A DNA stretch of 64,000 nt. It comes from Dehalococcoidia bacterium. Lineage in GTDB: Bacteria > Chloroflexota > Dehalococcoidia > Bin125. This document shows positions 1 through 64,000 of the stretch, piece by piece. The position numbers were made by a program, and so were the translations under genes. The notes under the pieces were generated by a model that did not search any database, had not been told where the DNA came from, and saw nothing but the letters and a program-made list of their open reading frames with translations. The number at the start of each line of letters is the position of its first letter. Position 1 is the first letter of the stretch. The DNA is taken from contig JAJDWB010000018.1 in NCBI GenBank assembly GCA_022825855.1, positions 1-64,000 of the forward strand, read 5' to 3'.

Positions 1-99
1 AGGACGAACCTCCCTAATCCCCGTCCGCGGTTTTTTTCTCCGCGCGCACCCTCAAGTCCCGGCCATCAAGCGAACCCGGCCACCGCATACCCAGCTTCC

Positions 100-135
100 G
101 CCCTCACCCTAACCCTCTCCCGCGGGGAGAGGGAA
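100..135. repeat. 36-bp interspersed palindromic repeat, copy 1
   Basis: This intergenic element matches the reverse complement of 43540-43575 at 35 of 36 positions. Its core (113-133) is an inverted repeat with 9-bp arms, CCCTCTCC-C and its complement, around a GCG centre. Both copies sit just outside coding regions, here beyond the clpC end. It could fold as a hairpin or act as a terminator. The pairing and identity are seen directly; the function is inference. Confidence 0.7.
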
Positions 136-204
136 CCGGAAGAGATCCGAGCACAGGTTGAGCTGAGTGCGAAGATCTGCGTTCTTGCGGAGAACGAGGT
201 CTGG

Positions 205-226
205 GCCCCGCGTCAGGGCGCGGGGC
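205..226 (-). terminator. Stem-loop downstream of clpC
   Basis: A perfect 8-bp GC-rich stem (GCCCCGCG and its complement) closes a 6-nt loop 16 nt beyond the clpC stop on the minus strand. There is no T-tract, so intrinsic termination is uncertain; it may instead stabilise the 3' end of the chaperone operon transcript. Confidence 0.4.
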
Positions 227-241
227 GACGGAGGGAGGAGG

Positions 242-2670
<2,429 letters not shown>

Positions 2671-2674
<4 letters not shown>

Positions 2675-3030
2675 CGTCGTCGCTCCTGTCGTTCCTGTCG
2701 TTCGAGTCGCGGCGGCCGGACGGTGGGCAGTTGCTGGTCGCGGCGGCGCTGGATCTCGTTGCGCAGTTGCTGGTTCTCGCGTTCGAGTTGGCCGATCCGC
2801 TGGCGGAGCCGGAGGATGATGTCGGCGCCGGCGAGGTTGACACCGAGTTCGTCGATCAGGCGGCGGATCACGCGCAGGCGGGCGATGTCGTCGTCGCTGT
2901 AGAGGCGCTGACGACCGGCGGAACGGGCGGGGGTGAGCAGGCCTTCGCGCTCGTAGGTGCGCAGGGTCTGCTGGTGGACGCCGACCATCTGCGCGGCGAT
3001 GCGGATGGTGTAGACGGGCTGGTCGCTCAT
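2671..3030 (-). CDS. hspR: HspR-like MerR-family heat-shock repressor
   Basis: This 119-aa protein has a MerR winged-helix DNA-binding domain at the N-terminus (about residues 6-75, including a QQTLRTYEREGLL stretch at 20-32). A predicted coiled coil follows (about 75-100), then an Arg-rich tail. HspR proteins repress chaperone operons by binding HAIR elements and typically respond through DnaK. Its gene overlaps dnaJ upstream by 4 bp and clpC downstream by 4 bp (ATGA in both cases), so the three should be translationally coupled. Two HAIR-like sites lie just upstream of the operon (3988-4008 and 4042-4062), which fits autoregulation. Short length and lack of an effector domain match HspR and exclude larger MerR types. 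Confidence 0.88.
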
Positions 3031-3971
3031 GGGTCGTCGCCTTCCAGCTCGCGGAGCTGTCGGAAGAGTTCGGTCTGTTCCTCTGAGAGCGGGTCGGGCA
3101 TGCGCAGCCGGGCTTCGGCCAGGATGTCGCCGCGGCCGTCGCGCTGGAAGCGGGGCATGCCCTGGCCGGCGAGGCGGAAGACGCGGCCGTTTTGCGTGCC
3201 GGCGGGAATGCGCAGGGCAAGCCGTCCGCTGCCGCCGATCGAGCGCACGGCGACCTCGCCGCCCAGCGCGGCGGTCGTGATCGGGACATCGACGGGGACG
3301 ATCAGATCGTCGCCGCGGCGCTCGAAGACGGGGTCGTCGTCGACGTTGACGACCAGGTAGAGGTCGCCGCTGCGTCCGTCGGGCTGTTCCTCGCCCTTGC
3401 CGGTGAACTTGATCCGCTGACCGTCGCGGACGCCGGGCGGGATCGTGAGTTCGAGTCGCGAGCCGCCGGCGCCGCGCTGGAGGGTGCGGGTGGTGCCGTG
3501 AAAGGCTTCGCGCAGGGAGACGTTGACGCTGTGCTCGATGTCGCGGCCGCGGGCCGGTCGGTGCGGCGCGCCGGCGCGCTGACCGCCGAAGAAGCTGCCG
3601 AAGATGTCGCCGAGGTCGCCGGCGTCCGCGAAGTCGGCGCCTCCGAACTCGACGCGGACGTTGGGGTCGCCGCGGAAGGACGGGTTGCCGAAGCCGGCGA
3701 AGCCGAAGCCGCCGCCGTTCTGGCGCTGCATCTCCTCGAGTTGCTCGGCGTGCTCCCACTGGTCGCCCCAGCGGTCGTAGGCGGCGCGCTTGTCGGGGTC
3801 GGAGAGGACGTCGTTGGCGGCGTTGACCTGCTTGAAGCGCTGCTCGGCGTCCTTGTCCCCGCCGGTGACGTCGGGGTGGTACTGTCGAGCCAGGCGGCGG
3901 TAGGCGGAGGAGATGTCCTTCTCGGAGGCATCGCGGGTGACGCCGAGGGTTTGGTAGAAGTCCTGAGCCAT
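3027..3971 (-). CDS. dnaJ: DnaJ/CbpA-type J-domain co-chaperone without zinc finger
   Basis: This 314-aa Hsp40 stimulates the ATPase of DnaK and delivers substrates. The J domain spans residues 1-70 with the HPD signature at 32-34. A Gly/Phe-rich linker runs about 85-130, and two C-terminal substrate-binding beta domains cover about 140-305. The four CxxCxGxG zinc-binding repeats of class A DnaJ are absent, so it is a class B (CbpA-like) protein. The start has a GGAG ribosome binding site 9 nt upstream. It is the first gene of the operon with hspR and clpC. No dnaK or grpE is in the window, unlike the usual dnaK-grpE-dnaJ-hspR order in actinobacteria. Confidence 0.93.
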   Translation of the reverse strand: MAQDFYQTLGVTRDASEKDISSAYRRLARQYHPDVTGGDKDAEQRFKQVNAANDVLSDPDKRAAYDRWGDQWEHAEQLEEMQRQNGGGFGFAGFGNPSFRGDPNVRVEFGGADFADAGDLGDIFGSFFGGQRAGAPHRPARGRDIEHSVNVSLREAFHGTTRTLQRGAGGSRLELTIPPGVRDGQRIKFTGKGEEQPDGRSGDLYLVVNVDDDPVFERRGDDLIVPVDVPITTAALGGEVAVRSIGGSGRLALRIPAGTQNGRVFRLAGQGMPRFQRDGRGDILAEARLRMPDPLSEEQTELFRQLRELEGDDP

Positions 3972-3987
3972 ATTTTGTGGCTCCTAT

Positions 3988-4008
3988 CTTGAGTCCGATG
4001 CTATCAAC
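3988..4008. promoter_or_regulatory. HAIR-like HspR operator 1
   Basis: The known HAIR consensus is CTTGAGT-N7-ACTCAAG. Here the left half CTTGAGT (3988-3994) is perfect, the spacer is exactly 7 nt, and the right half TATCAAC (4002-4008) matches at 4 of 7 positions. It covers the predicted -10 box and start point of the leftward dnaJ promoter, which is where a repressor should bind. The site is seen in sequence; binding by the neighbouring HspR is inferred. Confidence 0.6.
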
Positions 4009-4026
4009 TATCTCCCGTGTAGACAA
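3998..4026 (-). promoter_or_regulatory. Predicted promoter of dnaJ-hspR-clpC
   Basis: On the minus strand TTGTCT (4026-4021) is followed after 17 nt by TAGCAT (4003-3998). Each hexamer matches the housekeeping sigma consensus at 4 of 6 positions. The predicted start point near 3991 gives a 5' leader of about 20 nt before the ATG at 3971. Overlap with HAIR-like operator 1 supports it. Confidence 0.4.
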
Positions 4027-4041
4027 CCCAGGTGGAGGAAA

Positions 4042-4062
4042 GTTGAGTGGTAAACAGATAAG
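4042..4062. promoter_or_regulatory. HAIR-like HspR operator 2
   Basis: GTTGAGT (4042-4048) matches the HAIR left half at 6 of 7 positions. After exactly 7 nt, AGATAAG (4056-4062) matches the right half at 4 of 7. It lies between the divergent dnaJ and hsp20 promoters, abutting the predicted hsp20 upstream promoter element, and could let HspR control both directions. Confidence 0.5.
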
Positions 4063-4063
4063 T

Positions 4064-4091
4064 CTTGCAATCTTGACAGCGGCCCTATAAG
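4064..4091 (+). promoter_or_regulatory. Predicted promoter of hsp20
   Basis: CTTGCAA (4064-4070) is followed after 12 nt by CCCTATAA (4083-4090). This resembles the sigma-32 type heat-shock pattern, and TATAAG (4086-4091) is also an acceptable housekeeping -10 box with TTGCAA 15 nt upstream. The predicted leader is about 60 nt. It is a pattern match only. Confidence 0.35.
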
Positions 4092-4157
4092 GTTTCCTCA
4101 GAGCCGATGGGAATACCACGAAGCAAGCACAGCGCCATCGGCAGTGAGGAGCACACG

Positions 4158-4661
4158 ATGAGCAAGATTCTGATTCGCGACCCCTTCGCCGAGTTCGACA
4201 ACCTGTTCAGCAACGCCTTTGCGCGTCGCCCGCGGCGGGTCGCCTCGACGGCCGCCGGCAGCCAGCCGGCCACGTCCTGGCAGCTTCCGGTCAACGTCTA
4301 CGAGCACGACGAGGGGATCGGCATCGAGGCCTGGGTGCCCGGTTTCGCCGAGGACGAGATCGCGGTGACGGTCGACGACGGTCACCTGCGGATCCACGCC
4401 GAGCACGCGAGCGATGAGAGCTCGGAGAACGGTTCGGGCGAGGATCGCAAGTACCGTCGACGCGAGGTGACTCGCACGGTGCTGAGCCGCAGCTTCCGGC
4501 TGGACCCGGCCTACGACGCCACGAAGATCTCGGCGCACCTGGCCAACGGCGTGCTGGAGCTGTCGCTGCCCAAGGGCGAGGAGCCCGAGCCGCAGCAGAT
4601 CGCGATCAACACCGGCGCGGTCAGCGAGGCGGTCGCCGAGGTCGTCGGCGAGGCCGAGTAG
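4158..4661 (+). CDS. Hsp20/alpha-crystallin small heat-shock protein
   Basis: This 167-aa protein is an ATP-independent holdase that keeps unfolding proteins soluble. The alpha-crystallin beta-sandwich covers about residues 41-150 and ends in the family motif GVLELSLPK (131-139). The N-terminus has the short DPFAEFDNLF segment typical of bacterial class A Hsp20. The start at 4158 is chosen over an in-frame ATG at 4107 because GAGGAG (4146-4151) sits 6 nt before it and the protein then begins like other Hsp20s. It is divergent from the dnaJ operon and shares the HAIR-like operator region. It lacks a clear C-terminal IxI motif; QQIAI (146-150) may serve. Confidence 0.93.
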   Translation: MSKILIRDPFAEFDNLFSNAFARRPRRVASTAAGSQPATSWQLPVNVYEHDEGIGIEAWVPGFAEDEIAVTVDDGHLRIHAEHASDESSENGSGEDRKYRRREVTRTVLSRSFRLDPAYDATKISAHLANGVLELSLPKGEEPEPQQIAINTGAVSEAVAEVVGEAE

Positions 4662-4714
4662 ACCCTTCGGCCTTCCCGACGTGTGAGACCTGCGAGTTGA
4701 ACCATTCGTAAGTC

Positions 4715-4778
4715 GCCCCCGCGCAGGCGGGGGCAGCGCGAGCAGATAGGTGCACACTGGCCCCGCCTACGCGGGGCC
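4715..4778. other. Two consecutive GC-rich stem-loops after hsp20
   Basis: Two perfect hairpins lie between hsp20 and the next gene: 4715-4734 (8-bp stem GCCCCCGC, loop GCAG) and 4759-4778 (8-bp stem GGCCCCGC, loop CTAC). With the third hairpin at 4846-4873 they form a run of stem-loops, all with 4-nt loops. They could be terminators or REP-like elements. No reading frame with a convincing start occupies 4662-4891. Confidence 0.5.
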
Positions 4779-4845
4779 GACTCTATTGGGTGTGCGCGCA
4801 AGTGGGTTGGCGCGCAAGCCTCTCCTGTGAAACCCGGAGGACACG

Positions 4846-4873
4846 AACGGCTCCCCCGGGCGGGGGAGCCGTT
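4846..4873 (+). terminator. Strong 12-bp stem-loop between hsp20 and the next gene
   Basis: A perfect 12-bp stem (AACGGCTCCCCC and its complement) closes a GGGC loop and is followed by GTGGTTT. It is the best terminator candidate for hsp20. It ends only 18 nt before the ATG at 4892, so it may instead lie in the leader of that gene and affect its translation. Confidence 0.5.
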
Positions 4874-4891
4874 GTGGTTTAACCTGATCTC

Positions 4892-5455
4892 ATGGTGCAA
4901 CGGATGCTGGCCCTGGTGCCCGACGAGCAGGCGCGCGCGCAGATTGATCTGGTGCGTGCGCTCTACGACCGCGAACAGGTCGATGCGACGCCGCCGCACA
5001 TTCCCGTGACCGACCAGTTCGACGATCACTACGGACTGGGCGATCTGGAGCAGATGCTGGAGGTGATCCTGGGCCTGTTCCATCCGTTCATGCTGGAGCT
5101 GGGCGCGCCGCAGTCGTGGTACGACGACGGCGAGCACCTGCTGCAAATGGTGGCTGAGCAGGGAGCCGAGGATGCGCAGCGGATCTCGTCGATCGTCTAC
5201 CGGGATCTGTATCCCGAGCAGGCGCCGGATGCGCTGGTGCGCTCGCGCTCGCCGTTGGAACGGACGGCGCTGACGGTCGGCCGGTTCAACCGCGAGGCGG
5301 AGGCGCAGAACGCGGCGGAGTCGCTGGCGGCGCAGCGCTACTTCCTGGTCGTGACGCACGTGGGCGTGTTCGACGCGGTGGAGCAGACGGAGGGGCCGGC
5401 GGGCTGGTCGCTGCGCAAATCCTTGCCGCTGGGCTCGATGATGGCGGAACTCTAG
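4892..5455 (+). CDS. 2H phosphoesterase / 2'-5' RNA ligase-like protein, degenerate
   Basis: This 187-aa protein has the two-lobed layout of the LigT/2'-5' RNA ligase (2H phosphoesterase) family. The first lobe has PPHIPVTDQF (34-43), which matches the usual PHITL-x-x-F motif and keeps its histidine (H36), although the T/S is replaced by Pro. The second lobe has TALTVGRF (125-132) where active members have PHLTLGRF, so the second catalytic histidine is Ala126. The C-terminal GWSLRKSLPLG also fits the family. With one of two catalytic histidines lost, it may bind rather than cleave a cyclic phosphate. The start is the ATG just after the 4846-4873 hairpin; no strong RBS is visible. Confidence 0.6.
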   Translation: MVQRMLALVPDEQARAQIDLVRALYDREQVDATPPHIPVTDQFDDHYGLGDLEQMLEVILGLFHPFMLELGAPQSWYDDGEHLLQMVAEQGAEDAQRISSIVYRDLYPEQAPDALVRSRSPLERTALTVGRFNREAEAQNAAESLAAQRYFLVVTHVGVFDAVEQTEGPAGWSLRKSLPLGSMMAEL

Positions 5456-5566
5456 GGTCCGCCGGTCGCTCACGGTCCGGCGATCTTGCGCTCCGGCGTT
5501 GGAGTACTCTGGGCGTGCCTGCCCCGTATCAGGTCGGCGGCAGACAGGCGAATCCGGAGGTGTGCG

Positions 5567-6268
5567 ATGCCGGTCGTGACCGTATCCAGCCAGTACGGCG
5601 CAGGCGCGCGCGATGTGTCGCGCCGGTTGAGCCGCACGCTGGGGCTCGAGTACATCGACCAGACGGTGCTGGTCGACGCCTCCCGGCAGTTGGGCCGGAC
5701 GGTGTCGGAGGTGGCGGAGAAGGACGAACGAACCGACTCGCTGCGGGCGCGCCTGGGACACTTTCTGCAGCGGGCGCTGGAGCGCTCGGCGGCGGGCGGG
5801 GCGATCGATCCGATGCTCGGCTCGGGCAACCTGGAGCTGATGCTCTCGCAGAGCTACCAGGAGCTGTCGGACTCGGGTTCGGGCGTGGTCGACGACCGCG
5901 CGATCCTGGCGACGACGTCGCAGATCATCGAGTCGATCGCGCAGCGCGGCAACGTCGTGATCATCGGCCGGGGCAGCCAGATGATCCTCAAGGACATGCC
6001 GGACGCGACGCACGTGCAGCTCGTGGCCGAGCCCCAGGTCGCGCTGGCGCGGGTGCAGGAGTGGGAGGGCGTGGACGAAGTGGCGGCGGCGCGCAGCATC
6101 GAGGAGTTCAACAAGGGTCGCGCGGCGTTCCACGAGAAGTTCTGGAAAGTGGATGTCTGGTCGCCGCTGCTCTACGACGTGGTGATCAACACGACGCACC
6201 TGACCTATGTGCAGGCGGCGGAGCTGGTGGCGTCGGTGATGGAGAAGAAGGCCGGGGCCGCGGTGTAG
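5567..6268 (+). CDS. Cytidylate kinase-like family protein
   Basis: This 233-aa protein resembles the Cytidylate_kin2-type P-loop family, whose members are often found outside nucleotide metabolism and lack a defined substrate. The N-terminal segment VTVSSQYGAGARDVSRRLS (4-22) occupies the P-loop position but lacks the GK[ST] lysine. A later NVVIIGRGSQMILKD stretch and HVQLVAE fit the NMP-kinase-like fold. The start at 5567 is chosen because GGAGG (5556-5560) lies 6 nt upstream; an in-frame ATG at 5486 lacks such a site. Function is uncertain; a nucleotide-binding role is the most that the sequence supports. Confidence 0.7.
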   Translation: MPVVTVSSQYGAGARDVSRRLSRTLGLEYIDQTVLVDASRQLGRTVSEVAEKDERTDSLRARLGHFLQRALERSAAGGAIDPMLGSGNLELMLSQSYQELSDSGSGVVDDRAILATTSQIIESIAQRGNVVIIGRGSQMILKDMPDATHVQLVAEPQVALARVQEWEGVDEVAAARSIEEFNKGRAAFHEKFWKVDVWSPLLYDVVINTTHLTYVQAAELVASVMEKKAGAAV

Positions 6269-6297
6269 CGGTCGGACAACGTGGTTGGACGACGCGG

Positions 6298-6573
6298 TCA
6301 GGCGACGAGGCCGCGGAGCACGTCTTCGGCGGCGATCAGGCGCGGGGCCATGCCGAACTGACCGTGGATCTGTAGGCCTTCCGCGTCGAGCCGCTCGCGC
6401 GGGCCGATGGCGTCGCGGTAGCTGGCCATGACCGGGTGATCCTCGCCGACGGCGTCGCGCAGCAGTTCCTCGGCGGCGTCGCGCCAGCGCATGAAGTCCT
6501 CGGTCGTGGGTCCGATCGAGCGGATGTAGCGGGAGCGCTCGAGGAGTTGGTCGATCTGTTGGTTGAGGTCCAT
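6298..6573 (-). CDS. Small hypothetical protein
   Basis: This 91-aa, mostly alpha-helical protein is not recognised. It follows the acetyltransferase gene on the same strand with a 24-nt gap, so the two may be co-transcribed. It is rich in charged residues and has no Cys, no transmembrane segment and no signal peptide. A coding origin is supported by third-position GC and by filling the space between two real genes. Confidence 0.5.
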   Translation of the reverse strand: MDLNQQIDQLLERSRYIRSIGPTTEDFMRWRDAAEELLRDAVGEDHPVMASYRDAIGPRERLDAEGLQIHGQFGMAPRLIAAEDVLRGLVA

Positions 6574-6597
6574 GGCGCAGAGTGTATCGCAGGCCGG

Positions 6598-7167
6598 CTA
6601 GCGGGCCGGCCAGCGCTCGGCGGCGCGGCCGGCGCGATCGTCCCAGTCGAGCGCCAGACCGGACGGCCAGCGGGCGGCGGCGGATCGGCCGAAGCCAGTC
6701 TCCAGCGCGGGCGGCGTCGGGGCGCTCATGAGGATGCCGTCTTCGCGGGGATGGGCGTAGAAGTTGCGGCGCACTGCGTCCTCGTTGAAGCCCCGGCTGC
6801 GGTAGAGCCCGCGGGCGGCGGCGTTGGACTGTCGCACCTCGAGCTGGACGATCTCGCAGCCGAGGCGCTGGGCGAGACGGAAGACGCAGTTGAGCAGGAC
6901 GGCGCCCAGTCCCAGGCCGTGCGCGCCGGGGTCGATGGCGAAGGTGCAGAGCTGGAGCTGATCGACGACGTGCCAGGTGCCGAAGTAGCCGAGCAGCCGC
7001 CGGTCGCGGTCGATCAGCACGTAGAAGACGCTGATCGGCGACTCGGTCAGTTCGCCGACGAAGTAGCGGCGGCTCCAGCCCGATTCGCCGAAGGCGCGGC
7101 GGTCGAGGGCGGTGACGGCGTCGACATCGTCGAGCGTCATCGGCCGGAGTCGGAGCGATGCGGTCAT
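6598..7167 (-). CDS. GNAT-family N-acetyltransferase (RimI-like)
   Basis: This 189-aa protein contains a single GNAT fold. The acetyl-CoA binding motif A is seen as IDPGAHGLGLGAVLL (about 97-111), and motif B as LEVRQSNAAARGLYRSRGF (about 128-146), close to RimI proteins that acetylate N-terminal amines. RimI itself targets ribosomal protein S18, but the C-terminal extension of about 40 residues rich in Trp, Ala and Arg is not typical, so the substrate is uncertain. The hypothetical gene at 6298 follows it. It is divergent from the ABC exporter. Confidence 0.8.
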   Translation of the reverse strand: MTASLRLRPMTLDDVDAVTALDRRAFGESGWSRRYFVGELTESPISVFYVLIDRDRRLLGYFGTWHVVDQLQLCTFAIDPGAHGLGLGAVLLNCVFRLAQRLGCEIVQLEVRQSNAAARGLYRSRGFNEDAVRRNFYAHPREDGILMSAPTPPALETGFGRSAAARWPSGLALDWDDRAGRAAERWPAR

Positions 7168-7255
7168 GGGGCTGGGGCCGTGTTCGAGGGCGGCATGTTT
7201 GCGTCCGAGTTAACGGGCAGCGGCGGCGTCCAGTGTCGCGTATCGGGCGCATCAC

Positions 7256-7261
7256 TATACT
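7256..7261 (+). promoter_or_regulatory. Possible -10 box for the ABC exporter operon
   Basis: TATACT at 7256-7261 is one mismatch from the housekeeping -10 consensus and lies about 80 nt before the first ABC gene in the 173-bp divergent intergenic region. No convincing -35 hexamer is seen 16-18 nt upstream, so this is a weak call. Confidence 0.3.
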
Positions 7262-7340
7262 GCGGGTGAACTATGACTGAGTCTGAGCGGCGTACCGACG
7301 CCGTGGCGGCGTCCGACAGCCGCCCGCTCGGGAGCCGAAA

Positions 7341-9215
7341 TTGACCGCACTGACTGCCGACGTCGAACCTCGCCGGGGCCTGCGGGTCCCCGTATCGATC
7401 ATGGTCATCGGTCGCGTGCTGCGCTTCGCGCTGCCCTACTGGAAGGGCCTGTCGGTCACCGCGATCGCGATCCTGGCGACGGCGGCGTTCGCGATTGCGA
7501 CGCCGTGGCTGCTGCGCTGGGCGATTGACACCGCGATTTCGACGGAGATCGTCAACGGCGACACGGTGATCGCGATCACCGGCTGGCTGGTCGCGGTGGC
7601 GGGTCTGGCGCTGGTCGGCGCGGCGGTGCTGCGCGGCACCTCGATGTTCGTCCAGCGCTACCTGGCCGAGTGGGTCGGGCAGACGGTGGCCTACGACCTG
7701 CGCAACGCGATCTACCAGCGACTGCAGACGCTCTCGTTCCGCTTTCACGACGGCGCGGAGACGGGCCAGATCATGGTCCGCGCGACGCAGGACGTGGAAG
7801 TGGTGCGGATGTTCATCAACTTCGGCGGCGTCCAGCTCTCGTTCACGCTGGTGCTGGGGGTCGGCACGCTGGTGATCATGCTGCTGATCAACTGGCCGCT
7901 GGCCTTGATGGTCTGGGGAATCATGATCCTGATCGCCGCGCGCTCGGCCTTTGTGGCGCGGCGGCTGCGGCCGATCTGGAACGACGTGCAGGAGTCGCAG
8001 GCGCAACTGGGCACGGTGCTGCAGGAGGCGCTGTCGGGGATTCGCGTGGTCAAGGCGTTCGGGCGGGCGGAGTTCGAGGGTCAGAAGTTCGGCCGCGCGG
8101 CGGGTTGGTTGCAGCAGCGGTCCTACGACGCCTCGATGGTGCAGGCGGTCAACATGCCGCTGATGACGATGCTCGGCGCGGCGGCGATCGTGCTGACGAT
8201 CTGGTACGGCGGTCGCGAGGTGGTGAACGGCAACTTCACGGTCGGTGAACTGACCATGTTCCTGATGTTCCTGACCATCCTGCAGATGCCGATTCGCGGT
8301 CTGGGCTGGATGGTGATGATGGTCCCGCGCGCGGCCACGGCGGGGATGCGGATCTTCGAGATCCTCGACCAGGAATCGGAAGTGCAGGACAACCCCGAGG
8401 CGGTCGCCCCGGAGCGTCCCCAGGGTCACATCAAGTTCGAGGGCGTCAGCTTCGCCTACGATCCGCGCTCGCCGGTGCTGGGCAACATCGACTTCGAGGC
8501 CAGGCCGGGCGAGCTGATCGCGCTGTTGGGCCTGACCGGCAGCGGCAAGACCACGGTGGTCAACCTGATCCCGCGCTTCTACGACGTGAGCACCGGGCGG
8601 GTGACCTTCGACGACCAGGACGTGCGCGACTGGCCGCTGGAGGCGCTGCGCCGGCAGGTGGCGATCGTGCAGCAGGAGGTCTTCCTGTTTGCGGCGACGC
8701 TGAAGGAGAACATCGCCTACGGGCGGCCCGACGCGACGGACGAGGAGATCGAAGCGGCGGCCAAGCTGGCCCGGATTCACAACTTCATCAACCGGCTGCC
8801 GGAGCAGTACGACACCTGGGTCGGCGAGCGCGGAGCGAACTTCTCGGGCGGACAGAAGCAGCGGATCGCGATTGCGCGGGCGTTGCTGATGGATCCGCGC
8901 GTGTTGATCTTCGACGACTCGACCTCGTCGGTGGACGCGGCGACCGAGTTCGAGATTCAGCAGGCGATGGCAGCGCTGATGCGCGGCCGGACGACGTTCG
9001 TGATTGCTCACCGGCTGCGTTCGCTGCGCGAGGCCGACCAGATCCTGGTCCTGGACCAGGGCCGGATCGTGCAGCGCGGCAAGCACGACGAGCTGCTGGA
9101 GCAGGGCGGGCTGTACCGCGAGATCTACGAGTTGGAGCTGCGCGATCAGGAATCGGCCGGCGCTCACGAGGCCGAGCCGGCCGAAGCGGTCGCGGCAGCG
9201 GGCGGGAGCGGCTAG
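7341..9215 (+). CDS. ABC exporter half-transporter with degenerate ATP site (subunit 1)
   Basis: This 624-aa type IV ABC half-exporter has a six-helix membrane domain (about 20-330) fused to an ATPase domain. Walker A is GLTGSGKT (397-404) and the signature is FSGGQ (501-505). Walker B reads LIFDDSTSSVD, so the catalytic Glu is Asp, as in the degenerate subunit of heterodimeric exporters such as TM287/288. It is immediately followed by its partner at 9216. The start is a TTG with a GGGAGC site upstream; a downstream GTG or ATG remains possible. The substrate cannot be read from sequence; lipids, drugs or peptides are all possible for this class. Confidence 0.92.
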   Translation: MTALTADVEPRRGLRVPVSIMVIGRVLRFALPYWKGLSVTAIAILATAAFAIATPWLLRWAIDTAISTEIVNGDTVIAITGWLVAVAGLALVGAAVLRGTSMFVQRYLAEWVGQTVAYDLRNAIYQRLQTLSFRFHDGAETGQIMVRATQDVEVVRMFINFGGVQLSFTLVLGVGTLVIMLLINWPLALMVWGIMILIAARSAFVARRLRPIWNDVQESQAQLGTVLQEALSGIRVVKAFGRAEFEGQKFGRAAGWLQQRSYDASMVQAVNMPLMTMLGAAAIVLTIWYGGREVVNGNFTVGELTMFLMFLTILQMPIRGLGWMVMMVPRAATAGMRIFEILDQESEVQDNPEAVAPERPQGHIKFEGVSFAYDPRSPVLGNIDFEARPGELIALLGLTGSGKTTVVNLIPRFYDVSTGRVTFDDQDVRDWPLEALRRQVAIVQQEVFLFAATLKENIAYGRPDATDEEIEAAAKLARIHNFINRLPEQYDTWVGERGANFSGGQKQRIAIARALLMDPRVLIFDDSTSSVDAATEFEIQQAMAALMRGRTTFVIAHRLRSLREADQILVLDQGRIVQRGKHDELLEQGGLYREIYELELRDQESAGAHEAEPAEAVAAAGGSG

Positions 9216-11228
9216 ATGGGCATGATGGGCGGCGGCATGGCCGGAGGCTGGACCTCCAACCTGGGCGGCGGCGGACACGGTCCGCGCAGTTCCTGGGCGT
9301 CGTCGGCGTCGATGGCCGACGGCTGGGACAAGGAATACGGCTCGCTCTACAACCCGCGGCTCGTGCGACGCTTCGGCCGCTACATCGGCCCGCACAAGAA
9401 GCGCCTGGGCGCGGCAATTCTCGCCAATATCTTCTTTGCTGTCTCCTACAACATTCAGTTCTTCGTCGTCTATGAAGCGCTCAAGGGTGCATTGGAAGAC
9501 GGCGTTCTGTCGAACCTGGACGGAATCGCTATCGCATTCGGTGTGATCGTGCTGGTTGCGTGGGGGACAGAGTTCTTGCGTCAATGGTTGATGGCCAATG
9601 TGGGCCATCCGATCCTGAGACGGATGCGCCAGGAGGTCTTCGATCACCTGATGAAGTTGGAGCATCGCTTCTACGACCGCGGCGAAGTCGGGGCGATCAT
9701 GTCTCGCGTCACCTCCGACGTGCAGGTGTTGCAGGAAATGTTGACCTCGGGTGTGCTCACCGTGATTGGCGACATCTTCGGTCTCGTGATCGTCATGGGC
9801 TTCATGATCGCGATCGATTGGCAGTTGGCTCTGGTCTCGTTTGCCGTGCTGCCAATCCTGATCATCTCGATGGCCTGGTGGAGCAAGCGCGCGCGGATGG
9901 CGTTCCTCGAGACGCGCGTGGCGATTGCGGCGGTGAACTCGACCTTGAACGAAGACCTGAACGGCGTCCGCGTGGTGCAGAGCCTGAACCGCGAGTCGGA
10001 GAACGCCAAGCGCTTCGACCGGATCAACAACTGGAACCTGCGCGCGACGCGCCGGGCGGGCCTGCTCTCGGCGGCGATCATGCCGCTGGTGGAGATCCTG
10101 ATCGCCCTGGCGACGGCGCTGATCATCGTGGTCGCGGCGGTGCGCCTGAGTGGCGGCGGACTGGAAGAGGCGGCCGGTGTAGCGGCGATCATCGCCTTTG
10201 CCATCGGCATCCAGCGCTTCTTCGACCCGGTCCGCGACCTGGTCTTGCAGTACACGATGTTCCAGCGCGCGATGGCCGGAGCGGAGCGGGTCTTCGAAGT
10301 GCTCGACACCGAGCCCGAGATCGAAGACTCGCCGGACGCGGAGGATCTGCCGGACATCGCAGGGCATGTGCACTTCGACAACGTCTCGCTGGAATATGTG
10401 GACGGCGTGCGGGTGCTGTTCGACCTCGATCTGGAAGTGCAGCCGGGCGAGACGGTCGCGCTGGTCGGGGAGACCGGCGCGGGCAAGACGTCGATCACCT
10501 CGCTGATCACGCGCAACTACGAAGTGACCGAGGGCGCGGTGCGGATCGACGGGCACGACGTGCGCGAGGTCACACGGGCGTCGCTGGTGCAGCGCGTCGG
10601 CGTGGTCCTGCAGGATCCGTTCCTGTTCTCGGGCACGGTGCTGGACAACATCATGTACGGCAACCTCGGGGCGACGCGCGAGCAGGCGATTGACGCGGCG
10701 CGGGTAGTCGGCGCCGACGAGTGGATCGAGCGGCTGCCGCAGAGCTACGACACGCCGCTGGCGGAGCGGGCGCAGAACCTGTCGATCGGGCAGCGACAAC
10801 TGGTCGCCTTCGCCCGGGCGATCCTGAGCGATCCGCGCATACTGATCCTGGACGAGGCGACGGCGAACGTGGACTCGCAGACCGAGGCGCTGATCCAGCA
10901 GGCGATCGCGCGCGTGCTGCGCGGCCGGACGGCGTTCGTGATCGCGCACCGGCTGTCGACGATTCGCTCGGTCGACCGGATCATCGTGCTGGAGTACGGG
11001 CGGATCATGGAGCAGGGCACGCACGAGGAGCTGCTCCAGGTCGACGGCTACTACGCGAAGCTCTACCGGATGATGTATGCGGCGCAGGAGTCGGTGGAGT
11101 TCGACGAGGAGGCGGCGCTGGCGGTGCTCGACCGGATGCGGGAGCGGACGAGCGCGAGCGGCCGCAACGGGACGAACGGGACGGGATCGCGGTCGGATTC
11201 CAGCGAGCCGTCGCTGACGTTGGATTAG
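9216..11228 (+). CDS. ABC exporter half-transporter (subunit 2)
   Basis: This 670-aa partner subunit starts directly after the stop of subunit 1, so the two are co-translated. A Gly-rich N-terminal tail (about 35 residues) precedes the six-helix membrane domain. Walker A is GETGAGKT (418-425), and Walker B LILDEATANVD keeps the catalytic Glu. The signature is LSIGQ (522-526) rather than LSGGQ, as often seen in the subunit whose signature faces the degenerate site. Thus the pair should have one active site (this subunit's Walker motifs with subunit 1's FSGGQ) and one impaired site. The Ser/Thr/Asn-rich tail after residue 630 is poorly conserved. Confidence 0.93.
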   Translation: MGMMGGGMAGGWTSNLGGGGHGPRSSWASSASMADGWDKEYGSLYNPRLVRRFGRYIGPHKKRLGAAILANIFFAVSYNIQFFVVYEALKGALEDGVLSNLDGIAIAFGVIVLVAWGTEFLRQWLMANVGHPILRRMRQEVFDHLMKLEHRFYDRGEVGAIMSRVTSDVQVLQEMLTSGVLTVIGDIFGLVIVMGFMIAIDWQLALVSFAVLPILIISMAWWSKRARMAFLETRVAIAAVNSTLNEDLNGVRVVQSLNRESENAKRFDRINNWNLRATRRAGLLSAAIMPLVEILIALATALIIVVAAVRLSGGGLEEAAGVAAIIAFAIGIQRFFDPVRDLVLQYTMFQRAMAGAERVFEVLDTEPEIEDSPDAEDLPDIAGHVHFDNVSLEYVDGVRVLFDLDLEVQPGETVALVGETGAGKTSITSLITRNYEVTEGAVRIDGHDVREVTRASLVQRVGVVLQDPFLFSGTVLDNIMYGNLGATREQAIDAARVVGADEWIERLPQSYDTPLAERAQNLSIGQRQLVAFARAILSDPRILILDEATANVDSQTEALIQQAIARVLRGRTAFVIAHRLSTIRSVDRIIVLEYGRIMEQGTHEELLQVDGYYAKLYRMMYAAQESVEFDEEAALAVLDRMRERTSASGRNGTNGTGSRSDSSEPSLTLD

Positions 11229-11265
11229 ACCGACTCGAGTCGCATCAGCGTTAGCGGAGGCCGAC

Positions 11266-12063
11266 GTGGTCCAAAGCGGAGCGCCTGAAACCGCGTGCCG
11301 GCAGTGCGGAGCGTCCGTTCTCGTAGATGCGGCCTTTTGCAATAGCTGTGGAAGTCGTCTACAGGAGCGTTGTCCAACCTGTCAGGCGTCGAACCCACTA
11401 GGTAGCGCATACTGCCGAGAGTGCGGAGTCAGACTCGTCAGTGCCTCAGGAACCGAACAAGATCGCCAGGTCTGGGGAGGACCACGTGGTTCGGGGCGAC
11501 GCGAGCAACAAGGACAGACACGGCCAACACGCTCCAGTTGTCCGCGCTGCCGCTCGATCAACGAGGCAGGAGCGCTGTTCTGCTTCTCCTGCGGCCTCCC
11601 GTTGAACGACACTCAGTCGCAGGGATCGCAGTTCAATCAAGGAGTGTTGTTCGCGTCAGGCCTCAAACCTGTGGGGTTCTGGGCACGGCTGTTTGCGTGG
11701 ATCGTAGATGCCGTAGTCATCGGCGTAACTTCAGCCATCATCCAGGCTACTGTCTCCGGTGGAGGTCCAGTCGAAGCGATTGCGAGTGCTTCAACGGGTT
11801 GGGGCGCATTGGTTGGCCTTGCGTACTACGCGATTGGGGTCTCTGTCTGGTCAACCACTATCGGCAAGCGCATGATCAATGCATACGTCTTGCGGCCGGA
11901 TGGTTCGAAGGTTGGCCTATTGCGAGCTGTCGGTCGATGGTTGGCCTACATCCCGTCGACCTTGCTGTTGCTGGGCGGTTTCATCATTGCTGCATTCCGC
12001 GACGACAAACGGGCACTTCATGATCTGATCTGCGACACCGTCGTCGTGTACCGGCATAACTGA
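11266..12063 (+). CDS. RDD-family membrane protein with three zinc ribbons
   Basis: This 265-aa protein has three zinc-ribbon modules at its N-terminus: C11/C14-C25/C28, C36/C39-C50/C53 and C92/C95-C106/C109. An RDD domain with three to four transmembrane segments follows (about 137-262), seen in GFWARLFAWIVDA, the TIGKRMINAYVL segment and the final LHDLICDTVVV. The GTG start is supported by GGAGG (11256-11260), 5 nt upstream. The next gene, a PrsW-type protease, also carries zinc ribbons and begins 6 nt later, suggesting a shared membrane complex. Base composition is visibly lower in G+C than the neighbours. RDD proteins are of poorly known function; some are linked to ion transport. Confidence 0.82.
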   Translation: MVQSGAPETACRQCGASVLVDAAFCNSCGSRLQERCPTCQASNPLGSAYCRECGVRLVSASGTEQDRQVWGGPRGSGRREQQGQTRPTRSSCPRCRSINEAGALFCFSCGLPLNDTQSQGSQFNQGVLFASGLKPVGFWARLFAWIVDAVVIGVTSAIIQATVSGGGPVEAIASASTGWGALVGLAYYAIGVSVWSTTIGKRMINAYVLRPDGSKVGLLRAVGRWLAYIPSTLLLLGGFIIAAFRDDKRALHDLICDTVVVYRHN

Positions 12064-12069
12064 CTGCAA

Positions 12070-12933
12070 ATGCAGGCGCTGCTGACTTTCGCGATCGGGT
12101 TCGCGCCCGGCGCTCTCTGGTTGCGGTTCTTTCGTCGCCGTGATGGATTTCGACCCGTTCCGCGCCGCGTCCTCCTGATCACCTTTGCGTTGGGCATCGT
12201 TTCGACAATTCCAGCCGCCCTCATCAGCTTCGTCGCGCTTGACGCCAGTTCGCTTGATCCCGACACAGTTGAGCTTGTCTCGGTGGCGGCAGTGATGCTG
12301 TTGGTCGTGGGACCGGTTGAGGAGGCGTGTAAGTTCCTGGCCGTGCGGCTCTATGCCTTTCGCAGCTTGTACTTCGATGAACCCTCGGATGGCCTGATTC
12401 TCGCAGCGGCGGCCAGTTTGGGCTTTGCCTCGCTTGAGAATGTGCTGTACATCATCGAGTTTGGGCCACTCGTAATGCTCGCGCGTGCACCGTTGAGCAC
12501 ATTGGGGCATGTGGTCTTCGCGAGTTTCTGGGGTGAAGCTCTGGGTCGACAGGTGCAGGCTCGTGCTACGAGTGTGGCTTGGTTGCCAGTTGGACTAGGG
12601 TTGGCCGCTGTCTCACACGGCCTGTTCAATGTCGCAGTCACCACTTCTCCGTGGGCGGCGCTGCCGATCATCGCCGTAGGGCTTTGGTGGGTGTTGCACC
12701 GGCTCGGTTGGGCGCGTCGTGTATCGCCGTTTCGACTGCGGCGGAACTATCCCCAGACTGCTTGCTCCCGCTGCGGACGACGGGTGAATGTAGTTGCCAG
12801 ATTCTGTACTGGCTGCGGATCCACACTGGTGCTGAGGACTGGCCAGCCTATCTGGTGCAGCAACTGCGGTCGGGAAAACCAATCACAGGCCACGTACTGT
12901 ACTGATTGCGGCGATCGCTTTGAGCGAGCCTAA
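12070..12933 (+). CDS. PrsW-type intramembrane protease with C-terminal zinc ribbons
   Basis: This 287-aa polytopic membrane protein has the PrsW/abortive-infection-type protease motifs: GPVEEACKF with E84, E85 and K88; E104 and D107 in EPSDGL; E123-N124 in the SLEN motif; H147; and H183 in SHGLFN. These residues line the metal or catalytic centre in this superfamily. The C-terminal tail adds two zinc ribbons (C232/C235-C246/C249 and C263/C266-C277/C280). PrsW in Bacillus performs site-1 cleavage of an anti-sigma factor; whether this one does is unknown. It is probably translationally coupled to the RDD gene and overlaps the convergent ruvB stop by 4 bp. Low G+C compared with flanks. Confidence 0.8.
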
Positions 12934-14015
12934 TCCCCTGTCGATCCGAACAAGGCTCCCTGGTCGGGGGGCGAGTGCTTCTGCGTGAGCCCGAGGTGAG
13001 TCCAGGCGGCGGGCATGGCGACGCGGCCTCGAGGGGTTCGGGCGAGGAAGCCGAGCTGGATCAGGTAGGGCTCGTAGACGTCCATGACGGTGTCGGCGTC
13101 CTCGGCGATCGAGGCGGCGAGCGTGTCGAGGCCGACGGGGCCGCCGTTGAAGCCCTCGATCAGCGAACGCAGCAGATTGCGGTCGTGCTCGTCGAGACCG
13201 AGCTCGTCCACCCGCAGACCGCGCAACGCTTCATCGGCAACCTGCCGGGTGATGACGCCGTCGGCGCGGACCTCGGCGTAGTCGCGCACGCGGCGCAGCA
13301 GGCGGTTGGCGACCCTCGGCGTGCCGCGGGCGCGCTCGGCCAGCGTGCGCGCGCCGGCGGGCTGCAGCTCGACCTCGAGCGCCTCGGCGGAGCGGACGAT
13401 GACCTGTTCGAGTTCCGCCGTGCTGTAGAAGTCGAGCCGCTGGACCATGCCGAAGCGGTCGCGCAAGGGCGGCGAGATCATCGCGTAGCGTGTGGTCGCG
13501 CCGATCAGGGTGAAGGGTTTTACCGAGAGCTGGACGCTGCGAGCGGCGGGTCCGCTGCCGATCATCATGAAGAGCTGGAAGTCCTCCATGGCCGAGTAGA
13601 GCACTTCCTCGGCCGAGCGCGGGACGCGGTGAATCTCGTCGATGAAGAGCACGTCGTGGGTCTGCATGGTGGTGAGGATGGCGGCGATGTCGCCGGCGCG
13701 CTGGATCGCGGGGCCGCTGGTCGGCCTGAGGTTGACGCCGAGCTCGCGGGCGACGATCCGCGCCAGGGTGGTCTTGCCCAGTCCGGGAGGTCCGTAGAGG
13801 AGCAGGTGGTCGAGCGCCTCGTCGCGCCGGCGGGCGGCGTCGACGGCGATGCGGATCGACTCGTGCACGGTCGCCTGGCCGACGAAGTCCTCGAGCCGCG
13901 AGGGGCGCAGGGCGCGATCCTGGACATCGGGTTCCGACTCGGACCCGTCGATCACGCGTCCGACGGCTGCGCCTCCGTCGCTGGTTGCGCCCGGGTCCTC
14001 GTCCGCGGTGGTCAT
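12930..14015 (-). CDS. ruvB: Holliday junction branch migration helicase RuvB
   Basis: This 361-aa AAA+ motor drives branch migration of Holliday junctions together with RuvA. Walker A is GPPGLGKT (75-82), Walker B contains FIDEIHR, and sensor 1 is the GATTR motif; the C-terminal winged helix is seen up to LGLTQ. A 30-residue acidic N-terminal extension precedes the conserved core. The start overlaps the yqeK stop by 4 bp (ATGA), so ruvB is downstream in a yqeK-ruvB operon. ruvA and ruvC are not in the window, which is unusual for a ruvAB pair but common in high-GC or Chloroflexota-like genomes with scattered genes. Confidence 0.95.
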
Positions 14016-14599
14016 GGCATGCGCCGCAGGAAGGCGTTGCGGCTGGCGACCGCCAGCGGATGCAACGGACGGCCGCTGTTGAGCTGGGCCGAGAGGCGCC
14101 GTTCGAGAAAGAGCGCGGCGGCGGCGTAGAGATCCTGCTCGGCGGCGGCCGCGACGGCCGCGAGTCCGGGATCGGCCTGGACCTTCCTGGGGTCGATCTT
14201 GTCGGCGAGGAACACGGCCAGGGACTCGGGGGTGTAGTCGGGATGCGCAGTCGTGTGGTAGGCGATGGCGTCGAGGATGATCTCATGATCGACGCCGAGC
14301 ACCTCTCGCGAGTAGGCGCTGGCCAGGGGGCCGTGCAGGACGATCGGCGCGTCCTCTTCGTCGCGGCTGATGGGCACGCGGTAGTGGCGGGAGAGGGCGA
14401 GCAGCTCGGCGTCGCTGCAGTGCCGGAAGAGGTCGTGTCCGGCGGCGGCGGCGACGCAGACGTCGCGGTCGAGTTCGTGCACGGCGGCGAGGTGCCGGGC
14501 GCCGAGTTCGACGCGCTTGACGTGTCGTTGCAGCTTCTTGGGCCGGTCGGCCATCTCAGCGGCGAATGCCCCCCGGATCTCCTGCGGATCCGTCAGCAT
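14012..14599 (-). CDS. yqeK: YqeK-like HD-domain hydrolase (diadenosine tetraphosphatase family)
   Basis: This 195-aa protein matches the YqeK family of HD hydrolases, of which several members symmetrically cleave diadenosine tetraphosphate. The HD pair is at H55-D56, and the HG motif is at 89-90. The family C-terminal signature [10 protein letters not shown] (111-120) followed by LADKIDPRK (131-139) is intact. In many bacteria yqeK neighbours nadD and rsfS; here it is coupled to ruvB by an ATGA overlap and follows a membrane-protein gene with a 5-nt gap. The start at 14599 is chosen because longer frames upstream lie in the neighbouring gene. Confidence 0.82.
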
Positions 14600-14604
14600 C
14601 GCGG

Positions 14605-15210
14605 TCACTTGCGGGCTCCGCGGTCGTCGGGCCGTTCGAGGTCTACGCCGATGAACTCGGAGACCGCCTTGCCCAGGTCGAGCGCTTCCTGGTGGGTGGG
14701 GAAGCGGCCGATGCGCAACTGGCCGCCGTCGGCGAAAGCGACGTGGGCGCTGTGCGACCCGCCGAACTGGAGCAGCAGCGGACGCGCGCGCTTCTCGGTC
14801 ATGGTGATCGACTCGACGTCGTAGAGATCGAAGTCCCAGTTGCGGTTGATCACCCAGAGCACCGATTGCCGCACGCGGGCCATATCGTCGGAGAGGTTGA
14901 AGTCGACTTCGAGGACGTCGCCGCCGACGACGCCGAGGACGGCCCAGAGAATCCCGCCGCCGAAGTAGCCGGCGGCGAGACCGATTACCGCCGTGCCCAG
15001 CGTGTCGCCTTCGCCGATCGTGGCGACCGCGATCAAGGCGGCGATCACGCCGGGAATCGCGCCATAGGCCCAGTTGGGCAAGGGCGACCAGAAGGTGCGC
15101 AGGCGCAACGTATCCTGATCGGGGTAGGAGAGCCGCACGATGGAGGAGCGAGTGGTTGGCTGGTTGGGCTCCTGGGCCTCGGCGTGCCGCCGTCGTCGTC
15201 TGCGTGCCAT
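14605..15210 (-). CDS. Hypothetical membrane protein
   Basis: This 201-aa protein is not assigned to a family. An Arg-rich basic N-terminus (residues 2-8) precedes a soluble stretch, two predicted transmembrane helices (about 46-66 and 71-95, Gly-rich), and a C-terminal domain of about 100 residues with mixed beta strands resembling a PH-like or YcxB-like domain. That comparison is an impression only. It is first in a leftward run with yqeK and ruvB and has a 5-nt gap to yqeK. Its start codon is only 17 nt from that of a divergent small membrane protein. Confidence 0.6.
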   Translation of the reverse strand: MARRRRRRHAEAQEPNQPTTRSSIVRLSYPDQDTLRLRTFWSPLPNWAYGAIPGVIAALIAVATIGEGDTLGTAVIGLAAGYFGGGILWAVLGVVGGDVLEVDFNLSDDMARVRQSVLWVINRNWDFDLYDVESITMTEKRARPLLLQFGGSHSAHVAFADGGQLRIGRFPTHQEALDLGKAVSEFIGVDLERPDDRGARK

Positions 15211-15226
15211 GAGCAGAGGCTATCGG

Positions 15227-15433
15227 ATGGGCCGCCCGGTGGCCGCGGTCGTCTCGCTGGCCGCCTGGCTGGCCGTCACCGCGCCGGCGCTGGCCGACTC
15301 GCACAGCCGCTACGCCGCGCCGCTCTGGACCTGGATCGCGGCGATCCTCGTGGCGGTCGGGCTGAGCCTGGCCGGGCTGCTGATCGGCTGGTGGTTCCTG
15401 CGCAAGAAGTCGCGGCTGGACGCCTCGGACTAG
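15227..15433 (+). CDS. Small single-pass membrane protein with signal peptide
   Basis: This 68-aa protein has an N-terminal signal peptide (hydrophobic AAVVSLAAWLAVTAPALA, about 5-22), a short external loop, one transmembrane helix (about 34-54), and a basic-to-acidic tail. The start is chosen at 15227 because AGAGG (15215-15219) lies 7 nt upstream; an upstream ATG at 15209 would overlap the start codon of the divergent gene. The function is unknown. It has no paralog in the window. Confidence 0.5.
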   Translation: MGRPVAAVVSLAAWLAVTAPALADSHSRYAAPLWTWIAAILVAVGLSLAGLLIGWWFLRKKSRLDASD

Positions 15434-15487
15434 CGGTCTCCGAGCATCGGCCGGCGCCATCGCCGCCGACTGTCATCGCACATACGA

Positions 15488-15519
15488 CAGAGGCGCCCTC
15501 CCGCGGGAGAGCGCCTCTG
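15488..15519. terminator. Stem-loop between convergent genes
   Basis: A 16-bp stem with one mismatch, running from CAGAGGCGC through CTCCCG and back, lies between the small membrane protein (ending 15433) and the acyl-CoA dehydrogenase (ending 15541 on the minus strand). Its position suggests bidirectional termination. There is no T-tract on either side. Confidence 0.55.
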
Positions 15520-15540
15520 GTCGGTTCGGACGATGCGCGA

Positions 15541-16671
15541 TTAGATGCCGAGCAGATCGGCGACCTTCTCGCGGTGGTGGTCGGCGTCGCCCCACATCAG
15601 CTCGGCCATCTTCTGGCGGCGGAAGTAGAGCTGGATGATGTACTCCTTGGTGAAGCCGATGCCGCCGTGGATCTGCTGGCCGTGGGCGACCACGCGGCGA
15701 GTCGCGTCGGAGCACCAGGCCTTGGCCATGGCGACCTGCAGGTCGGCGTCGTCCTCGCCCTCGGTCACGGCCCAGGCGGCGCGGTACATGATGAAGCGCG
15801 AGCCGTCGACGTCGGTGATCATGTCGGCGGCCTTGTGCTGGATTGCCTGGAAGGAACCGATCGGGCGACCGAACTGGATGCGCTCCTTGGCGTAGTCGAC
15901 CGAGATCTCGAAGTCGCGCTGGGCCAGACCGACCATGTAGGCGCAGTAGGCGACGGTGTAGTAGCGCTTGGCGATCTCGATGATCGGCCAGGCGCCGCCC
16001 TCGGGGCCGAGCAGCGCGTCGCCGCCGACGCGGACGTTGTTCAGGGTGACTTCGCACTGCTTGTCGGCGGCGATTGTCTGCAGGACGGTGGTCGAGAGGC
16101 CCTCGGCGTTGCCGGGCACGAGGAACATCGAGACGCCCTCGTCGCCCTCGGAGCCGGCGGCGCGGGCGACCACGACAATCGTGTCGCTGACGTGCGCGTC
16201 GGGAACGAACAGCTTGGTGCCGTTGAGCACATAGCCGTCGCCGTCGGGGGCGCAGGTCGCCTCGACGCCGTCGCTGTCGAAGCGGGCCGAGGGTTCGGTC
16301 AGGGCGAGCGTCATCACGTGCTGACCGGCGGCGACGGCGCTGCAGTACTGCTGCTTCTGCGCGTCGCTGCCGACGGCCTCGACGAGGCCGGAGCTGAGCA
16401 CGGTGTTGATGAACGGTCCCGGAACCAATGCGCGGCCGAACTCTTCCAGCAGCACGCACAGGTCGAGGAAGTTGAGGCCCGCGCCGCCGAGCTCTTCAGC
16501 GGTGATCAGGCCCATCCAGCCCTGGTTGGCCATGCCGTTCCAGAGGTCGTCGGTGTAGCCGCGCTCGTCCTCTTCCATGTCGCGGACGAGCTTTTCCGTG
16601 CACTCATTGGTGAGGAAATCGCGGGCGAAGTTCTTCAGCAGTTCCTGCTCTTCAGTCAGTCCGAGGTCCAT
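15541..16671 (-). CDS. Acyl-CoA dehydrogenase
   Basis: This 376-aa flavoprotein has the three-domain fold of acyl-CoA dehydrogenases, which oxidise acyl-CoA thioesters with FAD. The N-terminal helical domain contains WMGLITAEELGGAG. The middle domain contains LALTEPSARFDSDG, close to the usual LTEPxxGSD motif. The C-terminal domain ends in QIHGGIGFTKEY, the usual FAD/CoA-binding segment. The start at 16671 is chosen because a GGAGGATG site lies just upstream; a longer frame begins at 16734 without support. It stands alone, so the substrate chain is not evident. With two crotonase paralogs and four SDRs elsewhere it fits a general acyl-CoA catabolic repertoire. Confidence 0.9.
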   Translation of the reverse strand: MDLGLTEEQELLKNFARDFLTNECTEKLVRDMEEDERGYTDDLWNGMANQGWMGLITAEELGGAGLNFLDLCVLLEEFGRALVPGPFINTVLSSGLVEAVGSDAQKQQYCSAVAAGQHVMTLALTEPSARFDSDGVEATCAPDGDGYVLNGTKLFVPDAHVSDTIVVVARAAGSEGDEGVSMFLVPGNAEGLSTTVLQTIAADKQCEVTLNNVRVGGDALLGPEGGAWPIIEIAKRYYTVAYCAYMVGLAQRDFEISVDYAKERIQFGRPIGSFQAIQHKAADMITDVDGSRFIMYRAAWAVTEGEDDADLQVAMAKAWCSDATRRVVAHGQQIHGGIGFTKEYIIQLYFRRQKMAELMWGDADHHREKVADLLGI

Positions 16672-16841
16672 GTCATCCTCCGTCGCGGCCCGTGGTCCGT
16701 TGATCGGGTCCGCGTGTACGCCTGAGTTGGGCACGCGCGATTGCGCAGCGGTACTGAGGCTATCGGATAGCCGTCGATTGCGCCAGACAGCCGGATAGAC
16801 ATTGGAGCCGGCAAATCGCCGCGCGGCGCTAGGATCAGCGC

Positions 16842-19001
16842 GTGTCCGGCAGCATGATCACGAGGCGAGCGATTGAGCGGCCGCAGCCGTCCAGAGCGCG
16901 GCTGGGCAGGCTCGCGCTGGTCTGCGCGGTCGGCCTGGTCTGCCTGGCGGCGCTGGGAGCGGCGCCGGATTGGTTCAGCGGGCAAGAGCGGGCATCGGCT
17001 CAGTCGTCCACAGCGATGGTGCGCGAGGGCGAGATCGGCGATGCGCAGGACGCGGACTGGTACCCGCTGTTCGCGCTGGCCGAGCAGACCTTCTCGCTGA
17101 CGTTGCAGCGGCTGACGCTGCCGGCGGCGGAGCTGACGATCTGGAAGCCGGCCCACGACGGTGAGCCGGCGCAACTGGCGGCGCGCTGGACCAGCGAGGG
17201 GGTCCCGCTGATCTGGACGGCCCCGGAGAGCGGGGCCTGGCGGGCTCGAGTGGTCGGGCTGAATGGCGCCGTCGGCCGGTACCGGCTGACGATCCAGCCG
17301 CACGCAGACGCGATCGGCGCCAACCTGGCGACGGCGCGGCTGTCCTCGTTCGCTGGCGACGGCACGCTGATCGAGCGGTCGGCCATCGACGCTCCGGGCG
17401 ATGTCGACTGGTTCGCGATCCCGATGGCGGCCGGCAATCGTTACCTGGTCTGGTCGCTAACCGGATCGGTGTCGGCGATCTCGGCGGCGATTCGGGAGCC
17501 GGCAGCGGAGTCGTTACGCGATCTGGGAACCAAGGCAGAGGCGTTCAGCGACGTGGTCGAAGTCGGGGAGAGCGGTCTGGCGGTGCTCGCGATCAGGGGC
17601 CGGGAGACCTGGATGCAGGGCAGCTACGCCTTCGGCGTCACGCGCTGGGGATCGGAGCCGGAGCCGGTCGTCCGTCTTCCTGCCGACGACGCGTCGGAGT
17701 TGCAGATCGAATCGATCGCAGCCTGGTCGACAAGCGGCGGTGCGGAGTTCGGATTCCAGGGGAGCTGGGGACCGATCCGGACGAACAGCGGGCTGCGGGT
17801 CTGGATCGACACCGATCCCGGCGTTGGCGACGAGCAGGAGTGGGAGTACCTGCTGCGATCCAACGACGGGCGGCGGATGTCGGTCTGGTCCTTCGCCGAG
17901 GGCCGCTGGATCTCGAGCGCCCACGTGGCGGCTCGCGGGTTCGACACGCTCGTGCTGGCGTGGCAGGGCCGCACCGCAAACGAGCAGATTCGCTGGCAGG
18001 CCAGCCTCAAGAACTCGGACGATCGGTGGACGCTCTCCCGGCCGAGGGTCCTGCACGTGCCTCACCCGCCGCCGGCGCTGCCGGAACCCTGGTTCCAGCG
18101 CGAACGCACCGGCTCCGAGGATCCGCGCTGGCAGCGCGAGCTCAGGGCCGCCGGCGTGGTGGCCGACCTCGACGACGACGCGATCGTGGTGGCGCTTGAC
18201 GCCGGACACGGCGTGGAGTCCGGCGCCTGGGACCACGGTGTGCGCGAGGCCGACTCGAACCTGGCCTTTGCCCTGCGGATCGAGGAGATCCTGGAAGCGC
18301 GCGGCGTCACGGTCGTGCAGACGCGGCGGTCCGGCGGCCGGCCCTATCTGAATCTGGACCGCGCCTTCTGGCGTCCCGATTACCAGGCTCGGGCGGAACT
18401 CGCGCACCTGGCCAGGGCGGACGTCTTCGTCTCGATTCACTCGAACGCCAACTACCTCTTCCCGATCAACGGCCTCGAGGCGTGGTACATGCCCCGCTGG
18501 AACGGGGACGGAGCCAACCTGCGGCTCTCGGAGACGCTCCTGGCGAGCGTGGAGGAAGCGCTGGCCGAGTACGGATACCGGACGACCAGCCTGACCTATG
18601 ACGCGTCCTGCTGGGAAGTGGTCAACGGCGCCTGCGATCCGATCTACGTGCTGGCGCCGTTCCTGCAGATCGACGCCGATGCGGCGCGGCGCTGGGGCAT
18701 CGACCCGGCCGAGCTGGGCCTGTCGCTGGACCCCTACGGCGCGGCCGAGAACGACTGGCTCTGGCGCAACGACATCACGGTCGGCGAGCCGCCGATCGAC
18801 CTGATCCAGCGCGAGACGCAGATCGGGCCGGGCAAGATCGTGCGCGGCAACCTGATGCCGACGACGCTGCTGGAGCTGTTGTACGTCTCCCACGAGCGCG
18901 ACGCCCGCATCCTGCGCGATCCCGCCGCTCGCGAGGTGATCGCTCAGGCGGTCGCCGCGGGCATTCTGGAGTTCCTGGGCGTCGGCGGGCAGTCCGAGTG
19001 A
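16842..19001 (+). CDS. Secreted multidomain N-acetylmuramoyl-L-alanine amidase (Amidase_3)
   Basis: This 719-aa protein cleaves the bond between muramic acid and the stem peptide. A signal peptide or membrane anchor covers about residues 23-50. Two beta-sandwich domains resembling PPC-type modules follow (about 57-150 and 160-270), then a third beta-rich domain resembling DOMON (about 280-400). The zinc amidase domain has H456 in DAGHG, E469, H533 in SIHSN, and the catalytic E678. All four are present, so it should be active. The catalytic domain has a long insertion (about 545-660) relative to AmiC-type enzymes. The GTG start is uncertain; an ATG lies at 16854. Confidence 0.85.
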   Translation: MSGSMITRRAIERPQPSRARLGRLALVCAVGLVCLAALGAAPDWFSGQERASAQSSTAMVREGEIGDAQDADWYPLFALAEQTFSLTLQRLTLPAAELTIWKPAHDGEPAQLAARWTSEGVPLIWTAPESGAWRARVVGLNGAVGRYRLTIQPHADAIGANLATARLSSFAGDGTLIERSAIDAPGDVDWFAIPMAAGNRYLVWSLTGSVSAISAAIREPAAESLRDLGTKAEAFSDVVEVGESGLAVLAIRGRETWMQGSYAFGVTRWGSEPEPVVRLPADDASELQIESIAAWSTSGGAEFGFQGSWGPIRTNSGLRVWIDTDPGVGDEQEWEYLLRSNDGRRMSVWSFAEGRWISSAHVAARGFDTLVLAWQGRTANEQIRWQASLKNSDDRWTLSRPRVLHVPHPPPALPEPWFQRERTGSEDPRWQRELRAAGVVADLDDDAIVVALDAGHGVESGAWDHGVREADSNLAFALRIEEILEARGVTVVQTRRSGGRPYLNLDRAFWRPDYQARAELAHLARADVFVSIHSNANYLFPINGLEAWYMPRWNGDGANLRLSETLLASVEEALAEYGYRTTSLTYDASCWEVVNGACDPIYVLAPFLQIDADAARRWGIDPAELGLSLDPYGAAENDWLWRNDITVGEPPIDLIQRETQIGPGKIVRGNLMPTTLLELLYVSHERDARILRDPAAREVIAQAVAAGILEFLGVGGQSE

Positions 19002-19100
19002 TCGCAGGTGGGTGGTGGCGGCGCGCCGATGTCTTCGATTCATCACTTCGGTGCGGCGGCGGACGCGAAGCGGCAAGTGCGTTACATGCTGTCTGAGACC

Positions 19101-19154
19101 TTGTGAACTTGTGATTCGACTCACGAATTGACCGGGGGAACAGCCCTCTACATT
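19101..19154 (+). promoter_or_regulatory. Operator-like repeats and possible promoter upstream of the VOC array
   Basis: TTGTGA occurs twice 8 nt apart (19101 and 19109). The second copy pairs with TCACGAA (19121-19127) across 6 nt as an imperfect inverted repeat. TTGACC (19128-19133) and TACATT (19149-19154) follow with a 15-nt spacer, somewhat short for a standard promoter. These sit about 50-100 nt before the first VOC gene and could control the array. Rest of 19002-19203 shows no gene. Confidence 0.3.
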
Positions 19155-19203
19155 CGATCTCAGAGCACCTGCTCGACGTTGCACCCATGGAGAGGACATT
19201 GAC

Positions 19204-19686
19204 ATGGTCGATGCACAAGTCGTGAGCCGGGAACGGACCGCCGTCGAAACGGAAGTCGACCGCCAGGGCGTGTTCCCCTACCTGATCTACAAGCACGCGC
19301 CCGAGGCGATCGACTGGCTCGGCCGCGCGTTCGGGTTCACTCCCGACGAGGTCCTGTCGATCCCCGACGGCCGGGTCGCCCACGCCGCGCTTTCGCTGGA
19401 CGGCCAGGTCGTGATGCTCTCGTCCAGGCTGGAGCGGTACGTCAACCGAGCCGCCAAGCCGGGCGCGTACTCGATCTCGCGGATTCACGTCCGGGTCGAC
19501 AATGTCGACGCGCACTACGAACGCGCGGTGTCCGAAGGAGCCGGGATCATCTTGCCGCTCGACGACCAGTTCTGGGGTCTGCGCGAGTATCACGCGCTGG
19601 ACCTGGAGGGCCACTGGTGGAGCTTCTTCGAGCGGATCCGGTCGGTGCCCCAGGAGGAAGTCCGGAAAGAGTTGCTCAGGTGGTGA
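19204..19686 (+). CDS. VOC/glyoxalase superfamily protein, array copy 1
   Basis: This 160-aa protein has the paired beta-alpha-beta fold of the vicinal oxygen chelate superfamily, PhnB-like subtype: FPYLIYKHAPEAIDWLGRAF near the N-terminus and a closing DLEGHWWSFFE. Members include glyoxalases, dioxygenases and antibiotic-binding proteins; which one applies here is not evident. It is the first of five tandem paralogs and has an extra N-terminal 17 residues. The other four share the DQF(W/Y) and D(L/P)EG..W motifs. It is separated from copy 2 by 94 bp, a larger gap than among the others. Confidence 0.85.
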   Translation: MVDAQVVSRERTAVETEVDRQGVFPYLIYKHAPEAIDWLGRAFGFTPDEVLSIPDGRVAHAALSLDGQVVMLSSRLERYVNRAAKPGAYSISRIHVRVDNVDAHYERAVSEGAGIILPLDDQFWGLREYHALDLEGHWWSFFERIRSVPQEEVRKELLRW

Positions 19687-19780
19687 GGGCATATCCCGGA
19701 CCGCTTGCCTATTCGAACATATATGCGCTACCGTAGACGGCGATCGCGCGATCCGAGGACTCGAGGATGAGGGGCACGCG

Positions 19781-20245
19781 ATGGCGGACTACGGGGAGTT
19801 GGGTCATCAGCGCATCGTGCCGGCGCTCACCTATGCCGATGCGCCGGCGGCGATTGAATGGCTCTGCCGCGTGTTCGGGTTCGAGGAGATTCGGAGGATG
19901 GAGGTCGGCGACGGCCGCATCGGCAATGCCGCGCTCAGCTTCAACGGCGAGCAGATCATGCTCGCCTCGCCGTTCGACGAGGCGGGCACGAAGTCGCCCC
20001 GCGAATTGCCCGCGCTGCATCAACAGATCACGGTCTACGTGGACGATGTCGACGCGCACTTCGCCCGTGCGCAGGCCGAGGGCGCCGAGATCCTGGCCGA
20101 GCCGGCGGACCAGTTCTGGGGCGCGCGCAACTACTGGGTCCAGGACCTCGAGGGTCATCGTTGGACCTTCCAGCAGCAGCTCAGGCAGGTACCGGATCAC
20201 GAGTCGGCGGCCGAGATGCTGAAGATCGCAAGCGACGAAGGCTGA
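19781..20245 (+). CDS. VOC/glyoxalase superfamily protein, array copy 2
   Basis: This 154-aa single-domain VOC paralog contains RIVPALTYADAPAAIEWLCR near its start, VDDVDAHFARA in the middle and DLEGHRWTFQQ at the end. It aligns with its neighbours over the full length. The start is the ATG at 19781 with GAGGGG-like bases upstream; earlier in-frame codons would overlap copy 1. The stop is 2 nt before the start of copy 3, so copies 2-5 are probably one transcript. Confidence 0.85.
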   Translation: MADYGELGHQRIVPALTYADAPAAIEWLCRVFGFEEIRRMEVGDGRIGNAALSFNGEQIMLASPFDEAGTKSPRELPALHQQITVYVDDVDAHFARAQAEGAEILAEPADQFWGARNYWVQDLEGHRWTFQQQLRQVPDHESAAEMLKIASDEG

Positions 20246-20247
20246 CG

Positions 20248-20670
20248 ATGGCGGAATCGCAGCGAGTCTTCCCCTACCTGGCCTACGAGGACGCCGATGC
20301 AGCAATCGAGTGGTTGTGCCGCGTGTTCGGATTCGAGCGGGTGGACGTGCAGACGATTCCCGACGGGCGGGTGGTCCACGCGGCGCTGTCGCTCGACGGC
20401 GCGCAGGTGATGCTGGCCTCGCTGTTCGAGGGCGGCGGGTACTGCTCGGCGAACGCGCTGGACGAGTTGCCCAGCCATGTGCTGATCCATGTCGATGATG
20501 TCGATGCGCACTTCCATCGGGCCGAGGCGGCGGGCGCGGCGATACGCTATGGACCAGTCGACCAGCCCTGGGGCGCTCGATTGTATGAAGCCACCGACCC
20601 GGAAGGTCATCGCTGGGCCTTCATGCAGCCGCAGGACGACGCCGGCGCCCAGGCAGAAGCGAATGAGTGA
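20248..20670 (+). CDS. VOC/glyoxalase superfamily protein, array copy 3
   Basis: This 140-aa VOC paralog begins 2 nt after copy 2 and contains VFPYLAYEDADAAIEWLCRV, VDDVDAHFHRA and DPEGHRWAFMQ. It differs in having DQPWGARLYEATDPEG where copies 4 and 5 have DQFYGDRTYRAVDPEG, i.e. a Tyr-Glu in place of the Arg-Ala segment, which may shift ligand or metal binding. Its ligand is unknown. Confidence 0.85.
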   Translation: MAESQRVFPYLAYEDADAAIEWLCRVFGFERVDVQTIPDGRVVHAALSLDGAQVMLASLFEGGGYCSANALDELPSHVLIHVDDVDAHFHRAEAAGAAIRYGPVDQPWGARLYEATDPEGHRWAFMQPQDDAGAQAEANE

Positions 20671-20682
20671 GAGGAAGCGATC

Positions 20683-21144
20683 ATGGTCCAGAACCCACCG
20701 GAGGGCAGCCAACGCATCCTGCCCTACCTGAACTACGCCGACGCGCCGGCCGTGATCGAGTTTCTCAAGACCGCCTTCGGCTTCGAGCAGGGGCTGCTGC
20801 TGGAGATGCCCGACGGGAGCGTCGGACACTGCGAGCTGCAGATGAACGGCGAGACGCTGATGCTCGCCAGCGCCTTCCCCGAGATCGGCCTGAGCAGCCC
20901 GCAGGCGCTCGGCGGCGTCCACGCGCAGGTGGTCGTCTACGTGGATGACCTCGACGCCCATTGCGAACGGGCGCGCGAGGCCGGCGCCGAGATTACCCAG
21001 GAGCCCGCCGACCAGTTCTACGGCGACCGTACCTACCGTGCGGTCGATCCGGAGGGCGTCGGCTGGGACTTCCACCAGCACGTCCGCGACGTGACGCCGG
21101 AAGAAATGGCCGCAGCGATGGCCGACATGGATTCAAGGGAGTAA
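20683..21144 (+). CDS. VOC/glyoxalase superfamily protein, array copy 4
   Basis: This 153-aa VOC paralog follows copy 3 by 12 nt and contains ILPYLNYADAPAVIEFLKTA, VDDLDAHCERA and the DQFYGDRTYRAVDPEG stretch. Copies 4 and 5 are the most alike pair in the array and share this exact 16-residue segment, so they look like the most recent duplication. It is closest to PhnB-like glyoxalases (often annotated as bleomycin-resistance-like). Confidence 0.85.
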   Translation: MVQNPPEGSQRILPYLNYADAPAVIEFLKTAFGFEQGLLLEMPDGSVGHCELQMNGETLMLASAFPEIGLSSPQALGGVHAQVVVYVDDLDAHCERAREAGAEITQEPADQFYGDRTYRAVDPEGVGWDFHQHVRDVTPEEMAAAMADMDSRE

Positions 21145-21148
21145 CACA

Positions 21149-21610
21149 ATGGCGGACCAACCTGACCTGAGCGCCGGGCGACGACAGCGAATCGTGCCGG
21201 CGCTGTCCTACGACGACGCGCCGGCAATCATCGAGTTCCTCTGCCGCGCGTTTGGATTCGAAGAGCGCTTCAGGCTCGACATGCCCGACGGCAGCATCGG
21301 CCACGCCTCGCTGGTTTACGGCGGCGAAGAGGTGACGCTGGCCACGGCCTATCCGGAGGGCGGACTCGGCGGTCCCGGCCGTCTGCCGCACCTGCACGCG
21401 AGCGTGATGGTCTACGTCGACGACGTCGACGCGCATCACGCCCAGGCCGCGGCCGAAGGCGCGACGATCCTGCAGGAGCCCGAGGACCAGTTCTACGGCG
21501 ACCGCACCTACCGCGCCGTCGATCCCGAGGGCGGCAACTGGTGGTTCCACCAGGAGGTAACGGTCGTCAGCAGCGAGGAAGCGCAGGCTGCGATCGACGC
21601 GATGGAGTGA
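21149..21610 (+). CDS. VOC/glyoxalase superfamily protein, array copy 5
   Basis: This 153-aa VOC paralog starts 4 nt after the stop of copy 4. It contains RIVPALSYDDAPAIIEFLCR, VDDVDAHHAQA and DQFYGDRTYRAVDPEG. The C-terminal helix ends SSEEAQAAIDAME, similar to copy 4's TPEEMAAAMADMD, which supports their recent common origin. It converges on the PPOX gene at 21614 with a 3-bp gap and no obvious terminator. Confidence 0.85.
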   Translation: MADQPDLSAGRRQRIVPALSYDDAPAIIEFLCRAFGFEERFRLDMPDGSIGHASLVYGGEEVTLATAYPEGGLGGPGRLPHLHASVMVYVDDVDAHHAQAAAEGATILQEPEDQFYGDRTYRAVDPEGGNWWFHQEVTVVSSEEAQAAIDAME

Positions 21611-21613
21611 GCC

Positions 21614-22438
21614 TCAGCCGACCCGGTGCGTGGTCTCCACGCGGATCGCGACGCTGTTCATCTCGCTCACGTCCATCGGGAACTCGTCCAGCTTCCAGTA
21701 GAGCCGGGTCAGCTCGTTGGCCATCTGACGCCCGTCGATCGGCGTGATCTCCGCGCGTCCGCGCAGTTCCGTGTAGCGGTAGGGGTCAGCCTCGTCGTGA
21801 ATGCTGACCGCGATTGCGGGGTTGTTGCGCAGGTGCCGGGTCTTGAGCGTCTCGGCCGAAGTCCAGAACTCGATGTCGTGCTCGCCGCCGCCCTCGGGCC
21901 GGCGATGCCAGACGACCGACGAGCGCGGCTGACCGGTCGAGCTGACCGTGGCGACGTGGGCGAAGTGCGGCGGCATCAGCAGGTCGGAGCCGGCGGCGGG
22001 CGTCTCGACCGAGGGCGGCTGCTCGCCGCCGTTGGGCAACGTCACGCGGTCGATCTCGACGGTCACGTGCCAGCCGGCCGGGTCGTCGCCCTTGAACGGG
22101 TAGTCGCGGCCCATGTACTGGTTGGAGATCGCGTCCAGCTCGTCCCAAGATGAGCGCGGTTCGAACGATGCGGTGCCGACGATCTCGAGCATCCGATACG
22201 GATCCTCGGCGCCGTGGATCGAAAGCGCCACGCGCGGCTCGCGCTGCATGTTCAGCGACTTGCGGTAGCGCAGTCCGGTGACGAAGAAGATCGACTCGAC
22301 CGCGCCATCGGCCGAGATTCGCTCCGGCCGGATCCAGATCGGCGAGGACTGGGGCGAGCCGTCGCGGTTGACCGTGACGAGGTGAGCAAAGTTGGGGGCG
22401 CCGACCAGGTCGGCGTGTTCGGCGGGGACGGAGGCCAT
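21614..22438 (-). CDS. PPOX-type split-barrel protein, two fused domains (possibly F420- or FMN-dependent)
   Basis: This 274-aa protein is a tandem fusion of two split-barrel domains of the pyridoxamine-phosphate-oxidase-like family. Domain 1 (about 1-140) contains FAHLVTVNRDGSPQSSPIWI, and domain 2 (about 155-274) contains FAHVATVSSTGQPRSSVVWH. The second half is an internal duplicate of the first. Such proteins bind FMN or F420 and often reduce small molecules; a substrate cannot be named. A single-domain relative is at 61930. A strong hairpin (22470-22495) separates it from the upstream ThDP enzyme, so it likely has its own promoter. Confidence 0.85.
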   Translation of the reverse strand: MASVPAEHADLVGAPNFAHLVTVNRDGSPQSSPIWIRPERISADGAVESIFFVTGLRYRKSLNMQREPRVALSIHGAEDPYRMLEIVGTASFEPRSSWDELDAISNQYMGRDYPFKGDDPAGWHVTVEIDRVTLPNGGEQPPSVETPAAGSDLLMPPHFAHVATVSSTGQPRSSVVWHRRPEGGGEHDIEFWTSAETLKTRHLRNNPAIAVSIHDEADPYRYTELRGRAEITPIDGRQMANELTRLYWKLDEFPMDVSEMNSVAIRVETTHRVG

Positions 22439-22469
22439 GATTCGACTCCAGTGCTGCGTGAAACGTGAC

Positions 22470-22495
22470 AGGGGCGGGACCGGTGTCCCGCCCCT
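22470..22495 (-). terminator. Perfect 11-bp stem-loop after the ThDP enzyme gene
   Basis: AGGGGCGGGAC and its exact complement enclose a CGGT loop between the minus-strand stop of the ThDP enzyme (22534) and the start of the PPOX gene (22438). It is a good terminator candidate for the ThDP gene although a T-tract is missing. Confidence 0.6.
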
Positions 22496-22533
22496 GAGCC
22501 TATGCCAATCGACCGGCCGAGTGAGCGGCCGAG

Positions 22534-24177
22534 CTATCGGCTGAGGGTGGCCGAGTATCCGCCGAAGCGGGCCTGGCCGGGCATTGCGTGCTGCTCAACC
22601 TCGACGTTGACCACGGCCGGCAGGCCGGATTCCATCGCGCGCTCGATCGCCGGGCCGATCTCCTCGGGCTCGGTCACGTGCTCGCCGTGACCGCCCAGGG
22701 CGACCGCGATGTCCTCGTAGCGCTGGCCGTAACCCAACGGCCGGCCGGGCGTGTCGTTCGAGCCCGCCGTCCAGCCGGCGTTGTTGGAGATCACGATCAC
22801 GCCCGGCAGGTTGTGCCGGACCATCGTGTCGATCTCCTGGACGTTCATCAGGAACGAGCCGTCGCCGACGAAGCCGATCACCTGCCGCTCGGGCGCGGCC
22901 GCCTTGGCGCCGAGCACGAAGGGCAGACCCACGCCCATGCAGCCGTTGGGGCCGGGGTTGAGCCGGCCGCCCTCGGCATAGGAGGGGATGTACTGCCGGG
23001 CAAAGGCGAGCGTCGCGTTGCCGTCGACGCAGACGATCGCGTCGCGGTCCATGCGCTGTACGACCTCGTCGGCCAGGCGCAGCGGGTGGATCGGCACGGT
23101 CGACGAATGCGCAATCTCAAGCGATTGCTGGCGTCGGTTGTCGTCCGACTCGCGCAGGTCGGCCACCCAGTCGGTCGGCGGCGAGAGGTTGGCCTCCCTG
23201 GCTGCAGCCGTCAGCGCGACCAGCGCGCGCTTGGCGTCGGCAACCATGCCGACCGCCGCTTCCTTGTTGTGGCCGATCTCGGTCGGGTCGGTGTCGACGT
23301 GGATCACCTTGAGGTCCGGCGCCCAGCGCGGCGGCAGGCCCGAGCCGACGACGAAGTTGAGCCTCGTGCCCACGACCAGCGCCACATCGGCCTCGCGGAA
23401 GGCCTTCGAGCGGGCGGCGATGAAGCACAGGTCGTGGTCCTCGGGCACCACGCCGCGGCCCTGCGGCGTCGTGTAGAAGGGAATGCCGGTCGCTTCGACG
23501 AATTCCTGCAGCTCGGCCGAGGCATCGGACCAGAAGATGCCGGTGCCGGTCAGCACGATGGGGCGCTGGGCATTGGACAGCAATTCGATTGCCTGCTTGA
23601 CCTCGTCCGGGTCGGCGCCGGGGCGCGAGCGCGCGGCGCTCGCGTCGGGGAACCAGACGGCCTCGTCGTCCGACTGCTGGTAGAGCGTGTCGCCGGGCAG
23701 GTCGAGGTAGGTCGGTCCGGGCTTCGGTCCCTGCGACTCTCGGTAGGCGAGGTTGAAAAACTCCGGCATCCGCGCCGAGTGCGTGACGCGGCTGGCCCAG
23801 CGCGTGACCGGCACCGCCATCGCGAGCTGGTCATACTCCTGGAAGTCGTCGCGCTCGAACGACGAGAACGCCGCCGCGCCGCCCAGGGCGACCATCGGCA
23901 CGCCATCGAGATAAGCGTTGGCGACGCCGGTCAGCAGGTTGGTCGTCGCCGGTCCGGAGGCGGCCATGCAGACGCCGGGCACGCGCTTGACGCGGGCGTA
24001 TCCGTGCGCCGCCATCGCGGCGCCCTGTTCGTGACGGCAATCGATCGTGCGAATGCCGTGCTCGGCGGCAAAGCCGGCCGCTTCGATGATCGGTCCGCCC
24101 ATGATGTAGAAGAGGTCCTCGACGCCTTCATTGACCATCTGTCGGGCGAGCAGTTCGGAACCCATCTGCTCAGGCAT
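22534..24177 (-). CDS. Thiamine-diphosphate-dependent enzyme (acetolactate synthase/oxalyl-CoA decarboxylase-like)
   Basis: This 547-aa protein has the three-domain ThDP fold: PYR domain (about 1-170) with the catalytic Glu50 in CRHEQGAAMAAHGYAR, a central domain (about 190-320) and the PP domain with GDGSFLMNVQE and a SNN end, the ThDP/Mg motif. It is related to acetolactate synthase, benzoylformate decarboxylase and oxalyl-CoA decarboxylase. There is no small regulatory subunit gene (ilvN) nearby and no ilv genes, so biosynthetic acetolactate synthase is unlikely. The most specific call supported is a catabolic C-C lyase or decarboxylase. The ABM gene upstream is on the same strand but a hairpin (24203-24223) lies between them. 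Confidence 0.85.
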   Translation of the reverse strand: MPEQMGSELLARQMVNEGVEDLFYIMGGPIIEAAGFAAEHGIRTIDCRHEQGAAMAAHGYARVKRVPGVCMAASGPATTNLLTGVANAYLDGVPMVALGGAAAFSSFERDDFQEYDQLAMAVPVTRWASRVTHSARMPEFFNLAYRESQGPKPGPTYLDLPGDTLYQQSDDEAVWFPDASAARSRPGADPDEVKQAIELLSNAQRPIVLTGTGIFWSDASAELQEFVEATGIPFYTTPQGRGVVPEDHDLCFIAARSKAFREADVALVVGTRLNFVVGSGLPPRWAPDLKVIHVDTDPTEIGHNKEAAVGMVADAKRALVALTAAAREANLSPPTDWVADLRESDDNRRQQSLEIAHSSTVPIHPLRLADEVVQRMDRDAIVCVDGNATLAFARQYIPSYAEGGRLNPGPNGCMGVGLPFVLGAKAAAPERQVIGFVGDGSFLMNVQEIDTMVRHNLPGVIVISNNAGWTAGSNDTPGRPLGYGQRYEDIAVALGGHGEHVTEPEEIGPAIERAMESGLPAVVNVEVEQHAMPGQARFGGYSATLSR

Positions 24178-24202
24178 GTGGTGGTCCTTTCCAAGAAATC
24201 CC

Positions 24203-24223
24203 GCTCCCCCTTCCAGGGGGAGC
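24203..24223 (-). terminator. 8-bp stem-loop between the ABM and ThDP genes
   Basis: GCTCCCCC and its exact complement enclose a TTCCA loop. It lies after the ABM gene stop (24271, minus strand) and 26 nt before the ThDP start (24177). It may terminate the ABM transcript or attenuate the next gene. Together with the flanking GCTGAGGGGGTCCT it resembles a dispersed intergenic repeat, but no second copy is in the window. Confidence 0.4.
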
Positions 24224-24270
24224 TGCCGAAGGCTGAGGGGGTCCTCTGCCTGTTGCCTACTGATCCTGAG

Positions 24271-24561
24271 CTAGTCGGGCACCTCATAGCGGTGCAGGAC
24301 CGGCCGCGCGGTGGTGAACTCGCGAATGCCGGCCATGCCCGCCATCGCTTCGGAGGTGCCGTGGGCGGTGAGGTCCTCCTCGGTCGCCCAGTTCTCGAAG
24401 AGCAGATAGCGAGTGTCGTCCTCGACCGAGCGGAACAGGTCGTAGTTGTTGCAACCCGCGTCTTCCGCCTTGACCTTGGCCGTGGCGCCCGCCATGAAGG
24501 CCTCGAAGGCGTCGTTCTGGCCCTCGCCGATCGTGAATTCCACCGTCAAACCGATTGCCAT
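24271..24561 (-). CDS. Antibiotic biosynthesis monooxygenase (ABM)-domain protein
   Basis: This 96-aa protein is a single ferredoxin-like ABM domain. It has the initial beta strand GLTVEFTIGEGQ, the CNNYDLFRSVEDD turn and YLLFENWATEEDLTAH, which match putative quinol monooxygenases such as YgiN. Family members act on quinols or polyketide-like substrates without cofactors, but many are of unknown function. It is divergent from the SDR pair at 24684 and is probably transcribed from the same 120-bp intergenic region in the opposite direction. Confidence 0.8.
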   Translation of the reverse strand: MAIGLTVEFTIGEGQNDAFEAFMAGATAKVKAEDAGCNNYDLFRSVEDDTRYLLFENWATEEDLTAHGTSEAMAGMAGIREFTTARPVLHRYEVPD

Positions 24562-24683
24562 ATTCAGCTCCGTTCAGGACTCTGCGCGAAGCGGCGAGCG
24601 CCGCATCGAGTGTGGACGTGTTCGGGCAACATGTTAGCGCTCGCCGGCCCCGAGCACGCGCAAGCACGCCGTACACTGCCGAC

Positions 24684-25511
24684 ATGCTGGAATCGCTGCG
24701 GATGGACGGCAAACGGGTGATCGTCACCGGCGCGGGCCGTGGGCTCGGGCGGCAGATGGCGCTGCACCTGGCCGAGGCCGGCGCCGACATCGTCTGCGCG
24801 GCGCGGACGCAGTCGCAGATCGCCAGCGTGGCGGCAGAGATCGAAGCCAGAGGCCGCCGCGCCCTCGTGATTCCGACCGACGTGAGCGTCTCGGCCCAGG
24901 TCGACGCGATGGTCCAGCAGACGATCGACGAGTGGGGCGGCTTCGAGGTGATGCTCGCCAACGCCGGCGCGAGCGGTCCCGCCTCGATGAAGCACGTCAC
25001 CGAGATCAGCGACGACGACTGGCGCGAAACCGTCGACATCAACTTCTCCAGCGTCTTCTACAGCGCCCGCGCCGCCGTGCGGCACTTCCTCGCGGAGGGC
25101 AAGCCGGGCAACATCATCACCGTCTCCTCGGGCACGTCGCTGCGAGGCAGCGGCCCCGTCTACTTCGTCGACGGCGCGGCCAAGGCCGGGGTGATCAACA
25201 TGACCCAATCCCTGGCCGTGCAACTCGCGCGGGACGACATCCGCGCCAACTGCATCGTGCCCGGCTTCGTCCTGCAGCAGACCCTGGAAGATCAGGAAGA
25301 GATCGAAGTGGCCCGCAACCGGGGTTCGCGGATTCCGATTCGCCGCGTCGGCGAGGCCTGGGAGCTGGGTCCGCTGGCGGTCTATCTCGCCTCCGACGCA
25401 TCGGCCTACATGACCGGCGAGGCGTTCATCATCGACGGCGGCGGGCTGGCGGGCGGGCTCGCACCGACCGGCTGGGACGTGCAGTCGGGAATCGGGGGCG
25501 TGGCCTCGTGA
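24684..25511 (+). CDS. Short-chain dehydrogenase/reductase, catalytic Tyr displaced (SDR pair A, first)
   Basis: This 275-aa SDR has an intact nucleotide site VTGAGRGLG (14-22) and NAG motif, as in NAD(P)-dependent oxidoreductases. The catalytic segment is unusual. Ser148-Ser149 and Lys167 are present, but the position four before Lys167 is Asp163, and the nearest Tyr is at 160. In active SDRs the spacing is Tyr-x-x-x-Lys. The enzyme may be altered or inactive. The start at 24684 is chosen because the frame before it lacks a site and overlaps the divergent ABM promoter region. The next SDR overlaps its stop by 4 bp (GTGA). Confidence 0.87.
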   Translation: MLESLRMDGKRVIVTGAGRGLGRQMALHLAEAGADIVCAARTQSQIASVAAEIEARGRRALVIPTDVSVSAQVDAMVQQTIDEWGGFEVMLANAGASGPASMKHVTEISDDDWRETVDINFSSVFYSARAAVRHFLAEGKPGNIITVSSGTSLRGSGPVYFVDGAAKAGVINMTQSLAVQLARDDIRANCIVPGFVLQQTLEDQEEIEVARNRGSRIPIRRVGEAWELGPLAVYLASDASAYMTGEAFIIDGGGLAGGLAPTGWDVQSGIGGVAS

Positions 25512-26302
25512 GTCTGGAGAATCCGCTCCCACCGCCCGAGGTCGGCGACGGCGCGCTGCGAGGCTTCGACCTGAGCGGACGCCGCATCATCGTCTACGGC
25601 GCGGAGAAGCCGGCCGCCACGGCGATCGTGCAGGGGCTGCGTGAGGCCGGCGCCGCCGTCGGCGTAACCAGCGCCAACACCGACGGCACTTCGCTCTTCC
25701 GGCTCAAGAAAGCGGCCGACGGCGGGCCGAACGAGTCCGTCGATCTGTCCAACGGAACCAACATCCAGGTCGCCACGCGCAAGATCAGCAAGGAGCTGGG
25801 CGGCCTCGACGCCGCCGTGGTCGTGCCGCAGCTCTATCACGCCGCGCCGATCCGCAAGACGCTCGACGCCGACATCCAGCGCGTCCTGATGGCGAACCTG
25901 GGCGGGACCTACGCCGCCTTCCGCAGCGCCGGCCGCGAGTTCCGCGGCAGGCCGGGACGGCTGATCGCCGTGCTGGACGCCTCGGCGGTGCGCGGTCTGA
26001 CCAACCTCAGCATCTACAGCGCCGCGCAGTCGGGCGTGATCGGCCTGGTCCGCGCGCTGAGCCAGGAGCTGGCTCCGACGGGGACGACGGTCAACGCGGT
26101 TGTGCTCGGCTGGACCGACTCCACGCCCGGCCGCGGGCCGTCGAGCGCCGACGAGAACCTGCTCCTGCGCTACATCCCGATGCGCCGCTTCGGCGAGGCC
26201 TGGGAGGCGGCGCCGCTGGCCGTCTACCTCGCGTCCGAGGCGAGCGGGTACATCACCGGTCAGACCATCCAGGTCGACGGCGGCGTGCTCAAGCACCTGT
26301 AG
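25508..26302 (+). CDS. Degenerate SDR-fold protein (SDR pair A, second)
   Basis: This 264-aa protein has the SDR fold but has lost key residues. The nucleotide loop reads VYGAEKPAA (29-37) instead of TGxxxGxG. The catalytic segment is Y170-S-A-A-Q174, so the Lys is Gln. Other SDR landmarks remain, such as MANLGGTYAAFR and the C-terminal YITGQTIQVDGG. It starts with GTG overlapping the stop of the first SDR, so the two are coupled and may form a heterodimer in which only the first, or neither, is catalytic. A similar arrangement is at 28619/29436. Confidence 0.85.
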   Translation: MSLENPLPPPEVGDGALRGFDLSGRRIIVYGAEKPAATAIVQGLREAGAAVGVTSANTDGTSLFRLKKAADGGPNESVDLSNGTNIQVATRKISKELGGLDAAVVVPQLYHAAPIRKTLDADIQRVLMANLGGTYAAFRSAGREFRGRPGRLIAVLDASAVRGLTNLSIYSAAQSGVIGLVRALSQELAPTGTTVNAVVLGWTDSTPGRGPSSADENLLLRYIPMRRFGEAWEAAPLAVYLASEASGYITGQTIQVDGGVLKHL

Positions 26303-26340
26303 GGTGCTTCGGATCCTTTGTCTTCCGCTTCGTGTAAGCA

Positions 26341-26367
26341 AAGGATAGGCGCTAACCTTATCTAAGC
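26341..26367. repeat. Operator-like repeat upstream of fic, copy 1
   Basis: This 27-bp element matches 26439-26465 at 25 of 27 positions, with the copies 98 bp apart. It includes an imperfect inverted repeat: CTAACCTTATCT pairs with AGCAAAGGATAG at 9 of 12 positions across a GCG centre. It lies just after the second SDR of pair A and before fic. Confidence 0.7.
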
Positions 26368-26434
26368 GGAGGGATCGCCGAAACCATCTCCAGACTGACG
26401 TCTTGCCCGGATCCGAATCAAGCCAGAACCAGAT

Positions 26435-26465
26435 AGATAAGGATAGGGGCTATCCTTATCTAAGC
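26435..26465. repeat. Operator-like repeat upstream of fic, copy 2 (perfect palindrome)
   Basis: AGATAAGGATAG (26435-26446) and its exact complement (26450-26461) flank a GGG centre, followed by AAGC as in copy 1. It ends 25 nt before the GTG start of fic, an ideal place for an autoregulatory operator. The duplicated, A/T-rich palindrome in a GC-rich genome is strongly non-random. The binding factor is not known; the Fic protein itself has a C-terminal winged helix and is a candidate. Confidence 0.75.
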
Positions 26466-26490
26466 ATCGCCGGCTGAAGAAGGAACAACT

Positions 26491-27735
26491 GTGCGAGGAC
26501 GATTCGTTCGAGGAACATGGAGATGGGACGCATCCGTCTACGCGCCGCCGCACTTCCGTCGCTCGTGCAGCTACGACGCGTTCGTTCCCGATCTTCTCGA
26601 CCTCGGTCTTGGTGACTACGAGCTGTCATCTAGGCTGGCCGCCACTCTCTCGGAAGTCGAACAGCGTGTCTCGGCGCTGAACCAAACCGCGGATCCCGCT
26701 CTAGTCTCGCTGTCGCGGCTGTTGCTGCGTACCGAGTCAATCGCATCCTCCAAGGTCGAAGGCATGCAGGCCGATGCGCGTGCGCTGGCGATGGCCGAGG
26801 CCAAGGTCCGTCTCAAGCGAAGCATTGGACAACAAGCTCGGGAAATCATCGCCAACATCGAAGCGATGGAACACGCCGTCCAACGCACAGCGGGGTCGGA
26901 GCGATTCGACGTGGATCACCTGTGCCAGGTTCACGCAGCCCTGATGAACCGCTCTCCCACCTCACGGCTTGCCGGCCAGCTGCGCGACAGCCAGAACTGG
27001 ATTGGCGGGAACAACTACAACCCCTGTCGAGCCGCCTATGTCCCACCGCCGCCTGGCGAAGTCCTTCCACTCCTGCGCAATCTCTGCGATTTCACCGAGT
27101 CTGACCTCGTCTCACCGCTGATCCAAGCGGCAATCGCCCATGCCCAGTTCGAGACCATCCATCCGTTCGACGACGGCAATGGGCGGACCGGACGGGCCCT
27201 GGTTCAGGTCATTCTGCGTCGACGCGGGCTTGCGCCGCGCTTTGTTCCGCCGATCAGCGTGGTGTTATCGCAACGGCGAGACTCCTACATCGAGGGTCTG
27301 GTTGGTTACCGCGAAGGCCGCCTGACCGAGTGGATCACGACATTTGCGGCGGCAACCGCCCAGGCCTCTGACCTCGCCCTCCAGTACAGCAACATCATCC
27401 ACGACCTGCTCGGCTACTGGCGCACTCGACTGCAACAGGCATCGAACCCTCGCGCGGACGCCGCCGCCTGGGAAATCCTTCGTCAACTGCCGGCCTTTCC
27501 CGCCATCACCGTGTCCGACGCCGTACATGCCACAGGTCGCAGCCAACCTGCAGTCAACGCCGCTTTTGCCCAACTGGAGGACGCGGGCATCCTGGTCCCA
27601 TTCGGACTATCCCGACGCAACCGAGCCTGGGAACCGCAGGGACTGCTCGACCTGATCATCGCGCTCGAGTCAGGGGAGGTGGCAACGTCTAGACTGAGCA
27701 CGCCGACCAACGACTCACGGGAGACCGATAGATGA
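26491..27735 (+). CDS. Fic-domain AMP-transferase with N-terminal inhibitory helix and C-terminal winged helix
   Basis: This 414-aa protein belongs to the Fic family, which transfers AMP (or other nucleotides) to hydroxyl groups of target proteins. The catalytic motif HPFDDGNGRTGR (224-235) is complete. An N-terminal motif S86-S-K-V-E90-G91 matches the inhibitory (S/T)xxxE(G/N) helix of class II Fic proteins, where the Glu blocks the active site, so no separate antitoxin is needed. A C-terminal winged-helix segment (about 325-375) could bind DNA. GTG start with AAGGA upstream. The stop overlaps the crotonase start (ATGA). Base composition is lower in G+C than its neighbours, which may indicate transfer. 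Confidence 0.9.
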   Translation: MRGRFVRGTWRWDASVYAPPHFRRSCSYDAFVPDLLDLGLGDYELSSRLAATLSEVEQRVSALNQTADPALVSLSRLLLRTESIASSKVEGMQADARALAMAEAKVRLKRSIGQQAREIIANIEAMEHAVQRTAGSERFDVDHLCQVHAALMNRSPTSRLAGQLRDSQNWIGGNNYNPCRAAYVPPPPGEVLPLLRNLCDFTESDLVSPLIQAAIAHAQFETIHPFDDGNGRTGRALVQVILRRRGLAPRFVPPISVVLSQRRDSYIEGLVGYREGRLTEWITTFAAATAQASDLALQYSNIIHDLLGYWRTRLQQASNPRADAAAWEILRQLPAFPAITVSDAVHATGRSQPAVNAAFAQLEDAGILVPFGLSRRNRAWEPQGLLDLIIALESGEVATSRLSTPTNDSRETDR

Positions 27736-28613
27736 CCGACTTTGAGAACATCCTCTACCGCGTCGAGGACCGCAAGGCGTACGTCACGCTGAACCGTCCG
27801 GAGAAGCTGAACGCGCTCTCGATCGCGCTGCAGGACGAGCTGTCGCAGGCGATGTGGGAGGCGGACAACGACACCGCCGTCCACTGCGTGATCCTCAGCG
27901 GCGCCGGTCGCGCCTTCTCGGCCGGCTACGACCTGACCGGCTCGACCCGCGACTCGCAGGAGACCTACGACAAGGTCTACCGCGGCCGCGTCACGTTCGA
28001 CGACGACACCTGGGGTATGGAGAAGGCGCAGCGCGCGCGCATGGCGATCTTCGACATGCACAAGCCGGTGATCGGCAAGGTGCACGGCTACTGCCTCGCC
28101 GGCGGCACCGACCTGGTGCTGCTCTCCGACATCATCATCGCCGCCGAGGACGCCGTGATCGGCTTCCCGCCGGTCCGCGCTATGGGCGCGCCGCCGGCCC
28201 ACATGTGGCTCTATCACGGCGGTCCGCAGTTCGCCAAGCGCATGCTGCTGACCGGCGACAGCATCTCCGGCGCCGAGGCGGCCCAGCGCGGACTGGTCTA
28301 CGACGCCGTCCCCGCCGACCGGCTCGACGACGAAGTCGAGGAGCTGGCCAACAAGATGGCGATGATCGACCACGAGCTGCTCTCGGCCAACAAGCGGATC
28401 GTCAACCTTGGTCTCGAGATCATGGGCGCGCGCACGTTGCAGCGCCTCGCCTCCGAGAACGACGCCCGGGCGCACCTCGCCCCTGCCGTCCAGGAGTTCG
28501 GCAAGATGTCCCGCGAGAAAGGGCTCAAGGCCGCGCTCGAGTGGCGCGACAACCGCTTCGGCGACGGTCGCGGCTCCTCCGCAGCCCAGCAGCGTAAAGC
28601 CGCCGCAACCTAG
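27732..28613 (+). CDS. Crotonase-fold protein lacking both hydratase glutamates
   Basis: This 293-aa protein has the crotonase fold (enoyl-CoA hydratase/isomerase family): NRPEKLNALS near the start, GAGRAFSAGYDL (oxyanion loop region), and GYCLAGGTDLVLLSD. The two catalytic glutamates of hydratases are missing: position 127 is Asp (GGTDL), and the FPPVR segment (145-149) has Pro147 where the second Glu would be. It may catalyse isomerisation, hydrolysis or CoA-ligand chemistry instead. The start overlaps the fic stop by 4 bp, and the SDR pair B follows after 5 nt. A canonical crotonase with both glutamates is at 61151. Confidence 0.85.
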   Translation: MTDFENILYRVEDRKAYVTLNRPEKLNALSIALQDELSQAMWEADNDTAVHCVILSGAGRAFSAGYDLTGSTRDSQETYDKVYRGRVTFDDDTWGMEKAQRARMAIFDMHKPVIGKVHGYCLAGGTDLVLLSDIIIAAEDAVIGFPPVRAMGAPPAHMWLYHGGPQFAKRMLLTGDSISGAEAAQRGLVYDAVPADRLDDEVEELANKMAMIDHELLSANKRIVNLGLEIMGARTLQRLASENDARAHLAPAVQEFGKMSREKGLKAALEWRDNRFGDGRGSSAAQQRKAAAT

Positions 28614-28618
28614 CAACG

Positions 28619-29425
28619 ATGGCTACTCCCGATCGATTCCGGCTCGACGGTCAGGTCGTCCTGCTCACCGGAGCGGGACGCGGCCTGGGTCGCGCCATGG
28701 CGCTCTCCTACGCGGACGCCGGCGCGAAGGTCGCCGGTGCTTCGCGCACGCTGTCGCAACTCGAGGAGACGGCCGAACTGGTCGCCGAGCGTGGCGGCGA
28801 GGCGATCTCGATCGCCACGGACGTGACCGATCCCGCCGCCGTCGAGGCGATGGTGGCCGAGACGATTGACCGTTTTGGCCGCGTCGACATCCTGATGAAC
28901 AACGCCGGCGGCGGCGCCGAAGGCGACGGAGCGCCGCTCGAACAGCTCACCGACGAGCAGTGGCGCTGGGGCATCGACATGAACCTGACCTCGCAGATGC
29001 TCTGCGCGCGGACGGTCCTGCCCCACATGGTCGAGCGCGGCTCGGGCGTGATCATCAACGTGGCCAGCGGATTCGGACTGCGCGGCGGCCGCGACAACTG
29101 GATGTACGTCTCGGCCAAGGCCGGCGTGGTCAACCTGACCCGCTCCTTGGCCGTCACCTACGGACCCGCCGGTGTGCGCACCAACTGCATCGCGCCGGGC
29201 ATCTTCCCGCACACGCCGCAGGCGCTCGAGCGCTGGCGAGGCGGCCGCTACATTCCCGTCGGCCGTGCCGGTGTGGCCTGGGAGATGGGACCCCTCGCGG
29301 TCTTCCTCTCGTCCGACGCCGGCGCCGGGATCAGCGGCGAGACGATCGCCCAGGACGGCGGCGGTCTGGCAGCGATCGGTCCCACCGGTTGGGCGCCGCG
29401 CGTCCGCCTGACCGAGCCGACCTGA
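28619..29425 (+). CDS. Short-chain dehydrogenase/reductase, canonical (SDR pair B, first)
   Basis: This 268-aa SDR has an intact Rossmann motif LTGAGRGLGRAM (16-27), NNAG (94-97) and the catalytic triad S150, Y163 and K167 (Y-V-S-A-K), so it should be an active NAD(P)-dependent oxidoreductase. It resembles 3-oxoacyl-ACP reductase-like catabolic SDRs. It is 5 nt after the crotonase stop and 10 nt before its partner SDR, placing crotonase-SDR-SDR in one transcript. The substrate is not evident; co-expression with a crotonase fits oxidation of a hydroxyacyl or cyclic substrate. Confidence 0.9.
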   Translation: MATPDRFRLDGQVVLLTGAGRGLGRAMALSYADAGAKVAGASRTLSQLEETAELVAERGGEAISIATDVTDPAAVEAMVAETIDRFGRVDILMNNAGGGAEGDGAPLEQLTDEQWRWGIDMNLTSQMLCARTVLPHMVERGSGVIINVASGFGLRGGRDNWMYVSAKAGVVNLTRSLAVTYGPAGVRTNCIAPGIFPHTPQALERWRGGRYIPVGRAGVAWEMGPLAVFLSSDAGAGISGETIAQDGGGLAAIGPTGWAPRVRLTEPT

Positions 29426-29435
29426 GGGAGCCGCT

Positions 29436-30242
29436 GTGTCCGACTTCGTCCCGACTCCGAATCCCGAAGAACCGGCGGATCCGTTCCTGCTCAAGGATCG
29501 GGCCGCGCTGGTCGTCGGCGCCGGCGATCCGCTGGGCCGCGTCTCGGCAGTGGCGCTGGCCGAAGCAGGCGCCGATGTCGCCGTCGCCAGCCTCCGCGCC
29601 GGACCGCAGGAAGTGGTCCGGGTCAACTCGGTCGCCAACGAGATCTGGTCGCTGGGCCGCAAGAACGCGGCGATCACGCTCGACGCGACCGACCAGAACA
29701 GCGTCGACGCGGCGATCACGCGCGCCGCTTCCGAGCTGGGCCGGCTGGACATCCTGGTCAACGCGGCCGACCTGCCGGTCGCCGCGCCGATCGACGAGTT
29801 GAGCCCGGCCGACTGGCAGGCGATTCTGGCCGCCAATCTGCTCGCTCCCGCAATGGTCGCCAGCGCCGCCGCGCGAGTGATGCGGGTCAGCGGCTACGGT
29901 CGGATCATCAATGTCGTCTCCGTGCTGGCCGCCCGAGGCGTCGCCAATACGTCTGCCTATGCCGCTGCGCACGCCGGAGTGCTGGCCATCACTCGCTCGC
30001 TCTCGCAGGAATGGGCCCGCGCGGGGATTACGGTCAACGCGCTGCAGGTCGGCATCTACGAAGGCCAGCACGGCTTCGGCGACGACCCCGAATCCGCCCG
30101 CAATCTCGCCCGCATGCTGCCGGCCAAGGCATTGGTCAAGCCCGAGGATGTCGCCGCCGCCGTGGTGGGTCTGGCGGCCGACTCCGGTTTCATCACCGGC
30201 GAGACGATCGCCGTCGACGGCGCGGCCACCGCCCGCGTCTGA
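29436..30242 (+). CDS. SDR-fold protein with missing catalytic Lys (SDR pair B, second)
   Basis: This 268-aa SDR-like protein keeps a degenerate nucleotide motif VVGAGDPLGRV (26-36) and the strand REIN-type region (GRIINVVSV). Its catalytic segment is Y175-A-A-A-H179, so Lys is replaced by His. It starts with GTG at 29436. With the preceding SDR it repeats the organisation of pair A: an SDR followed by a degenerate paralog. It may serve as a structural or regulatory subunit, or have a different chemistry. The C-terminal FITGETIAVDGA is standard. Confidence 0.85.
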   Translation: MSDFVPTPNPEEPADPFLLKDRAALVVGAGDPLGRVSAVALAEAGADVAVASLRAGPQEVVRVNSVANEIWSLGRKNAAITLDATDQNSVDAAITRAASELGRLDILVNAADLPVAAPIDELSPADWQAILAANLLAPAMVASAAARVMRVSGYGRIINVVSVLAARGVANTSAYAAAHAGVLAITRSLSQEWARAGITVNALQVGIYEGQHGFGDDPESARNLARMLPAKALVKPEDVAAAVVGLAADSGFITGETIAVDGAATARV

Positions 30243-30245
30243 TCG

Positions 30246-31232
30246 CTATCCGGCGTTCAGCAACGCCCGGGTCGCGGCATCGATCCGTTTCCGCTCCGGC
30301 ACACACTCCAGCCAGCGCTCAGGGATCGCCGAGGCCCCGTAGAGCGCGCCCAGGACCGCGCCGGCCACGGCGCCGTTGGTGTCGGTGTCGCCGCCGGCGC
30401 TGACGATCCGGATCAGCGCCGCCTCCAGGCTGTCGGCCGTATCGAGACACCAGAGCGCGGCCTGCATGCACAGATACGTGTGACCGCTGACCCGCTCCTC
30501 ATCGATCCGCCGGCCGATATCTTCGGGGACTGCCAGCGACCAGGCGATCATCTCGGCCGGCGCTCCGTCCTGGCTGGCGGCGAGCACGAGGTCGTCGCGG
30601 CTCGGCTCGGCCCCCCGCAGCAGCATCGCGATTGCGGCATTGATTACGATGCAGGACCACTGAGCGCCGGGCGCGTAGTGCGTGACGGCGCAGGTCGCGG
30701 CCGTCTGCGCGATCAGTTGCTCCGGCTGCCGCGCGTACCTGAGCGCCACCGGCGCGCAGCGCATCAATGCGCCGTTGGGCTGAGTCTCCGGGCTGCCGCG
30801 CTCCTGCCAGAACGCTCGCGCCGCCCCCGGGACGCCCAGTCCGACTTCGAGATAATCGATCACGGTCGAGGTCATGATCCCGATCCCGCGACCGTTCTCG
30901 CTGCGCCACCTGACCAGCCGCTCCGCGAATCCTGCAACCGGATCTGCGTCACTGACCAGCGCTTCCGCCAGGTCGACGGCCTGGGCGAGATCGTCGTCAA
31001 GCGGACGCTGAGCCTCGCGCAGGTCGATCTCGCGGATGCCCTGCGGATGGCGGCTCTCGATCGCCTCCCGGCCGACGCCCTCGACCGGCAGTCCCAACAG
31101 GTTGCCCGCCGCCAGTCCGAGCATGACGCCGCGCGCGCGTTCGGGATCGACGGGGCCGTTCCCGCAGGATTCAATCAGCTTGGCAAGGTGCGGCGCATGG
31201 CTCACCAGGCCCGAGTCGTCGGTGGTCGTCAT
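30246..31232 (-). CDS. ADP-ribosylglycohydrolase family protein (DraG-like)
   Basis: This 328-aa all-helical protein belongs to the ADP-ribosylglycohydrolase family, which removes ADP-ribose from proteins or related substrates using a di-metal site. The C-terminal signature AGGDTDTNGAVAGAVLGALY is nearly perfect, supplying metal ligands. The N-terminal ERARGVMLGLAAGNLLGLP matches the family start, and DDDLAQAVDLAEAL corresponds to the first metal-binding motif (often DDT), with a D in place of T. It lies between two plus-strand genes without an evident partner ADP-ribosyltransferase. With fic nearby, two protein-modification-type genes occur within 5 kb, but a link is speculative. Confidence 0.88.
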   Translation of the reverse strand: MTTTDDSGLVSHAPHLAKLIESCGNGPVDPERARGVMLGLAAGNLLGLPVEGVGREAIESRHPQGIREIDLREAQRPLDDDLAQAVDLAEALVSDADPVAGFAERLVRWRSENGRGIGIMTSTVIDYLEVGLGVPGAARAFWQERGSPETQPNGALMRCAPVALRYARQPEQLIAQTAATCAVTHYAPGAQWSCIVINAAIAMLLRGAEPSRDDLVLAASQDGAPAEMIAWSLAVPEDIGRRIDEERVSGHTYLCMQAALWCLDTADSLEAALIRIVSAGGDTDTNGAVAGAVLGALYGASAIPERWLECVPERKRIDAATRALLNAG

Positions 31233-31329
31233 GCAGTCAGCCTAGGCGCTGGCCCGGGCGACACCAACGCCCGCCGACGACTAGCCTGACTACGCTGAAG
31301 CCTGACCGCAACCGCGCGAGGAGTACCCG

Positions 31330-32760
31330 ATGATCTTGCCCAACGATGCCTGGGGCCTGCCGCTGACCACCTCGGAGGACGCGGCCGAAGCCTATCGCCT
31401 GGGCGTCGACCGGATGCTCTCGTACTGCCTCGGTGTGGACGAGGCTCTGGGCCGGGCGATCGAGCTGGATCCGAACTTCGCGCTGGCGCATTCGCAGCTC
31501 GGACTCTTCCATCTCTTCCGAGGCAACGGCAAGCTGGCGGCCGAACTCGCCAACCAGGCCCACGAACTGGCCGCAAAGGCGAGCCCGCGCGAGCAGCGGC
31601 ACGCCGCCATCCTCGGCGCGGCGGCCCGGGGCAAGGCGTCGGAAGCGCCGGCGCTGATCGACGCGCATCTCGACGACACGCCGCGCGACGCGCCGATCGT
31701 CTTGCAGTGGCTGGGCGGCAACTTCTACGGCGGCGGGGTCGAGAAGCGCGAGCGGATGCTGGAGCAGTTCGACCGCCTCGCGCCCGCCTTCGGCGACGAC
31801 TGGTGGTTCCTGAGCTGGCACGCGTTCGCCAATCACGAGATGGATCAGCTCGAACGAGCTCGAGAACTGGTCCAGCGCTCGCTCGACTTGCGACGGCAGA
31901 ACGGCCAGGCGGCGCACGCGATGTCGCATGTCTTCTTCGAGGAGCACGACATCGACGGCGGCGCTGGATTCCTGGGCGAATGGCTGACGGAGTTCCCCGA
32001 GCGGGCCGGGTTCTATCGCCATCTGACCTGGCACCAGGCCCTGTTCCTGCTCGCCAACGGCAAGCGCTCGGAGGCGCTGGCCTTGCACGACGACACGATC
32101 CGTCCCGGCGCCGACGAACACGGCGACGCACTGGGCGCGGTTGCCGATGGCGCGTCCCTGCTCTGGCGCTGTCGATTGCACGACAGCGTCGCCGGGAACC
32201 GCGCGGATGATCGCGGCTGGCGAGCGATTGCCGAGGTCGCCGATCAGGCCTTCCCGCGAGCCGGCACGGCCTGGGTGGATGTGCATCGCGCCATGGCGCT
32301 GGCGGCGCTCGGCGACGAGATTGGGCTGGGCGCGCTGATCGATGGATTGCGCGAGGCGGCCGACCGAGGGCATCCGACCGCCGGCTCGGTCGTTGCGCCC
32401 GTCGTCGAAGCACTCTCGGCCTTCGGGCAGGGCGACTACGAGGCGGCGGCCGATGGCTTGTCGGACGTTCGCGAGCTGCTGGTCACCCTGGGCGGTTCCA
32501 ACGCGCAACGCGACGTCTTCGAGGAGACCCTGGTGGAGGCCAACCTACGCGCCGGCCGCACCGAAGCGGCGCTCGAGCTGCTGCGCGAACGCCTGGATCG
32601 CGGCGCGACCGCCCGCGACCTCTTCCGCTGGGGCCGGGCCCAATCGGCGAAGGGTGATATGGCCGACGCGAAGCAATCCTTCCGCCGCGCCGCCGAGTTG
32701 TGGGCCAGCGGCGACCTCAACGCGCCGGAACTACGCGCGCTGCGCGAGGCCGTCGCATGA
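31330..32760 (+). CDS. Tetratricopeptide-repeat protein, TTC38-like
   Basis: This 476-aa helical repeat protein resembles tetratricopeptide repeat protein 38, a family found in bacteria and animals with no known activity. Typical features are the N-terminal NDAWGLPLTTSEDAAEAYRL, repeated TPR-like helices, HAMSHVFFEEHD in the middle and the C-terminal LFRWGRAQSAKGD. TTC38-like proteins are sometimes near amidase or hydrolase genes; here it overlaps the clpS start (ATGA), so it is translationally coupled to an N-degron adaptor. The ATG start has GAGGAG 7-9 nt upstream. No signal peptide. Confidence 0.8.
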   Translation: MILPNDAWGLPLTTSEDAAEAYRLGVDRMLSYCLGVDEALGRAIELDPNFALAHSQLGLFHLFRGNGKLAAELANQAHELAAKASPREQRHAAILGAAARGKASEAPALIDAHLDDTPRDAPIVLQWLGGNFYGGGVEKRERMLEQFDRLAPAFGDDWWFLSWHAFANHEMDQLERARELVQRSLDLRRQNGQAAHAMSHVFFEEHDIDGGAGFLGEWLTEFPERAGFYRHLTWHQALFLLANGKRSEALALHDDTIRPGADEHGDALGAVADGASLLWRCRLHDSVAGNRADDRGWRAIAEVADQAFPRAGTAWVDVHRAMALAALGDEIGLGALIDGLREAADRGHPTAGSVVAPVVEALSAFGQGDYEAAADGLSDVRELLVTLGGSNAQRDVFEETLVEANLRAGRTEAALELLRERLDRGATARDLFRWGRAQSAKGDMADAKQSFRRAAELWASGDLNAPELRALREAVA

Positions 32761-33101
32761 CCTCCCAACCCTCGGTCCCGCGACCCGATGTGGTCGTCGA
32801 GGACGACGTCGACGCCGAACGCGCCAGCGAGCTGGAAAAGCGCTACCACCTCTTCCTGCATGACTCGGACGATCACTCCTACGAATACGTGATCGAGATG
32901 CTCGGCGGCGTCTTCGGTTACTCGCGCGAGAAGGCGTTCGCCATCGCCTCGATGATCGACGGCCACGGACGCGGGATCGTCGAGACGGCCGACTACGAGA
33001 CGGTCAAGAGGCACCAGGATCAGATCCACAGTTGGGGCCCGGATCCGAGGATTCCCCACTGCGAGGGGTCGCTCTCGGCAACCATCGAGGAAGCGCCCTA
33101 G
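32757..33101 (+). CDS. clpS: ClpS N-degron adaptor
   Basis: This 114-aa protein is an adaptor that delivers substrates with destabilising N-termini to ClpA/ClpC-ClpP. The ClpS core is seen in HDSDDHSYEYVIEMLGGVF (about 36-54), the conserved hydrophobic pocket region, and in the IDGHGRGIVETADYETVKRH segment near residues 69-88. A 25-residue acidic N-terminal extension precedes it. It overlaps the TPR gene (ATGA) and precedes a putative selenoprotein by 29 nt. A ClpC-type partner is encoded at 242-2674 in this window, which makes the pair functionally plausible. Confidence 0.88.
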   Translation: MTSQPSVPRPDVVVEDDVDAERASELEKRYHLFLHDSDDHSYEYVIEMLGGVFGYSREKAFAIASMIDGHGRGIVETADYETVKRHQDQIHSWGPDPRIPHCEGSLSATIEEAP

Positions 33102-33130
33102 CCTCTGGCTGAGACGGGAAGGATCGCGGC

Positions 33131-34459
33131 ATGGTTCGCCTTAGTGACTTGCACCCCGAAGAAGCGCATCACATGCGCAACATGGGCGAGCGCTTCGCGC
33201 AGATGCCGCTCGACGACACGCCGTTTGTCACGCCGCCGCCACTGGCCGAGGCCAGGATCGCCCTGATCACCTCCGCCGGCCTGCATCGCCGCGACGACCG
33301 GCCGTTCCGCTTCGGCGACCAGGGCTATCGCGTGATCCCCAACGACGTGAATCCCGCCGACCTCGTCCAGACCCAGGTCAGCGTCAACTTCGACCGCACC
33401 CACTACCAGCGCGACGTCAACGTCGTCCTCCCGCTCGATCGGATGCGCGAGCTGGCCCGGGCCGGCGAAATCGGCGCGGTCTCCGAGTGGCATTACTCCG
33501 TGCTCGGCTCCAACCCCAATCCCTACCTGCTCAAGGACGCGGCCGCCGACCTCGCCCAGCGCATGCGCGACTCCGGGGTCGACTGCGCGATGCTGACTCC
33601 CGTTTGACCGGCCTGCACGGGTACCGTCGGTACCCTCTCCTGGCTGCTCGAAGCCGAGGGCATCGCGACCACCGGGATCAGCCTGATCCGCGAGCACACC
33701 GAAGTCGTCAACCCGCCACGCGCGCTCTGGGTGCCGTTCCCGCTCGGACGCCCGCTCGGCGTCGCCGATGATCCCGAATTCCAGACCGATGTCCTGCGCA
33801 GCGCCCTGCGGCTCTTGGAGACGGCGAGCGAGCCGACGATCGCCGACTTCCCCCGCGAAGCGCCGGACGGCAACGGCGAGGGCGTCTGGGCCTGCTCGAT
33901 CGCGATGCCCGAGCCCGATGTCAGCGACCTGGAGTCCGCGCTGCGGCGCGAAGTCGACCTGCTTACCCCCTGGTACGAAGAGACCCGCCGCCGCCGTGGC
34001 CGGACCACGATCGGCATGAGCGGCGCGACTCCCGAGCAGATCGATGCCGTCGTCTCCCTGGTCGTCGCCTGCGCCCAAGGCGAGGGATTCTCGGACATCC
34101 CGGCGGCGGCCTCCGAACCAAACTGGATCCACCGGATGCCGATGCTGCTGCGCTACGCCGTCGAGGACCTGCGCGCCTTCTATCAGGAGGCGGTCACCTC
34201 GCGACCCGGCACCAGCCCGCCGTCGCAGCACGACATGCACACCTGGATCTTCGAGCAGACCGCTCTCGGTCAGGCCCTGCTGCAGATCGGCCACCGAATC
34301 GCGGAGGTGGGCGATCAACCGCTATTGATGATGCGCGGCTTCATCATTCCCGAGGGCTTCTGGATCGACGGTCCCACCTGGGGCCAGCAGACCCGCAATC
34401 CCGGCGGAGCCCAGGGCCTCAGCCACGCCACCGCCTACCTCGCCGGCGAGCGACCATAG
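33131..34459 (+). CDS. Putative selenoprotein of the glycine/sarcosine/betaine/D-proline reductase B family (in-frame TGA = Sec159)
   Basis: The protein is 442 residues if the TGA at 33605-33607 is read as selenocysteine (residue 159). The frame before and after the TGA is identical, and both halves belong to one protein: the first ends CAMLTPV and the second resumes PACTGTVG, giving a redox motif U159-P-A-C162. This UxxC placement matches the Sec/Cys site of the selenoprotein B family of amino-acid reductases, where related proteins have Cys or Sec followed by CxxC-like residues. A perfect 7-bp hairpin with a GUC loop follows after an 11-nt gap, as expected for a bacterial SECIS. Without Sec decoding it would be a truncated 158-aa protein. 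The start at 33131 begins MVRLSDLHPEEAHHM. It follows clpS by 29 nt. selA, selB, selC and selD are not in the window. Confidence 0.8.
33619..33635 (+). other. SECIS-like hairpin after the in-frame TGA
   Basis: GGGTACC (33619-33625) and its exact complement GGTACCC (33629-33635) enclose a GTC loop. The loop begins 18 nt after the TGA, within the spacing of 16-37 nt reported for bacterial SECIS elements, and a G is the first loop base, another bSECIS feature. The hairpin is inside the coding frame, as in bacteria. It is not proof of decoding but strongly supports Sec insertion. Confidence 0.7.
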
Positions 34460-34532
34460 ACTCGCCGTGCCCGAACACTGTTGTTACGCTCCGCTCTCTG
34501 GCCGCGCGCTGAAGCGAGACGAATAGGTTGCC

Positions 34533-36698
<2,166 letters not shown>

Positions 36699-36720
36699 CA
36701 CTCGCGCCGATACTTGTGGC

Positions 36721-37476
36721 TCAGGCTGACACCCAAGCTGACAGCCAGGCAAAACCAAACAGTGCAGTACACGTCATCACGGTGCCGGTCCAGATTGCAT
36801 GGGCGCGAGGCGATGAGATAAACAACAGCGGCGCCTCAACCAGCATGACTAGGATTGCGAGCAGAACTCCCCGGAGTTCACAGCCGTCACACGCTTCATA
36901 GTAGAAGTACCGCGCGTACGAATCGAAAAACGCGTAGCCGAACACGGCGATCGCGGTGGGGCCCACCACCATAGCGCCGATGTTCGCAATCGTCCTCGGG
37001 AACAACGGTTGCCAGAGCCACGTGAACAAGACGAGCATGAGAGCGCCGAACCAGCGCGGCACGCTGAATTGGTCCGGGCCGAGGCTGACCATTGGCTCCA
37101 CTAGTGAGAACAGGAAGTACACCAACACCGCGAGCATCGACACGAACAGTGCGACCGGAGCGACCCAATCCATCTCCCACACCCATTGGCGAATCCTGTG
37201 AGGCCCAACGTCCCAGCGTGCGACGACATACGCCGTCAACGGCATCAGTGCGAGTTCAATGCCCTTCAGCGGAGCAACCTCGATCCGCTGGCCAAAACCT
37301 GTTTCCGGGAACTGACCAAAGTACAAGCTTAGGATGTTGCCGTTGCCTAGCAGCACAACGAAGCCAGCGAAGATGAACACAAAGAGCATGAGTGCCGGTG
37401 CCTGTACGAGCACCCACTCCGAATGTTCGTTGGGCCCTACCGGGTCGATTGAGCGCATGCCCTCGCCTGTCAGCAC
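36721..37476 (-). CDS. Hypothetical polytopic membrane protein
   Basis: This 251-aa protein has about six predicted transmembrane helices (for example ALMLFVFIFAGFVVLL and a final VMTCTALFGFAWLSAWV) and no recognised family. Between them lies a short loop with Cys in YEACDGCEL. It is downstream of lhr on the same strand, separated by 48 nt. Its base composition is visibly lower in G+C than both helicase genes beside it, similar to the zinc-ribbon gene pair and fic, so it may be a more recent arrival. A shorter start at 37458 is possible. Confidence 0.6.
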   Translation of the reverse strand: MLTGEGMRSIDPVGPNEHSEWVLVQAPALMLFVFIFAGFVVLLGNGNILSLYFGQFPETGFGQRIEVAPLKGIELALMPLTAYVVARWDVGPHRIRQWVWEMDWVAPVALFVSMLAVLVYFLFSLVEPMVSLGPDQFSVPRWFGALMLVLFTWLWQPLFPRTIANIGAMVVGPTAIAVFGYAFFDSYARYFYYEACDGCELRGVLLAILVMLVEAPLLFISSPRAHAIWTGTVMTCTALFGFAWLSAWVSA

Positions 37477-37524
37477 GCCGCGTCGCTCAATCAGCCGCGC
37501 TTCACCCTACAGCGGGCAGCACAG

Positions 37525-40500
37525 CTAGTCCGCGGCAACCGCCTGCGAATCGCCCGACTCCAACGGCACCCCATCGACCAACGTCAGCTTCGACCCCAGC
37601 CGCGACGGCACCTTCTGACCCGGCAGCAGGATCCCGACCAGGTTGCATGGGTCGCTGGCCGCGATCGTGACCTCTTCGCCCGTCGTCGCCGACCGACGCA
37701 CCGCCCGCAGCCGATCGATCGCCTCCGGCAACGCAAACTGCTCGCCGAGCAGACCCTGAATGAAGCGCCCGCCGCGAATCTCACCGCGCGCTTCCAGCCG
37801 TCTCAGCGCCCGCAGCACGTCCCGCCACTGGATCGTCAGGCTCTCCCGAGTCGCCAGCTCCCGCGACACGACGCCGTAGCGGTGCAGCAGGATCCGCGCG
37901 ATCCGCTCGGCCAGCTCGTCCGCCTCCTCGGGATCCGCCGTCGGCGCAACTGACGGCGGCAGCGCCGCCCAGCGCCCGGCCGGTCCCTCGCCGATGAACA
38001 CCCCGCCGCCGCCGTAGCGCGGCCGCCTCGACTTGCGGTTCGGGCGGATCAGTTGCCGCAGACCCTGGAATCCGTCCGCGTGGGCCAGACCCGAGGCGAC
38101 CAGTTCGCGCAACCCGCCCTCGACATCGGTCGCGAGCCGCCGCGTCCCGTCCACCAGTTCGTCGAAGAACAGCGCCCCACGATCTTCCAGCAGCCGCAAA
38201 ATCTGGCTCGCCGCGCCGCGGTCGGCGTGCAGTTGTTCGGCGACATCCGGCTGCGGCTCCGGTGCCGATCGTCCGCGGGCGGCGGGAGTCGGCGCCGGCC
38301 GGCGCACCGCCGCCAGCAGCGAGCGGAAGTCGCGACGCAGCGCCAGCGCGACCGGCGTCGTCTTGGTCGGCGCCCGCCGCGCCGATCGCGTCGTCAGACG
38401 CGCCCAGGCGATGTCGCCGGCCAGGCACAGCTCGTCCAGCCAGGCCTCGCGGTAATCCGACACCCGCGCCGCGATCAGGTCGCGCTCCCACGACGCCGCC
38501 GGCGCCTCGAAGCCCTGCAACTGCTCGATCACGGCCCGCACTCCGGCCTTGCCCGCAAGCCGCGTGTCCGGCGTCAGGTGCTGCCAGCGGAGCAGGAAGC
38601 GCAGGTAGTGCTGCACCGTGACCGGCTCGATCTCCGCCCGCAGCCGCGCAATCGTGTAGCGGTGAATCCGCGCCAGCAGCCGACGGTCGCAGTACTCCTC
38701 CGCGTCGTCCTCTGCCAGCGTCGGCGTGAACTGCCCGCGCATCACCTCGCCGTAGGCCTCGAGCTGTGCCAGTCCGTAGCCGCAGTCCGGCGCCTGCAGT
38801 CCGCAGCGCCGCGAGAGCTGTTCCGGCGTGATCGGACCCGAAATCTCCAGGTGTCCCCGAACCAGCCTCAGCCGCGCATCCTCCCGATCGTCCGGTAGGA
38901 CCAGCGCCGACTCCGGCACGCTGAAGCCCGGCTCGACCGCGTGATCGGGGAACAACTGGCGGATCGACTCCAGGTGCTCGGCCGCGAACCAGACCGCGCC
39001 CTCCGGACCCTCCGCGCGCGCGGCGCGGCCGCTTTCGCGAAGCTCGGCCAGCATCGCCGCATCCAGCCTCGGCAGCGCGCCCTCGCGCCAGGCCACGACC
39101 GAGTGCAGCAACTCGTGCAACTCGTCCGCGTCGCGGATCGGCGGGAACGCCTCCTCCTGCACCCGCTCAATTGCATCGATATCCAGCTTGCCCAGGTCGC
39201 GCTGTTCGTTGGGCAGCGTCCGCCGCGTCATCACCGCCCGCGCCCGACGCTCCTCCAGCGGCGCGTCGTCGAGGAAGCCGAAGGGATTGATGTTGATGAT
39301 GCTCTGCGCCATCGCCGACGGCGTCACCGTGTCCCGCGCATGCAGCCGGATCTCGCCGCGTTCGATCCGTTCCAGCACGCCGATCAATGCATCCGTATCG
39401 ACCGCCTCGTGCAGGCAATCGTCCATCGTCTGCGCGATCAACGGATGATCGGGCACCTCGAGCGGTCCGGCCAGGTTCTCCTGGCAACCGACCTGCGCCG
39501 GGAACACCGCGGCCAGCAGGTCGTCGGCAATCATCCGCTGCAGGTAGGGCGGAACCTCCTTGCCCGCCCGACGCCGGGGCACGGCCAGCGCCCGCGTCGC
39601 CGCCCAGCGCCAGCGCGTGTTCCAGAACGGCGCGTAGAGCACCGCCTGGCGCAGCGACTGCTCCGCGTTGTCCGCCTTCAGGTACTCGAACGCCTCCTCC
39701 AGCGGGAACGACTGCGTCGGCCCCAACGAGAGCAGGATGCCTTCCTCGTTCGCCGCCGCCTGCAGCTCGAAGTCGAAGCGCACGCAGAAGCGCTTGCGCA
39801 GCGCCAGACCCCAGGCCCGGTTGACCCCCGACCCGAACGGCGCATGCACCACCAGTTGCTGCCCGCCGCCCTCGTCGAAAAACCGCTCGAACACCACGTC
39901 GGTGTCGGAGGGCATCACCTGCAACGAGTCCTGCGACTCCGACAGGTACTCCACGATCTGCTCGGCCGCGATCGCCTGCATGTGACACTCGCGCTGCAGC
40001 CTGCGCGCCGCGCCCTCGACGTCGTCCGCCATCGCGCCCACGTCGCGCCGCAGCTCGCCCACCGCTGCCGAGAGCTCCATGCTGCGACCGGGCGCCTCGC
40101 CCAGCCAGAACGGGATCGTCGGCGGCGCGCCGTGCGCGTCCTCGACCCGCACAATGCCCTTGTTCTCCACCCGCCGGATCTTCCACGACGTGCTGCCCAG
40201 CAGGAAGATGTCGCCCGCCGCCGTCTCGATCGCAAAGTCCTCGTTGACCGTGCCGATGAACGCACCCTCGGGTTCCTTGATCACGCGGTAATCGCCGGTC
40301 TCGGGAATCGTGCCGCCGTTCAGGATCGCCGTCATCCGCGCCGCCCGCCGCGGTCTGACCACGCCGTTGATCCGGTCGCGGTGGACCAGCGGCTGCGATC
40401 GTCCGCCCGCCTCGCCGATCCCCGTGGCCAGCATCTCCACCGTCTCGTCGAACGCCGCCCGCTCCAGCCCGGCGTACGGAGCCGCCCGCCGCATCAGCCG

Positions 40501-41829
40501 GAACAGTTCGTCTTCCCGCCACTCCTCCTCCGACGCCGCCTCCGCCACGATCTGTTGCGCCAGGATCTCGATCGGCGCCTTGGGCTGGCAGACCCGATCC
40601 AGATCGCCGCCCTCGACCGCCCGCACCATCGCCGCGCACTCCACCAGTTCGTCCAGCGACGTCGGGAACAGCGCCCCGTGCGGCACCAGCCCCAGCGCGT
40701 GACCCGAGCGTCCAACCCGCTGCAGGAACGTCGCGATCCGCCGCGGCGACCCGACCTGGCAGACCAGGTCGACCGAGCCGATATCGATCCCCAGCTCCAG
40801 CGACGCTGTCGCCACGACCGCCTTGAGATCGCCCGACTTGAGCCGCTGCTCCATCACGTGCCGGCGCTCCTTGGACAGCGATCCGTGGTGCCCCGACACG
40901 TGCTCCTTGCCCACCCGGATGCCCAGCTCGTGCGCCACGCGCTCCGCCAGCGAGCGCCGGTTGACGAAGATCAACGTCGTCCGGTGCTGCAGGATCAGCT
41001 CCGCCAACCGGTCGTAGACCGCGCCCCAGTGGTCGTGCGTCGCCAGCGCCTGCAGCGGCGCGTCCGTCGTCTCGATCCACAGCTTCAGTTCCCGCCGATG
41101 CCCCAGATCCAGAATCCGGCAGGGCAACGGATTGCCGGCCAGGTCCAGACCCGTCAGGAAGGCGGCAATCTCCGACATCGGCTTCTGCGTCGCCGACAGC
41201 CCGATCCGCGTCGGCCGCCGTTCCGCCACGTGATCCAGCCGCGCCAGCGTCAAGGACAGGTGCGATCCCCGCTTGTCCCGCACCACCGCGTGGATCTCGT
41301 CCAGGATCGCCGTGCGAACCGTGCGCAGGATCTCCCGCGACTGCTTTGCCGTCAGCATCAGGTACAGCGACTCCGGCGTCGTGATCAGGATCTGCGGCGG
41401 CCGCTTGACGATCGCCCGTCGCTCGGCCTGCGTCGTGTCGCCCGTGCGCAGCCCCATGCGGATGCGCGGCAGTTCAACCCCGCGCTGCTCCGCCAGTTGC
41501 CGGATCTCGCTCAGCGGCTCCTCCAGGTTGCGCCGGATGTCGTTCGACAACGCCTTCAGCGGCGACACGTACAGGATCCGCACCTCGTCCGGCAGTTCCC
41601 CGCCGTTGCTTTCGCCCTCGCGGATCAGATCGTCGATTCCGGCCAGGAACGCCGTCAGCGTCTTGCCCGACCCCGTCGGCGCCGCAATCAGACAGTCTTC
41701 CCCGGTCCGGATCGCCGGCCAGCCGTCCTCCTGCGCATACGTCGGCGCGCCAAAGCGATCGACAAACCAGTCCCGCACCAGCGGGTGAAAATCCTCAAGC
41801 ACGGATGCCGCGGCAACGCCATTGCTCAT
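37525..41829 (-). CDS. lhr: Large helicase-related protein Lhr (DEAD/DEAH helicase)
   Basis: This 1434-aa superfamily 2 helicase matches bacterial Lhr (long form). Walker A is PTGSGKT (51-57), the DExH box reads LDEIHAVV, and motif VI includes QRVGRSGH. Beyond the helicase core lie the winged-helix and large C-terminal domains (residues about 870-1434) of Lhr-CTD type, which tetramerise in mycobacteria. Lhr is linked to DNA repair after crosslinking or mitomycin exposure; some are RNA:DNA helicases. Its start is the ATG at 41829, followed upstream by a 398-bp divergent intergenic region containing a phased quasi-repeat (42020-42122). Confidence 0.93.
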   Translation of the reverse strand: MSNGVAAASVLEDFHPLVRDWFVDRFGAPTYAQEDGWPAIRTGEDCLIAAPTGSGKTLTAFLAGIDDLIREGESNGGELPDEVRILYVSPLKALSNDIRRNLEEPLSEIRQLAEQRGVELPRIRMGLRTGDTTQAERRAIVKRPPQILITTPESLYLMLTAKQSREILRTVRTAILDEIHAVVRDKRGSHLSLTLARLDHVAERRPTRIGLSATQKPMSEIAAFLTGLDLAGNPLPCRILDLGHRRELKLWIETTDAPLQALATHDHWGAVYDRLAELILQHRTTLIFVNRRSLAERVAHELGIRVGKEHVSGHHGSLSKERRHVMEQRLKSGDLKAVVATASLELGIDIGSVDLVCQVGSPRRIATFLQRVGRSGHALGLVPHGALFPTSLDELVECAAMVRAVEGGDLDRVCQPKAPIEILAQQIVAEAASEEEWREDELFRLMRRAAPYAGLERAAFDETVEMLATGIGEAGGRSQPLVHRDRINGVVRPRRAARMTAILNGGTIPETGDYRVIKEPEGAFIGTVNEDFAIETAAGDIFLLGSTSWKIRRVENKGIVRVEDAHGAPPTIPFWLGEAPGRSMELSAAVGELRRDVGAMADDVEGAARRLQRECHMQAIAAEQIVEYLSESQDSLQVMPSDTDVVFERFFDEGGGQQLVVHAPFGSGVNRAWGLALRKRFCVRFDFELQAAANEEGILLSLGPTQSFPLEEAFEYLKADNAEQSLRQAVLYAPFWNTRWRWAATRALAVPRRRAGKEVPPYLQRMIADDLLAAVFPAQVGCQENLAGPLEVPDHPLIAQTMDDCLHEAVDTDALIGVLERIERGEIRLHARDTVTPSAMAQSIININPFGFLDDAPLEERRARAVMTRRTLPNEQRDLGKLDIDAIERVQEEAFPPIRDADELHELLHSVVAWREGALPRLDAAMLAELRESGRAARAEGPEGAVWFAAEHLESIRQLFPDHAVEPGFSVPESALVLPDDREDARLRLVRGHLEISGPITPEQLSRRCGLQAPDCGYGLAQLEAYGEVMRGQFTPTLAEDDAEEYCDRRLLARIHRYTIARLRAEIEPVTVQHYLRFLLRWQHLTPDTRLAGKAGVRAVIEQLQGFEAPAASWERDLIAARVSDYREAWLDELCLAGDIAWARLTTRSARRAPTKTTPVALALRRDFRSLLAAVRRPAPTPAARGRSAPEPQPDVAEQLHADRGAASQILRLLEDRGALFFDELVDGTRRLATDVEGGLRELVASGLAHADGFQGLRQLIRPNRKSRRPRYGGGGVFIGEGPAGRWAALPPSVAPTADPEEADELAERIARILLHRYGVVSRELATRESLTIQWRDVLRALRRLEARGEIRGGRFIQGLLGEQFALPEAIDRLRAVRRSATTGEEVTIAASDPCNLVGILLPGQKVPSRLGSKLTLVDGVPLESGDSQAVAAD

Positions 41830-42227
41830 ATGTTCCGTAGCTTACGCTATGCCGGCAGCAGACATCCGTTTTCGAGCTAGAATGTCCGTGCTGTTGAAGT
41901 ATGCGGAACGGACAACCCCGTGAACCACCGTCCTCGATCCCTCGATCTGCGGCGACCTGCGATGTCCCAATCCGGTCCGTCCATGACCGCACACTGTCGT
42001 TCAACACCGGTCATAACCCGCACAAATCCCGTCCAAATCCGCACAGAATCGAACACAATCGAACAAAATCGAACACGCAGGGTCAACCAAACCGAACCAA
42101 ACCTAACCACTTCCAACCACTCAGACCCCGCAAAACACTGGGTTTTCGTCGTTGCCGGCTCAGGAGAAAAATCTTCGCCAACCACCCGACCACCGCTACC
42201 ATCCCCCCATAAGAGGAGCGCCGAGCC
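41830..42227. other. Gene-free divergent intergenic region, lhr/M20 peptidase
   Basis: This 398-bp stretch holds no convincing gene. Short frames here encode only Pro/Asn/Thr-rich sequence caused by repetitive DNA. It contains a possible plus-strand -10 box TAGAAT (41878-41883) without a good -35, the quasi-repeat array 42020-42122 on a strongly C/A-rich top strand, and a likely leader for the M20 gene. Confidence 0.55.
42020..42122. repeat. 10-11-bp phased quasi-repeat array (CGAACA/CAACCA-rich)
   Basis: About ten units of 10-11 bp can be traced. The clearest are GCACAGAATC, GAACACAATC, GAACAAAATC and GAACACGCAG (42041-42080), with looser units such as CCGAACCAAA and CCTAACCACTT after. Consecutive copies of CGAACA fall one helical turn apart. 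The top strand is C/A-rich, the bottom G/T-rich. It may be a phased protein-binding array or a slippage product; it is not a CRISPR array because units are too short and lack spacers. Confidence 0.5.
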
Positions 42228-43538
42228 ATGACCAACAACATCAACTGGCAGCCCGTCTTCGACGAAGCCCTCGACTACTTCGTCAACTACCTGCAAATCA
42301 ACACCACCAACCCGCCCGGCAACGAGAAGCCGGCCGCTCGCTGGATGGGCAAGATCCTCTCCGACGCCGGCATGGAGGTCGAATACGTCGAGATCCAGCC
42401 CGAGCGCGAGGCCATCTTCGCCTGGCTGCGCGGCGACGGCTCCAAGCGTCCGATGATGCTCTGCAACCACCTCGACGTCGTCCCGGTCGAGGAGGCCTAC
42501 TGGACCAAGCCCGCCTTCGAGGGCCTGATCGAGGACGGCAAGATCTACGGCCGCGGCGCCGTCGACATGAAGGGCTGCGGCATCATGCACCTGATGACCA
42601 TGCTGCTGCTCCAGCGCCACAGCGCCTCGCTCAAGCGCGACCTCGTCTTCTGCGGCGTGCCCGACGAAGAGGCCGGCTCGGTCTGGGGCATGGAGTGGCT
42701 CTGCAAGAACCGCCCCGACCTCGTCGATGTCGAGTTCGAGCTCTCCGAGGGCGGCAGCGGCTCGACCCAGCTCATGGGCAAGGAAGCCGACATTTTCTCC
42801 GTCGCCACCAACGAAAAAGACATCTGCTGGCTGCAGCTCACCTCGATCGGCACGCCCGGACACGGCTCGCGACCCCACTACGACAACTCCGCCGTCCACC
42901 TCGTCAACGCGCTCTCCAAACTGGCCGCCTGGGAACGCCCCGTCACGATCACGCCCTCGACCCGCATCTGGCTCGACCGCCTCGTCGACGAGGGCCACAT
43001 CCCCGCCTTCGACAGCGAGGACGAGCTGGCCGCGCTGATCACCGAACACCCCCACATCCACGCGATGTTCATCAACACGCTCAACGTGACCATGGTCAAC
43101 AGCGGGATCAAGGCCAACGTCATCCCGGCCAGGTCCGAGGCGACCATCGACTGCCGCTTGCTGCCCGGCCAGGACCGCGAGGACTGGCGCCAGCAGGTGA
43201 TCGACGTGATCGACGACGACCGCATCGAGGTCGAGTTCTCGGGCTGGGACCAGGATCAGCCGGTCGAGGTCGATTGGGACACCGAGCTCTATCACACGAT
43301 CGAGGCCGTCGTCACCGAAGCGGTCGAGGACGCCACCGTCGTCCCCTCCACTTGCGTCGGCGGCACCGACAACCGCTTCCTCCGCCAGCAGGGCATCCCC
43401 GCCTACGGCTTCATCCCCGTCCTGCTCAGCCCCGAGGAGGCCTCCGGCTTCCACGGCAACGACGAGCACATGACCGTCGAGAACTTCAACATGGGCGTCG
43501 AACTCACCTACGAAATCGTCCGCCGCATGGTCACCTGA
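42228..43538 (+). CDS. M20-family zinc peptidase/deacylase (ArgE/DapE-like)
   Basis: This 436-aa metallohydrolase has the M20 dizinc site: H81 and D83 in CNHLDVVP, D113 in GRGAVDMKG, and E147-E148 in PDEEAG. A final metal-ligand His is near the C-terminus in FHGNDEHM. Members hydrolyse N-acyl amino acids or small peptides, so ArgE, DapE and carboxypeptidase functions are all possible; the sequence does not decide between them. The GAGGAG site about 9 nt upstream supports the start. It ends just before the intergenic repeat copy 43540-43575. Confidence 0.88.
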   Translation: MTNNINWQPVFDEALDYFVNYLQINTTNPPGNEKPAARWMGKILSDAGMEVEYVEIQPEREAIFAWLRGDGSKRPMMLCNHLDVVPVEEAYWTKPAFEGLIEDGKIYGRGAVDMKGCGIMHLMTMLLLQRHSASLKRDLVFCGVPDEEAGSVWGMEWLCKNRPDLVDVEFELSEGGSGSTQLMGKEADIFSVATNEKDICWLQLTSIGTPGHGSRPHYDNSAVHLVNALSKLAAWERPVTITPSTRIWLDRLVDEGHIPAFDSEDELAALITEHPHIHAMFINTLNVTMVNSGIKANVIPARSEATIDCRLLPGQDREDWRQQVIDVIDDDRIEVEFSGWDQDQPVEVDWDTELYHTIEAVVTEAVEDATVVPSTCVGGTDNRFLRQQGIPAYGFIPVLLSPEEASGFHGNDEHMTVENFNMGVELTYEIVRRMVT

Positions 43539-43539
43539 A

Positions 43540-43575
43540 TTCCCTCTCCCCGAGGGAGAGGGTTAGGGTGAGGGC
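43540..43575. repeat. 36-bp interspersed palindromic repeat, copy 2
   Basis: This copy is 35 of 36 identical to the reverse complement of 100-135. Its core (43542-43562) is CCCTCTCCC-CGA-GGGAGAGGG, a 9-bp hairpin. It lies between the convergent M20 and NIPSNAP-like genes, in the position of a bidirectional terminator. An additional CCCTCCGGGGAGAGG follows. Confidence 0.7.
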
Positions 43576-43604
43576 CCTCCGGGGAGAGGTTGAGCGCCCT
43601 CCGC

Positions 43605-44276
43605 CTACTGCAATTTCGAGTACGGCAGAGGATTCATGAAGGTGATCGACTCCTCCGGCGCATGCTCCCGCAAGGGCTCGATGATCTCCCTGAGCGGATC
43701 GCCCGCTCGATACTCCATCATCCCGCCCGGACCGTGCGGCATGATCCACAGGTCGGTCAGCTCGCCCGAGCGCCCGATCCGCGACGCGTAGGCCGTCACC
43801 AGTTGCAGCGCGCCGGCCGAATCCATCGTCTCGACCAACCCGCCGATCGCCTCAATCGCCGGCAGCAGACCGCCCGTCGCCGTCTGCAGCACCGCCAGCA
43901 TGTACTGACGCGGCTGCTCCGGCGACGCCTCGAGCGCCGCCTCCAGCCGCTCGGCGCTCCCGTAGGACACGCTCTGCGTGAACTTCGTGATCTCTTCAAT
44001 CTCGATCTCGCCGCGCAGCTTCTCGACCGCCGACCACAGCGCCTGATCCTGACCCAGCGAAGCCAGGCACTCCTCCGCATGCGCCATGCTCTCGTAGCGC
44101 TGCAGCGACATGTCCCAGCCCATCTCGCCGCCGGTCAGCTTCCACGCCCCGACCAGGTCAATCCCGTGCCGCTCCATCGCCGGAGCGACCGTGTCGGCGT
44201 AGAAGTCGACGAACAGGTCGAACGCGGTGTTGGTGATCGGCGTGATCCGGTGTCGAACTTCAAGAAACACGGCCAT
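43605..44276 (-). CDS. NIPSNAP/EthD-like dimeric alpha-beta barrel protein
   Basis: This 223-aa protein appears to contain two ferredoxin-like (dimeric alpha-beta barrel) halves. The first half starts VFLEVRHRITPI and contains LVGAWKLTGGEMG and ECLASLGQ, as in NIPSNAP-type domains; the second half contains LTDLWIMPHG. Function of this family is unknown; some members assist degradation of aromatic or quinone compounds. The start at 44276 is chosen because the longer frame begins inside the next gene's leader. It lies downstream of an LLM gene on the same strand (37-nt gap), which suggests a shared redox pathway. Confidence 0.65.
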   Translation of the reverse strand: MAVFLEVRHRITPITNTAFDLFVDFYADTVAPAMERHGIDLVGAWKLTGGEMGWDMSLQRYESMAHAEECLASLGQDQALWSAVEKLRGEIEIEEITKFTQSVSYGSAERLEAALEASPEQPRQYMLAVLQTATGGLLPAIEAIGGLVETMDSAGALQLVTAYASRIGRSGELTDLWIMPHGPGGMMEYRAGDPLREIIEPLREHAPEESITFMNPLPYSKLQ

Positions 44277-44313
44277 GTCGGACTCCAATAGCGTCTGTCG
44301 AATCGTGCGCAGG

Positions 44314-45216
44314 CTAGAGGCTCGGCGCCAGCGCCGCGATGAACTCCCGCGTCCGCTGCCGCTCGTCGGCGTCGACGCCCTCGAAGGCCGCATAGAAGTC
44401 GGTCACGCCGATCTCCCGCCAGCGCAGCAACTCACGCTCGACCTCCTCCTCGCTGCCCACGATCGACACCCCTGCCGGGTCGTCGGCGCCCGATCCCTGG
44501 ATCACGCGCTGATACGAGGGCAGCGTGTTGTACATCGCGAACGCCTTGGAGATCCGCTCGCGAGTGCCGTCCGGGTCGGCGGTCACGGCGATCGGCACTC
44601 CGGCGATCACCCGGGGCTCGGGCCTGCCTGCCTCGCGAGCCGCGCCGCCCATCTCCGGGATCACCACTTCCTCGATCCACTTCGGCCCCGCCAGCCAGAG
44701 CGCCGTCCCGTCGGCCAGCCGGCCGGTGACCCGCAGCATTTGCGGTCCCAGCGCCGCGACGATCACCGGCGGCGCCTCGCAGTCGGGCAGTTCGACCTGG
44801 GAGTGGACCTCGAATGCCTCGCCCTGGTGATGCACCACCTCGCCGCGCATCAGCGGGACGAGAATCTCCAGGTACTCGCGCATGTGCCTCACGACGTTGC
44901 TGAAGTCGAGCCCCCAGGAATCCGCAATCACCACCTCATGCGAGAGCCCCAGGCCGAGCGTGAATCGGCCGCCCGCCGCGGCATTGACGGCCAGCGCCTG
45001 CTGCGCCATCGCCACGGGATGTCGCGTGTAGGTCGGGATCACGTAGGTGCCGAGTTCGATCTCCGATGTCTCGCCGGCCGCCAGGGCCAGCACGGTCATC
45101 GCGTCGTGCGCCATCGACGGCAGGAATGCGCCGGCGAATCCGTCGGCTTCCAATTGTTTGACGGCTTCAATCTTGCCGGCCAGCGTGGCGGCGTTGGGCG
45201 GAGCGAGTACACGCAT
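44314..45216 (-). CDS. LLM-class oxidoreductase (luciferase-like, probably F420-dependent)
   Basis: This 300-aa TIM-barrel protein of the luciferase-like superfamily has LGTYVIPTYTRHPVAMAQQA and FTLGLGLSHEVV, which are typical of F420-dependent members. The C-terminal TDFYAAFEGVDADERQRTREF matches the family tail. Such enzymes use F420H2 or FMNH2 for oxidation or monooxygenation of small molecules. The cofactor cannot be decided from sequence alone. It starts at 45216 next to a divergent esterase gene and precedes the NIPSNAP-like gene. Confidence 0.85.
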   Translation of the reverse strand: MRVLAPPNAATLAGKIEAVKQLEADGFAGAFLPSMAHDAMTVLALAAGETSEIELGTYVIPTYTRHPVAMAQQALAVNAAAGGRFTLGLGLSHEVVIADSWGLDFSNVVRHMREYLEILVPLMRGEVVHHQGEAFEVHSQVELPDCEAPPVIVAALGPQMLRVTGRLADGTALWLAGPKWIEEVVIPEMGGAAREAGRPEPRVIAGVPIAVTADPDGTRERISKAFAMYNTLPSYQRVIQGSGADDPAGVSIVGSEEEVERELLRWREIGVTDFYAAFEGVDADERQRTREFIAALAPSL

Positions 45217-45330
45217 GTCGGACTTCCTCTCGACACAGCTCGGGGGAGATCGGAATGTGCCCAGTATCGCGCACCGGAGTCGTTAACCTGCAACGCGACA
45301 GGAAACGCTCACACGGCAAGGAACAGACAA

Positions 45331-46230
45331 GTGGCATCGCAAGAATTGCAGAAGGTTCTCGGATTGCTGGCGGAACGACCGCTCGGCCAGGGCAATCCCA
45401 CCCTTGAGGAAATGCGCGCCGGCATGGAGGCGGGCTCCTTCCCCGCCACCGACGCCGCGACCGTCGCGCCGGTCGACGCCAACGGCGTGCCCGGCGAGTG
45501 GGTCACCGTCGCCGAGTCCGACCCCAATCGCCGCCTGCTCTATGTCCACGGCGGCGGCTACGTGATCGGTTCGCCGGTCACCCACCGTCGGCTGTGCGAA
45601 GACATCGCCCGCGCCGCCGGCTGCGCCGTGCTCAACCTCGACTACCGTCTCGCGCCCGAGAATCCCTACCCCGCAGCCGTCGACGACGCCATCGAAGGCC
45701 TGAAGTTCATCCAGGGGAACGGCCCCAACGGCGCGGGCGCCGCCGAGTCTGTCTTCGTCGCCGGAGACTCCGCCGGCGGCGGCCTGACCCTGGCCACGCT
45801 GCTCGCCGCGCGCGAACGCGGCGTCGACCAGCCCAACGCGGCCATCGGCATCTCCGCCTGGACCGACCTCGCCATCACCGGCGAGTCGATCCAGACCCGC
45901 GCCGACGCCGACCCGCTGATCACCGACGCATCGATGGTCCAGGGCATGGCCACCGCCTACCTCGGCTCAACCGACGCAACCGATCCCCTCGCCTCGCCGC
46001 TCTACGCCGACTACGCCGGTCTGCCGCCGCTGCTGCTCCAGGTCGGCGACGCCGAGGTTCTGCTCTCGGACACGACCCGAGTCACCGAAAAGGCCCGCGC
46101 TGCCGGCGTTGACGTGGTCGAGGAAGTCTGGGACGAGATGTTCCACGTCTGGCACGCCTTCGCCCCGATGCTCCCCGAGGGACAGGCCGCCATCGAGCGG
46201 ATCGGCGAGTTCATCAACCAGCACGCCTGA
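45331..46230 (+). CDS. HSL-type alpha/beta hydrolase (esterase), copy 1
   Basis: This 299-aa esterase of the hormone-sensitive-lipase family has the oxyanion motif HGGGY (73-77), DYRLAPE (104-110) and the nucleophile elbow GDSAGG (145-150) with Ser147. The catalytic His lies in MFHVWHAF near the C-terminus. It hydrolyses short acyl esters or related bonds. The GTG start follows an AAGGA-type site. It is followed 36 nt later by a paralog with the same layout, so the two arose by duplication. Confidence 0.9.
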   Translation: MASQELQKVLGLLAERPLGQGNPTLEEMRAGMEAGSFPATDAATVAPVDANGVPGEWVTVAESDPNRRLLYVHGGGYVIGSPVTHRRLCEDIARAAGCAVLNLDYRLAPENPYPAAVDDAIEGLKFIQGNGPNGAGAAESVFVAGDSAGGGLTLATLLAARERGVDQPNAAIGISAWTDLAITGESIQTRADADPLITDASMVQGMATAYLGSTDATDPLASPLYADYAGLPPLLLQVGDAEVLLSDTTRVTEKARAAGVDVVEEVWDEMFHVWHAFAPMLPEGQAAIERIGEFINQHA

Positions 46231-46266
46231 CCGGATCCACCGGTTCGGAAGTCAGGAGCGGAGTCC

Positions 46267-47187
46267 ATGCCATCGGAGCAGTACGCCCAGGTTGTGGAAG
46301 CCATGCAGGCCCAGGCCGCCGGCATGATTGGCGCCGAACTCAGCATTGCCGAGCAACGCGCAGCGATGGAGGCCGGCTTCAGCTTCCCGCTCCAGGACGA
46401 CATCTCGCTCACGGCGGTTGACATCAACGGCGTGCTGGGTGAGTGGACGGTGTTGCCCGGGTCCGACCCCAACCGCCGCCTGCTCTACGTGCACGGCGGC
46501 GGCTACGTGCTCGGATCGATCGGGACGCACCGGCGCCTGGTCGCCGATATCTGCCGGGCCTCCGGCTGCGTGGCGCTCAACCTGGACTACCGGTTGGCCC
46601 CGGAACATCCCTTCCCCGCCGCCCTTGACGACGCCGTCACCGGGCTCGAATACATCTGGGCCAACGGACCGGTCGAGCCGGGCGAGGCAAGCGCCGTCTT
46701 TGTCGGCGGCGACTCCGCCGGCGGCGGCCTGACGCTGGCCACGCTGCTCGCCGCGCGCGAGCGCGGCGTGCGCATGCCCACCGGCGGCATCGGCCTCTCC
46801 CCCTGGGCCGACCTCGCCGCCGGCCCCGAGGAACTCGCGGCGTTCGGACTTGAGGATCCCACCATCCCCGACAACACCGTTGCGATCACGGCCTCACAGG
46901 GCTGGGCCGCGATGTACGCAGGTGACGCCGACCGCCGTGATCCGCTGATCTCCCCGGTCTTCGCCGATTACGACGGTATCTGCCCGCTGCTCCTGCAGGC
47001 TGGCTCCGTCGAGATGATCTGCCGCGACACCGAGCGGGTCGCCGCCCGCGCCCGGGACGCCGGCGTCGAGGTCGTTGAGGAGATCTGGGACGACATGTTC
47101 CACGTCTGGCAGGGCTTCGCCCCCATGCTGCCCGAGGGCCAACAAGCCATCGACCGGATCGGCGCCTGGATCCGCGAGCACGCCTAG
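46267..47187 (+). CDS. HSL-type alpha/beta hydrolase (esterase), copy 2
   Basis: This 306-aa paralog of the preceding esterase keeps HGGGY (76-80), DYRLAPE (107-113) and GDSAGGG with Ser150; His is in MFHVWQGF. The two align over the full length, with the main differences in the N-terminal cap and in the lid region before the acid residue. Likely expressed from the same transcript. It is convergent with the DUF488 gene (7-nt gap). Confidence 0.9.
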   Translation: MPSEQYAQVVEAMQAQAAGMIGAELSIAEQRAAMEAGFSFPLQDDISLTAVDINGVLGEWTVLPGSDPNRRLLYVHGGGYVLGSIGTHRRLVADICRASGCVALNLDYRLAPEHPFPAALDDAVTGLEYIWANGPVEPGEASAVFVGGDSAGGGLTLATLLAARERGVRMPTGGIGLSPWADLAAGPEELAAFGLEDPTIPDNTVAITASQGWAAMYAGDADRRDPLISPVFADYDGICPLLLQAGSVEMICRDTERVAARARDAGVEVVEEIWDDMFHVWQGFAPMLPEGQQAIDRIGAWIREHA

Positions 47188-47194
47188 CGCACTG

Positions 47195-47644
47195 CTAGAG
47201 GTGGACGATCTCAACCTCGCCCCAGTGCCGACGTAGATACTCGGCGGCGAGTCGCCGGTGGCACCGCTCCGGCGTGTCCTCGCTGCACAGCAGCACCCCG
47301 TCCGCGAACACAGATGGATCGAGTTGGAACTCCACCCCGCGTTGGCCCAGCAATGCCGTGTAGCGCTCGGCGTACTCGTCCCACTCGATTTCGCCGCCGC
47401 GGTAGCTCGTGAACAGCTCCACCGACGGCGCCAGCTCCGGGACGTGGACGTAGTCCATTCCGCACAGCCGCTCGAGCAGGAACTCCAGGTCCCCGCCCGA
47501 CTTCGACGCCCTGGCAAACCCCGAGAGCTGCGAAGACGGCCGCAACCGCACATCCACCACCCGCCGCGCATCAGTCGAGCCCAGCAGCTCGTCAAAGAAT
47601 GTGCACGCCGACTTCTTCGTGAATCCGATCGTGTAGAGCTTCAT
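47195..47644 (-). CDS. DUF488 family protein
   Basis: This 149-aa protein matches DUF488, a family of unknown function. It has the typical start KLYTIGFTKKSACTFF, the central VVDVRLRPSSQLSGFAR and the C-terminal LLCSEDTPERCHRRLAAEYL with the conserved Cys and His that may bind a metal or act as a catalytic pair. It is 16 nt after the CoA-transferase gene on the same strand end-to-start. No other clue to its role is visible. Confidence 0.85.
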   Translation of the reverse strand: MKLYTIGFTKKSACTFFDELLGSTDARRVVDVRLRPSSQLSGFARASKSGGDLEFLLERLCGMDYVHVPELAPSVELFTSYRGGEIEWDEYAERYTALLGQRGVEFQLDPSVFADGVLLCSEDTPERCHRRLAAEYLRRHWGEVEIVHL

Positions 47645-47660
47645 CCGACGTTCGACAGTA

Positions 47661-49022
47661 CTACGGATAGAACAGCTTCTGGGCTTGCCGACGCAACTCT
47701 GCCCGGAAGTCGGGGTGGGCGACGGAGATTAGTTCCTCCGCCCTTGCACGCACCGTCTTGCCGAGCAACCTGGCGATCCCGTACTCGGTGACGACGGTAT
47801 CCGCGATGTCTCGGGGGACCGTGACGATTTGGCCGGGGTCGAACTGGGCCATGATCGTGGAGATGGTGCCGTCTCGGCTGGTCGAGGGCAGCACCGTGAC
47901 CGAGCGGCCCTTCGGCGCCAGGTACGCGCCCAGCGCAAAGGCCAGGTGACCGCCGACGCCGGCGTAGACGCGCGGACCAATCGTGTGCACGCCGAGCTGT
48001 CCTGTCAGGTCGGCCGTCAATGCGCCATTGATTGCGACGATGTTCTCGTTCCGCGCAATCTGACGCGGGTCCAGCAGGTACTCGATGCTGTATGTTTCGA
48101 ACGCCGGGTTGCGGTGGACCGTCGCAATCTCGTCCGGGGTGTTGCCGATCACGGTGGCGACGAACTTGTCCGGATGCGTCTTCGAGTACTTGCCGGTGAT
48201 GACCCCCCGCTCGACCAGCGGGACCAGCCCCTCGGTCGTCAGCTCGGCGAAGTAGGAGAGATTCTCACGCTCGTCGAACGCGCCCAGGCGCGCCAGCGCG
48301 CCCGAGTGCGAGCCGACGCCGACCTGGATCGTGTCGCCGTCCTGGACGAGCTGCGAGACGTAGTGAGCGAGGCCGAGATCGATCTGGTTCGGTTCGGGAT
48401 GTTCGAGGTTGACCATGACCGGTGTGTCGCCCGGCACGAAACAGTCGATCTCCGACACATGCAGCCAGGAGTCGCCGAACGTCTCGACCACGTTCTCGTT
48501 GACCTCGGCGATCACCGTCTTGGCCCGCTTGGCCGAGGTCACGCCGTCCCAGACCGAGCTGCCCAGCGAGACGAACCCAGCCTCGTTCGGCGGCGTGCAG
48601 CGAATCTGCAGCACGTCGATCGGCCAGGCTTCGTCCTGGCGCCCCGCGTCCCAGGCCTTGTGAATTCCGACCAGCCAGTACGGGTGGTAGTCGGCGATTC
48701 CGGCGTTGACCGCGTCGCGATCGAACAGCGTGCCGAATTGCGGCGCGACCTTGAACGCCGACATCATCTCCTCGGTGAACCAGCCCGCGTCGGGCACGAC
48801 GATGCCGCGCACCTCGACGCCCTCGAGCTCGTCGCTGCGGGCGACCAGCGCCTGCAGAATCGGCAGCGACGCGTGCCCCGGAGGGATCCAGAGGTGGTCG
48901 CCCGAGTTGAACAGTTGGGCCGCCATCTCCGGAGTCGCCAGACGCTCGGCGTAGACATCGCGCCAGTTGATCGTGGGATCGAACCTCGATGCTCGGTTCT
49001 GCAGATAGAAGGAGTTCGTCAT
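47661..49022 (-). CDS. Acetyl-CoA hydrolase/4-hydroxybutyrate CoA-transferase family protein
   Basis: This 453-aa class I CoA-transferase moves CoA between acyl groups through a glutamyl-CoA intermediate. The catalytic Glu is most likely E260 in SYFAELTTEG, aligned with the usual HTEM/HSEM motif. The CoA-binding region IQVGVGSHSGALARLG and the C-terminal GARVY-type motif (here GPRVYAGVGG) are present. Acetyl-CoA hydrolase, 4-hydroxybutyrate CoA-transferase and succinyl-CoA:acetate CoA-transferase cannot be separated by sequence. The start at 49022 is chosen since the longer frame has an N-terminus that does not resemble the family. Confidence 0.85.
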   Translation of the reverse strand: MTNSFYLQNRASRFDPTINWRDVYAERLATPEMAAQLFNSGDHLWIPPGHASLPILQALVARSDELEGVEVRGIVVPDAGWFTEEMMSAFKVAPQFGTLFDRDAVNAGIADYHPYWLVGIHKAWDAGRQDEAWPIDVLQIRCTPPNEAGFVSLGSSVWDGVTSAKRAKTVIAEVNENVVETFGDSWLHVSEIDCFVPGDTPVMVNLEHPEPNQIDLGLAHYVSQLVQDGDTIQVGVGSHSGALARLGAFDERENLSYFAELTTEGLVPLVERGVITGKYSKTHPDKFVATVIGNTPDEIATVHRNPAFETYSIEYLLDPRQIARNENIVAINGALTADLTGQLGVHTIGPRVYAGVGGHLAFALGAYLAPKGRSVTVLPSTSRDGTISTIMAQFDPGQIVTVPRDIADTVVTEYGIARLLGKTVRARAEELISVAHPDFRAELRRQAQKLFYP

Positions 49023-49125
49023 CGCGGTCCCTGTCGGCTGCCCGGCCAATGGGCTGGTGGTTAGACTCGCGATTAAGGTAACGCCGATCGGCGACGCCGC
49101 CGGCCAAGCAGTCTGGGGGGACATC

Positions 49126-50316
49126 GTGGCAAGTGCAGGACGAATGGACTTTGGCATCTTCATGGCGCCGTTCCACCGCGTCGGCGAGAACCCGTCGCTG
49201 GCGATCCACCGTGACCTGGAGCTGGTCGAGTGGCTCGATCAGCTCGGCTACGACGAGGCCTGGATCGGCGAGCATCACTCGGCCGGCTGGGAGCTGATCG
49301 CGTCGCCCGAGGTGTTCATCGCTGCGGCCGCCGAGCGAACCAGCAATATCCGCCTCGGCACCGGCGTGATCTCGCTGCCCTATCACCACCCGCTGATGGT
49401 CGTCGACCGCATGATCCAACTCGACCACATGACCCGCGGCCGGGCGATGATGGGCGTCGGACCCGGCGCGCTCTCGTCGGACGCGCGGATGATGGGCATC
49501 GACCCGCTCTACCAGCGGCAGCGCATGGACGAGTCGCTGCGCGCGATCCTGGCGCTGCTCAAGCAGGACGGTCCGGTCAACATGAAGACGGACTGGTTCG
49601 AGCTGACCGACGCGCGGCTGCAGGTCTCGCCCTACACCAAGCCGCACTTCGAGATGGCGGTCGCCTCGACCGTGTCGCCGGCCGGACGCCAGATGGCCGG
49701 CAAGTACGGGATGGGCATGCTCAGCATCGGCGTCTACCTGCCCGGCGGACGCTCGAACCTCGAGGGCCAGTGGACCGAGGTCGAGGAGGTCGCCGAGCGC
49801 GAGGGCCAGGTCGTGGACCGCAACAAGTGGCGGCTCGTCATCCCGATGTACATCGCCGAGACCCGTGAGCAGGCGTTTGCCGAAGCCCGCGAGGGCTGGC
49901 GCGCGTGGCAGATCGACTACTTCCGCGACACGCTGCAGGCGGTCCTGCCCGGGACGGCCGAGACGCCCGAGGGCGCGGTGGAGACGGGCGGCGCGATCAT
50001 CGGCGACCCCGACGACGCGGTCAAGGCGATCGAGATCCTGCAGGAGAACTCGGGCGGCTTCGGCGGCTTGATGATGCTCGCCCACGAGTGGGCCAACCGC
50101 GAGGGCATCCGCAAGTCCTACGAGCTGTTCGCGCGCTACGTCGCGCCGCGCTTTCAGGGCCAGCTCGAGTCCGTGCGCGGCACCCAGGAGTGGGTCGCCT
50201 CGGGCGGCGGGGCGGTCTCATTCAGCCGCAACGACGTCCTGGCCAAGGCCTTCACCGACGCCGGCCAGGACGTGCCCGACTTCCTCCAGGCTCCGGCCGA
50301 GGCGGCGTCGGACTAA
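49126..50316 (+). CDS. LLM-class flavin-dependent oxidoreductase (bacterial luciferase-like)
   Basis: This 396-aa protein of the luciferase-like superfamily starts DFGIFMAPFHRVGENPS and contains GEHHSAGWELIASPEVF, as in alkane or limonene monooxygenase-like LLM proteins. It is longer than the F420-type members in this window (300-347), mostly through an insertion around YLPGGRSNLEGQ and a C-terminal tail. The GTG start is supported by GGGGGG 5-6 nt upstream; an ATG at 49144 is a later alternative. It is divergent from the CoA-transferase. Confidence 0.88.
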   Translation: MASAGRMDFGIFMAPFHRVGENPSLAIHRDLELVEWLDQLGYDEAWIGEHHSAGWELIASPEVFIAAAAERTSNIRLGTGVISLPYHHPLMVVDRMIQLDHMTRGRAMMGVGPGALSSDARMMGIDPLYQRQRMDESLRAILALLKQDGPVNMKTDWFELTDARLQVSPYTKPHFEMAVASTVSPAGRQMAGKYGMGMLSIGVYLPGGRSNLEGQWTEVEEVAEREGQVVDRNKWRLVIPMYIAETREQAFAEAREGWRAWQIDYFRDTLQAVLPGTAETPEGAVETGGAIIGDPDDAVKAIEILQENSGGFGGLMMLAHEWANREGIRKSYELFARYVAPRFQGQLESVRGTQEWVASGGGAVSFSRNDVLAKAFTDAGQDVPDFLQAPAEAASD

Positions 50317-50337
50317 CCGCCGGCCGCGGCGGGCCGC

Positions 50338-51633
50338 TCAGCCGCCGTTGGCGGCCCGATGGAAGGCGCGGCCGAGGCGCTCGGCGGCCTGCTCCAGCGC
50401 ATCCACGGGCGGCCATGAGTAGGAGAGCCGCAGCGACTCGCCGTCGTCTCCGGATTCGTTGGCGGGATAGAAGCGGTTGCCGGAGGCGAAGGTCAGCCCG
50501 TCCTCGGCGGCGCAGTCGCGCACCTGATCGCCGTTCAGACCGTCGCGCAGCTTGAGCCAGAGGAAGAAGCCGCCGGTCGGCTCGGTCACGTCGAAGTAGG
50601 GCTCGCCGAACGGCTCCAGCGCCCCGGTCAGGGTTTGCATCTTGAGCGCGTAGAGGCGGCGCATCTGGTCCACGTGCTCGTGGAAGTTGCCGCGCACGAT
50701 GTACTCGTGCAGCATCCGATGCAGGAGCGGGCTGTTGCCCATGTCGAAGCGGGAGGGGACCATCGCCTGGATCCACTCCGGCCGGGCCTGCACCCAGCCG
50801 ACGCGGAGCCCGGTCGCGATCACCTTGGAGAAGGTGCCGACGGTGAGCACGCCCCAGCCGTCGGTCAGTTCGGAGAGCGTGGGCGGCGGCGGCGCGTCGA
50901 AGTAGAGCTCGGAGTAGGCGTGGTCCTCCATCAGCAGCACCTGGCGCCGGGCCGCGAGCTCGATCAGGTCGAGGCGGCGCTGCAGGGTCATGGTCAGGCC
51001 GGTGGGGTTGTGAAAGGTCGGCTGGGTGTAGATCAGCTTGACCGTCTTGCCTTCGGTTTCCAGGCGATCGATGGTCGCTTCAAGCTCGTCCAGGCGGATG
51101 CCTTCGTCGTCCATGCTGACGCCGACGACGGTCGCCTGCTTGCCGCGCATGGTGCGCAGCGAGCCGGTGAAGGTCGGAATCTCCGAGATAATGATGTCGC
51201 CGGGGTTGACGAAGGCGGCGCAGATCGATTCAATCGCGCCGGCGGCGCCGTTGGTCAGCAGGTACCAGTCGGCGGTCGGAGCGGCGGGATGGTTGCGGGC
51301 GAAGAAGCGCGCGACCTCGTCGCGCAAGGGTTCGTAGCCCAGCGGCCCGCCGTAGACCAGCGGCGCGTCGCCAGGCTCGGCGAGCACCCGCTCCATCGCC
51401 GCGAGCAGCTCCGCGCGCGGCTGGGTGTCGGCATCGGGGATGCCGCCGCCGAGCGAGATCGGCGGGCGCTGGGTGAGCGGCGCGCGATCCGAGAGCCCCC
51501 AGGCGGTCGCGGTGCCGGCGGTCAGTCCGCGGCTGGCCGAGTTGGCGTTGTGCAGCGCCGGAAAGCTGCCCCAGGCATCGCGGGCGGCGTCGGCGGCGCG
51601 GCTGCTGATCGGTGCAAGCGGCTCAGACATCAT
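50338..51633 (-). CDS. PLP-dependent aminotransferase (2-aminoadipate/MocR-type class I)
   Basis: This 431-aa fold-type I enzyme transfers amino groups between amino and keto acids. PLP-Lys270 is in GTFSKVIATGLRVGW. The NPTG motif (209-212) and the DHAYSEL segment (237-243), carrying a PLP-contacting Asp, are intact. It lacks the N-terminal winged helix of MocR regulators and resembles 2-aminoadipate or aromatic aminotransferases. It starts MMSEPL at 51633; the second Met is an equal option. A 438-bp divergent intergenic region lies upstream, with a phased repeat (51815-51862). Confidence 0.9.
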   Translation of the reverse strand: MMSEPLAPISSRAADAARDAWGSFPALHNANSASRGLTAGTATAWGLSDRAPLTQRPPISLGGGIPDADTQPRAELLAAMERVLAEPGDAPLVYGGPLGYEPLRDEVARFFARNHPAAPTADWYLLTNGAAGAIESICAAFVNPGDIIISEIPTFTGSLRTMRGKQATVVGVSMDDEGIRLDELEATIDRLETEGKTVKLIYTQPTFHNPTGLTMTLQRRLDLIELAARRQVLLMEDHAYSELYFDAPPPPTLSELTDGWGVLTVGTFSKVIATGLRVGWVQARPEWIQAMVPSRFDMGNSPLLHRMLHEYIVRGNFHEHVDQMRRLYALKMQTLTGALEPFGEPYFDVTEPTGGFFLWLKLRDGLNGDQVRDCAAEDGLTFASGNRFYPANESGDDGESLRLSYSWPPVDALEQAAERLGRAFHRAANGG

Positions 51634-52071
51634 CGTCTCCAGACCTGTCGCGCAACGCGTGAACTTCCAGCTTAGGCCAGCGCCTGGATTGCGGAGACCT
51701 GCTCGCCAACCCGATCAGCCTGCCGGAGAAAAGCGCGAAGCGGCAAGAACACGGCGAGTGTTGGTTGGATTGCGCAAATTTTGTGCTGTGGACGGGGAAT
51801 TCGGGCGTCATGATGTCAGATTTGGTCAGATCCGGTCAGATTTTGTCTGATTAAGGTCAGATGAGGGTGAGGAATGTCGGCGAACGGGCTATGGAGGTCG
51901 GGTGATGTTGGGCGGGTTGTCGGGTTCATGACTTGTTCCTGAGTCGTCGCAGGTTGGCGGACATTACTCATTGTATTGGCACACACGTTCGGTGTGGCGG
52001 TCGCGATGTGTCGAAGGCGACGTTGCCGCGCGACTAGGAAGCGAGGATCGGCGCGGCTGTAGGATCGTGCC
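51634..52071. other. Gene-free divergent intergenic region, aminotransferase/LLM
   Basis: This 438-bp stretch has no supported gene. It contains the 10-bp phased GTCAGA repeat (51815-51862), including a perfect TCAGA-N5-TCTGA inverted repeat, and a G/T-rich top strand up to about 51960. No clear sigma-70 promoter is evident. Confidence 0.55.
51815..51862. repeat. 10-bp phased GTCAGA direct repeat
   Basis: GTCAGA starts at 51815, 51825 and 51835, a related GTCTGA at 51845, and GTCAGA again at 51856. The spacing is one helical turn (10-11 bp). The third and fourth units also form the inverted repeat TCAGA-TTTTG-TCTGA (51836-51850). This could be a cooperative operator for the divergent genes. 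Confidence 0.65.
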
Positions 52072-53115
52072 ATGTCCTCCGACATCCGACTCGGCGTGCT
52101 CGATCAGATCCCGATCCGCGACGGCGGCACGGCGGCGACGGCGATCTCGGAGACCTTCGAACTGGCCCAGACCACCGACCGGCTCGGCTATTCGCGCTAC
52201 TGGCTGGCCGAGCATCACAACGCCGGCTCGCTGGCCTGCGCTTCGCCGGAGGTGCTGATCCCGCAGGTCGCCTGGCGCACCTCGCAGATCCGGGTCGGCT
52301 CGGGCGGGATCATGCTGCCGCACTACAGCTCGCTGAAGGTGGCCGAGAACTTCCGCACGATCACGACCCAGTTTCCGGGCCGGATCGACCTCGGCGTGGG
52401 GCGAGCGCCGGGCTCCGACGGCCGCACGGCTCGAGCCCTGGTGCATGGTCCCGGGGCGCTGGGCATCGACCACTTTCCGGAGCAGTTGCTCGACCTGTAC
52501 GGCTGGCTGGCCGACGACCTGCCCCACGACCACCAGTACCGCGAAGTCCGCGCGTCGCCGCCCGACGCGCCGATGCCCGAGCTGTGGCTGCTGGGCTCGT
52601 CCCACTACGGCGGTCACGTCGCCGCCGAGCTGGGCTGGTCGCACTGTTTCGCCCACTTCATCTCGCCCGAGGGCGGCGAGCAGGTCGTGCGCAAGTACCG
52701 CGAGCGGTTTCAGCCCTCGCCGGTCAGCTCGGAGCCGCGAGCCTCGCTGGGCGTCTCCGTGACCGTGGCCGAGACCGACGAAGAGGCGGAGCAACTCTGC
52801 TGGAGCCGCTGGTGCTGGCGGATCAAGGGCAATCGCGGCGCGCGCGGGGGCATCCCGTCGGTTGAGGAGGCGCTGAACTTCCCTTACTCGCAGCCCGAAC
52901 TGGACTACATCGGCTACATGCAGAACCGCAGCATCCACGGTTCGCCCAGGCGCGTGCGCGAGAAGCTGGAAGCCCTCGCGGCGACCTACGACGTGGACGA
53001 GTTCATCGTGCTGACGATCACCTACGACTTCGCGGCGCGGATCCGGTCCTACGAGCTATTGGCCGACGTGTTCGAACTGCCGGCCGCGGACCTCAGTCAA
53101 GCGGCGGTTGACTGA
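52072..53115 (+). CDS. LLM-class flavin-dependent oxidoreductase (MsnO8-like)
   Basis: This 347-aa luciferase-like protein has the MsnO8-type signature: LGVLDQIPIRDGGTAATAI near the N-terminus and RYWLAEHHNAGSLACASPEV. Its C-terminus contains GSPRRVREKLEALAATYDV. These enzymes are usually FMN-dependent monooxygenases; the substrate is unknown. The stop overlaps the convergent phosphohexomutase gene's 3' end by 23 bp. Its promoter region contains the phased repeat. Confidence 0.88.
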   Translation: MSSDIRLGVLDQIPIRDGGTAATAISETFELAQTTDRLGYSRYWLAEHHNAGSLACASPEVLIPQVAWRTSQIRVGSGGIMLPHYSSLKVAENFRTITTQFPGRIDLGVGRAPGSDGRTARALVHGPGALGIDHFPEQLLDLYGWLADDLPHDHQYREVRASPPDAPMPELWLLGSSHYGGHVAAELGWSHCFAHFISPEGGEQVVRKYRERFQPSPVSSEPRASLGVSVTVAETDEEAEQLCWSRWCWRIKGNRGARGGIPSVEEALNFPYSQPELDYIGYMQNRSIHGSPRRVREKLEALAATYDVDEFIVLTITYDFAARIRSYELLADVFELPAADLSQAAVD

Positions 53116-54526
53116 GCAGCGGCGCGGGATCGAGCTGCCGGTCGGCGAGCAGATCGGCCGCGATCCGCCGCGCGGTGTCGTAGCCGTCGTCGGTCGCCGC
53201 TTCGACCACCACGGTCAGGACCGGCGTCGTGTTGGAGGCTCGGACGAGGCACCAGGCACCCTCGGCCTCGGCCGAGAGGTCGATCCGTGCGCCGTCGATC
53301 TCGTTGAGCGGCCAGCGCCGGCGAGCGGCGTCGGCGATGGCCCGCGCGGTGCGGTGTTTGACCGGGTCGGGGCAGTCGATCTTCACCTCGGGCGAGGTGA
53401 CGAAACGGGGAATCGAGTCGAGCAGCGGCGCGAACGGCGACCCGGACGCGATCCGCGCCAGGCGGCAGGCCGTGCGGACCGCGTCGTCGGTGATGTGTGG
53501 AGGGTCGTCGACGCGGTAGAAGTAGTGGGTCGAGGCCTCGCCGCCGAAGTCGATGCCCGCGTCGCGCATGGCATACTTGCCGAGCGAGTGTCCGACGGGG
53601 CCGAAGACGGCGCGGCCGCCCAGACGGCCGATGTGATCGACGACCGCCTGCGAGGTCTTGACGTCGACATGCATGTCGGCCCCGGGATGCGACGCGAGCC
53701 AGTCCTGGGCGAGCAAGGCGAGCACCCGGTCGGGCGGGGCGCGGCGTCCGAGCTCGTCGACGAGGCCGAGCCGATCGCCGTCGCCATCGAAGGCGAAGCC
53801 CAGCTCGCTGCCGGAGTCGGAGACGAACGAGGCCAGCTCCGCGACGTTCGCGGCGTGCTGCGGATCGGCGGGATGGGCCGGTTCGGTCTCCTCCGGATCA
53901 TCGTTGATCGCGAGGACCTCGCAGCCGATCGCCCGCAACGCCGCCGCCGCAGTCACGGTGGCCGCGCCATTGCCGGGATCGATGGCGACCCGCAGCGGAC
54001 GCGGCAGCGGAAACGACTCGGCCAGGCTGCGGATGTAGTCCGGTCGCGGGCTCCAGAGCCTGCGCTCGCCCTGACGAACGGCGGGAGCGACTCCCGAGGC
54101 CAGGCGGTCGGCGACCGACTGGATCTGGTCCGGCGTGAGCGGCATGGCGTCGGTGTGGAGCAGCTTGATCCCGTTGTCGTCGGGTGGGTTGTGGGAGGCG
54201 GTGACGACGAGTCCGGCGGTGGGTTGTTCCCGGGTCAGCATCGCGGTGGTCCAGTAGACGAGCGGCGACGGCGCGCGGCCGATGTCGACGACGTCGAGGC
54301 CGGCGTCGAGCAGTCCGGCGATGGCGGCCTGTTGCAGGGCGGGCGTGGAGCGGCGCAGGTCGCCGCCGACCACGACTTGCTCGGCCTGTTCGTCTGTCCT
54401 GACCTGTTTGCCGAAGGTCAAGCCGACGCGCAAGGCGAGGTCGGGCGTGAGCGGCGCGGCGGCGCCGACGGCGCGGCCGCGGATGTCGTAGGCGTGGAAG
54501 ATCTCGCGGGGCACGGCGGCGATCAT
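53093..54526 (-). CDS. Phosphomannomutase/phosphoglucomutase, copy 1
   Basis: This 477-aa alpha-D-phosphohexomutase interconverts hexose 1- and 6-phosphates. The phosphoserine is S111 in TASHNPPDDNG (109-119), the metal-binding loop is DGDGDRLG and the sugar-binding loop contains GGEASTHYFYR. The C-terminal phosphate-binding domain carries VRASNTTP. It likely feeds GDP-mannose or glycan precursor synthesis. A paralog is at 55213 with a small gene between them. Confidence 0.93.
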   Translation of the reverse strand: MIAAVPREIFHAYDIRGRAVGAAAPLTPDLALRVGLTFGKQVRTDEQAEQVVVGGDLRRSTPALQQAAIAGLLDAGLDVVDIGRAPSPLVYWTTAMLTREQPTAGLVVTASHNPPDDNGIKLLHTDAMPLTPDQIQSVADRLASGVAPAVRQGERRLWSPRPDYIRSLAESFPLPRPLRVAIDPGNGAATVTAAAALRAIGCEVLAINDDPEETEPAHPADPQHAANVAELASFVSDSGSELGFAFDGDGDRLGLVDELGRRAPPDRVLALLAQDWLASHPGADMHVDVKTSQAVVDHIGRLGGRAVFGPVGHSLGKYAMRDAGIDFGGEASTHYFYRVDDPPHITDDAVRTACRLARIASGSPFAPLLDSIPRFVTSPEVKIDCPDPVKHRTARAIADAARRRWPLNEIDGARIDLSAEAEGAWCLVRASNTTPVLTVVVEAATDDGYDTARRIAADLLADRQLDPAPLLSQPPLD

Positions 54527-54545
54527 CGCTCCCTACCCTACGCCC

Positions 54546-55220
54546 ATGCCGCCTACCGAGATCGACCGCCAACGCAGCCTGTACCGCTTCCTGACCAAGT
54601 CCGCGCGCAAAGGCGAGGCGGCCGACGCCGGCGCGGCGCTGGCGCGGTTGGAATTGTTGGACACGTCGGAGCTGAATGGCGTCGCGGACGGGATGCAGCA
54701 ACGGCTGTCGGAGATGTATCCCGACGCGCCCGACCTGCGGGCGCTGCTCGCCGGCAGTGCCACGGCCGATCAGCTCGCGGCCCTGCAGACGTATGACTGG
54801 GTGACGGCGGGCCTCTACGCCTTCGGTTTGCCGCCGACCAAGACGCGCTCGGGCACGGCGGAGAGTTCGGCCCATCGAGCGCTGAAGGAATGGGCGGCGG
54901 CCAACGGGGAGGCCCTGGGCGCGCCCGCCGGGTCTGCCGGCACGACCGAGCGCTGGTTTCCGTCGGGCGACGAGTCGGACGCCGCGTTCATCGGTGAGTC
55001 GGACGCCTTGATCGTCGAGGTCCGCCCGCGAGGCGCGGAGCCGCACGAGCTGCGGCAGGCGCTGTTCGCGCTGGTCAAGATGCGCGCCGTGCTCGAGGCG
55101 GAACAGTCTCTAGACGGCCAGTCGGGAACGGTGCGGGCCACGTTAGTTGTGGAGGACGCGCCGTCGGGTGAGGTTGAGCAACTGGCCCGGCGGCTCGGTG
55201 TCGGGCTGTTCGTCAGGTGA
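54546..55220 (+). CDS. Possible PD-(D/E)xK-like protein, catalytic Lys replaced
   Basis: This 224-aa protein is not assigned with certainty. The C-terminal half contains SDAAFIGESDALIVEVRPRG (144-163), which resembles a PD-(D/E)xK core (acidic residue, then E-V-K), followed by LRQALFALVKMRAVLEAE, the typical helix after the core. Here K is R160, so nuclease activity is doubtful. It lies between two phosphohexomutase genes in opposite orientation, and its 3' end overlaps the downstream mutase by 8 bp. The ATG start has no strong RBS. Confidence 0.55.
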   Translation: MPPTEIDRQRSLYRFLTKSARKGEAADAGAALARLELLDTSELNGVADGMQQRLSEMYPDAPDLRALLAGSATADQLAALQTYDWVTAGLYAFGLPPTKTRSGTAESSAHRALKEWAAANGEALGAPAGSAGTTERWFPSGDESDAAFIGESDALIVEVRPRGAEPHELRQALFALVKMRAVLEAEQSLDGQSGTVRATLVVEDAPSGEVEQLARRLGVGLFVR

Positions 55221-56658
55221 GGGTCTGCGGACCGACGGTCGGCGGATGCTGCAACTGAGCCGTGTCTTCGACCTGCGGATGCGAGCGCAGCGCGTCGTGC
55301 AGTTGTTCCGCCAGGCGCCGGTAGCCGGGTTCGTCGCGGGCCTCGAAGCGCAGGCTCAATGCCGGGGCGGTGTTCGAGGCGCGGGCGTGGAGCCAACCGT
55401 CGTCGAGCAGCACGCGGGCGCCGTCGCTGCGGTCGATTTCGGACTTTGGATAGCGCTCCGCGAACCAGTCGCCCAACGCGCTCGCGACCTGTGTCTTGCC
55501 GGCGTCGGGGCAGGGCAGGCGCAGCTCGGGCGAGATCGGGCGCGGTTCGATCTCCGACATCTGCTCGGCCAGCGTTCGGCCGCTGACCGACAGGTGCGCG
55601 AGCAGCGCGCAGGCGGCGTAGACGCCGTCGTCGATCCAGGGCGCGTCTTCGCCGGCTCGGTACTCCGGTCCGAACATGATGTGTCCGCTGGTCTCGCCGC
55701 CGAAGGCGATTCGCTGCTCGCGCATCATGCGGCGGAAGAAGGAATAGCCGGTCCGGGCGCTGAGGGGGCGTCCGCCGCGGCGGCGCAGATCGTCGATGGC
55801 GCTGGTGCTGGTCTTGAGGTCGAGCAGGACTTCTGCTCCGGGCGCGCGGGCCAGGAGCGGCCGAGCGAGGACGGCGGTGAGCCAGTCGGCCTCGTAACGC
55901 CGGCCCAGGTGGTCGAGCACGCCGATGCGGTCGCCGTCGCCGTCCCAGGCGATCCCGAGTTCCGCGCCGGTGGCGCGCACGACGCGGGCCAGCTCGCGCA
56001 TCGTCTCCGGATTCTGCGGGTCGGCGGCGATCTCGAGGGTCGGTCTCGAGGTCGTGCGCAGGGCATGCAGCCGGGCGCCGGCGTCGAGCAGTGCGGCGGG
56101 CGCGGTGACCGCGGCGGCCCCATTGCCGGCATCGATGGCGACGCGCATGCCCGGGTGGGCGGTGTTGCCGAAGCGGCGCCGCAGCAGCACGAGATAGGGT
56201 CCCGCGGCATCGAACGCGTGCCGCGCGCCCGGCGCGGGCCCAGTTCTGAACGGATGGCTCGCGACGTGCAGGATCTCTTCGGGCAGGAGCGGTTGGGCCT
56301 GCTCGGCGAGCAGCTTGAAGCCGTTGAACTCGGGCGGATTGTGACTGGCGGTGACGATCAGGCCGCCGCCCAGAGCTTCGCGGTCGACGGACCAGCCGAT
56401 CACGGGCGTGGGCGCGAGACCGGCAGCGTGGACATCGATGCCGGCCGCCAGCGCGCCGTCGACGGCCGCTTCGTAGAGGTCGGGCGAGCTGGCGCGGGTG
56501 TCGTGTCCGACGACCATCGAGGTCGCGCCGCGATCGAGGAGCCACTGGGCGAAGGCGTTGCCGACTCGCGAGGCGACGCGGGCATCGATCTGATCGGGGG
56601 TGGTGCCGCGCATGTCGTAGGCGCGGACGATGGAGGCTGGAATCTCACGGGCGGGCAT
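55213..56658 (-). CDS. Phosphomannomutase/phosphoglucomutase, copy 2
   Basis: This 481-aa paralog of the mutase at 53093 has phosphoserine S105 in TASHNPPEFNG, DGDGDRIG and a GGETSGHIMFG sugar loop, the latter being the classic form (GEMSGH). Copy 1 has GGEASTHYFYR, so the two may favour different sugars. The C-terminal HARASNTAP matches the phosphate-binding motif. Overlap of its stop with the 54546 gene is 8 bp. Confidence 0.93.
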   Translation of the reverse strand: MPAREIPASIVRAYDMRGTTPDQIDARVASRVGNAFAQWLLDRGATSMVVGHDTRASSPDLYEAAVDGALAAGIDVHAAGLAPTPVIGWSVDREALGGGLIVTASHNPPEFNGFKLLAEQAQPLLPEEILHVASHPFRTGPAPGARHAFDAAGPYLVLLRRRFGNTAHPGMRVAIDAGNGAAAVTAPAALLDAGARLHALRTTSRPTLEIAADPQNPETMRELARVVRATGAELGIAWDGDGDRIGVLDHLGRRYEADWLTAVLARPLLARAPGAEVLLDLKTSTSAIDDLRRRGGRPLSARTGYSFFRRMMREQRIAFGGETSGHIMFGPEYRAGEDAPWIDDGVYAACALLAHLSVSGRTLAEQMSEIEPRPISPELRLPCPDAGKTQVASALGDWFAERYPKSEIDRSDGARVLLDDGWLHARASNTAPALSLRFEARDEPGYRRLAEQLHDALRSHPQVEDTAQLQHPPTVGPQTLT

Positions 56659-56715
56659 GGAATCACTCTAGGCTGGACGCGGATTGAATCGGGATCAGGG
56701 GAAGCGGGGCGGTCG

Positions 56716-58038
56716 ATGGCCGGGATGCAAGAGCGCGACGACTGGCGTTCAGTGCTCGATCGATGGCGCGAAGCGGGATTGCTCGACGAAGACACGGCCG
56801 CATCGATCCGCTCGTGGGAGGCTGAGCGGTCGACGCGCCGGCTGAGCGGTCGGATGGAGAGCGCGTTGTCGTACCTGGGCGTCTCGATCCTGCTTGCCGG
56901 GGTCCTGATGCTCACCTTCCTTGCCCTGGACAACCAGGGCGTGCTGTTGTTTGTCGGGGGTGCTGCGGCGCTGTTGCTGGCCCGCGTTTCAGTGCCGTTG
57001 GGCATGCAGGCGATGTCCGACGGGATGGCGGGGGCGGGCGTGATCCTGCTGGCTATCGGCGTGGCCTGGTTGCTGGATGAGTCGTTCGAAGAGGGATCGG
57101 AGGCGGCGGGCTGGGCCATCGTCTGCGTGAGCGTGCTGTTGACCGGCGGCCTGATGATGCGTGTGGTGCGTTCACCGATGGCCGCGTTCCTGTCGGCACT
57201 GGCGTTGGTCACGCTGCCCCTGGCGGTTGCAGTCGAAGGCGGCGCGCTGGATACCGGCATCTACCGAGATCTGGACCTGCGTACGTTCGCGCTCTGGTCG
57301 CAGTGGACCACGCTTGGCCTGATCGTCGTGATTGGCGTGGCGCTGCTGTTGTTGCTAGAGCGGGCTCGGCAGTGGGGAGGCGCGCCACTGGCCATCTGGA
57401 CGAGGCTGGGCGCATCGCTGGGGATGGCGATCGGGATTCTCGGTCTGGCGGGGGCTTCAGGCGATCCCTTGATGGACTGGCTCTCCTTGCTGGGCGGATG
57501 GCTGGTGACGGCCTGGGCGCTGCGTCGTCAACGGGTGGAACTGCTGCCGGCGTCTGCGCTGTTGCTGCTCGGAGCGCTGGGCGGCGGCCTCTGCGACCTT
57601 GACGATGAACGTCGGATTGCGCTGGCCCTGGTGGTGATGTTCACGACGATGGAGCTGGCTGTGGTGGGGCTGGCGTCACGCCGGTGGATTGGGTCGCTCG
57701 CCGAGCACTGGCTGACGCCGATCTGGGAAGGGGCGCTGCTTCTCGGCGGAGTGGTCGCGGCGGCAATTCTGGCTGTCGACAGTGTTGAACTGGCCGTCGT
57801 CGGTCTGGTCTGGTCGTTGATGGTCGCGGCGTACGGGGTCTGGCGCGAGCATCGAGGGGCGCTGGTGTTCGGTCTGTTGGGCGTGTACCTGTCGTGGCTG
57901 TTGCTGGTGATCGAGGAGTTTGAGACGAGCACCGGCGCGATCATCGGCACGCTGGTCTTCGGTGGATTGCTGGTCCTGGGCGCGATCGTGTGGCGCAGAC
58001 GGAGACGCGATGCGCCGGGGTCGGTACGCATCGATTGA
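56716..58038 (+). CDS. DUF2157-like polytopic membrane protein
   Basis: This 440-aa protein has an N-terminal cytoplasmic helical segment (residues 1-45, with WREAGLLDEDTAASIRSWE) typical of DUF2157, then about 11 to 12 transmembrane helices to residue 425, and a basic RRRRRR tail. The function of the family is unknown. It starts at 56716, 57 nt from the divergent mutase. Hydrophobic helices are rich in Leu, Val and Gly. Confidence 0.75.
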   Translation: MAGMQERDDWRSVLDRWREAGLLDEDTAASIRSWEAERSTRRLSGRMESALSYLGVSILLAGVLMLTFLALDNQGVLLFVGGAAALLLARVSVPLGMQAMSDGMAGAGVILLAIGVAWLLDESFEEGSEAAGWAIVCVSVLLTGGLMMRVVRSPMAAFLSALALVTLPLAVAVEGGALDTGIYRDLDLRTFALWSQWTTLGLIVVIGVALLLLLERARQWGGAPLAIWTRLGASLGMAIGILGLAGASGDPLMDWLSLLGGWLVTAWALRRQRVELLPASALLLLGALGGGLCDLDDERRIALALVVMFTTMELAVVGLASRRWIGSLAEHWLTPIWEGALLLGGVVAAAILAVDSVELAVVGLVWSLMVAAYGVWREHRGALVFGLLGVYLSWLLLVIEEFETSTGAIIGTLVFGGLLVLGAIVWRRRRRDAPGSVRID

Positions 58039-58127
58039 CACTGATCGCGGGTGACTCATAGCCTCTGTACGTGCGCCCGCGGGATTGGCGGGCTGCCTGA
58101 TGCGTGCGCGTTCCTGGAGGTATCCAG

Positions 58128-58913
58128 ATGGAAGACAAGACCATCTCGCTCGTCAATGGACGATTCAACGTCGGCTACATGGAAGCCGGATCGGGACCCG
58201 ACCTGCTCTTTATCCACGGCGCCGGCGGACTGATCTGGGACCCGTTCCTGGAGCAGCTCTCGCAGCACCACCGAGTGATCGCGCCGAAGCTGCCGGGCAC
58301 GGCCAACTCGACCGGCGTCGAGTGGCTGATGGACCACCACGACGTGTTCTACTTCTACTGGGACTTCCTCGACGCGCTGGGCGTTGACGAGGTGGTCGTG
58401 GTCGGCCACTCGATGGGCGGCTGGTTTGCGGCCGAGGTCGCGGCGATGCAGCCGGGCCGCGTGTCCAAGCTGGTGCTGATCGCGCCGGCCGGTCTGTGGA
58501 ACGACGACTACCCGGTCGCCGACTTCTTTGCGATGATGCCGAACGAACTCGTCCCGGCGCTGTTCCACGACACCAACCACCCGGGCGCGCAGATGATGAC
58601 CGCGCCGCCGCCGGAGGACCCGGACGAGTTGCGCACGGTGACGGTCGAGCGGGCCAAGATGATGCAGACGGCGGCGCGCTTCATGTGGCCGATTCCCGAC
58701 AAGCGGCTCTCGGAGCGGATTCACCGGGTCAGCTCGCCGACGTTGATCTGCTGGGGCGCCTCCGACGGCCTGATTCCGCCGCAGTACGCGGACGATTTCA
58801 ACAACGCGATCGCCAATTCGGAAGTCGCGATGTTCTCGGCCTCCGGGCATATGCCGCAGGTCGAGGAGCCGGAAGCGCTGCTCGGCAAAATCGGCGAGTT
58901 CCTGAACGCCTGA
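58128..58913 (+). CDS. Alpha/beta hydrolase
   Basis: This 261-aa alpha/beta hydrolase has the oxyanion HGAGG (about 25-29), nucleophile elbow GHSMGG (about 95-100) and a C-terminal SGHMPQVEEPEA with the catalytic His. The acid is probably the Asp in WGASDGLIPP. The fold includes meta-cleavage-product hydrolases and epoxide hydrolases. The start at 58128 is chosen because GGAGG (58116-58120) lies 7 nt before it. DUF2332 follows after 9 nt and is probably in the same transcript. Confidence 0.9.
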   Translation: MEDKTISLVNGRFNVGYMEAGSGPDLLFIHGAGGLIWDPFLEQLSQHHRVIAPKLPGTANSTGVEWLMDHHDVFYFYWDFLDALGVDEVVVVGHSMGGWFAAEVAAMQPGRVSKLVLIAPAGLWNDDYPVADFFAMMPNELVPALFHDTNHPGAQMMTAPPPEDPDELRTVTVERAKMMQTAARFMWPIPDKRLSERIHRVSSPTLICWGASDGLIPPQYADDFNNAIANSEVAMFSASGHMPQVEEPEALLGKIGEFLNA

Positions 58914-58922
58914 GGCCGGGAG

Positions 58923-60020
58923 ATGTCATCGCGGAACCTGCTCGACGCGCCGACGGCGGCGCGTTACCGCGATGTGTTTCATCGCTTTGCCCGAGTCGAG
59001 GCGCCCGATTTGGCGTCGCCGCTGTACGCGGAGCTCTCCTACGGCATCTCGCTTGATCGCGAGCTGTTGGAGATTGCCGCGCAGAAGCGCCGGCGTCAGC
59101 CTGCTCCGAACATGCTCTTTGCCTCCGTGCAGTACCTGCTGCTGAGCGGCGGCCGCTACCGGGAACATCCGCTGGCGGCGCACTATCCGATCGTCTCGGG
59201 CGAGGACCGTCCGATGGAGCCGGCTTTTCCCGCGTTCCGCGACTTTTGCCTCTCTCATGCCGACGAGATCGTGGAGCTAGTCCGCGCGCATCGCACGCAG
59301 ACCAATGTCGTGCGCCGCTGCACCTGCCTGCTGCCAGCGTTCTCGATCGTGCAGCGGGAGTCGGAGCGGCCATTGGCGCTGATCGATGTCGGAGCGAGCG
59401 CGGGACTGAACCTCAACGTCGATCGCTACCGCTACCGCTACCTGCGCGGGGGTCGCGAGGAGACGGTCTGGGGACGTCCCGAGGCGACCGTGGCGCTCGA
59501 GGCCGAGTTGCTGGGGCGAGGCGCGATGCCGGAGCTGTCAGACGAGCTGGCCATCGAGTTCCGCGGCGGGATCGACGTCAACCCGATCGACCTGCGCAAC
59601 GAGGACGAGTTGCTCTGGCTGCGGGCATTGATCTGGCCTGAGCACGTCGAACGTCATCAACGACTGATTGACGCCGCCGCCGAACTGCGGCGCTCGCCGG
59701 TTGACTTACGCGGCGGCGACGCCGTCGAGTTGCTACCCGAGGTGATCGCCGATGCGCCGCCCGAAGCGGCCTTGACGGTCTACGCGACGGTCGCGCTGTA
59801 TCAGATTCCTGCTGAAGGGCGGGAACGGATCTTCCGGACGCTCGCCCAGACCAGTCGAGATCGGCCGGTCTGGCTGGTCACGCTCGAGCTGCGCATGGAG
59901 GATGTCGAGGAGGTCCAGATGCCGAGCCTGTCGATCACCCGCTTCGCCAATGGCGCCGCCGAGCGTCAGGTGCTGGCGAAGTCGTCGCCGCACGGCTGGT
60001 GGATCGAGTGGGCGGCGTGA
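58923..60020 (+). CDS. DUF2332 family protein
   Basis: This 365-aa protein matches DUF2332, whose members have no known activity. It keeps the family segments YRDVFHRFARVEAPDLASPLY near the N-terminus, LIDVGASAGLNLNVDRY, which resembles a methyltransferase-like nucleotide loop, and a C-terminal SSPHGWWIEW. It is 9 nt after the hydrolase and convergent with the LLM gene at 60027 (6-nt gap). Confidence 0.85.
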   Translation: MSSRNLLDAPTAARYRDVFHRFARVEAPDLASPLYAELSYGISLDRELLEIAAQKRRRQPAPNMLFASVQYLLLSGGRYREHPLAAHYPIVSGEDRPMEPAFPAFRDFCLSHADEIVELVRAHRTQTNVVRRCTCLLPAFSIVQRESERPLALIDVGASAGLNLNVDRYRYRYLRGGREETVWGRPEATVALEAELLGRGAMPELSDELAIEFRGGIDVNPIDLRNEDELLWLRALIWPEHVERHQRLIDAAAELRRSPVDLRGGDAVELLPEVIADAPPEAALTVYATVALYQIPAEGRERIFRTLAQTSRDRPVWLVTLELRMEDVEEVQMPSLSITRFANGAAERQVLAKSSPHGWWIEWAA

Positions 60021-60026
60021 GTCCGG

Positions 60027-61034
60027 CTAGCCTTTGAGGGCGTCGAGGATTTTGGCGAACTCGTTGGGGTTGGGTTCCATCACGTTGACGGAGTGGAGGA
60101 GAGCGCCGGCGGCCTGTTCCTGTTCGAGGCGCTCGACGCATTCCTCGGTCGTGCCGACGAAGCCGAACTGCTCGAGCATCTCGCCGGGAATCGAGTCGGC
60201 CGCCGCGCCGCCGCCGCCCTCTTTCCAGGCCAGACGGGCGGCGTTGGCCTCGTCCTCGTAGCCCTGGCGCGAGAGCTGGCGGTAGTAGAACTCGCCCATG
60301 CGAGCGCAGTAGAACGCCAGCGTGCCGGCCTGTCCGGCGCGGGCGCGGGCCTGGTCCTCGGGCGAGTTGGCGACGGTGACGCCGCCGGGCGCGCGGATGG
60401 TGAAGTCGGCGGGGCTCTTGCCGGCCTCGCGAACCCAGTCGTTGACCAAATCGATTTCTTCCTTCAGCCGGTCCATGGGGATCATGATCGGCAGCCAGCC
60501 GTCGGAGATCTCGGCGGTCATCTTGACCGACTTGGGGTTGAGCGTGGCCAGGTAGATCGGCAGTTGCTTGCGGTAGGTGTCGAAGCGCAGTGTGAAGCCG
60601 CGTTGCAGCTTGAAGATGTCGCCGTCGTAGTTGAGCCGCTCGCCGGAGAAGAGGATCTTCATGATCTCGACGGTCTCGCGCATCCGCTTGAAGGCGGGCT
60701 GGAAGGGGACGCCGTGGAAATGCTCGATGACCTGCGGTCCGGAGTTGCCCAGGCCGACGATCACGCGGCCCTCGGACAGCTCGTCGATGGTGGCAAAGTG
60801 CTGGGCCAGGGCGGCCGGCGTGCGCGAGTAGATGTTGACGATGCCGGTCGCGACTTGGACGTTGCTGGTCCGTTCGGCGAGCTGGACCAGGGTGGTGAAG
60901 GCGTCCTGGCCCCAGGCCTCGGCGACCCAGAGTGAGTCGATGCCGACCTCGTCGGCGACCTGCGCGCGCTTGAGCGCGGTCTCGCGGTCCATCGATCCCT
61001 GCCAGTCGAATCCCATACCAATGCGTCGGCTCAT
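60027..61034 (-). CDS. LLM-class F420-dependent oxidoreductase
   Basis: This 335-aa luciferase-like TIM-barrel protein contains VAEAWGQDAFTTLVQLAERT and GLGNSGPQVIEHFHG, as in F420-dependent oxidoreductases. The C-terminal SVNVMEPNPNEFAKILDAL fits too. It lies alone between DUF2332 (convergent) and a crotonase (divergent). It is one of four LLM genes in the window. Confidence 0.88.
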   Translation of the reverse strand: MSRRIGMGFDWQGSMDRETALKRAQVADEVGIDSLWVAEAWGQDAFTTLVQLAERTSNVQVATGIVNIYSRTPAALAQHFATIDELSEGRVIVGLGNSGPQVIEHFHGVPFQPAFKRMRETVEIMKILFSGERLNYDGDIFKLQRGFTLRFDTYRKQLPIYLATLNPKSVKMTAEISDGWLPIMIPMDRLKEEIDLVNDWVREAGKSPADFTIRAPGGVTVANSPEDQARARAGQAGTLAFYCARMGEFYYRQLSRQGYEDEANAARLAWKEGGGGAAADSIPGEMLEQFGFVGTTEECVERLEQEQAAGALLHSVNVMEPNPNEFAKILDALKG

Positions 61035-61150
61035 GTGTCGTCCCTCGCGAAGTCGTCGTGGTTGCTCCCGATCAGCCTAACGGCGACCGTTCCGGCGGTC
61101 CGCGTTTAGGCTGCCTGCAGCAGATACAGGAATGCAGATCAGGAGTGCCC

Positions 61151-61924
61151 ATGTCCGTCAGCTACGAAGTCTCCGAACGCATCGCCACGATCACACTCGA
61201 CCGCCCGGAAGCGCTGAACGCGTTCGACCGCGAACAGTACGCGGCGTTCGCCGATGCCTGCGCGCGATTCAAGGACGACAACGAGGCCTGGGCGGCGATC
61301 ATCACGGGCGCGGGCGAGCGGGCGTTCTCGGCCGGGGCGGACCTGCGCGACATGATCCCGGCGCTGATGGACGAGCCGTCGAAGGAGCGCTTCGAGCTGC
61401 CGCCCTCGATCATGCGGGGGATGTACATCGCCAAGCCGCTGATCGCGGCGATCAACGGCTACGCCTTCGGCGGCGGACTCGAGGTCGCGCTGGCCTGTGA
61501 CATCAGGATCGCGGCGAGCAGGGCTCAGATGGGACAGCCCGAGGTCGGGCTTGGCCTTCTTCCCGGTTGGGGCGGGACGCAGCGGCTGCCGAGACTGCTG
61601 GGCGAAAGTCGGGCGATGGAAATCATCCTGACCGGCGACCCGCTGACGGCCGAGCGGGCGCTGGAGATTGGCCTGGTGCATCGGGTTGTTGAGGCGGACG
61701 AGTTGATGGACTCGGCGCGGGCGATGGCCGAGCGGATCAATCGCAACGGCCCGTTGGCTGTGCGGGCCTGCAAGTCGGCGGCGGTGAGGGGTATGCAGAC
61801 CTCGCTGGACGAGGGGCTGCGGATCGAGCAGCTCTACTTCGAGCGTCTGGCCTACACCGACGACATACAAGAAGGTGTCGCGGCGTTCAATGAGCGGCGC
61901 ACGGCGGAGTTCACGGGCGCCTGA
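61151..61924 (+). CDS. Enoyl-CoA hydratase/isomerase (crotonase), canonical
   Basis: This 257-aa protein carries both catalytic glutamates of enoyl-CoA hydratases: E111 in GGGLEVALACD and E131 in QPEVGLGLLPGWGG. The N-terminal DRPEALNAF and oxyanion AFSAGADL complete the fold. It therefore should hydrate enoyl-CoA, unlike the crotonase at 27732. AGGAG 5 nt before the ATG supports the start. It may serve fatty acid or aromatic degradation together with the acyl-CoA dehydrogenase at 15541, but is not linked in an operon. Confidence 0.93.
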   Translation: MSVSYEVSERIATITLDRPEALNAFDREQYAAFADACARFKDDNEAWAAIITGAGERAFSAGADLRDMIPALMDEPSKERFELPPSIMRGMYIAKPLIAAINGYAFGGGLEVALACDIRIAASRAQMGQPEVGLGLLPGWGGTQRLPRLLGESRAMEIILTGDPLTAERALEIGLVHRVVEADELMDSARAMAERINRNGPLAVRACKSAAVRGMQTSLDEGLRIEQLYFERLAYTDDIQEGVAAFNERRTAEFTGA

Positions 61925-61929
61925 GCGAG

Positions 61930-62406
61930 TCAGAACCGCCAGCGGGTAGCGTTGCTGGGGAAGTTAGCCTCGGTCCAGGCGAGCGCCTTCTTGACCGTGA
62001 GCGTGAAGACCGGGATGGTCTCCTCCGCCCCCCAGGGCATGTCGTACTTGGAGTTGAATGCCGCCTGGATGCTGGGGGTCGAGTCGTGCAGCTCGAATCT
62101 GCCTTCGAGGATGACCACTTCGTCGCCGGACTCAAGATTGACGACCGACTCGGGATTCTTGATCAGATTCTGAGCCGTGACTCCGCGTGGATCGGTGGCG
62201 AAGTGGAAGGCGTCATCGACCCAGACGCCCCAGACGGGAACCGAGTGGGGTCGGCCCGAGGGCCGGGTCGAGGCGACCCAGTAGTTGCGGGCCGCTGTGA
62301 GCTGCTCGGTAACCCACTGCCACGACATCGGCTCGAAGGGATAGTCCTCGATGCTGAAGCCGAAGCTGTCCGGCATGTGGGGTCGTTCGGGGTCCGGCAC
62401 GTTCAT
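61930..62406 (-). CDS. PPOX-type split-barrel protein, single domain
   Basis: This 158-aa protein is a single split-barrel domain of the pyridoxamine-phosphate-oxidase-like family. It contains ARNYWVASTRPSGRPHSVPV and VWVDDAFHFATDPRG, as in F420- or FMN-binding members. It is related to the two-domain PPOX at 21614. It follows two VOC genes on the same strand (7-nt gap), so an operon of two VOC genes and this gene is likely. Confidence 0.85.
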   Translation of the reverse strand: MNVPDPERPHMPDSFGFSIEDYPFEPMSWQWVTEQLTAARNYWVASTRPSGRPHSVPVWGVWVDDAFHFATDPRGVTAQNLIKNPESVVNLESGDEVVILEGRFELHDSTPSIQAAFNSKYDMPWGAEETIPVFTLTVKKALAWTEANFPSNATRWRF

Positions 62407-62413
62407 GTGTGTC

Positions 62414-62821
62414 CTACTCCGTTTGCGTCGCGAGCGGGTCGTAGGTGCCGAAGTGCCAGAAGTTGCCCTCGGGGTCGCGGACCGTGAACGCGTGCGAACC
62501 GTAGTCGGTGTCTTCGAGCGGGAATGCGACGGGGGCGCCCGCACTCCGGGCTCGTTGGTACAGCTCGTCGACCTGTTCGTTCGACTCTGCGGCCAAGCTG
62601 ACGGATGCCTTGCCGATTGACTCGTTGAGCGGGTCATCCTCGCCGCGGGCTGATCCGAGCATGACCAGGCTGCCGCGCCACTCCAACTCGGCGTGCGCGA
62701 CGCCGCCGTTGCCGTCGGGCACGATCATGCGCTCGGTGAAGTCGAACGTGCGACAGAGCCACTCGATGAGCGTCTGAGCGTCGTTGGCGCGGAATGCGGG
62801 AACGATTGTCTGGTGTGGCAT
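62414..62821 (-). CDS. VOC/glyoxalase superfamily protein
   Basis: This 135-aa VOC protein starts MPHQTIVPAFRANDAQTLIE and ends DPEGNFWHFGTYDPLATQ. It is a close paralog of the gene just upstream (62835) and a distant relative of the five-gene array at 19204-21610. It contains VMLGSARGEDDPLNES in place of the array's longer loop. Ligand unknown. Two VOC genes and a PPOX gene form this leftward cluster. Confidence 0.85.
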   Translation of the reverse strand: MPHQTIVPAFRANDAQTLIEWLCRTFDFTERMIVPDGNGGVAHAELEWRGSLVMLGSARGEDDPLNESIGKASVSLAAESNEQVDELYQRARSAGAPVAFPLEDTDYGSHAFTVRDPEGNFWHFGTYDPLATQTE

Positions 62822-62834
62822 GGCTTCATCTGTC

Positions 62835-63236
62835 CTATTGTTCCTGGGTCGCGAGCGGGTCGTAAGTGCCCAGGTGCCAGTGATTGCCCTCGTAGTCGGC
62901 GACCGTGAAGGCGTGCGAGCCGTAGTCGGTGTCGGTGAGCGGCTGGATCACCTTCGCGCCGGCGGCGACGGCCCGTTCGAAGACCTGATCGACCTGCTCG
63001 GCCGACTCGGCGGTCATGCTGATCGATCCGTGGTTCTGGGGCAGATTGTGGACGTCGTCGGAGGCGTCGCCGAGCATAACGATCGAGCCGCGCCAGGCGA
63101 GTTGGGCGTGCTCGACGCGGCCCTCTTCGTTGCGGACGACGAAGTGCTCGGTGATGCCAAACGCGTCGTTGAGCCACTGGATGGCCTGGTTGGCGTCTTC
63201 GTAGCGGAGGGTTGGGACGACGGTCTGGTGGGGCAT
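62835..63236 (-). CDS. VOC/glyoxalase superfamily protein
   Basis: This 133-aa VOC protein starts MPHQTVVPTLRYEDANQAIQ and ends HWHLGTYDPLATQ, sharing most motifs with its downstream paralog. The start at 63236 is preferred over a TTG at 63248 because GGAG lies 6 nt upstream and because the sibling starts with the same MPHQT. It is first in the VOC-VOC-PPOX cluster. Confidence 0.83.
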   Translation of the reverse strand: MPHQTVVPTLRYEDANQAIQWLNDAFGITEHFVVRNEEGRVEHAQLAWRGSIVMLGDASDDVHNLPQNHGSISMTAESAEQVDQVFERAVAAGAKVIQPLTDTDYGSHAFTVADYEGNHWHLGTYDPLATQEQ

Positions 63237-63268
63237 GTGGGTCTCCAATCGGTGTACAGCGGCGTAGC

Positions 63269-64000
63269 TTATCCGTTCGGCAACGGCTCGTCGAGAACTC
63301 GAGCCAGATCGGCGGCCGTGTGGACAGGAGCGGAGCAGGCGAAGGCCTGGCAGACGTAGGCGGTCGGGCGGCCGTTCTGCAGGGGCTTGTCGGTGAGTTG
63401 GGGAACCAGGCTCTCTCCGCTGCCCTGCATGAGCACCATCGGCCGCGGTGTTCCGGTCCAGAGGTCTCGCCGCATTCGAGCGATCTCCGGGTCGCCGGCG
63501 GGTCCGACCAGCGCGACCGAACGGTGGTCGGTGAGCCAGTCTTCGACCGAGACGAAGAGGCCGAGCATGGTCGGCGCCTTGCTCAGGTAGGCGGAGAAGG
63601 ATTCGCGCATCGCTTCGATCAGGTCGGCGTAGCGTCCTTCGGCGGTGAGCGCGTAGATCCGGGCCAGAGCGCGCGCGGCGAGCGAGTTGCCGCTGGGCGT
63701 CGCGCCGTCCTGGACCGGTTTGCGCTGCGCGATCAGTTGTTCGCCGTCGCGGGCGACGGTGAAGAATCCGCCGCCTTCGTGGTCCCAGAAGCGGTCGATC
63801 ATGGCGTCGATCAGCGAGCGCGCTTCGAGATACCAGGAGTCGTCGCCGGTGGTCTCGTAGAGCGAGATCATGCCGTCGGCAAGGGCGGCGTAGTCCTCAA
63901 CGAATGCGTCGACGGAGGCGCGACCGGCGGAGTGAATGCGGAGCAGGCCGCCGTCCGGATTGCGCATGCGGTCGAGGATGAATCGGGCGGCGCGTTCGCC
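63269..64000 (-). CDS. YyaL/DUF255-type protein, 3' part (truncated by window edge)
   Basis: The reading frame stays open to the end of the window, so the N-terminus is missing. About 244 residues are visible. They resemble the C-terminal region of YyaL/SSP411-type proteins (thioredoxin domain followed by a six-hairpin glycosidase-like repeat domain): FVEDYAALADGMISLYE, PSGNSLAARALARIYAL and the tail PTAYVCQAFACSAPVHT with two Cys. The thioredoxin part would lie beyond 64000. Function is unknown. Confidence 0.8.
   Translation of the reverse strand, partial: GERAARFILDRMRNPDGGLLRIHSAGRASVDAFVEDYAALADGMISLYETTGDDSWYLEARSLIDAMIDRFWDHEGGGFFTVARDGEQLIAQRKPVQDGATPSGNSLAARALARIYALTAEGRYADLIEAMRESFSAYLSKAPTMLGLFVSVEDWLTDHRSVALVGPAGDPEIARMRRDLWTGTPRPMVLMQGSGESLVPQLTDKPLQNGRPTAYVCQAFACSAPVHTAADLARVLDEPLPNG

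What the first reader, a model, noticed from the sequence alone, without database searches (positions are those of the whole stretch)
19204..21610. Tandem array of five VOC/glyoxalase paralogs
Five single-domain VOC genes lie in a row on one strand, and copies 2-5 are separated by 2, 12 and 4 nt. Copies 4 and 5 share DQFYGDRTYRAVDPEG and look most recent. Copy 3 has a changed segment at the same place. VOC proteins dimerise, so heteromeric assemblies with mixed active sites are possible. Two more VOC genes at 62414-63236 make seven in 64 kb.
Basis: partly seen in the sequence, partly recalled or inferred. Interest (0 to 1): 0.6.

Follow-up and report, generated by a model that had tools for sequence, protein, structure and literature searches.

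The report
Conserved row of diversified drug-binding-like genes
Related bacteria, at least one of them a known marine-sponge symbiont, keep three to seven neighbouring copies of one small protein gene in a fixed order; each copy has its own lining in the binding pocket and none has the metal site of a glyoxalase enzyme, so they look more like a set of small-molecule-binding (possibly toxin-soaking) proteins than like recent duplicates of one enzyme.

Summary
In detail: five single-domain VOC (PF00903) genes lie in a row at 19204-21610 (+), and two more at 62414-63236 (-). Much of the reading attached to it is wrong or untested. The array is not a recent local duplication. The same locus, with the same flanking genes, holds 3-7 copies in 13 further Dehalococcoidia genomes. 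Copies fall into ortholog classes, and the classes always occur in one order (c1-c2-c3-e-c4-c5-c5'-c6, with drop-outs). Copies 4 and 5 are only 57-60% identical, while orthologs reach 95%, so DQFYGDRTYRAVDPEG is an old family motif. No copy has the metal ligands of glyoxalase I. The closest solved relative is TioX, a thiocoraline-binding protein (E 4.6e-31). Cavity-facing strand positions are as conserved within classes as other strand positions, but differ far more between classes (permutation p 0.0003-0.003). Best explanation: an old, selected set of metal-free, ligand-binding VOC proteins with different specificities, probably sequestering or carrying toxic small molecules in a sponge habitat. 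Ligands and heteromeric assembly are untested. New variant of a known kind; moderate interest.

The parts
19204..19686 (+). c1: VOC paralog, most diverged array copy; pocket signature R85/H122/S132 (c5 numbering)
   Evidence: ORF and Pfam; orthologs in 8 other genomes; dN/dS 0.30-0.60, the least constrained copy
19781..20245 (+). c2: VOC paralog, core copy, pocket Q85/W122/T132
   Evidence: present in all 13 loci of the genus; dN/dS about 0.08-0.19
20248..20670 (+). c3: VOC paralog, pocket H85/E122/A132; its 'changed segment' DQPWGARLYEA is conserved in c3 orthologs
20683..21144 (+). c4: VOC paralog, pocket E54/R122/D132
   Evidence: dN/dS about 0.07-0.22
21149..21610 (+). c5: VOC paralog, pocket S54/T63/S85/W132; AlphaFold2 model pLDDT 92.4
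21614..22438 (-). Conserved downstream neighbour: F420-dependent PPOX-class oxidoreductase (TIGR03618, two domains), convergent with the array, itself duplicated in eight relatives
16842..19001 (+). Upstream neighbour in most but not all relatives: N-acetylmuramoyl-L-alanine amidase (PF01520)
62414..62821 (-). d1: VOC paralog of a separate conserved pair (H132)
62835..63236 (-). d2: VOC paralog, partner of d1 (57% identical to it)

Best explanation
The array is an old, vertically inherited set of single-domain, metal-free VOC proteins related to the antibiotic-binding protein TioX. Shown: tandem duplications made up to eight classes, most of them before this genus diversified; each class was then kept under purifying selection while its binding cavity diverged from its neighbours'. 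Inferred: each copy binds a different small molecule, or a different member of a family of molecules, and acts by sequestering it or handing it to export or oxidoreduction, which protects a symbiont that lives among cytotoxic compounds; c2-c5, with gaps of 2-12 nt, are probably co-transcribed. Not known: the ligands, and whether the proteins form homodimers or mixed dimers.
For: Closest solved relative by profile is TioX, 3ITW, E 4.6e-31; the next is at 5e-9. TioX is also Foldseek's top hit (E 4.7e-11) and ties for first in VIA (Z 15.2, rmsd 2.4, 117 residues), though VIA puts BlmB at 15.2 and glyoxalase I at 14.3, so fold alone does not discriminate. TioX captures thiocoraline (PMC4052310). 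Glyoxalase I ligands H5, E56, H74 and E122 fall on V16, T63, S85 and W132 of c5; position 16 is hydrophobic and 63 is M/T/L/F in nearly every member. Classes are supported groups, collinear and syntenic; ortholog dN/dS is mostly 0.07-0.2. Cavity-facing positions: identity within classes 0.83 against 0.85 outward-facing; between classes 0.29 against 0.52; p 0.00065, stable when any class is left out (p 0.0003-0.0017) and for c1-c5 alone (p 0.0027). The one near-invariant cavity residue in the array is D113, so a shared catalytic set is not apparent. Two gammaproteobacterial bins carry one e-type copy directly before a MATE efflux gene. Precedent for several VOC sequestration proteins in one locus: TnmS1/S2/S3 (PMC9854587; PMC11069151).
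Against: No ligand is known. The flanking genes (acyl-CoA dehydrogenase, amidase, PPOX, TPP enzyme, ABM) are not a resistance or biosynthesis cluster. Most relatives of this protein family come without any functional assay that I know of, and their neighbours are varied. Metal-free VOC proteins can be enzymes (PluN2, 6p29, is in the fold list; that it works without metal is my recollection). The cavity assignment rests on strand register, not on coordinates. TioX's tetramer-forming cysteines (recalled, not read here) are not evident in the array copies.
Confidence: 0.5

Rival explanations
1. The copies are metal-independent VOC enzymes (isomerases, lyases or cyclases), each acting on a different substrate, for example in breaking down recalcitrant organic matter.
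For: Enzyme families are expanded in related SAR202 Chloroflexi (PMC6306507; PMC6946804 listed). The array lies beside an F420-dependent oxidoreductase, a TPP enzyme and an acyl-CoA dehydrogenase in its relatives. Metal-free VOC enzymes exist (6p29; recalled). H52 and D113 are conserved cavity-side residues in nearly all classes.
Against: Of the cavity positions only D113 is near-invariant; H52 is lost in most c2 members. The closest characterised relative is described as a binder.
Confidence: 0.27
2. Metal-dependent glyoxalase I, fosfomycin-resistance or extradiol-dioxygenase type enzymes with an active site shared across the dimer.
For: Fold matches GlxI (1f9z, Z 14.3) and FosX/FosA.
Against: All four ligand positions are replaced in every class, and the replacements do not form another metal set in one consistent place.
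Confidence: 0.05
3. Heteromeric assemblies: neighbouring paralogs pair into mixed dimers whose shared cavity gives new specificities. This can be true together with the best explanation.
For: VOC proteins usually dimerise (general knowledge); fixed gene order and short gaps allow balanced co-expression.
Against: No direct evidence. Copies drop out freely from the array (3 to 7 copies, several combinations), which argues against obligate partners, except perhaps c2, which every array of the genus keeps.
Confidence: 0.15
4. Gene dosage or drift: near-neutral tandem copies with one redundant function.
For: Copy number varies from 3 to 7; c1 has relaxed constraint (dN/dS 0.30-0.60).
Against: Classes are old, orthologous, under purifying selection, and differ at fixed cavity positions.
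Confidence: 0.05

Closest known systems
TioX (Micromonospora sp. ML1, thiocoraline cluster; PDB 3ITW)
   Same: Single-domain VOC fold, 30-43% identity to the array copies over about 125 residues, best profile and Foldseek hit, no glyoxalase metal set in the aligned sequence
   Different: Single gene in an antibiotic biosynthesis cluster; here 3-7 diversified copies in a chromosomal locus with no NRPS or PKS among the window genes scanned
TnmS1/TnmS2/TnmS3 (tiancimycin sequestration proteins)
   Same: Several VOC-fold binding proteins encoded in one gene cluster; fold matches Z 13.3-13.8
   Different: Much lower sequence similarity (18-19%); they belong to an enediyne producer's cluster; three, not up to seven, copies
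Bleomycin- and mitomycin-binding proteins (Tn5 Ble, BlmA, MRD)
   Same: VOC-fold drug binding; fold matches (1ecs, 1ewj, 1kll)
   Different: Distant sequence (19-24%); single copies
Glyoxalase I / GloA2
   Same: Fold (1f9z Z 14.3, 4mts Z 14.5)
   Different: Metal ligands absent in all array classes

Membership tests
VOC / PF00903 fold superfamily | Profile match and paired beta-alpha-beta-beta-beta fold | tested here: met
   PF00903 48.8-60.3 bits, cut-off 20.6; c5 model pLDDT 92.4 with VOC matches up to Z 15.2
Metal-dependent glyoxalase I | Four metal ligands (H5, E56, H74, E122 in E. coli) | tested here: not met
   Positions 16, 63, 85, 132 are V, T, S, W in c5 and not a metal set in any class
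TioX-like binding proteins | Closer sequence relation to TioX than to other solved VOC proteins | tested here: met
   E 4.6e-31 against 5.1e-9 for the next; fold Z tied with others
TioX-like binding proteins | Binding of thiocoraline or its quinoline chromophore | not testable with these tools
   Needs purified protein
TioX-like binding proteins | Disulfide-linked tetramer | tested here: inconclusive
   Cysteines in c1-c5 at none / 32 / 32,74 / 53,97 / 32 in c5 numbering; TioX cysteine positions recalled, not read here
Antibiotic sequestration proteins of TnmS type | Encoded in an antibiotic biosynthesis gene cluster | tested here: inconclusive
   No NRPS or PKS domain in the 20 window genes scanned with Pfam, but not every window gene was scanned
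Antibiotic sequestration proteins of TnmS type | Confers resistance by binding | not testable with these tools
   Needs an expression assay

The most novel reading that the evidence does not exclude
A Chloroflexota lineage found in sponges keeps a modular row of non-catalytic binding proteins with a different pocket in each position, gained and lost as units, serving as a small panel of sinks for the different cytotoxic natural products of its habitat, possibly widened by mixed dimers.
Probability: 0.25. Interest if true: 0.65.

Novelty: new variant of a known kind. Interest (0 to 1): 0.42.

Why it matters
If the copies are binders, the array is a natural series of pockets on one scaffold with clear orthologs in 14 genomes, which makes it possible to ask which compounds a sponge symbiont must withstand and how VOC binding specificity changes. 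It also warns against annotating such genes as glyoxalases.

Tried and rejected
Recent duplication of c4/c5: rejected by tree and ortholog identity. Local gene conversion over the shared 16-residue motif: no clear support, since synonymous differences remain (pS 0.38 for c4-c5, while c2-c5 gives 0.36). Assembly artefact: rejected. Metal enzyme: rejected on ligand positions. Conserved link of VOC with PPOX in the planctomycete L015: guessed from gene length, rejected (the neighbour is a metallo-beta-lactamase-fold protein). Remnants of lost copies in long gaps: none found. Promoter and terminator scan: nothing. Viral contigs: no relative. Plasmids: only relatives under 60% identity. Papers describing such arrays in sponge Chloroflexi: none found in the held library. 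The VIA Z scores do not separate TioX from other VOC folds.

Full report
What is there. Five PF00903 genes occupy 19204-21610 on the + strand with gaps of 94, 2, 12 and 4 nt, and two more lie at 62414-63236 on the - strand. The genome has 22 PF00903 matches in 2.8 Mb, but only these seven match a profile of the five at E <= 1e-12.

Where it comes from. The nearest relatives are Dehalococcoidia (Chloroflexota) metagenome bins. One of them, bin125 (L010/L093), is from the sponge Aplysina aerophoba (PMC5649159). The names of several other bins suggest sponge surveys, but this was not checked record by record, so the sponge habitat of the window's own organism is an inference.

The array is old, ordered and variable. 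Of 15 genomes of the genus searched (the window's included), 13 have an array of three to seven copies, one has only fragments at contig ends (G008) and one has none (G007); a genome of another genus in the family, G017, has four copies. Among 245 genomes drawn from the class, arrays of this size were seen only in these two genera. The flanks are the same wherever the contig reaches: acyl-CoA dehydrogenase, often an amidase, the array, one or two PPOX genes, a TPP enzyme and an ABM protein. In a tree of 143 proteins c1, c2, c3, c4, c5, c6 and e form supported groups, with c1 and c3 closest to c2. Some placements are looser: G013's c2-type copy sits at the base of the c1/c3 branch rather than within c2, G013's c4 at the base of c4, and c5' is a grade at the base of c5. 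Written by class the gene order never changes: c1-c2-c3-e-c4-c5-c5'-c6 with drop-outs. Lost copies left no detectable remnant in the longest gaps.

Selection. Against the window's copy, most orthologs of c2-c5 give dN/dS of 0.07-0.22 (one c3 pair 0.30); c1 is looser at 0.30-0.60. Synonymous divergence between paralogs is high (dS 0.7-1.5), which fits old duplications; codon bias makes these dS values rough.

Not glyoxalase-like in its metal site. Profile alignment with E. coli glyoxalase I (sequence confirmed as 1F9Z) puts H5, E56, H74 and E122 on V16, T63, S85 and W132 of c5. Across the classes position 16 is non-polar or aromatic (F, V, L, I, A, M, Y), 63 is M, T, L, F or rarely S, 85 is R, H, Q, S, V or similar, and 132 is S, T, A, D, W, E, I or, in d1/d2, H. 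No class has a plausible copy of the four-ligand set.

Closest characterised relative. The five-copy profile finds TioX (3ITW) at E 4.6e-31, far ahead of PhnB-type proteins at 5e-9. The AlphaFold2 model of c5 (pLDDT 92.4) has TioX as best Foldseek hit; in the VIA comparison TioX ties with the VOC domain of bleomycin N-acetyltransferase and lies within 1 of glyoxalase structures, so the fold comparison alone says only 'VOC'. TioX is described as capturing thiocoraline in the manner of bleomycin-binding proteins (PMC4052310; PMC6804068). Several VOC sequestration proteins in one cluster have a precedent in TnmS1/S2/S3 (PMC9854587; PMC11069151).

Diversified pockets. From the model's strands and hairpin register I listed 30 strand positions that should face the cavity and 28 that should face away. 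Within classes the two sets are equally conserved (0.83 and 0.85). Between classes the cavity set is much more different (0.29 against 0.52; loops and helices 0.51); permutation p = 0.00065. Leaving out any class gives p 0.0003-0.0017, and c1-c5 alone give 0.0027. This is the strongest functional signal: each position in the row has its own fixed lining. Two limits: the cavity list was inferred by register, not measured on coordinates, and it was drawn up after I had looked at class-specific residues at a few positions (54, 85, 122, 132), so it was not fully blind.

Mechanism. The best-supported reading is a set of metal-free binding proteins with different ligands. Shown: fold, absence of the metal set, age, order, purifying selection, cavity divergence. 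Inferred: binding rather than catalysis, toxic ligands, co-transcription. Rivals are metal-free enzymes with different substrates, and mixed dimers; neither is excluded. A small circumstantial point for drug handling is that two gammaproteobacterial bins carry one e-type copy directly upstream of a MATE efflux gene.

Other notes. An early notebook entry counts nine genomes with a duplicated PPOX gene; the recount is eight.

Noticed in passing
L013:6001-7923 and L014:6001-7976: Single e-type array VOC gene in two gammaproteobacterial bins, nested inside the Dehalococcoidia e class and followed by a MATE efflux gene; suggests transfer between phyla that share a habitat.
   Followed up: partly
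21614-22438 and relatives (e.g. L088:6792-8475): The two-domain F420-dependent PPOX gene next to the array is present as two tandem copies (about 90% and 64% identical to the window's) in eight relatives.
   Followed up: partly
62414-63236: d1/d2 VOC pair with H at position 132 is conserved as a pair across most of the genus, in several genomes 40-50 kb from the array.
   Followed up: partly
7341-11228: Two adjacent ABC exporter genes (ABC_membrane plus ABC_tran; the second MsbA-like), about 8 kb upstream of the array.
   Followed up: no
L036:3047-3775 and L043:5974-6940: Tandem pairs of related VOC genes also occur in some proteobacterial genomes, one with an apparently broken frame.
   Followed up: no
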